NCBI GenBank assembly: GCA_003232915.1 | Contig: QIKE01000055.1 | Span: 1-32,652 of the forward strand | Length of the DNA stretch: 32,652 nt | Direction of reading: 5' to 3' | Source of the DNA: Bacteroidota bacterium | Lineage (GTDB): Bacteria > Bacteroidota > Bacteroidia > Bacteroidales > F082 | Part shown: one piece after another, positions 1-32,652 of the stretch | Numbering within the stretch: the stretch's first letter is position 1 | How the letters are laid out: each line of letters opens with the position of its first letter | Notes under the pieces: model-generated | What the model saw: only the letters and a program-made list of their open reading frames with translations | Database searches by the model: none | What the model was told of the DNA's origin: nothing | Position numbers and translations under genes: made by a program

Positions 1-43
1 GCAACGTACAGGGTGTGTCGGTTTGCCGACATGGATGTTTCAT
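1..43 (+). repeat. Dispersed bipartite repeat, copy 1 (box 1 only partly conserved)
   Basis: GTGTGT (13-18), 11-nt spacer (19-29), CATGGATGTTTCAT (30-43). Same layout as the copies at 237-279 and 28925-28972. Confidence 0.5.
16..31. repeat. Short perfect hairpin TGTCGG-TTTG-CCGACA
   Basis: 6-bp inverted repeat read directly. It overlaps the spacer of dispersed-repeat copy 1. Confidence 0.5.
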
Positions 44-185
44 CTGTTTATAATTTTGCAACTAATAGATTATCTGCGTTTTGTTTTGTTATCATTTTTG
101 ACAAAAAAGACAAAAATCTCGCCAAAACGGTTGTGTATTTTTCTTATACCACAGGTTAAACCCATGGAATGGCAAAGACATTATT

Positions 186-204
186 CCACAGGGTGAACCT
201 GTGG
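186..204. repeat. Hairpin CCACAGG-gtgaa-CCTGTGG
   Basis: Perfect 7-bp inverted repeat. A degenerate relative (CCACAGGTTAAACCCATGG) lies at about 150-168. Confidence 0.55.
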
Positions 205-217
205 CTATTATTGTTTC

Positions 218-230
218 GCTCCTTCGGAGC
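218..230. repeat. Hairpin GCTCC-ttc-GGAGC
   Basis: Perfect 5-bp inverted repeat just downstream of uvrA. Confidence 0.5.
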
Positions 231-236
231 TTTTAT

Positions 237-279
237 AATCATTCCCTTGTGTGTTTTAAATTAATCATGGATGTTTCAT
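237..279 (+). repeat. Dispersed bipartite repeat, copy 2
   Basis: AATCATTCCCTTGTGTGT, 11 nt, CATGGATGTTTCAT. Overlaps the end of uvrA. Confidence 0.6.
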
Positions 280-3090
280 CTTTGGTTTCATCTCCATTTT
301 CAAATACTTTGCCGTAAAGCTCGAAGTGTTTTCGATGACCTCTTCGGGAGTACCACAACAAAGTATTTTGCCTCCTTTGTGTCCTCCTTCGGGACCAAGG
401 TCGATAATATGGTCGGCAACTTTTATCACTTCCATATTATGTTCTATAACGATGACGGTATTGCCGCGATCGATAAGTTTGCATAGTACTTCGAGTAATA
501 CTCGTACGTCTTCGAAATGGAGGCCGGTTGTTGGTTCGTCGAGAATATATAGAGTGTTGCCGGTATCTTTTTTCGAAAGTTCGGAGGCAAGTTTTATGCG
601 TTGTGCTTCGCCGCCCGAAATGGTGGTTGATGGTTGTCCGAGTTTAAGATATCCGAGTCCGACATTTTGCAGGGTTTTGAATTTTTGTATGATAGAAGGA
701 ATGTTTTCGAAAAAAGCAACTGCTTGATGAATAGTCATTTCAAGGACATCGTTTATTGATTTTCCTTTGTAGCGTAATTCAAGAGTTTCGCGATTGTATC
801 GTTTGCCGCCACACTCTTCGCACTCCACATAGACGTCGGGCAAAAAATTCATTTCTATAGTTTGTACTCCGGCGCCTTTGCAGGTTTCGCAACGTCCGCC
901 TTTTACGTTGAACGAAAAGCGGCCGGGCTGGTAGCCTCTTATTTTCGATTCGGGTAGTTGGCCGAACAACTTACGAATTTCGTCGAAGACTTTGGTATAA
1001 GTGGCTGGGTTTGAACGGGGGGTTCGTCCGATGGGAGACTGATCGATTTCAATAACCTTGTCAATATTTTTCAGTCCTTCGAGGCTTTTGTATGGCAACG
1101 GATTTTTTACCGATCGATAAAAGTGGTTACTAAGGATGGGATAAAGCGTTTCGTTAATAATAAATTTTCCCAAAGGAAATTCCACATCAATATTTTTCAG
1201 GTTGTTACCCGATGCTCCTTTAAGTATGAGTGATTTTTTTTTGCCTGTCCGGCGTTTTTCCGGAACGCGAATTTTTTTTTTACCGTTCAAATATTGAGCT
1301 GTCAGTGTATTGGTTTTTAGAATTTCTTCGGGAGTTCCAATGCCAACAATTTCGCCGCCATGTTGTCCTGCACCTGGTCCCACATCTACCACACAATCGG
1401 CTTCGAGTATGGTATCTTTGTCGTGCTCTACTACGATTACCGTATTGCCTATGTCGCGTAAATCTTTTAGCGAGCGAATCAATTTATGGTTGTCGCGCTG
1501 ATGAAGGCCAATACTGGGTTCGTCGAGGATGTAAAGGACGCCCGTTAAGCGCGAGCCGATTTGCGTGGCGAGCCTGATACGCTGCGATTCGCCCCCCGAA
1601 AGGGTTTTAGCGGGCCTGTTTAGGTTGACGTAATCAATTCCAACTTCAAGTAAAAAGTTAAGGCGGGTACGAATTTCGCGCAATACCTCCCGGGCAATGA
1701 GCAACTGTCTTTCCGACAGACGGTTTTCGAGTCCGGTAAACCATTGCTTTAGCTCTTGCAAGTCCATTGCGGTGAGTTGGGAAATGTTTTTTCCGTCAAT
1801 TTTAAAAAAAAGCGCTTCCTTTTTCAAACGGCTACCTTGACACAAGGGGCAAGTTTTTTTGTTCATAAAACTTTCGGCCCATTTTTTCGATGTTTTAGAG
1901 GCATTGTTGCGCTCGAAATTTGTGATATAGCTTATCAAGCCCTCAAAATGCAAATTATAAGTTGAGGTAATGCCGAGATATTCTTTTTTTACTTCAATAG
2001 TTTCGTCCGTGCCGTTTAAAATGGTTTGTATTGCTGCTTGAGGAATATTTTTCAGTGGAGTTTGCATAGTAAAGCCGTATTTCATAGCAATAGTCTCTAT
2101 CTGACTAAAAACCCAGTTGTTTTTGTATTCGCCCAAAGCGGCAATACCACCTTTGGCAATGCTTTTATTTTTGTCGGGAAACAATTTGTTTAAATCTACC
2201 TCGCTAATTTTTCCCAAGCCATTGCATTGCGGACAGTATCCGTAAGGTGAGTTGAACGAAAATAGATTAGGTTCGGGTTCGTCGTACGAAATACCTGTGG
2301 TGGGGCACATAAGTTTTCGACTAAAATGACTTATGACCTTAGCATTTACGTCGAGTATCATTATCTCCCCCTTTCCGTGTTTCATTCCCAACGAAAGTGA
2401 TTTTTTAAGTCGATCGGTAATTGTACTGTGTACGGGAAGGCGATCGATAACAATTTCGATGTCGTGAACTTTATAACGGTCAAGTTGAAGCCCAAACGAA
2501 ATCTCTCTAATTTCACCGTCAACACGAACCCGTAAAAATCCCTGTTGTCTGATGCGTTCGAAAAGTTTACGATAATGTCCTTTACGGGCACGAATTACCG
2601 GCGCAAGAATAACGACATTTTTACCCGAATACTTTTCCAAAATAATATTAACAATTTGTTTTTCGGTGTAGTGAACCATTTTTTCACCTGTATTGTACGA
2701 ATAGGCTTCGGAAGCACGGGCGTAAAGCAAGCGTAGAAAATCGTAAATTTCGGTGATGGTACCTACGGTAGAACGCGGATTGCGGCTTACCGATTTTTGT
2801 TCGATGGATATTACCGGACTCAGTCCATGAATTTGGTCGACATCGGGACGTTCGAGATGACCAATAAACTGCCGTGCATAAGCCGAAAAAGTCTCCATAT
2901 AGCGTCGTTGTCCTTCGGCGTATATCGTATCGAAAGCGAGCGACGATTTGCCGCTGCCGCTAATGCCCGTGATAACCACAAGCTTATCGCGTGGAATACT
3001 TACGTCTATGTTCTTTAAGTTATGAACACGAGCACCTTTTATCTCAAGATAACTTTGTTCATCGTTTATATTTTGTTGCTTTTCTTTCAA
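265..3090 (-). CDS. uvrA: Excinuclease ABC subunit A, lacking the second Walker A motif
   Basis: [41 protein letters not shown] and [16 protein letters not shown] are present, as are CxxC zinc modules. The second P-loop is absent: ...[25 protein letters not shown]... Confidence 0.95.
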
Positions 3091-3211
3091 TGTTTTCGTT
3101 TTGTTTGCCGGTAGCTTATTTTTAATAGCTCATTGCTTTTTGTGCCGGCTTCGTCATTTTTTATTTTATCGGCTAAACAATACTTTATTCTTTTTTTGCG
3201 TTTTTTTGTTT

Positions 3212-3235
3212 CTGTTCCTGTTCCTGTTCCTGTTC
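3212..3235 (+). repeat. Hexanucleotide tandem repeat (CTGTTC)x4
   Basis: Four perfect consecutive copies in the intergenic region upstream of uvrA. Confidence 0.8.
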
Positions 3236-3288
3236 CTATTGCTCTTACATACTAAAGCGTCATAGAAAATCGTGCAAAATTAATTCTT

Positions 3289-4227
3289 CTAATTGAATTT
3301 TTCATCGGTTAAATTAAAAGGTGAATTGGGAATAGCAATACGATAGGCTTTTTTTCTGCTGTTTTTCAGATAGTTTGTGCGGAGCCAAGGATTAAAATAT
3401 TTTAGTAATTTGTAGCTAATATTTTGTTTGTGAGCATAATCGGCCCAATTTTTAATGCTGTTGTTTAGTTGAAGATAATGAACGGGTATGACAGGGTATT
3501 TTTCGTTTTCACTAATGTAGAAACCATAGTGCTTGGGATTTTCAAAAATAAGTTTAAATGCCAGCATACGGTATATATATCTTGAAGTTTCGTCCGAAAC
3601 AAGAAGATCGTAAAACGTATTGCACTTTTGTTTCTTCATTAATCTCAATATACCTTTTTTACCGGCATTGTACGAAGCCACTACAAGTGTCCAATTTCCA
3701 AATTTTTCGTATGATTTTTTCAAATACCGACAGGCTGCATTCGTTGCTTTTTGTACGTTGTAGCGCTCGTCTATTTGTTTATTTACTTCCAAACCGTATT
3801 CCTTTGCCGTTCCTTTTAGCAACTGCCAAAATCCTACAGCTCCGGCAGGAGAAACTTTGTTATCAAATCCGCTTTCGATAAGTGGCATATAACGAAAATC
3901 AATTGGGATACCCTCGTTTTGCAGGATGGTGTCGATCATCGGTAGCCAGCGATTGGCTTTTTTAATTAACTCTAGCGTTGAAGAGTGCCAATATGTGTTT
4001 ACCGAAAGTTCTCTGTCGAGGGCTTCGCGAACGTAAAAAATATCAAGCGGAACAGGCTCGCCGGCAAAGCTCAAAGTATCAGGAATTTTTAACGAAACAA
4101 TTTTGTAATACTGGGCATTGGTACCCGGCAAACTAATGTCTTTTTGCCGTTTTTGAAAAAATGCACCTGCTCCAACCAAAATTCCTACCGTAACTAACAA
4201 AAAGAAATAACCCAAAGTTTTATTCAT
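3289..4227 (-). CDS. Membrane-anchored lytic transglycosylase (SLT domain, MltD/Slt-like)
   Basis: N-terminal hydrophobic segment. LIESGFDNKVSPAGAVGFWQLLKGTAKEYGL and VASYNAGKKGI are SLT catalytic motifs. Confidence 0.88.
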   Translation of the reverse strand: MNKTLGYFFLLVTVGILVGAGAFFQKRQKDISLPGTNAQYYKIVSLKIPDTLSFAGEPVPLDIFYVREALDRELSVNTYWHSSTLELIKKANRWLPMIDTILQNEGIPIDFRYMPLIESGFDNKVSPAGAVGFWQLLKGTAKEYGLEVNKQIDERYNVQKATNAACRYLKKSYEKFGNWTLVVASYNAGKKGILRLMKKQKCNTFYDLLVSDETSRYIYRMLAFKLIFENPKHYGFYISENEKYPVIPVHYLQLNNSIKNWADYAHKQNISYKLLKYFNPWLRTNYLKNSRKKAYRIAIPNSPFNLTDEKFN

Positions 4228-4346
4228 AAAAAAATACTGACATTTAATGATTTTTTATTTGTATTGATTTTGCCGATAATGAAATTCAGTTTTTTGTATT
4301 TTCCACATCAAAAGTATCGTACGTTTATTGTTTTTATAAAGCCTTG

Positions 4347-4354
4347 CAAAAGTA
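4347..4354 (-). promoter_or_regulatory. Bacteroidetes -7 element (TACTTTTG) upstream of the lytic transglycosylase
   Basis: CAAAAGTA on + strand matches TAnnTTTG, about 120 nt upstream of the start codon. Confidence 0.4.
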
Positions 4355-4404
4355 TCTAAATTATACTTGTGAGGTAATATGATGCTAAATTAATGTTACG
4401 AGGT

Positions 4405-4438
4405 GCGTGAGGTAGCGGGGGCTTGCTACGTGAGACGC
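4405..4438. repeat. Imperfect inverted repeat GCGT-gag-GTAGC-gggggctt-GCTAC-gtgag-ACGC
   Basis: Two nested complementary stems read directly. Function unknown. Confidence 0.45.
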
Positions 4439-4564
4439 ATAGAAGGGGCTATTTCATTGTGGACTGCCTTTCCAACGATTTTCTATCTATATGGTTTTTC
4501 CTTCTACACATTAAAAGATTAAGCCAAAAATTCGTCGAATAATTTATTGCAAAGCATTCTTTGC

Positions 4565-4572
4565 TATTTTTG
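4565..4572 (+). promoter_or_regulatory. Bacteroidetes -7 element (TATTTTTG) for tRNA-Arg
   Basis: TAnnTTTG match 19 nt upstream of the mature tRNA 5' end. Confidence 0.55.
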
Positions 4573-4591
4573 CAGTCCGAAGAATAAAAAG

Positions 4592-4665
4592 GGTCCAGTA
4601 GCTCAGTTGGATAGAGCAGCAGCCTTCTAAGCTGCGGGTCGTGGGTTCGAATCCCGCCTGGATCA
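4592..4665 (+). tRNA. tRNA-Arg (anticodon TCT)
   Basis: Cloverleaf folded by eye: acceptor GGTCCAG/CTGGATC, anticodon stem-loop GCAGC-CTTCTAA-GCTGC, T arm GTGGG-TTCGAAT-CCCGC. CCA not encoded. Confidence 0.95.
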
Positions 4666-5076
4666 CTGATAAACGTAAGCCTTGCGGAATGAGTTTTGCT
4701 TGGCTTTCGCTGTTTCAAGATGGGGCTGTATATATTATGCATCATTCATATGGCCTTGTTTGGAGTTTTAGAGATTTTCGGGAAAATCAAAACCTAAATT
4801 ATAGAATGTTTTATAAAAAAGTACTTATTTTTGGCACTTTTATTCCAACTTGGAAAATCAAGATTAAATTTTAAAATCCTTTAAAAAGGTATATTTTAGA
4901 TATGAATTTGATTGAAATTCATAAACATTTTAATAGATGTGTTTTTGTTTGGTTAGGGTTGAAACCTAATGCAATTCAAAATCAATAGATTAGATTATTT
5001 ATAAAACGGATTTGTGCATCCTTATTTTTTTTTATAGACGTCATAGTTTTAGGAAATGTTTATCAGGTTTGGATTA

Positions 5077-8028
5077 TTATGGTATTTTGACATTTGCCGG
5101 TTTTTGAAGTGCATTGTAAAACAGCTCGTGGATATTAGTGCGAATGTCTTCGTCCATAATGATGCGGTTGTACATATCGGGATAAACGCGGTTGGAGAGG
5201 AATACATAAACTAAACCGTTTTTAGGGTCTGCCCAAGTATAGGTACCCGTAAAGCCTGAATGTCCGAAACTACTGTCCGACACACTTTTGCAGTTGGTCA
5301 TATGGTCAACGTAGCGAAGTAGAGGCTTGTCGAAACCCAGTCCTCGGCGATTGCTGTCGGCAACAAAATAACGTCTGTTGAACAGGTCGATTGTTTGACT
5401 TTCGAGTACTCTGTTACCGTTGTAGACGCCACCGTCCATTAGCATTTGCATCATAACCGCCACATCAAAAGCATTGCCGAAGAGGCCGGCGTGTCCCGAA
5501 ATGCCGCCAAGCATAGCTGCACCTTGATCGTGGACATCGCCAACAAGTTGTTGGCGACGGAAAACAGTGTCGTTTTGGGTGGGTGTAATTTCATCTGTTG
5601 GAAAATAATTTCGCGGTGTAAATACAAGCCTTCCAAGCCCGAGTGGGTGGTAAAAATTTTCGTAAACATATTGATCGAACGGCTTGTCAGTCATTTGTTC
5701 TATCATCAATTTGAATAAATAAAAACCCAAATCGCTGTAGAGGTATTTTTTTTTATCGCTTACCGGTGAGTCGATAATTTCTTGATAAATTTTATAGCTA
5801 TAATTTTTTCGGATGTACATATTCTCGGCTACACGTACGGGATATTTTTCAGAAATATGATTGCTGTAAATCGTGGAATCGGGGCCCGTGGGTGTAAGTG
5901 TTTCTTTATAAAAAGGTATCCAATTTTGTAATCCGGCCTGATGCGAAAGTATTGATTTGAAACTCAACAGCTCTTTGTTGCTGCCTTTGAGCGACAAAAG
6001 ATAATCGGAAAGATTGCCGTTTATATTAATTTTACCCTCTTCGGTCAACTTAATTAAAGCAGGTGTAGTAGCCATAATTTTGGTGAGAGAAGCCAAATCG
6101 TAAAGATCGGTAGCTCTTACAGGTATTTTTTTATAATAAGTATGATAGCCAAAACTTTTGTCATAAAAGATAACACCGTTTTTGGCTGCAAGGATCTGAC
6201 AACCCGGATATGCTCCTATCTCAATTCCTTTCAACGCTATGCTGTCAACGCTTTTCAGTATATTGGTATTGGCACCGACATCGGCGGGCGTTCCAAAACG
6301 TAATCTCGTTTTTCTTAAACTAATCCCATCACCTATCGAAAAAGAACCTATGCTTACCGGAAGTCTGGCATTGGTGCTGCGTTCACCGGCTATCACTTCG
6401 GCCGAGGCTTGTTGTGTTGCAATCTTATCCTGATACGAAACTACAATAGCGCTAAATGATTGCAGGTTTTTAAAATATCCGAGTGCATACGGACTGGCAA
6501 AAATGTTTAAAACTACATTGCTTTGCCTTGTCGCTTTTTCGGCAAATTCGACGTCTGCTGTGCTGATTCCAAAACGGCGTGATGCCGATATGTTGGTATT
6601 TATAAAGGCAATAACGGTTGTTTTGTAGTTGGGAAGTGATTGTAACACAATGTTTTTATCTTTTTCGGTAGCATTGTGTTTCAGATAAAAAACTTTTGTT
6701 TTAAACATTTTTGCCAATGTTTTTTCAAATTCACCATGTGCAGTATTTCCTACAATAACAATAGCAACGGTTCCCGTATCGGCAAGCGGAAGAGGCAATA
6801 TTTTATTTTGGTTGCTAAGTATAGTAATCGATCGGTTGAAAAGGTTGGCGATAAGTTCGGAATACACCTGTTTGTTCAGGTCGTTCAACAAATGGCTCGT
6901 ATCTATGGGTTGGCGTTGCCATGCCTCTGTTAAATATTTATATTTAAGGATTTTTTTACAACTTTTTTCAAGATGTCTGCGCGCTGCTTTACTACTTAAT
7001 ACTTTTGTTTTAATGCTTTCAATTGATGCAGGAATGTCTTCGGGAATGAGCAAAATGTCGTTACCGGCCAAAAAAGCCTGCAAAGCTACTTTGTCTTTTC
7101 CAATATAAAGAGTTACGCCTTTCATGTCAAGCGCATCGGTGATAATCAGACCTTTAAATTTCATTTTCCGTTTTAACAATTTGCTTACGATAGGGTAGGA
7201 GAGGGAAGCCGGAAAGTTTTTGCGCTTGTCCAAAGCCGGTATCGAAAGGTGCGCTACCATTACAGCCGAAACGGGTATGTCTTGTTTGAAAAGAAAACGG
7301 TAAGGATACAAAGCGATGTTGTGAATTTCTTTTTTTGAGGCATTTACAATCGGCAGTGTTTTGTGCGAATCTTGATAAGTATCGCCGTGGCCCGGAAAAT
7401 GTTTGGCACAGGCTACAATTCCTTCGTTCTGCATACCTTTTATGTATTGATAAGCTTTGTGGGCAACGGCCTTCGGGTTCTCCCCGAAAGAGCGCATTCC
7501 GATTATCGGATTTTTCGGGTTGCTGTTTACGTCCACTACCGGTGCAAAATTTATTTGGATACCCATTCGCCGGTATTGTTCGCCAATTTGTTTTCCCATC
7601 AAATAAAGCAAACTATCGCCCAATTGTGCGCCAAGTGTCATTTGTAGAGGGTATTTCAGCGTGTGTTTTAACCGCATACCCAATCCCCATTCGCCGTCCA
7701 TACTAATAAACAAAGGAGTTCTTGCAATCTTATTCCAACGGTTTGTTTGCAGTGCTTGTCCTATTGGGGTGCCTCCGAAAAAAGTAATTCCACCAATGTC
7801 GTATTTTTTTATGTAGTCGTTGATTTTAGAATCGTATGGCTTGTAAGGATTGTTAGCACGAACAAAAATCAATTGTCCGATACGTTGTTCAAGGTTAAGT
7901 GATTGATACACCGAATCTGCCCACCGGTCAGCAGCTTTTTTTCTGTTGATTTGCCCCTGTAATGTTGATGAAAACAATCCGAAATTTAGTGAAATAATAA
8001 GTAAAAAAAATCTAAACCTATACATCAT
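5077..8028 (-). CDS. Glycoside hydrolase family 3 (NagZ-like) fused to a C-terminal beta-lactamase/serine hydrolase domain
   Basis: AKHFPGHGDTYQDSHKTLP (GH3/NagZ motif) and IITDALDMKGV. C-terminal half has SLTK (SxxK), YSDLG and HSGFTG. Start trimmed from 8067 to the ATG at 8028, because a -7 element at 8041-8048 lies inside the longer ORF. Confidence 0.9.
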   Translation of the reverse strand: MMYRFRFFLLIISLNFGLFSSTLQGQINRKKAADRWADSVYQSLNLEQRIGQLIFVRANNPYKPYDSKINDYIKKYDIGGITFFGGTPIGQALQTNRWNKIARTPLFISMDGEWGLGMRLKHTLKYPLQMTLGAQLGDSLLYLMGKQIGEQYRRMGIQINFAPVVDVNSNPKNPIIGMRSFGENPKAVAHKAYQYIKGMQNEGIVACAKHFPGHGDTYQDSHKTLPIVNASKKEIHNIALYPYRFLFKQDIPVSAVMVAHLSIPALDKRKNFPASLSYPIVSKLLKRKMKFKGLIITDALDMKGVTLYIGKDKVALQAFLAGNDILLIPEDIPASIESIKTKVLSSKAARRHLEKSCKKILKYKYLTEAWQRQPIDTSHLLNDLNKQVYSELIANLFNRSITILSNQNKILPLPLADTGTVAIVIVGNTAHGEFEKTLAKMFKTKVFYLKHNATEKDKNIVLQSLPNYKTTVIAFINTNISASRRFGISTADVEFAEKATRQSNVVLNIFASPYALGYFKNLQSFSAIVVSYQDKIATQQASAEVIAGERSTNARLPVSIGSFSIGDGISLRKTRLRFGTPADVGANTNILKSVDSIALKGIEIGAYPGCQILAAKNGVIFYDKSFGYHTYYKKIPVRATDLYDLASLTKIMATTPALIKLTEEGKININGNLSDYLLSLKGSNKELLSFKSILSHQAGLQNWIPFYKETLTPTGPDSTIYSNHISEKYPVRVAENMYIRKNYSYKIYQEIIDSPVSDKKKYLYSDLGFYLFKLMIEQMTDKPFDQYVYENFYHPLGLGRLVFTPRNYFPTDEITPTQNDTVFRRQQLVGDVHDQGAAMLGGISGHAGLFGNAFDVAVMMQMLMDGGVYNGNRVLESQTIDLFNRRYFVADSNRRGLGFDKPLLRYVDHMTNCKSVSDSSFGHSGFTGTYTWADPKNGLVYVFLSNRVYPDMYNRIIMDEDIRTNIHELFYNALQKPANVKIP

Positions 8029-8040
8029 CCGTTTTTTGTA

Positions 8041-8048
8041 CAAAAGTA
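8041..8048 (-). promoter_or_regulatory. -7 promoter element TACTTTTG for the GH3 fusion gene
   Basis: CAAAAGTA on + strand matches TAnnTTTG, immediately upstream of the ATG at 8028. Confidence 0.5.
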
Positions 8049-8177
8049 TGTAATTTGTAAATGCCACATAATTTTAATTGAATTTTGCGGTTCTCTGCTT
8101 TTTGGTTAAATTAGGAAAGTGGCCGGAAATAAATTTGGGAGCAGACCGTTCAATACGAAACTTATTTTACATTAAAA

Positions 8178-9068
8178 ATGAATAATTTTAGATTAGAGGT
8201 TTTTATAAAAGTAGCCGAAAAACTTAGTTTTACCAAAGCAGCAAAAGAACTTTATATTACACAACCGGCTGTTACAAAACATATTAATGCGATTGAACTA
8301 AAGTTAAATAGTAAACTTTTTGAAAGAAAAGGAAACCGTATTGAACTTACAAAAGCGGGAATTATTCTTTTGGACTATGCAAAAAAAATCGACAATATTT
8401 ACGAGCAACTTCAATTTGAGTTAAGTGCATTACAACAGGAATATAAAGGTAAACTTAGGATTGGGGCAAGTACCACAATGACGCAATATGTTATGCCCAC
8501 ATTTATGGCAAGTTTTCATTCGAAGTTTAAAGATCTTACAATAAAAGTGATAAATGGAAATACCGAACAAATAGAGAATGCACTTAAACAAAACGAAATT
8601 GATTTGGGGATTATCGAAGGACATTCAAAACGTAGAGAATTTCATTATGTTGAATTTTTAAAAGATGAAATTGTGCTAGCTGTAAGAAGTTCGCACCGGT
8701 TATCTAAAAAAGGTGAGATCAGTATAAAAGAGCTGCAAACTTTACCGATAATTGTTAGAGAAGAGGGGTCGGGAACCTTAGAATTTATTGTGTATCACTT
8801 AAAAATGAACAATCTTACTCTAAACGATTTTAATGTCGAAATTCAGTTTGGAAGTACCGAAGGAATTAAAAATTACATTCTCCATTCCGATACTTTTGCT
8901 TTTTTGTCCATTCAAAGCATTGTCAACGAATTGCGTAGAAATGAATTAAGTATTATTGATGTTAAAAACTTGGAAATTAAACGATATTTCAACTTCATTT
9001 TTCCTGAAGGTCAACAAAATCCCATAGTAGATCTTTTCATACGTTATGTTCGGGGTTATAACTTTTAG
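8178..9068 (+). CDS. LysR-family transcriptional regulator (CysL/CbbR-like)
   Basis: N-terminal wHTH MNNFRLEVFIKVAEKLSFTKAAKELYITQPAVTKHINAIE, then a substrate-binding domain. Confidence 0.92.
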   Translation: MNNFRLEVFIKVAEKLSFTKAAKELYITQPAVTKHINAIELKLNSKLFERKGNRIELTKAGIILLDYAKKIDNIYEQLQFELSALQQEYKGKLRIGASTTMTQYVMPTFMASFHSKFKDLTIKVINGNTEQIENALKQNEIDLGIIEGHSKRREFHYVEFLKDEIVLAVRSSHRLSKKGEISIKELQTLPIIVREEGSGTLEFIVYHLKMNNLTLNDFNVEIQFGSTEGIKNYILHSDTFAFLSIQSIVNELRRNELSIIDVKNLEIKRYFNFIFPEGQQNPIVDLFIRYVRGYNF

Positions 9069-9229
9069 GTATTTACAGTGAGGATTTTTCATTTACATAG
9101 GTCTTTATTTTCCCTAATTTTACAATATAAACTACTAAACTTTTGAGTTTTGTAAACCGCCAAATATCAATAAAATAAAATTCAGAAAAGATAAAAATAT
9201 TATATAATCAGGTGTATATGTTTAAATTT

Positions 9230-9575
9230 GTGGTTGTTATTAACAAAGTTATGCAACATCACAAAAATACAAAAAAGCCGGAACAAATCGAAAAGATTTC
9301 GCAAAACAACAAAGAAATTTGCGACAACATTGGAAAGTAATGGGCACTTTTGATGTAAAGTCTGTGCATAAAACCTTTGACGCATTAAAACGAAACATTT
9401 ATTTCCACTTTATCTGAAGAACACTTATAACGAACAAAAAAAAGAAAGTGAAAAATTCGAACTTAAACCGCAAGAGTTCAAAAAGCAATTCATAAAGCAG
9501 AGCGAAAGAAATACATCCGGATACAAACGTATAAAAGAAACCTACAAAACCAAAATAGAAATAGCTAATTCTATG
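9230..9575 (+). pseudogene. Degenerate coding remnant of unknown origin
   Basis: Coding-like fragments interrupted by stops, e.g. MQHHKNTKKPEQIEKISQNNKEICDNIGK and NEQKKESEKFELKPQEFKKQFIKQSERNTSGYKRIKETYKTKIEIANSM. Confidence 0.3.
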
Positions 9576-9609
9576 ATAAAGAGAATAATAATGTTAAATA
9601 TTATTTTGA

Positions 9610-10010
9610 AGTGCCAGGAGAAGTACAAACTTAATCTAAAGAAGAAGAAATCCCTGTCTCTGGTTCCCTGATTTGATGAAATGAATCTTTGTATTTTGCT
9701 ATTAATACCTTCTGCCATTGCATTGGTTTCATCGTTTAAAAAGTAATTCATTATTTGCTTTTCGTTAGTTTCTATCAGGGTTTTAAAGTTAAGCATCATC
9801 TATTTCAGCATCTTCTACATCTTCATACCAATGATGAAATTGTTTGTCAATTTGCAGGAAGTGTTTCCCAATATTTTTCTGACTCATAAAATCTCTAAAT
9901 TGACAAGCCATGGCATATGCTTTTGCTATTTCGGGATAATGTTCAAATAACACTTTAGCTCGTTTAGCTTGTTTGTCGGTCCATTGAGATTTGAATTTGT
10001 ACAGTAAACA
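9610..10010 (-). pseudogene. ISL3-family (ISAon1-like) transposase C-terminal remnant, frameshifted
   Basis: YKFKSQWTDKQAKRAKVLFEHYPEIAKAYAMACQFRDFMSQKNIGKHFLQIDKQFHHWYEDVEDAEIDDA*, then in another frame LNFKTLIETNEKQIMNYFLNDETNAMAEGINSKIQRFISSNQGTRDRDFFFFRLSLYFS. Resembles the NYFxNRxTNAxAESxNxKIK ISL3 C-terminus. Confidence 0.75.
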
Positions 10011-10188
10011 CTAAATTTTCCACCTCAGGGACAGGCTACATAATCGTAGCATTATGGTAAAATTAATCGTATGTAATTGTATGTATGATAAATATGCTAT
10101 ATATTGTCTTGTTTTTTTATCTATTTATTGATTTTAATCATTAGATTATCTTTAAGTTATGAATTCCGAAAGTTCAGTAAATTATAGT

Positions 10189-10360
10189 TGAGTCCAGTCT
10201 AAAAAGGTTAACTAGGGTAAATAATGAAAATCGGTATTGACCCCTTCCCTAAAAAATGTACTGATCTTCAGCCACTTCCGATCTTCAGCCACTTCCCCTT
10301 TAGGGGATTGAGGGGTAAAAGTGGCTGAAACCAAATTGTAACCTTTTTAGACTGGACTCA
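10189..10360. mobile_element. 172-bp MITE with 22-bp perfect terminal inverted repeats
   Basis: Left TIR TGAGTCCAGTCTAAAAAGGTTA (10189-10210), right TIR its exact reverse complement (10339-10360). Flanking TAGT at 10185-10188 and 10361-10364. No ORF. Confidence 0.85.
10263..10296 (+). repeat. Tandem 17-bp duplication GATCTTCAGCCACTTCC x2 inside the MITE
   Basis: Two identical adjacent copies. An inverted partner AGTGGCTGAA is at 10320-10329. Confidence 0.8.
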
Positions 10361-10467
10361 TAGTTTGAATAAATAGCACTTTGTATTTTCTTTGTTATTT
10401 ATTAACTAAATAATATTTTGTTGCAATAGAATTGTGTTAAGGTAGGAAATCCAAACATTTTTTTGTG

Positions 10468-10475
10468 TAGTTTTG
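10468..10475 (+). promoter_or_regulatory. -7 element TAGTTTTG upstream of the beta-barrel gene
   Basis: TAnnTTTG match 12 nt before the ATG at 10488. Confidence 0.5.
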
Positions 10476-10487
10476 TACAAAAATTCT

Positions 10488-11195
10488 ATGAAGAAAATAA
10501 TATTACTAATAGCGGTTTTATTTCTGGGAGGTCAATTTATTAAAGCACAAAACGAAAGGCGGTATATTGGTATAAATATCGGGCCTTCGTTTCCTTCTTC
10601 CGACTTTGCCAAAACGGATATTAACGATTCTACATCTGGCTATGCAAAAACGGGAATTGATTTGCGTATGGTATATGCATTTCGTTTGAGCCATAATTTA
10701 GGTTTTCAGTTTAATATCAATTATCATTCTAATGAAATTAACATTCAAAAATTAGAAGCATCTGCCATTCAAAAATTTAAAAATATGTCATTCAGCATCG
10801 AAAATCGCAATCCGTGGACGGGTGGGTGTGCATTTTTTGGCCCGTATTTCAGGTTTCCCATAACCCGTAATCTTTCGTGGGATGTTCGAGGTTCAATTGG
10901 TTTGTATGTTCTTTATTCGCCTGATTTCATCATCAGGGGAACCTCCGTTACGGGCGATAAAGCAGAATATTACCGTTATACCGATAAATCTTTTTCCTTT
11001 GGTTATACTATTGGTACCGGTTTAAAATACCGTATCAACAACTATTATATCCTGCTGTTTGCCGATTATAGTGGTACCGATACTCAATTTAACCATGTTA
11101 CGGGCACCGGCTGGGATAATACTCCTTACGATATTCCACTTAAACAAAGTATACGGAATTTAAGTGTTACCGTTGGATTTGCCTATATTTTGTAA
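10488..11195 (+). CDS. Outer-membrane beta-barrel protein
   Basis: Signal peptide MKKIILLIAVLFLGGQFIKAQ, then alternating amphipathic strands. Start trimmed from 10473 because a -7 element overlaps the longer start. Confidence 0.75.
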   Translation: MKKIILLIAVLFLGGQFIKAQNERRYIGINIGPSFPSSDFAKTDINDSTSGYAKTGIDLRMVYAFRLSHNLGFQFNINYHSNEINIQKLEASAIQKFKNMSFSIENRNPWTGGCAFFGPYFRFPITRNLSWDVRGSIGLYVLYSPDFIIRGTSVTGDKAEYYRYTDKSFSFGYTIGTGLKYRINNYYILLFADYSGTDTQFNHVTGTGWDNTPYDIPLKQSIRNLSVTVGFAYIL

Positions 11196-11215
11196 ATCGT
11201 AAAAATTGTTTTTCT

Positions 11216-11827
11216 GTGAAAGTCCCTCTTTCGTTTTATCGCAACGATGATGTTACGGGTATTGCAAAACAATTGCTCGGACAATATTTGATTACCCGGA
11301 TTGACGGAAAACTAACCGGCGGTATCATCACCGAAACGGAGGCTTATGCGGGTATTACCGACAAGGCATCACACGCGTACAATAACCGCCGAACACGCCG
11401 TACTAAAGTAATGTTCGACGAAGGTGGCAGAAGTTATGTGTATTTTACTTATGGTATGCATCATTTGTTCAATATTGTAACTTCCGTAAAAGACAATCCT
11501 CATGCTGTGCTTATCAGGGCAATACACCCCACACTCGGCATTAATATTATGCTGAAACGTCGAGGAAAACAACAACAGGATAAAAATCTTACCAATGGCC
11601 CCGCAAAGCTCTGTCAGGCTTTAGGAATTTCACTACAGCAAAACAATATTTTGCTTGATGGCGAAGTAGTGTGGGTTGAATACAGCGGTTGGGAAATAGA
11701 TGAAAATATAATTGCAGCCGGACCTCGTGTCGGCGTCGATTATGCCCAAGAAGATGCTTTGCTGTTTTATCGTTTTTTATTGGAAAAACTTCCAACGGCA
11801 TTTGCAAAAAACAGCTGTCAACTTTGA
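11216..11827 (+). CDS. DNA-3-methyladenine glycosylase (AAG/MPG family), GTG start
   Basis: TETEAYAGITDKASHAYNNRRTRRTKVMFDEGGRSYVYFTYGMHHLFNIVT and NGPAKLCQALGI are typical AAG motifs. Confidence 0.93.
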   Translation: MKVPLSFYRNDDVTGIAKQLLGQYLITRIDGKLTGGIITETEAYAGITDKASHAYNNRRTRRTKVMFDEGGRSYVYFTYGMHHLFNIVTSVKDNPHAVLIRAIHPTLGINIMLKRRGKQQQDKNLTNGPAKLCQALGISLQQNNILLDGEVVWVEYSGWEIDENIIAAGPRVGVDYAQEDALLFYRFLLEKLPTAFAKNSCQL

Positions 11828-12379
11828 TATACTCAATCATATAGTATTTCAAATTATAATCTCACCGGTAATAGTTTATCAAATAATCAACTCGTAAATA
11901 GGCTTAATCACGATGTATAATCGAATCCTCAACAAAAGACATTAATTTATATTTTTTTACCGGCACACCTAATGTGTCAAAGGTTTTGTTGTAATTTTAG
12001 AAAATAAATTATATTATTATGAGGCAGTGCCGGTTATATATCAACAAAAATATTTTTTTATTATAGAAACTTCATTCCTCAAATACAAATCAACTCGTCG
12101 GAAAATCAACAAAATTGTATTCGGATACGTAACTATTAACAATAAAAATTCGTTCTTCCAAAATAAAAGATTAGCTTATCTTTCTACAACAGTAAATGTG
12201 TAATATTTTACTAAGTGTTTGCAAGCGGCCTCATTGCTTACTGTATCTCAACAAACATTACCACTATGCTTTTTGTGCTAACGGCAAGTAACATTTCAGG
12301 TGAATACGACTTTTTAGTTTTTTTTCACTTTATGCACTAATAGGCTTAATTTTTCGTTTTGTTGTTCATCAAATTATTA

Positions 12380-12387
12380 TACTTTTG
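12380..12387 (+). promoter_or_regulatory. -7 element TACTTTTG immediately upstream of bamD
   Basis: TAnnTTTG ends 4 nt before the ATG. A TTTTG at 12357-12361 could serve as the -33 element. Confidence 0.5.
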
Positions 12388-12391
12388 CGGC

Positions 12392-13183
12392 ATGTTTAAA
12401 AAAGGCCTATTTTATTTGTTAGTTGTTGGTTTGTTTGTACTTAGCTTCGGTTGCACGAACTACAATAAAATATTGAAAAGTGCAAATAACGATTTAAAGT
12501 ACGAAACCGGCATTGACCTATATGAAAAAGGCGATTTTACGCGTGCATTACAGTTTTTTGATTTGTTGCGAGCCATCAATAGCGGAACCGAAAAAGGAGA
12601 GAAACTTACTTATTACACAGCAAATTGTTATTTTCAGTTAAAAGACTATGACATAGCGAGTTATTATTATAAACGATATGTTCAAATGTATCCTCGCAGT
12701 AAACATGCCGAAGAAGCCTCTTTTTTAAGTGCTTATTGTAATTATCTCAGTTCGCCTCGCCCTAGTCTTGATCAAACCACAACTTACACTGCACTTTCCG
12801 AATTACAAATGTTTATAGACAGGTATCCGAAAAGTGCAAAAGTAGCTGAAGCTAACAGGCTAATGGACAAATTAAGAAATAAATTAGAAGAAAAAGACTA
12901 TCATATAGCAATGCTTTATTACAAAATGGCTGATTATCAGGCTGCTATCACCTCTTTTAAAAATTTACTTGACGACTATCCCGATACTGACTTTCGTGAA
13001 GAAATTCTTTATTATACTACTAAAGCTTATTTCGAATATGCTGAAAAAAGTATTGTTAAAAAGAAAAAGGAGCGCTATGAAAAAACCGTGGAAGCGTATA
13101 ACAATTTAAAATATATGTATCCCGAAAGTAAATTCATAAAGGAACTGGAACCATTAAATCAAAAAGCAAGAAATCATTTATAA
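12392..13183 (+). CDS. bamD: Outer membrane assembly lipoprotein BamD
   Basis: Lipobox region LSFGC, TPR-like repeats (FTRALQFFDLL, YDIASYYYKRYVQMYPRSKHAEEASFLSAYC, YQAAITSFKNLLDDYPDTDFREEILYY). Confidence 0.9.
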   Translation: MFKKGLFYLLVVGLFVLSFGCTNYNKILKSANNDLKYETGIDLYEKGDFTRALQFFDLLRAINSGTEKGEKLTYYTANCYFQLKDYDIASYYYKRYVQMYPRSKHAEEASFLSAYCNYLSSPRPSLDQTTTYTALSELQMFIDRYPKSAKVAEANRLMDKLRNKLEEKDYHIAMLYYKMADYQAAITSFKNLLDDYPDTDFREEILYYTTKAYFEYAEKSIVKKKKERYEKTVEAYNNLKYMYPESKFIKELEPLNQKARNHL

Positions 13184-13198
13184 TATTAATTAAGAAAT

Positions 13199-13534
13199 AT
13201 GGACTACAAAAGAATTAAAACCGAGACAACAGCAGTAACGCGTCAAAAGGACAGATTTTACGACCAAACAGGTAACATATACGAAACGACGGTGATACTT
13301 TCGAAGCGAGCTAACCAGATTGCCGCCGAGTTGAAACATGAACTCGACCAGAAAATTTCGGAGTTTGCGACTATCAACGATACTTTGGAAGAAGTGTTTG
13401 AAAACCGCGAACAAATCGAAATTGCAAAATTTTACGAAAGACTTCCCAAGCCCACACTCTTTGCAATTCACGAGTTTTTGGACGAGCAGATTTATTTCAG
13501 AAATCCACACAAAGAAATGGCAAAAGAATTTTAA
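13199..13534 (+). CDS. rpoZ: DNA-directed RNA polymerase omega subunit, Bacteroidetes type
   Basis: NIYETTVILSKRANQIAAELKHELDQKI, position between bamD and coaBC. Confidence 0.82.
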   Translation: MDYKRIKTETTAVTRQKDRFYDQTGNIYETTVILSKRANQIAAELKHELDQKISEFATINDTLEEVFENREQIEIAKFYERLPKPTLFAIHEFLDEQIYFRNPHKEMAKEF

Positions 13535-13561
13535 TAGCCTTTCGGCTTATTACTTAAGCAA

Positions 13562-14758
13562 ATGCTACAGGGAAAAAACATTATTGTTGGTATTACAGGT
13601 GGAATTGCAGCCTATAAAATTCCGCTTTTGATTCGCATGCTAAAAAAAGAGGGTGCAGAAGTTCGTGTGTTGGTGACCGATGTGGCTAAAAATTTTGTTA
13701 CCCCTTTAACACTTTCCGTAGTTTCTGAAAATCCGGTAGCAACAGATTTTTTCGATTCCGAAACAGGCCAATGGAATAGCCATATCGACTTGGGGTTGTG
13801 GGCAGATGCTCTTTTATTGGCGCCGCTTACTGCTAATACTATGGCAAAAATGGCGGCGGGTATAGCCGATAATCTTTTGTTGACGGTTGTTTTGTCGGCG
13901 CGTTGCCCATTGTTTTTTGCCCCGACAATGGATATGGATATGTTTAAAAATGTTGTAACACAGCAAAATATTGTTAAATTACAAGCCTTGGGATATTATT
14001 ATATCGAACCGGCGAAAGGTGAACTTGCCAGCGGACTGAAAGGTCTGGGAAGAATGCCCGAACCGGAAGAATTGTTTAGTATTCTTGCGCAATATTTTAA
14101 AAAAAATACTATTTTTAACGATAAACATGTTTTAATATCCGCCGGACCAACACACGAACCCATTGACCCTGTACGGTTTATTGGAAACAATAGTACGGGA
14201 AAAATGGGAATAGAACTTGCCAAGACTTTTGCTCAACAAGGTGCTATAGTAGAATTGGTACTCGGCCCTACACAAATAACTACGGGTTTTCCTGGAATAA
14301 GCGTACACAGTGTAATTACCGCTAAAGAAATGACCGAAGTGTGCAAAAACTTGTTCCCGCAAAACGACATCGTCGTTATGGCTGCCGCCGTTGCCGACTT
14401 TACACCAAAGGTTGTGTCAGCCACGAAAATAAAAAAGGAAATACAATTGAATTCCATAACGTTGAAACCTACCGAAGATATTCTTTCATCTTTAGGGAAA
14501 ATGAAAAAAAATGGACAGATTTTAATTGGCTTTGCGCTTGAAACTGACAACGAATTGGAAAATGCCAAAAAGAAGTTGCAAAAGAAAAATCTTGATATGA
14601 TAGTGTTGAACTCGCTACAAGACATGGGAGCTGGCTTTGGTTTCGATACAAATAAAATTACACTGATTAAAAAAGGAGAAAAACCCGTTTATTATATCTT
14701 AAAATCGAAAAAAGAGGTAGCGCAGGATATTGTCTCTGAAATTGCAAAATATATTTAA
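13562..14758 (+). CDS. coaBC: Bifunctional phosphopantothenoylcysteine decarboxylase/phosphopantothenate-cysteine ligase
   Basis: GITGGIAAYKIPLLIRMLKKEGAEVRVLVT, LAPLTANTMAKMAAGIADNLL, ISAGPTHEPIDPVRFIGNNSTGKMG, MAAAVADFTPK. Confidence 0.96.
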   Translation: MLQGKNIIVGITGGIAAYKIPLLIRMLKKEGAEVRVLVTDVAKNFVTPLTLSVVSENPVATDFFDSETGQWNSHIDLGLWADALLLAPLTANTMAKMAAGIADNLLLTVVLSARCPLFFAPTMDMDMFKNVVTQQNIVKLQALGYYYIEPAKGELASGLKGLGRMPEPEELFSILAQYFKKNTIFNDKHVLISAGPTHEPIDPVRFIGNNSTGKMGIELAKTFAQQGAIVELVLGPTQITTGFPGISVHSVITAKEMTEVCKNLFPQNDIVVMAAAVADFTPKVVSATKIKKEIQLNSITLKPTEDILSSLGKMKKNGQILIGFALETDNELENAKKKLQKKNLDMIVLNSLQDMGAGFGFDTNKITLIKKGEKPVYYILKSKKEVAQDIVSEIAKYI

Positions 14759-14768
14759 TCAAGCAATT

Positions 14769-15665
14769 ATGAAAAAAATACTTCTTGCAATGGTGTTTTT
14801 TATTCTTGGCAAAGGTCTTTTTGCACAGGAATTTATTTGTCAGGTGCAAATCAATGCGCAACAAGTACGAGGGGTTGACCCTACTATTTTTGACAACCTG
14901 AAAACTTCCGTTTTCGATTTTATTAACAATCGTAAATGGTCTAACTACAATTTAAAATACGAAGAACGTATCGGATGTACTATTTTGATCACCATTTCTA
15001 AGGCTGTATCTACTGATGAATTTAAAGGGCAGTTTAATGTGGTGTTGCAGCGTCCAATATATAAAACCGATTACAATTCGCCCCTACTTAACATTATCGA
15101 CAAAGATATCTCTTTTATTTACAGACCCAATCAACCCGTTAACTTTGTCGATAATACGTATACCGACAATCTCTCTTCGCTTTTGGCTTATTATGCCTAT
15201 TTTATGTTGGGGCAGTATTTCGACACTTTTTCACTGGACGGTGGTACCGATTTTTATCAAAAAGCTATGTCGGTGGTGCAGTCGGCACAAAATTCGAATC
15301 GCAAAGGATGGCAGTCGTTCGAGGGACAGAAAAATCGCTATCATCTTGTGGAAGAATACTTGAACAGTGCTTATGAACCTATGCGCGTTTTCCTTTACGA
15401 TTATCATCGTAAAGGACTTGATGAAATGGCTGAACATATCGAATCCGGACGTTCCGAAATTCTTAGTACGTTAAGTGATCTTAAAAAAGTTAACGACAAA
15501 CGACCCGGAATGTTTTCTATGCAGGTTTTGCTTGATGCCAAACGTACCGAAATAATTAATATCTTTTCAAAAGCTACTCCTACCGAAAAAACTTCTATGA
15601 TAAACATTATGCAAGAGGTTGACCCCGCTAATGCTTCGCGTTATCAAGAAGTGATGAGAAAATGA
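14769..15665 (+). CDS. DUF4835 family protein
   Basis: Signal peptide MKKILLAMVFFILGKGLFAQEF, conserved synteny after coaBC, DGGTDFYQKAMSVVQSAQNS region. Confidence 0.8.
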   Translation: MKKILLAMVFFILGKGLFAQEFICQVQINAQQVRGVDPTIFDNLKTSVFDFINNRKWSNYNLKYEERIGCTILITISKAVSTDEFKGQFNVVLQRPIYKTDYNSPLLNIIDKDISFIYRPNQPVNFVDNTYTDNLSSLLAYYAYFMLGQYFDTFSLDGGTDFYQKAMSVVQSAQNSNRKGWQSFEGQKNRYHLVEEYLNSAYEPMRVFLYDYHRKGLDEMAEHIESGRSEILSTLSDLKKVNDKRPGMFSMQVLLDAKRTEIINIFSKATPTEKTSMINIMQEVDPANASRYQEVMRK

Positions 15666-15725
15666 GTCGTTATAGCCAACTAAACTCATCTATCTTTTAA
15701 ATATATTGAGGATAGTGTTTATTGT

Positions 15726-16961
15726 TTAAGCTTTATTTGCTATTTTTTCCATTATATGATAACTGTCGCCGAGTTTACATAAAGCATTACAATTATCTCT
15801 CAATTCCGATGTCAAAATATACAATATCTCCAAATTGCTGTTACGAATGGCCGGCCTGTTTAATTGCAGTTTTACTTCTTGTTCTCTGTTGTTTGGGATT
15901 ATGATATAAAGTTTCGAATTAGAGGAGGGCAACGAAAATGACAAATCTGTCAACCGTAAAATACCTGAATAAATTGAGGTGCTTTTTTCGACTTCAAATG
16001 CACACACAACGTGATTCGTATCTTTTTCAAACCATACAATGTCAATTAGTTTTATTGTACTGAAAATTTCTTTAGGAACATCTATTTTAGGAAATTCTTT
16101 AATGCTGATAAAGGAAAATTTGTTTCCGTTATAGATTTTTGAACGGTCATTGGAAGCGGCTATTACATCATAATTCAGGGCATTACCAATTTTGAGTAAA
16201 TGATATTGCATTTCAGAATGTAACTCGCTTTCCTGTTTCTCACCAACAACCTTTTGACGCCTTTTCTGCAATTGTTTTAAAATCTTTTCCCTGTCCTTGT
16301 CTGTGAGGGTTGATTCTTGTCCAGCTAAGATATTTTTTGCTCCAATTTCAAAAAGCAAACCGCTAAAAGCACCTAAATCTGTTGAAAGGTACTGTCTGTA
16401 TTGCTGATTTTGTTGAATTATCACTTCACGCATCCTTAAATACTCCGACCAAGAACCTAACTTTACTTTGTCATTAAACAAGATGTTGAAACCTTTTACA
16501 ATTGCCGTATTACAAGGTGGAATAATTGTAGGGTGAAGAAAATACAAGATACTTGCAACCGCCGGGCCTAGTCCTTTTATTTTTTTCTCGTCTAATTTGA
16601 TGATTTCTGTCAAAAGGGTATTTTCATTTGACGTTTTCAGGCAATTTTCTAAAAACTGTCCGAAGTATCGCTTGTTGTCTTGGTTTTCGTAAATGTCTGG
16701 TATTCTGAGTTTTGGCTTCCAATAGAAGGGGTGGGATGCTCCTTCAAATACTTGCTTTTGCTCGGTAATGCAGGTCAAAACAAATTCGAGTGAACTCCCT
16801 TTGTAATCGTTCGGGAAGGTGTCTGCTTTTATGTCGTGTATGACCTGGATGACACCGCGTCTGATCGAACGAAAAGCTTTTAGTCGTTCTTCATTATTCA
16901 CGAACCATGTGTTATATACCAGATCTGAATTTTCTTTATATTGTTTAATTAAATTTTCCAT
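15726..16961 (-). CDS. Putative DNA-acting protein: HhH-like segment plus C-terminal PD-(D/E)xK-like domain
   Basis: [34 protein letters not shown] (HhH-like). C-terminal [34 protein letters not shown] resembles a restriction-nuclease-like core. Start trimmed to MENLIKQ. Confidence 0.55.
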
Positions 16962-17047
16962 TTTTGATTTTCTTACATTATGACCAACGCTTTGAATATG
17001 GGGCGTTTGGCATTTCAACGCTCGTCATTTTCTAATTTACCGAATTT

Positions 17048-17290
17048 CTAATGATATTTCTTTTCCCTACTTTCTTTGTTAATTGTTGCATATTTTGCAA
17101 CAACTGGATTATGCTTCATTTATCTTTCATTGAATATTTTGTTAATATATCTGGATATAACCGACTTACCTCTTTCGAATAGTTCTGAAAGTGGATTTAT
17201 TTTCAAACAAACAATATCTTTTTCGATCTTCACTTCTATTGAAGTGTTTCCTGTTGACATTGTGTATATTTTAATTTCGGAATTCTTCAT
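17048..17290 (-). pseudogene. RhuM-family remnant (frameshifted and truncated)
   Basis: MKNSEIKIYTMSTGNTSIEVKIEKDIVCLKINPLSELFERGKSVISRYINKIFNER*, then in another frame NPVVAKYATINKESREKKYH*. Matches the RhuM N-terminal pattern (VWLTxxQMAELFxRDKSVISRHIxNIF...STVAKFAT). Confidence 0.65.
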
Positions 17291-17369
17291 TTAACAAAAA
17301 TACAATTCTTTTCTATTATTATTTCCGTTTTGGTAAATTATCTCATTCACTTTTGTAATATATCATAAT

Positions 17370-17705
17370 ATCTTTTTCTCGTTGCTGATGATGTTTGATC
17401 ATTCGCTCAATTTTGCGTTTATGTTCCAGCCTTTATTTGCCAATTGTTCAACAAGCAGTTCTCTGACATCATTGTACGAAAGTAGTGGAGCATATTCTTG
17501 TTGTTAATTCGTTGCGCTGTAACAAATAGCATTACCAATGAAGTAAAAGTGCCATATGGTTATTCCAACCTTTGTAAGTTCTAATCTGATAGTCTGATAT
17601 GCCGATGTCCTAACTATTTGTTTCTAAAAGTTCTTTCTACCCAAAATCGTTGTGCCTGTTTATATGTAAACTCTTCGGGCGACTTTAGCTACTTGCAATT
17701 TAGGC
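17370..17705 (-). pseudogene. IS4/IS701-like transposase C-terminal remnant
   Basis: Fragments EFTYKQAQRFWVERTFRN and YQIRTYKGWNNHMALLLHW resemble RFWVERSFQDAKSE...DYxVRxWxGWxHHM. Multiple stops and frameshifts. Confidence 0.6.
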
Positions 17706-17818
17706 AAATTAGTATAGCTATTTTCAGCGGTACATTTGCAGCGATCAACGCTCTTAATTATATTCATAATAAATAAAAAAAATTACATAAAAAACATTCG
17801 TCAAGTGAAAGAATAAAA

Positions 17819-17826
17819 TACTTTTG
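17819..17826 (+). promoter_or_regulatory. -7 element TACTTTTG upstream of the FMN riboswitch
   Basis: TAnnTTTG match placing a TSS at the 5' edge of the aptamer. Confidence 0.5.
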
Positions 17827-17834
17827 CGGCGACA

Positions 17835-17952
17835 ATTCTTCGGGGCTGGGTGCAATTCCCGACCGGCGGTTAAAGCCCGCGACTCTTACTTTAGGGTGAG
17901 ACTGATTCCGTGAAACCCGGAAGCCGACAGTACAGTCTGGATGATAGAAGAA
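17835..17952 (+). ncRNA. FMN riboswitch (RFN element)
   Basis: Conserved blocks: TTCTTCGGGGCTGGGTGCAATTCCCGACCGGCGGT, AGCCCGCGA, CTGATTCCGTG...CCGGAAGCCGACAGTACAGTCTGGATGATAGAAGAA. Confidence 0.95.
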
Positions 17953-18038
17953 AAGTTGTATTATTGATGATGTATCTTTACGTGGCGGCACTATTATTGG
18001 TGTTGTGATAGTCAATATACGAAATTTCTCTTTTTAAA

Positions 18039-18066
18039 CCCTGAAGAATTTCAGGGATTTTTGTTT
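18039..18066 (+). terminator. Intrinsic terminator in the riboswitch expression platform
   Basis: CCCTGAA-gaat-TTCAGGG followed by ATTTTTGTTTT, between the aptamer and the TonB receptor ATG. Confidence 0.8.
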
Positions 18067-18093
18067 TATTAAAATTTAAAAAAACAATGAAAA

Positions 18094-20667
18094 ATGAAAA
18101 GAGAAATCTTTATTTTAATGTGGGCAGTGCTTTCCGCAGCTGTAGTTTTTTCACAAAATGTTGTAACAGCTACGCTTATTAATCCGCAAAACAAACCGTT
18201 GGCTAACGTTCATATTTTTATTCGAGGAAGTGGCAAAGGAGTTACGAGCAATCAAAACGGATTGTTTCGTTTAAATATTTCCCAAAGGCGGGGAATACTC
18301 GAAATTAAAACCTTGGGTTACAAAACAAAAGTCGTTGGTTTTTCGGTAAAAGGTGTGGAAACAAATCTCGGTAATATCATCCTCGAACCCGAAACATATT
18401 CACTCAACGAAATCACCATCAGTTCGGGTTTAGTACAAAGTCGTAAAACACCTGTTTCCATCACCGAAATCAATGCCCGAACCATTAGCAACGAATTGGC
18501 CGATCAGCCTTTGCCTTTTGCTTTGAATGCCGATCCTGCTGTTTTTACGGTACGCAATGGTGGTGGTAGCGGCGACGCTTTGCTAAGCATTCGTGGATTT
18601 AAACAAGAAAACGTTGCTTTACTTCTCGATGGAATCCCTATCAATGGCGAAGAAAACGGTTTGGTTTACTGGAGCAACTGGCTGGGTCTGAATGACGTGG
18701 CTGCTGAAATCCAAATACAAAAAGGACCTGGTTTTGCCAATCTTGCCTCCAATGCAGTGGGCGGCAGTATCAACATCATTACCATGTCGGCAGGAAAAAT
18801 AAAAAGAGGAAGTTTCAGCATGCAAACTACCGATTACGGAAACATGAAAGTTAACTTATCGCTTAGTAGCGGCAAATTGAAAAACGGTTGGCAATTTGCA
18901 ACGGCTATTTCGGCCTTTGTCGGACGCGGGTATATTGACGCTACTTCTGAAAAAGGATTCTCTTACTTTTTTGCAGCCACCAAAAAGCTAAACCGTAAAA
19001 ACACTTTAAGCATTACCTTGCTTGGTGCACCGCAATATCATAACCAACGCACATTGAAACTTTCGGCAGCAGAAGTAAAACGTTATGGCTATCGTTACAA
19101 CAAAGACTGGGGATGGTACAATGGCAAGATCAAAAACGCTTCGGCTAACTTTTATCACAAACCATTTTTAATTGTTAATCACGACATTACAATTAACTCG
19201 AAACAAAAACTGTCGAATACAGCCTATCTTTCAGTAGGTGCAGGAGGAGGAAAATGGTCGGAACGTTTCAATTATGCACCTTCAATATTTCAATATCGCA
19301 CCGAGTTAGGCCAAATTGATTGGAAAACAATATATTATAATAATGAAAACAACACCGAAACATATATTCTATCCGATGGCAATACGGTTACCGGTTACTC
19401 GAAAAATGTTGGTACTTATTATCTTGCAAGTCATATCGAAACGGGTTTTATGAGTACTTACGAACGACAAATAAATGCACATATAGTACTAACGGGAGGC
19501 GTTCATTATCGTTATTTCAATTCGTTTTTGCGTGAAGAAATTAGTAATTTGATGGGAGGTAAATTTTTTGTTGAAGACTATGCATGGTCCTTGGCAGGAA
19601 TTGCCGGCAGACCTCAGATAAAAACCGTGGGAGATATTATCAAAGTAAACAATCACACCCTTATTAATCTTATAAATATGTATACCCGACTTCAATACAA
19701 AAGCAAAAAAATAATTACTTTTTTAAGTTTGAAAGGCAGCAACAATTGGTATCAACGTATTGATAATTATAATTATATTGTCAATACGAAAAGTCAGGTT
19801 ATCTCAAAGTCGGGATTTGATTTTAGAGGTGGTATAAGTTATGCTATTAATGGCGATAATAATATTTTTTATTTTAATGCCGCTTATATTTCCAAAGTAC
19901 CCTATTTTAAATACGTATTTGGAAATTTCACCAATGTTCCGGTACAAAACTTACACAATGAAAGTATTCGCAATTTCGAAGGCGGCTATCGGTTCGGTGA
20001 CCGTTTTCTTAATTTCGAAATAAACGGTTTTTATAGTTTTTGGCATAATGTGTCGATGCTAACCAACGAATATGTGCAATTAGAAAATAACAGTTCATCA
20101 CGCGCTATGATAAATGGTTTAGATGCGTTACACAAAGGAATTGAAGCTAAAATAATTTGGAAACCCAAACCGGCATTAAATTTTACGGGCTTTGTTTCCA
20201 TTGGAGATTATCGTTGGAAAAACGATGTGTCCGCCACCTTAATTAATAACGATAATGTGGTTACCGATACGGTATTTGTTTATGCTAAAAACTTGTTTGT
20301 GGGAGGCACTGCTCAGCAAAAATATGGTATTATTGCCGATATGCATTTTTTCAGATGGTTGAATCTGAAAACCGAATATATGTATTTTAATAAATTATAT
20401 GCTGATTTTGATCCCGTTAATCGAAACAACCCCGCTACAGGAGGTCAGGCTTTTGAATTTCCGTCTTACGGTTTGTTTAATGTTTATTTGGGAATCTCAT
20501 TCAAATTATTTTCCGGACAGATGCTTTTTCAAGTTAACGGCTACAATTTGTTCAACACACACTATATAGAAACCGGACAAGACGGAGCAGCGCATAATGC
20601 CGAAACATTTAGAGGCTTTTGGTCTTTCGGACGTAATTTGAACTTTATGTTAAAAGTATATTTCTAA
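18094..20667 (+). CDS. TonB-dependent receptor with N-terminal carboxypeptidase-regulatory-like domain; candidate flavin transporter
   Basis: Signal peptide, VVTATLINPQNKPLANVHIFIRGSGKGVTSNQNGLFRL, plug motif RGFKQENVALLLDGIPINGEENGLVYWSNWLGL, C-terminal aromatic NLNFMLKVYF. Preceded by an FMN riboswitch. Confidence 0.92.
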   Translation: MKREIFILMWAVLSAAVVFSQNVVTATLINPQNKPLANVHIFIRGSGKGVTSNQNGLFRLNISQRRGILEIKTLGYKTKVVGFSVKGVETNLGNIILEPETYSLNEITISSGLVQSRKTPVSITEINARTISNELADQPLPFALNADPAVFTVRNGGGSGDALLSIRGFKQENVALLLDGIPINGEENGLVYWSNWLGLNDVAAEIQIQKGPGFANLASNAVGGSINIITMSAGKIKRGSFSMQTTDYGNMKVNLSLSSGKLKNGWQFATAISAFVGRGYIDATSEKGFSYFFAATKKLNRKNTLSITLLGAPQYHNQRTLKLSAAEVKRYGYRYNKDWGWYNGKIKNASANFYHKPFLIVNHDITINSKQKLSNTAYLSVGAGGGKWSERFNYAPSIFQYRTELGQIDWKTIYYNNENNTETYILSDGNTVTGYSKNVGTYYLASHIETGFMSTYERQINAHIVLTGGVHYRYFNSFLREEISNLMGGKFFVEDYAWSLAGIAGRPQIKTVGDIIKVNNHTLINLINMYTRLQYKSKKIITFLSLKGSNNWYQRIDNYNYIVNTKSQVISKSGFDFRGGISYAINGDNNIFYFNAAYISKVPYFKYVFGNFTNVPVQNLHNESIRNFEGGYRFGDRFLNFEINGFYSFWHNVSMLTNEYVQLENNSSSRAMINGLDALHKGIEAKIIWKPKPALNFTGFVSIGDYRWKNDVSATLINNDNVVTDTVFVYAKNLFVGGTAQQKYGIIADMHFFRWLNLKTEYMYFNKLYADFDPVNRNNPATGGQAFEFPSYGLFNVYLGISFKLFSGQMLFQVNGYNLFNTHYIETGQDGAAHNAETFRGFWSFGRNLNFMLKVYF

Positions 20668-21089
20668 CAATAATAAGCTAAAATCAGTATTTGAATTAGA
20701 ATTTATGTAATATTCAGTTGAAATGACATGGTTAACACGTTGAATATTTCAGCATTAATATTTTTTAACAAAATCACAATAAAACTTCATTGATAAAAAT
20801 ATCAATGAAATAAGATTTTATTATGAAAAATATTTGAACATTTATCAAATCTATTTTATCGTATCATTTTGATTTTTAGCATTATAAATCAGCCGAATAG
20901 TTGTGAATATATTTATAAGAAAAATATTTTTCAACATGTTATTCCCTTTTATCAATTAAATTGTCAATTGTTTATATTCGGGTATACATAATTTTGATAA
21001 ATTCTTAACAATTAATTCATCCTAAATTTTATTCAAATTTTTATTTTAGCAGCATAATTTAGAAACCAAAACTTTTAAAATTATTGTTT

Positions 21090-23699
21090 ATGAAAAAAGA
21101 ACATCTACTTTTAGCTCTGATGCTTAGCCTGCTTTTCGCAACTGCTATTTTTGCACAGGGTGTAGTTAAAGGCGTTGTTATGGACGCCGGTAATGGTGAA
21201 ACTCTTGTGGGTGCCACCGTTGTTATCGAAGGAACTACCATCGGTTTAACCACCAATCTCGACGGGAGTTTCCTTTTGATTGCCCCAGTTGGCGATCATA
21301 AATTAAAAGTCAGTTTTGTAGGTTACGAACCTAAAACTATTGACATTTCGGTAAAAACCGGTTCGACTTACAATGTAGGAAATATCAACCTCAAAACCAG
21401 TGCTATTGGACTTAGCGAAGTAAATATCCTGGCTTCTGTTGCTATTGACCGGAAAACTCCGGTTGCTGTTTCAACCATCAGTGAACAAACCATTGAAAAC
21501 AATCTCGGCAGCCAAGAATTTCCCGAAATCATGAAAAATACACCTAACGTGTATGCTACCAAAACCGGCGGAGGTTACGGAGATTCCCGTGTAAACGTTC
21601 GTGGTTTCGACCAGCAAAATGTGGCGGTTTTGATTAACGGTATCCCCGTTAATGATATGGAAAACGGCTGGGTGTATTGGTCTAACTGGGCAGGCCTTGG
21701 CGATGCCACACGTTCTATTCAAATTCAACGTGGTTTGGGTGCTTCCAAATTGGCCATCAACTCTGTTGGAGGAACCATCAACATTATCACCAAAACCTCC
21801 GACATGAATAAAGGTGGTTCTATTCAAATAGGAGCTACCGACTTCGGTCGTTTCAAACAAATACTTACCTTATCCACAGGTAAATTAAAAACAGGAACCG
21901 CTATTACTTTTGTGGGTTCGCATACTTATGGAAACGGTTATATCGCTGCTACTTGGGTAAAAGCTTGGTCGTATTTCCTGTCGGTTTCGCAAGATTTTGG
22001 TAAAAATAACCAATTGGTATTCACTGCAATAGGTGCGCCCCAAGAACATGGCCAAAGAAACAACTATTATATGCTCGACTCATCAATGTTCAACAGATAT
22101 GGACCCAAATACAACGAAAATTGGGGATACCGTGGTGGCGAGCTACTCAACGAACGTATAAATTATTATCATAAACCTCAGTTGGCTTTAAATTGGTACT
22201 GGAAAATTAACGACAAAGCTAATCTGGCCACCTCAGCTTATTATTCGTTTGGTACAGGTGGCGGTTCAGGACCGCTTGGCAAATATCCTTATAAATACGA
22301 ACCACCTAAAACGTCATACGGTCAATATGATTGGGATAAAATGTCGGATATTAATGCTGCAAATGTAGATACCACCGATGCTATTAAAAACGGCCAATAT
22401 TCTGTTTCAGTGAAAGATGGCGACACTACTTATAAGTATATGCACAGATCAATCCATATTATCCGTAATTCGGTAAACAACCACCAATGGTATGGATTAC
22501 TCTCAACATTGACTTACAATTTTAACGATATGCTAACCCTAACTGCCGGTATTGACACCCGCTATTACAAAGGTACGCACTATCGCGAAGTTCGCGATCT
22601 GCTTGGTGGTGACTACTGGTCAGATTCAAAATTTGGAGCCGCTAAAGTCGGTGACAAAATTGCGTACTGGAACGATGGTATTGTAGGCTATAGCGGCTTG
22701 TTTAGCCAATTAGAATACACCAGAGGAATTTTAAATGTCTTTGTTGCGGCTACTTTCTCTAACACAACAACAAAACGAATAGACTATCGTACTTACCTTC
22801 CCGAAAATACCAAAGCTGTAAGTGCTGTGTTGTCGAACAACGGATATGATTTTAAAGCAGGGGCGAATGTTAATATTAGCGAAAGAAGCAACTTTTACGT
22901 AAATGCCGGTTTTTATTCTCGTGTTCCCTTCTTCAAGTTTATGTTCCTTAATTATAGTAATGAGGTGAATTCCAAGTTGAAAAATGAAAAAATTACTGCT
23001 GCCGAATTAGGTTATACTTACAAAGCACCTAAATTCAATGTAAAAGTAAATGCCTATTACACTATTTGGAGTGATATTTCTATGCTCACAGGATTCGTTT
23101 CCGATAGCGGCAAATATGTTATCGCATTTATGTCGAGTTTGAAAGAGATACACAAAGGAATTGAAATTGAAGCAAGTTGGAAAACTAATCGTTGGTTGAA
23201 GCTCGGTGGAATGGCTAACCTTGGTAATTGGAAATATACCGATGATGCCAGTGCTATTTTATATGATGACCAAACTCAAGAACCAATTGGTCAAGGTGCC
23301 ATTTATACTAAGGGTCTTAAGGTAGGCAACCAACCTCAAACATCTTTCGGTATTAACACTAAAATTAAAGTTACCAAAAGTATTGATTTGGGAGTTAATT
23401 ATCTCTACTACATGGACTTGTACGCTCAATTTAAACCCGAAACACGTAAAAATCCTAATGAAACCGGTCAAGCATTCAAACTACCCAATTATGGTAATGT
23501 AGATATGCGTCTCGGGTGGAGATTCAAATTTGCGGGACTTGATTCGTACTTTAACTGGAACGTCTATAATGTTATGAACAATGTAGTGTTGGTTGAAGCC
23601 GAAGATAAATATAATGGCAACAGAGGTGAGTATGTATTTAAAAAAGGTTTCTGGAGTTGGGGACGTAACATGAATTTCTCGTTGAAAGTTCGTTTCTAA
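21090..23699 (+). CDS. TonB-dependent receptor, paralogue of the preceding gene
   Basis: VVKGVVMDAGNGETLVGATVVIEGTTIGLTTNLDGSFLL, RGFDQQNVAVLINGIPVNDMENGWVYWSNWAGLGDATRSIQIQRG. Start set at ATG 21090. Confidence 0.92.
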   Translation: MKKEHLLLALMLSLLFATAIFAQGVVKGVVMDAGNGETLVGATVVIEGTTIGLTTNLDGSFLLIAPVGDHKLKVSFVGYEPKTIDISVKTGSTYNVGNINLKTSAIGLSEVNILASVAIDRKTPVAVSTISEQTIENNLGSQEFPEIMKNTPNVYATKTGGGYGDSRVNVRGFDQQNVAVLINGIPVNDMENGWVYWSNWAGLGDATRSIQIQRGLGASKLAINSVGGTINIITKTSDMNKGGSIQIGATDFGRFKQILTLSTGKLKTGTAITFVGSHTYGNGYIAATWVKAWSYFLSVSQDFGKNNQLVFTAIGAPQEHGQRNNYYMLDSSMFNRYGPKYNENWGYRGGELLNERINYYHKPQLALNWYWKINDKANLATSAYYSFGTGGGSGPLGKYPYKYEPPKTSYGQYDWDKMSDINAANVDTTDAIKNGQYSVSVKDGDTTYKYMHRSIHIIRNSVNNHQWYGLLSTLTYNFNDMLTLTAGIDTRYYKGTHYREVRDLLGGDYWSDSKFGAAKVGDKIAYWNDGIVGYSGLFSQLEYTRGILNVFVAATFSNTTTKRIDYRTYLPENTKAVSAVLSNNGYDFKAGANVNISERSNFYVNAGFYSRVPFFKFMFLNYSNEVNSKLKNEKITAAELGYTYKAPKFNVKVNAYYTIWSDISMLTGFVSDSGKYVIAFMSSLKEIHKGIEIEASWKTNRWLKLGGMANLGNWKYTDDASAILYDDQTQEPIGQGAIYTKGLKVGNQPQTSFGINTKIKVTKSIDLGVNYLYYMDLYAQFKPETRKNPNETGQAFKLPNYGNVDMRLGWRFKFAGLDSYFNWNVYNVMNNVVLVEAEDKYNGNRGEYVFKKGFWSWGRNMNFSLKVRF

Positions 23700-23723
23700 T
23701 CCTACGAAAATATCATTTTAAAC

Positions 23724-23757
23724 AAAAAAGTTCTGTCGTTATGACAGAACTTTTTTG
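23724..23757 (+). terminator. Intrinsic terminator after the second TonB receptor
   Basis: AAAAAAGTTCTGTC-gttat-GACAGAACTTTTTTG, perfect stem plus T tract. Confidence 0.93.
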
Positions 23758-23939
23758 TTTCTTAAAGAAATAAGTAAACCGGTTTTTCAATATTTTTTAT
23801 GTGAATTAATTTTTTTTTAATCCTGAAGAAAAAAAAGCAACCTAACACCGTTAGTTTTGTCTATTCAATAACGAAAATATAAATTGCAATCGAATTTCCT
23901 TATTTCTATTGCTCAAAAACATTTAATAAAAAAATTGTT

Positions 23940-25649
23940 ATGAAATATTTTGTGCAACAAAATTTTTTGAAGACCATTCATCTTCTTTTTGTTAACTTAT
24001 TAATCTTCAGCTTTGTTCCAATGTTGTTGCCGGCGCAGGTAGTACCTAAACTCCCTCCCGAAATTCCCGACGACCCATATATGTCGCCTCCTGCCTTAAG
24101 AGAAACTTCGGCAGGTTACCGTTCGGTAACAAGCCAATATTTTACCACACAAGTTAATGTAAATGCTGATGGAGAAAACATTGTGGGTGATGCGGCCAAC
24201 GAACCTTCTATTGCTATTGATCCGACAAATTCCAACCGGATTGTTATCGGCTGGCGGCAGTTCGACAATGTAAATAGCAATTTCAGACAAGCCGGTTATG
24301 CTTACTCTTCCGATGCCGGCAAAACTTGGACTTTCCCTGGAGTTATTGATTCCGGTGTATTTCGTTCCGACCCTGTTTTGGATTTCGATGCGGAAGGAAA
24401 TTTTTATTACAATAGCCTTACCGTTGATCAATACAATAATTTTAGCTGTAATGTATATCGTACAAGCAACGGCAATTTTTCATGGGATTACGGCCCTTAT
24501 GCCTATGGAGGCGACAAACAATGGATGGCTATTGATCGTACAAACAGTATGGGAAAGGGAAATGTATATGCCATGTGGTCATACTATTACAGCTCGTGTA
24601 ACCCAGGATTTTTTACTCGTTCAATTGACGATGGTGATACCTACCAAAGTTGTACCACTGTTGCAGGCAGTCCGTATTGGGGCACTATGGCCGTTGGGCT
24701 TGATGGTGCACTTTTCGCGGCCGGTGTTTCCGGCGATAATGGAGAATTTGTTGTTGCCAAATCAAGTACAGCAAAAAATCCCGAATCAAATGTTAGTTGG
24801 GATTTTTCAACAAATGTTGACCTTGGCGGATATATGCAAAGCGCTGACGGACCTAATCCTGTCGGGCTTAAAGGACAGGTTTGGATAGCTGTGGATAGCT
24901 CAAACGGGCAAGGAAGAGGAAATGTGTATATACTTTGCTCGGTAAAACCCAACAATAGTTTCGACCCTTGTGATGTGATGTTTGCCCGAAGTACCGATGG
25001 AGGCCACACTTGGGACACTCCCGTAAGAATAAACGACGATACAACCGACAATACATGGCAATGGTTTGGAACTATGTCGGTAGCACCAAATGGCCGTATT
25101 GATGTTGTTTGGCTTGATACGCGCGATAATCCCGGTACCTATAACTCGTCGCTATATTATTCGTATTCAATTGACCAGGGAGAAACTTGGTCGCAGAATC
25201 AACGTATTTCCAATGCTTTCGATCCTCATGTAGGCTGGCCACAACAGCAAAAAATGGGAGATTACTACAATATGGTATCATTAAGCAATGGCGTTCATCT
25301 TGCTTGGGCTAATACCCTCAATGGCGAGCAGGATGTATATTACACTCACATTTATTCCGGGTTTGAAGGTGTGAACCAACACAGTTTTAGTCAGATTTCT
25401 CTTTCGGCTTACCCCAATCCGGTTCGTAGCGCTACAAACATTAGATATAGTATCGAACATAACGGTAAAATAAAAATTATTGTTAGTGATATGCTTGGAA
25501 AACAAATAGCCTGCCTTGCAAATAAAGAACAAAAAGCCGGAAATTATCTGCTTCGTTGGAATGCCTCCGACCTGCCCGAAGGAGTTTATTATTGCCGCTT
25601 GGATAATGGAAAATACCAAAAAACTATTAAATTGCTTGTGGTTCGATGA
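23940..25649 (+). CDS. Secreted BNR/sialidase-like beta-propeller protein with T9SS C-terminal sorting domain
   Basis: Asp-box-like repeats SSDAGKTWTF, SIDDGDTYQS, STDGGHTWDTP, SIDQGETWSQ. C-terminus LSAYPNPVRSATNIRYSIEHNGKIKIIVSDMLGKQI...GNYLLRWNASDLPEGVYYCRLDNGKYQKTIKLLVVR is type-A CTD-like. Confidence 0.88.
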   Translation: MKYFVQQNFLKTIHLLFVNLLIFSFVPMLLPAQVVPKLPPEIPDDPYMSPPALRETSAGYRSVTSQYFTTQVNVNADGENIVGDAANEPSIAIDPTNSNRIVIGWRQFDNVNSNFRQAGYAYSSDAGKTWTFPGVIDSGVFRSDPVLDFDAEGNFYYNSLTVDQYNNFSCNVYRTSNGNFSWDYGPYAYGGDKQWMAIDRTNSMGKGNVYAMWSYYYSSCNPGFFTRSIDDGDTYQSCTTVAGSPYWGTMAVGLDGALFAAGVSGDNGEFVVAKSSTAKNPESNVSWDFSTNVDLGGYMQSADGPNPVGLKGQVWIAVDSSNGQGRGNVYILCSVKPNNSFDPCDVMFARSTDGGHTWDTPVRINDDTTDNTWQWFGTMSVAPNGRIDVVWLDTRDNPGTYNSSLYYSYSIDQGETWSQNQRISNAFDPHVGWPQQQKMGDYYNMVSLSNGVHLAWANTLNGEQDVYYTHIYSGFEGVNQHSFSQISLSAYPNPVRSATNIRYSIEHNGKIKIIVSDMLGKQIACLANKEQKAGNYLLRWNASDLPEGVYYCRLDNGKYQKTIKLLVVR

Positions 25650-25765
25650 AATGGTTTTTTCAATTACCATTAAAGATATAAACGATAGCAAATTGAAGTG
25701 TTAAAAAATATTCCGGAACCGGTACCTTCGAGATAAACAAAAACTATCTGGTTCAAAAGTAAAAA

Positions 25766-25800
25766 ACCCGCTTGGAAAAATCCAAACGGGTTATGCTTTT
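25766..25800. terminator. Intrinsic terminator between convergent genes
   Basis: AACCCG...TGGA-AAAA-TCCA...CGGGTT with T-rich flanks on both strands. Confidence 0.75.
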
Positions 25801-25814
25801 TATTGTAAACAACT

Positions 25815-26069
25815 TTACCTCAGGCTGTTTGCATATTTGGTAATTTTTGATTTCAAATTACCTGCCTTGTTTTTATGGATAACGTTCTTTTTTGCTAATT
25901 TGTCGATTAGCGCATAAAGTTTGGGCATTTGCGCAAGAGCTTCGTTTTTGTCGGTCAGCTTTTTAAACATCCTTACTGCATTACGCATAGTTTTCCCATA
26001 ATAACGGTTACGCAATTTTCTTTCCTCACTTTGCCTGATTCTTTTGAGTGCTGATTTGTGATTAGCCAT
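25815..26069 (-). CDS. rpsT: 30S ribosomal protein S20
   Basis: [33 protein letters not shown]...[22 protein letters not shown]. Start trimmed to MANHKS. Confidence 0.97.
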
Positions 26070-26113
26070 AATCTTAAAAATTATTGTTTCTTTTAACATT
26101 CCTTTTGGGCGTG

Positions 26114-26121
26114 CAAAAATA
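26114..26121 (-). promoter_or_regulatory. -7 element TATTTTTG for rpsT
   Basis: CAAAAATA on + strand matches TAnnTTTG upstream of rpsT. Confidence 0.5.
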
Positions 26122-26631
26122 AATAAACTTTTTATATAAAAAAAACCAATACTATTTTATTTTTCAATTTGACCTTAAATCAGCAAGAAAATACAAAGTT
26201 ACGCTGTCTCCGGAATTCTTAGAGTAAAACTTTACATTTTTACTTTAATTGAAGTAACAACAAACAAAATATAGGTTGAAATAGCCGACTTGTGTTACCC
26301 GAAAGAAAAACATTAGTCATATTTCCAGTTGTTTCGCCGCATTGATATCCGACAATTGTTGATCTAATATCTATCTCATTATCAATTTATTCGTTTAACC
26401 CAGACTTGTCAAACAATTTCGTTAACAAAAGAAATTCTTGTAAAAGGACTTACTGTTTCAAATAAATTTTGTACTTTCATTGCCGTAAATATTAAAAGCT
26501 TTACTAAAATAAGTGAAAATATTTCATTGTCAACTGCTGTGTAAAAAACTTTTGCACTGTAGGTTGACTTTTTTTTATAACTTTGTGCTGATTTAAGATT
26601 TTATTGAAATTACTTTTGAAAACTTTTCCTT

Positions 26632-26760
26632 ATGAAACGTCATAATAGCTTTTCAGGAAACGACTGCAGCAATAGTATAGATACAGCTGTTTTTAATAAT
26701 CCAACAATTACTTCATCTTATTCAAGTACTTATACAAACTACTTCGGGTTGATAAAATAA
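26632..26760 (+). CDS. Possible small ORF (42 aa), overlapping the hflC 3' end antisense
   Basis: ATG...TAA encoding MKRHNSFSGNDCSNSIDTAVFNNPTITSSYSSTYTNYFGLIK. A TAACTTTG -7-like element is at 26578-26585. Confidence 0.25.
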   Translation: MKRHNSFSGNDCSNSIDTAVFNNPTITSSYSSTYTNYFGLIK

Positions 26761-27652
26761 TGGTTGTAGTAGAATCAAGGGTTTGTTTAAATACTTCCAT
26801 ACTTTTTAAAAAGCCGTACAGATCGCGTGATTGCGGTGTTTTGTTATATGCATCAGCATAAATGGCAGCTGCAATTGCATCAGCTTTTCCCTTTATTTCT
26901 TCGGCTTTTTTAAAAGCTTCCGATTGTATTATTTTCAGTTCTCTTTCTTTCTCGCCGTTGATGCGTGAGGCTTCGCCTTGTCCTTCCGATTTAAATTTGT
27001 CAGCAATACGGTAACGTTCGCTTTTCATTCGTTCGTAAACCTGTTGTCGAACTTCTTTCACGTAGTTGATACGTTTAAAACGGAAGTCGAGTACTTCGAT
27101 ACCGAGGTCTTTGGTTTGTGCGTTGGCCGATTTGCGTATCATTTCCTGAATTTTTCGTCTTCCTACCGTAATCTTTGGTAATGAATCGCCAAGCAATTCG
27201 CTAATTTCGCCTGCAGGCAAAGGGCTACGGTTACCGCTCCTGACTGCTTCTTCAAGATTATGATTTGCAATGTAATCGCGAGTTTCACCATCAAGAATAT
27301 CGTCGAGCCGAGATTGTGCTCCGCGTTCATTAGTCAGCCTCTTAAAAAACTGTAGCGGATCGGATATACGCCAACGGGCATAAGTGTCCACAAAAATAAA
27401 CTTCTTGTCTTTGGTAGGTATCTGGTTCGGGTCGCCGTCCCATTCCATATATCTTTTTTCAAAATAATTGGCTTTTTGGATAAATGGAGTTTTAAAATGA
27501 AGTCCTGCTTCGGTAATGGCATTGCCAATGGGCTTGCCGAATTGGGTAATAATCACCTGTTGTGTTTCGTTCACAATATAAATAGATTGCCAAAGCACCA
27601 CCAAAACGGCAATAATCAGAGCACTAATAATAACGAGTTTATTATTTTTCAT
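26708..27652 (-). CDS. hflC: SPFH/band-7 protease modulator HflC
   Basis: N-terminal TM helix, IYIVNETQQVIITQFGKPIG...EAGLHFKTPFIQKANYFEKR. Adjacent to hflK. Confidence 0.92.
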   Translation of the reverse strand: MKNNKLVIISALIIAVLVVLWQSIYIVNETQQVIITQFGKPIGNAITEAGLHFKTPFIQKANYFEKRYMEWDGDPNQIPTKDKKFIFVDTYARWRISDPLQFFKRLTNERGAQSRLDDILDGETRDYIANHNLEEAVRSGNRSPLPAGEISELLGDSLPKITVGRRKIQEMIRKSANAQTKDLGIEVLDFRFKRINYVKEVRQQVYERMKSERYRIADKFKSEGQGEASRINGEKERELKIIQSEAFKKAEEIKGKADAIAAAIYADAYNKTPQSRDLYGFLKSMEVFKQTLDSTTTIILSTRSSLYKYLNKMK

Positions 27653-27662
27653 AATTTCCGGT

Positions 27663-28640
27663 TTATTTTCGTTGATTCAACTGCATTTGTAATAACGGCA
27701 ATATATTGGTCACCTTATCGTCGGTAATAATTTTATTGCCAAGTTTGGGAATAACTTGTTCCATCGTTTCCAGATAAATCCGTTGACGGGTTACCTGTGG
27801 GGCTTTGATATATTCTTTATACAAAGCATTAAAACGTGCAACCTCTCCTTGAGCATTGTTCACTCGTGCCGTGGCATACCCTTTAGCTTTTTGTACAGTT
27901 TCTTTTGCTTGCCCGCGTGCTTTGGGAATTACCTTGTTGTACTCCGACTTGGCTTGATTGATGAGCGTAGATTTTTTCTGTTGTGCTTCGTTTACGGCAT
28001 TAAAAGCTTCTTTAACAGGATCGGGAGGATTGACATCCTGCAAAACTACCTGTTCAATCTTCACACCAAGAGAATAGTCGTTGCAAATATTTTGAATCAA
28101 CTCTTCCACTTTTGTTGAAACTTCGCTTCTGCCTACGGTAAGTACCTCGTTTACCGTACGATTGCCAACAATTTCGCGCATAGCTGCTTCCGAAATATCA
28201 CGTAGAGTACTTTTTGGATTTCTAACCTTAAAAAGATATTTGTAAGGATCTGAAATTCTGTACTGTATAACCCACTCTACATTGGCAAGATTCAAGTCGC
28301 CTGTAAGCATCAGCGATTCATCGGTAATAGTCTTCGAGGCGTATTGTGTACGTACTCCCGCTCTTCGTGTTCGAAAACCAAATTCTAACTTTTGCTGTCG
28401 TTCGACGGGTACTTTAACTACTTTTTCTATTAATGGAAATTTAAAATTTAAACCCGGTTCTACGGTCCTTTCGTATTTTCCAAAACGGGTAATTACTCCC
28501 ACTTCTTCGGGATCAATCTGAAAAAAAGAACTCATCCCGATAAATGCCAATACCAGTAGAAGAATAATCAACTTGCTATGTTTTAGGATTTTCCGTATGC
28601 TAATAGGGATTTCTCCATCACTAAATGTATAATTTGCCAT
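27663..28640 (-). CDS. hflK: SPFH/band-7 protease modulator HflK
   Basis: FFQIDPEEVGVITRFGKYERTVEPGLNFKFPL...VVLQDVNPPDPVKEAFNAVNEAQQ. Start trimmed to MANYTF because a -7 element at 28664-28671 overlaps the longer start. Confidence 0.93.
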   Translation of the reverse strand: MANYTFSDGEIPISIRKILKHSKLIILLLVLAFIGMSSFFQIDPEEVGVITRFGKYERTVEPGLNFKFPLIEKVVKVPVERQQKLEFGFRTRRAGVRTQYASKTITDESLMLTGDLNLANVEWVIQYRISDPYKYLFKVRNPKSTLRDISEAAMREIVGNRTVNEVLTVGRSEVSTKVEELIQNICNDYSLGVKIEQVVLQDVNPPDPVKEAFNAVNEAQQKKSTLINQAKSEYNKVIPKARGQAKETVQKAKGYATARVNNAQGEVARFNALYKEYIKAPQVTRQRIYLETMEQVIPKLGNKIITDDKVTNILPLLQMQLNQRK

Positions 28641-28663
28641 TTGTTCGTCGTTTATAAAGGACA

Positions 28664-28671
28664 CAAAGATA
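28664..28671 (-). promoter_or_regulatory. -7 element TATCTTTG for hflKC
   Basis: CAAAGATA on + strand, 24 nt upstream of the hflK ATG. Confidence 0.5.
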
Positions 28672-28924
28672 GACAATAAAACAGCAACTTGTCCGGTGAA
28701 ATATAAATAAGAAAAAAATAGTGTAAAAGTAAAATTTATGGCCTGTTATGTGAAATGCAACGTGATGAGCTGTTTCACTTTAGAAATAATATTTTCAATT
28801 CAAGCGTGAACGCTTAAAACAGAAATGTCGTAAAAATAATTCACGTGTTATATTAGTGCAATTATTCAAAAGAGGAAAATTATGTAATATACAGTGACCC
28901 AATGTAATACGAAATTATAAACAT

Positions 28925-28972
28925 ATGAAACCTCCATGGCTGCTTGAAGACACACAAGGGAATGATTAAAAT
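28925..28972 (-). repeat. Dispersed bipartite repeat, copy 3 (reverse orientation)
   Basis: Reverse complement reads AATCATTCCCTTGTGTGT, 11 nt, CATGGAGGTTTCAT. 18/18 and 13/14 matches to copy 2 with the same spacer length. Confidence 0.65.
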
Positions 28973-29032
28973 TTAATACCTTAATAAACAAATAATTGTA
29001 AAATTATGAACACACGAAATTACTTTATAAAT

Positions 29033-29072
29033 AAAAAAACCGCTGTTACATTTTATAAAGCGGTTTTTTTAT
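29033..29072. terminator. Intrinsic terminator downstream of ferredoxin (minus strand)
   Basis: AAAAAACCGCT...AGCGGTTTTTTT. Confidence 0.75.
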
Positions 29073-29093
29073 TTATAAAGATTACTCTTTTCT

Positions 29094-29261
29094 TTATTCC
29101 GGGTGAATTGCCTCAACAGGACAAACGTCGGCACAAGCACCGCAATCTGTGCATAAATCGGGGTCAATTATATAGATATCACCTTCGGAAATAGCTTCAA
29201 CGGGACATTCGTCGATGCACGTCCCACAAGCTGTACAATCATCTGAAATTTTATAAGCCAT
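29094..29261 (-). CDS. 4Fe-4S dicluster ferredoxin, 55 aa (missing from the ORF track)
   Basis: MAYKISDDCTACGTCIDECPVEAISEGDIYIIDPDLCTDCGACADVCPVEAIHPE*, two CxxCxxCxxxCP clusters. Confidence 0.95.
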   Translation of the reverse strand: MAYKISDDCTACGTCIDECPVEAISEGDIYIIDPDLCTDCGACADVCPVEAIHPE

Positions 29262-29292
29262 AGCTCTTTATTTTTAAAATTAATTTCGCCTG

Positions 29293-29300
29293 CAAAGATA
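29293..29300 (-). promoter_or_regulatory. -7 element TATCTTTG for ferredoxin
   Basis: CAAAGATA on + strand, upstream of the ferredoxin ATG. Confidence 0.5.
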
Positions 29301-29453
29301 AAACGAATATTATTATGAAAGCTACTCCCATAAATTTTTTGATAATCTAAATGAGCTAAAAATACAAGCGTAAATAGCTGTTGTCGATGTTTAATCAGTC
29401 ATAAAAATTTTACCGGAATACCATTAAAAAACCGCATATTGCATACCATATAA

Positions 29454-30525
29454 TGAGTTCAGCCTAAAAAGGTATCCCATAAAGATAGCAAAAACTTCAT
29501 TCTAAAATATGTTAACAACATGGCGTCTACTAAGGTATAGATACACTTGGTGTTAAAAAGTTAACAACAAGCAGGCAAAGTAATTGATAATTAGTAGATC
29601 GGAAAACAAGAAATATGGTGTATTTATCTGAGAAACATAGTATTATATTGTATTTTTGCATTAGCAAAATCAAATAAGCTATAATCGCATATAATAATAA
29701 ACCGGCATTGATAACCTTTGAGGTGGAACTTGAAGAAAAGTATCGCAAAAGGTTAGAACAAACCAAAAGAAATTGGTTTTATAATTTGGTATTTTCCAAA
29801 TAAAAGAATCTGGTTTTAAAAAGCTTTATCCCAAGCGTAATTCACTGCCGGACACACCGATCAAGAGATTGATTACATCATTGATAATCTGAGATTTAAA
29901 AAGATTAAATTATTACGGATTAATTGAATCTTTAATGTTTGATTTGCACTTTAAAGTAGCTTTGGAACCGCAAAGGATGAAAGATAAGCCGTTTCCACGA
30001 TACACTTTTTAACTTTCAAAACCGGCTGTTAGACTACGAAAACCGGAAAGAATGTCCGTTAAGCGTTAACTGTCGGATATCTAAGAACTAAGGAATATTT
30101 TATTTTCAACACAAAGACTATATTAAGAGCAAACGCAATTGCAATATCAACAAAATACCTCAAGAGCGGTGGAGTCTCAAAACAAACGTAGAATCCGCAA
30201 TGCAAAAGTTTAAATCAGGAACCCTAGAGGGCAAGTTAAAAATAAGAGTGTTATTTGAAGCCATAAATGCTAATCTACGCCATCGGTATGTTCGTTAATT
30301 TCAGACGTAATTGCAGATATCTAATAGAGATTAAAACAGATAACAAGTTAAAAGTAGCTTTTTTTGCAAAAATTGCTTGTTTTTTGTATGTAATTATGAC
30401 TTTTATAATTTCAACGCGTCAACCAAAAACTCAAAATTCGACTTGTTTTAGCCTCAGCTCCTCCCGATATGTTTTTAAACGATTCTCAACGGTTTTGAAT
30501 TTTTGAGGTTTTTAGACCGGACTCT
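29454..30525 (+). mobile_element. Decayed insertion sequence with degenerate TIRs
   Basis: TGAGTTCAGCCTAAAAAGGT at the left. Reverse complement of the right end is AGAGTCCGGTCTAAAAACCT. Transposase fragments lie between. Confidence 0.7.
29720..30506 (+). pseudogene. Multiply frameshifted transposase (IS1182-like by eye, family tentative)
   Basis: NYYGLIESLMFDLHFKVALEPQRMKDKPFPRYTF, NRLLDYENRKECPLS, ERWSLKTNVESAMQKFKSGTLEGKLKIRVLFEA, MFVNFRRNCRYLIE. Confidence 0.65.
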
Positions 30526-30677
30526 TTGAATAAAATCAACGTTTTAACCTTTGATTATAAAGATATAAAAACCATTTTCGTATTCTGCATTTTTATTAAT
30601 TTATTTAGAATAATTATAAAATATCTATTTAAGCAATATATATACATATTTAGTTAATTAGAACAACTTTAATTTTC

Positions 30678-30685
30678 TACTTTTG
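30678..30685 (+). promoter_or_regulatory. -7 element TACTTTTG for arsR-like gene
   Basis: TAnnTTTG match 16 nt upstream of the ATG at 30702. Confidence 0.55.
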
Positions 30686-30701
30686 CTCAAAATTGAATAA
30701 G

Positions 30702-31001
30702 ATGTTCCATTTTGAAATTAATGTTGAGAAACTTGAACTGGCCGCAAGTAAACTACGTGCCGTTTCGCATCCTATGCGAATTGCTGTTCTTGATTTGCTT
30801 TCACAAGAGCAAAAGTTAAGCGTTACGGAAATATATAAAGCCCTAAATATAAAGCAAGCCACGGCCTCACATCATTTGAATATTTTAAAAAGTAAGAACA
30901 TTCTGGTATCAAAACGCGAAGGGAAAAAGATATTTTATTCCCTTCGAAATCATAGCCTAACAGATATTATCGAATGCATAAACCGCTGTAACGACAATTA
31001 A
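30702..31001 (+). CDS. ArsR-family winged-helix transcriptional regulator
   Basis: KLRAVSHPMRIAVLDLLSQEQKLSVTEIYKALNIKQATASHHLNILKSKNILVSKREGKKIFYSLRN. Confidence 0.92.
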   Translation: MFHFEINVEKLELAASKLRAVSHPMRIAVLDLLSQEQKLSVTEIYKALNIKQATASHHLNILKSKNILVSKREGKKIFYSLRNHSLTDIIECINRCNDN

Positions 31002-31146
31002 ACATCCATTTAAAACAATATGTTATATATGATATAATGCAGAGACCTTCTGCAAGCTAATGATGAGCTTACTAATTGTTTTCTTTTAAAGGGCCTTTTT
31101 TAATTCTATGGGCTCAATAACAAAAAAAGATTCCTTATAAAAGTGG

Positions 31147-31698
31147 GTGGGTTACACGTACCTCTTATTTAAAGAACCAAAAAGCTTTATTCACAAAGAG
31201 CTATTTCAATTAGAACATTTTTTTGATGGACATCAATCTGACGGAATTTTAAAAGAGAGAATTATAAAAATATATAAAGGAAATGAAGGAATCAATGCTC
31301 TAATTATTGGAATTGTATCAACAATTATATTTGTTCGAATATTTTTAATAACTGAAAATATAGCGGATAAAATTCCAAGCGCTTTAATCCCAATAATATA
31401 GACTGGAATTATATATTTAATTACTGGAAAAACTCAAGGAAAGGGGTTAAAACTCAAAAAAAAATAGGAAATTTTCTTTTGGTTGGAAAGCAGCAGGAAT
31501 ATTGGCGCTATATCTCTAGTAACAATTGCAATAGTTGCATTTATTGAGGGTGATTTAGTAAGTACAGAACATGATTTCGACGAAGCTTTGTATAAAAATG
31601 AATTTTCAAGATTTTCTAAAGTGTATTTTAAATATTCTTGGAGAAAATATAATTTTATGAATTTTAGAGTGATGACTGAGGAGTATTCTAATATGTAA
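31147..31698 (+). pseudogene. Disrupted membrane-protein gene with two in-frame TAG codons
   Basis: The 31147-31401 and 31483-31698 ORFs share a frame. TAG codons at 31399-31401 and 31465-31467 interrupt it. A coding-like RKFSFGWKAAGILALYL in an alternate frame after poly-A suggests frameshift decay. Confidence 0.6.
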
Positions 31699-31707
31699 TT
31701 ATCTCAT

Positions 31708-31737
31708 TGACAGGATGATTTTTGTCCTGTTTTTTTG
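31708..31737 (+). terminator. Intrinsic terminator
   Basis: GACAGGA-tgattttt-gTCCTGTTTTTTTG. Confidence 0.75.
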
Positions 31738-31823
31738 AGAATATTTTAATCCGGTAAAAAATTATTGTTAATGAATTGCTGTATAAAAACTAACCATTAG
31801 TTTTAATCGCAATTTAATACCCT

Positions 31824-32498
31824 TCAAAATAACGTATTCTCCGGTAATATCGGTACTATTACATCTGGGCTATTGTTACGAGGCGAGTTGATTTTTTTGG
31901 AAATAGGATAAGCCTGCATCAAAGATGCATCAAAAGGCTTTAACAAAGTGAGGAGAGCCTTCTGATTTGATTCGTAAAGCCAAGTTTGTTCATCTTTTTT
32001 CGACAAAATAACCGGCATCCGTTGATGAATGTGTTCCATCAACTCATTGGCTTTTGTAGTAACAATAGTGAATGTTTGTGTAGGTGTTCCGTCGGCATTT
32101 TTCCATATCTCCCACAAGCCTGCCATCGCAAAAAGCGATTCGTCGCGAAGAAAAATACGATATGGAACTTTGGTTTTGCCTTTCTTCCATTCATAAAAGC
32201 CGTTAGCCGGAATCAAACAACGCCGTTTCAAAAAAGCCTGTTCAAATGAAGGTTTATATTTAATACTTTCTGCCCGTGCATTAATTAAACGAAAGGCTAT
32301 TTTCGGATTTTCGGACCAAAAAGGAATTAGTCCCCATTTAAAAAATTTTAATTGTGCAGGTGTGTCGTTGGTAATTACTGCCAACTTTTGCGAAGGTGTA
32401 CAATTATATGAAGGCGAATACATTTCGTCGAACACTTCCACATCAAAACGTTCTGAAATATGCTTACCAGTTACCGAAAGTTGAAATCGTCCACACAT
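31824..32498 (-). CDS. SOS response-associated peptidase (SRAP/HMCES/YedK family)
   Basis: MCGRFQL N-terminus with Cys2, INARAESIKYKPSFEQAFLKRRCLIPANGFYEWKKGKTKVPYRI, HQRMPVIL. Start trimmed to MCGRF. Confidence 0.95.
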   Translation of the reverse strand: MCGRFQLSVTGKHISERFDVEVFDEMYSPSYNCTPSQKLAVITNDTPAQLKFFKWGLIPFWSENPKIAFRLINARAESIKYKPSFEQAFLKRRCLIPANGFYEWKKGKTKVPYRIFLRDESLFAMAGLWEIWKNADGTPTQTFTIVTTKANELMEHIHQRMPVILSKKDEQTWLYESNQKALLTLLKPFDASLMQAYPISKKINSPRNNSPDVIVPILPENTLF

Positions 32499-32573
32499 AA
32501 ATTTCAATTTTTTATGCTAAGTTATAAAATTTATTCATATTTCAAAATATTTAATTACAAAGCATTTTAAACA

Positions 32574-32610
32574 AAAAAAGGGGAGCAACCCTAGTTACTC
32601 CCCTTTTTTA
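32574..32610. terminator. Intrinsic terminator
   Basis: AAAAAAGGGGAG-caaccctagtta-CTCCCCTTTTTT. Confidence 0.88.
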
Positions 32611-32652
32611 TATTCAGCCTTTATGGGCTGTTTTATTATACTTTCACAACCT

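Follow-up and report, generated by a model that had tools for sequence, protein, structure and literature searches.

TonB-dependent receptors controlled by riboswitches are known for the vitamins B12 and thiamin (PMC2211319, PMC5317091). In the thiamin systems of the omr/BT2390 type (PMC2211319, PMC5317091) and in that of the B12 receptor BtuB, a riboswitch for the vitamin cofactor lies before the receptor gene, the cofactor represses expression and the receptor serves vitamin salvage. FMN riboswitches control the inner-membrane riboflavin transporters RibU, PnuX/RibM, RibXY, RfnT, ImpX and RibZ, and these inner-membrane transporters sometimes compensate for a missing rib operon (PMC3766115, PMC4418817). 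The texts of these two surveys (PMC3766115, PMC4418817) make no mention of TonB or of any outer-membrane transporter under FMN control, and our search of openly licensed PMC papers brought up none that describes a TonB receptor gene behind an FMN riboswitch; comparative-genomics tables may mention such a pairing.

We analysed a 32,652-nucleotide stretch of Bacteroidales DNA (contig QIKE01000055.1; hereafter the window), in which an FMN riboswitch precedes the gene of a TonB-dependent receptor, T1. Like the thiamin and B12 systems, the locus has a vitamin-cofactor riboswitch before a TonB-dependent receptor, and repression by the cofactor and vitamin salvage are proposed for T1 too. It differs from them in riboswitch class (FMN), in predicted cargo (a flavin) and in that T1 does not belong to the BtuB family. 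The gene directly follows an FMN riboswitch, as do those of RibU, PnuX, RibXY, RfnT, ImpX and RibZ, but these proteins act at the cytoplasmic membrane whereas T1 is an outer-membrane TonB-dependent receptor. Judging from its sequence, T1 probably works like the known vitamin receptors and is, as a receptor, neither BtuB nor SusC.

The riboswitch leader and the T1 receptor

The leader and T1 comprise the following features of the window:

17819–17826, + strand: Bacteroidetes-type −7 promoter box TACTTTTG, which fits TAnnTTTG (sequence reading)
17832–17956, + strand: FMN riboswitch aptamer (RFN element), full-length match to RF00050 at 111.3 bits
17838–17845, + strand: 5′ P1/junction strand CTTCGGGG, complementary to the terminator 5′ arm and its proposed anti-terminator partner
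18039–18046, + strand: terminator 5′ arm CCCTGAAG, part of the stem-loop 18039–18056
18039–18064, + strand: intrinsic terminator, stem-loop 18039–18056 plus T-rich tail (folding energy and terminator scan)
18094–20667, + strand: T1, TonB-dependent receptor of 857 aa, proposed outer-membrane flavin importer (Pfam, clade and structure model)

The consensus and six-helix structure of the FMN riboswitch were recognized above the family cut-off (111.3 bits, with the gathering score at 66.2; E = 2.3e-25), with 138 of 138 model positions covered. The original prediction, made by reading the letters, had placed the aptamer at 17835–17952, at most 4 bases from these boundaries, and the covariance model upheld that call. 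This is the sole FMN riboswitch detected in the 2.53-Mb source assembly, which is 86.6% complete. The −7 element predicted just 5′ of the aptamer proved to be a recurrent one: in the window the box ends 5 bases 5′ of the aptamer, and of 101 related leaders, 73 have TAnnTTTG no more than 35 nt before the aptamer core, where shuffled sequences would yield 2.0. Folding energy (−10.1 kcal/mol, z −2.5) and the terminator scan agree on the hairpin at 18039–18056, likewise foreseen, which is followed by ATTTTTGTTTT.

The arm CCCTGAAG is complementary to CTTCGGGG over 8 nt, one G–U pair among them. Complements of at least 8 nt between the P1 strand and the terminator arm were found in 45 of 90 leaders (9.3 in composition-only shuffles), and GCCCYG was present in 69 of 92 leaders (1.2 in composition-only shuffles). 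By sequence alone, the aptamer has a downstream expression platform coupled to P1. The complementarity fits the classical FMN-off scheme by transcription termination, and it speaks for the earlier proposal that FMN shuts T1 off. Transcription of T1 would start at the housekeeping promoter adjoining the aptamer. At low cytoplasmic FMN, the terminator 5′ arm (18039–18046) would pair with the P1 strand (17838–17845) of the unliganded aptamer and T1 would be transcribed; at high FMN, the ligand would close P1, the freed arm would allow the terminator to form and T1 would be off.

The 857-aa receptor follows as predicted (ORF 18094–20667), with no rib gene or other gene in between. T1 matches the plug domain PF07715 with 44.4 bits (cut-off 23.9) and CarbopepD_reg_2 with 44.8 bits in Pfam. 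It scores below the Pfam barrel model, but its AlphaFold plug-and-barrel model (pLDDT 88.2) matches full receptors with a probability of 1.00. Between the N-terminal domain and the plug, the model drops to low confidence only at residues 101–106, and no TonB box was assigned. The closest solved structure is PqqU (YncD; E = 1.5e-42, TMt 0.81), a TonB-dependent importer of pyrroloquinoline quinone, itself a small aromatic redox cofactor. T1 resembles PqqU in fold but is only 14% identical and has an extra N-terminal carboxypeptidase-regulatory-like domain; the modelled match indicates the general receptor fold and not the ligand of T1, and siderophore receptors are numerous among the best fold matches. 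Assignment to characterized families was rejected for BtuB (TIGR01779, 27.3 bits against a cut-off of 599.7) and for the siderophore-receptor equivalogs, whose family cut-offs T1 did not reach. T1 shares with SusC/RagA the carboxypeptidase-regulatory-like domain before the plug, but no TIGR04056 match was listed and no SusD-like ORF is adjacent.

Recurrence of the riboswitch–receptor unit

Across an order-wide sample of 197 Bacteroidales genomes, 41 carried an FMN riboswitch above the cut-off. It is mostly followed either by a TonB-dependent receptor or by rib genes, the latter as a ribD-E-BA-H operon or as ribB/ribBA alone. The receptor context was present in 16 genomes, counting G147, in which the riboswitch (L058, G147:C157) stands before an Oar-like receptor gene that is not T1 and is truncated by the end of its contig. 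Using 14 riboswitch-linked receptors as queries against GTDB species genomes, we took the best 80 relatives, which are 38–57% identical to T1 and nearly all titled as Bacteroidota bins; metagenome bins also make up most of the genomes compared throughout. A covariance model built from 22 leaders, and spot-checked with Rfam's own, detected an FMN riboswitch upstream of 75 of the 80. Four of the other five start at a contig edge, and the remaining one, L079, has cleanly lost the riboswitch compared with its near twin L080. A sample of 60 genomes from the window's family contained 49 FMN riboswitches, of which 39 lie 111–167 nt 5′ of a T1 and 5 precede rib genes; the last 5 comprise those of G204 and G228, split by contig ends, and 3 others. 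Orthologues of T1 were thus found to carry RFN elements, as the original prediction needed, and FMN-riboswitch control extends across them (75/80 relatives; 39/49 family riboswitches). The arrangement recurs in dozens of genomes, confirming that it is beyond chance.

In a FastTree phylogeny of 115 receptors, the 86 riboswitch-linked entries formed one clade with 100% support, 5 of these 86 (the four at contig edges and L079) having received that label only through sequence kinship. Related receptors whose genomes lack the unit branch outside the T1 clade. One separate riboswitch acquisition, in G050, falls in a sister group that also includes T2, the receptor encoded after T1 in the window. 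Positions A445, H471, S477, L479, W498, R506, N560, E659 and Q662 are fixed in the T1 clade and differ in relatives without a riboswitch. The most divergent riboswitch-linked receptor (L046, G125:C40) has 786 aa and no N-terminal regulatory domain.

Genes behind and around the riboswitch

We compared loci in which the same surroundings hold different genes. In G240 the order is NlpC-Trx-TrxB-RFN-ribD-ribE-ribBA-ribH-receptor-NPP-PhoD; in G229 and G216, of the same genus, it is the same except that T1 replaces the four rib genes. A second genus repeats the difference, G180 and G075 being distinguished by whether ribD-E-BA-H or T1 lies behind the riboswitch. The flanks of these two loci match (NlpC 79% and the second receptor 92% identical), and their riboswitches are 91% identical, share an insertion and are each other's closest among those compared. 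These sequences are most simply read as a riboswitch that stayed while the cargo behind it was swapped; in some lineages riboswitch and cargo may have been exchanged together. A riboswitch that once governed ribD-E-BA-H would have been kept in place, and T1 substituted as synthesis was lost.

Further features of the window flank T1 and its leader:

5077–8067, − strand: glycoside hydrolase family 3 enzyme fused to a beta-lactamase-family domain (996 aa)
15726–17018, − strand: 430-aa ORF upstream of the riboswitch, no Pfam match
20786–20809, + strand: strong hairpin after T1, possible T1 transcript end (−9.5 kcal/mol, z −5.4)
21090–23699, + strand: T2, another TonB-dependent receptor, in tandem with T1 (Pfam)
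23940–25649, + strand: BNR-repeat protein (569 aa) carrying a type IX secretion sorting domain, placed after T2 where relatives have NPP

T2 orthologues lie directly 3′ of T1 in other loci, and behind RFN-ribDEBAH in G240. We do not conclude that T1 and T2 are certainly co-regulated, since the hairpin at 20786–20809 separates them in the window. Seven other loci (L119, L125, L128, L129, L140, L147, L148) encode, 9–36 bp 3′ of T1, a protein of some 470 aa that has no Pfam match and, from this spacing, is probably cotranscribed with T1.

The second receptor is followed by NPP (PF01663), whose closest solved relatives are ENPP-type nucleotide pyrophosphatases, in 30 of the 38 loci with enough sequence, and PhoD (PF09423) is often next. 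Judged by family, NPP and PhoD could convert periplasmic FAD to riboflavin. This raises a tentative refinement of flavin import by T1, in which the true cargo would be FAD or FMN instead of free riboflavin and T1, T2, NPP and PhoD together would form a salvage system for nucleotide flavins, with FAD cut in the periplasm first to FMN and next to riboflavin. The frequency of NPP and PhoD after the second receptor suggests such a pathway, as does the same receptor-NPP-PhoD order behind the RFN-rib operons of G240 and G211. Against it, the two enzymes are also encoded beside other receptors where there is no riboswitch, and the window locus itself has lost NPP, whose orthologue lies elsewhere. We rejected NPP and PhoD as flavin-specific markers, because the cassette is also found without riboswitch or T1 in riboflavin makers. 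A locus of the order NlpC/P60-(Trx-TrxB)-TonB receptor-NPP-PhoD is conserved in Bacteroidales with or without the flavin unit (L200, L201, L202, L203, L236, L237). A wider proposal, that T1 and the second receptor import FAD, FMN and riboflavin for stripping by NPP and PhoD as a complete salvage system, with auxotrophy arising by cassette swap, seems to us rather doubtful as a whole.

No flavin-specific inner-membrane partner was found among the PnuC, PF03825 and MFS candidates in the compared loci. PnuC-family proteins (PF04973) are not diagnostic, being present in prototrophs and auxotrophs alike. The nucleoside-H+ symporter family PF03825 is no general partner either, occurring behind the receptor in G125 only; there, at L046, its gene (410 bits) starts 47 bp after the receptor and is a candidate inner-membrane partner. 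The MFS gene that recurs in 9 loci was set aside too, as it mostly lies behind an oppositely oriented gene.

Riboflavin synthesis and the predicted role of T1

Lumazine synthase RibH (PF00885) was found in 162 and missing in 35 of the 197 order-sample genomes. All 16 riboswitch–receptor genomes are among the 35, and all genomes with the riboswitch before rib genes are among the 162 (unit versus RibH absence, Fisher p = 3e-14 by genome, uncorrected for kinship; 13 versus 20 families). DHBP synthase RibB (PF00926) and riboflavin synthase RibE (PF00677) are likewise missing in 16 of 16 unit genomes, most of which are more than 92% complete, and both are present in 7 of 7 controls; flavokinase RibF (PF01687) was found in all 23. 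Five genomes (G005, G118, G123, G157, G040) have a second, more divergent flavokinase-family gene (58–89 bits) beside the main RibF. With RibH, RibB and RibE gone and RibF kept, these bacteria depend on a supply of riboflavin, FMN or FAD. As far as gene content tells, they could not finish a precursor such as ribityl-lumazine; the original prediction had named riboflavin, FMN or a flavin precursor as substrate, and the first two stand, with FAD beside them, while the lost riboflavin synthase argues against a precursor.

The window's family shows the same coincidence. RibH is present in only 6 of its 60 genomes: G100, G236 and G211 have RFN-rib and no T1; G240 has RFN-ribDEBAH followed by a T2-type receptor; in G203, RibH is broken by five stops; and G247 has RFN-T1 plus an unlinked RibH, a real exception. 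The decaying rib operon of G203 stands behind an intact riboswitch (L241; G203:C181:8256-8404, − strand), with ribD and ribBA as fragments, and apparently captures the loss of riboflavin synthesis in progress. G198, of the window's genus and assembled in one contig at 99% completeness, has RFN-T1-T2-NPP and no RibH. The unit thus occurs where flavin must be imported (16/16 in the order sample), G247 being the one exception in the family sample. Nineteen RibH-lacking order-sample genomes are without the unit, as are G223 and G246, and some of these genomes are 99% complete. The 19 must use something else, and the unit is not the sole solution.

Riboswitch linkage, rib loss, locus exchange and the single clade together make T1 very probably an outer-membrane importer of riboflavin, FMN or FAD in Bacteroidales riboflavin auxotrophs. 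The predicted function as a flavin importer accordingly draws on the riboswitches of the orthologues and on their coincidence with rib loss while flavokinase is kept. T1 would bring riboflavin, FMN or FAD across the outer membrane into the periplasm, a separate inner-membrane transporter would carry the periplasmic flavin in, and the retained RibF would make FMN and FAD. We infer the ligand, the direction of transport, the regulation in the cell and the order of events from these patterns, and give the whole explanation (a flavin importer, switched off by FMN, whose gene took the place of the rib operon behind the riboswitch) a probability of about 0.86. Riboflavin is small enough for diffusion through porins to be conceivable, which counts against it.

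It is improbable that T1 imports something else, such as iron, a siderophore or a nucleotide, and is merely flavin-regulated because a leftover riboswitch captured the gene behind it. Siderophores are the cargo of most characterized TonB-dependent receptors and their receptors are many among the fold matches of T1, and the cassette of second receptor, NPP and PhoD also occurs without the riboswitch in riboflavin makers. Random capture, however, would be expected to yield varied cargo, whereas the receptors behind the riboswitch belong to a single clade whose members hardly ever lack it, in a unit confined, with one exception, to genomes without riboflavin synthesis. Still less probable is an artefact of incomplete bins that have failed to capture the rib genes, T1 then being an accessory importer in riboflavin makers: the window assembly is only 86.6% complete and G247 has both the unit and RibH, but all 16 genomes, mostly more than 92% complete, lack the three enzymes jointly, RibF is always found, and the single-contig, 99% complete G198 has the unit and no RibH.

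Flavin import by T1 offers a defined receptor clade for the outer-membrane step of flavin uptake, and makes the riboswitch–receptor unit a marker by which riboflavin auxotrophy can be recognized in the genomes of uncultured Bacteroidales, suggesting that organisms bearing it need added flavin for cultivation. Pairs of species have the same riboswitch in the same place driving either synthesis or, as predicted, import. If the wider proposal of a complete salvage system is true, whole lineages would have turned riboflavin auxotroph by exchanging an operon for an importer behind one retained FMN riboswitch.
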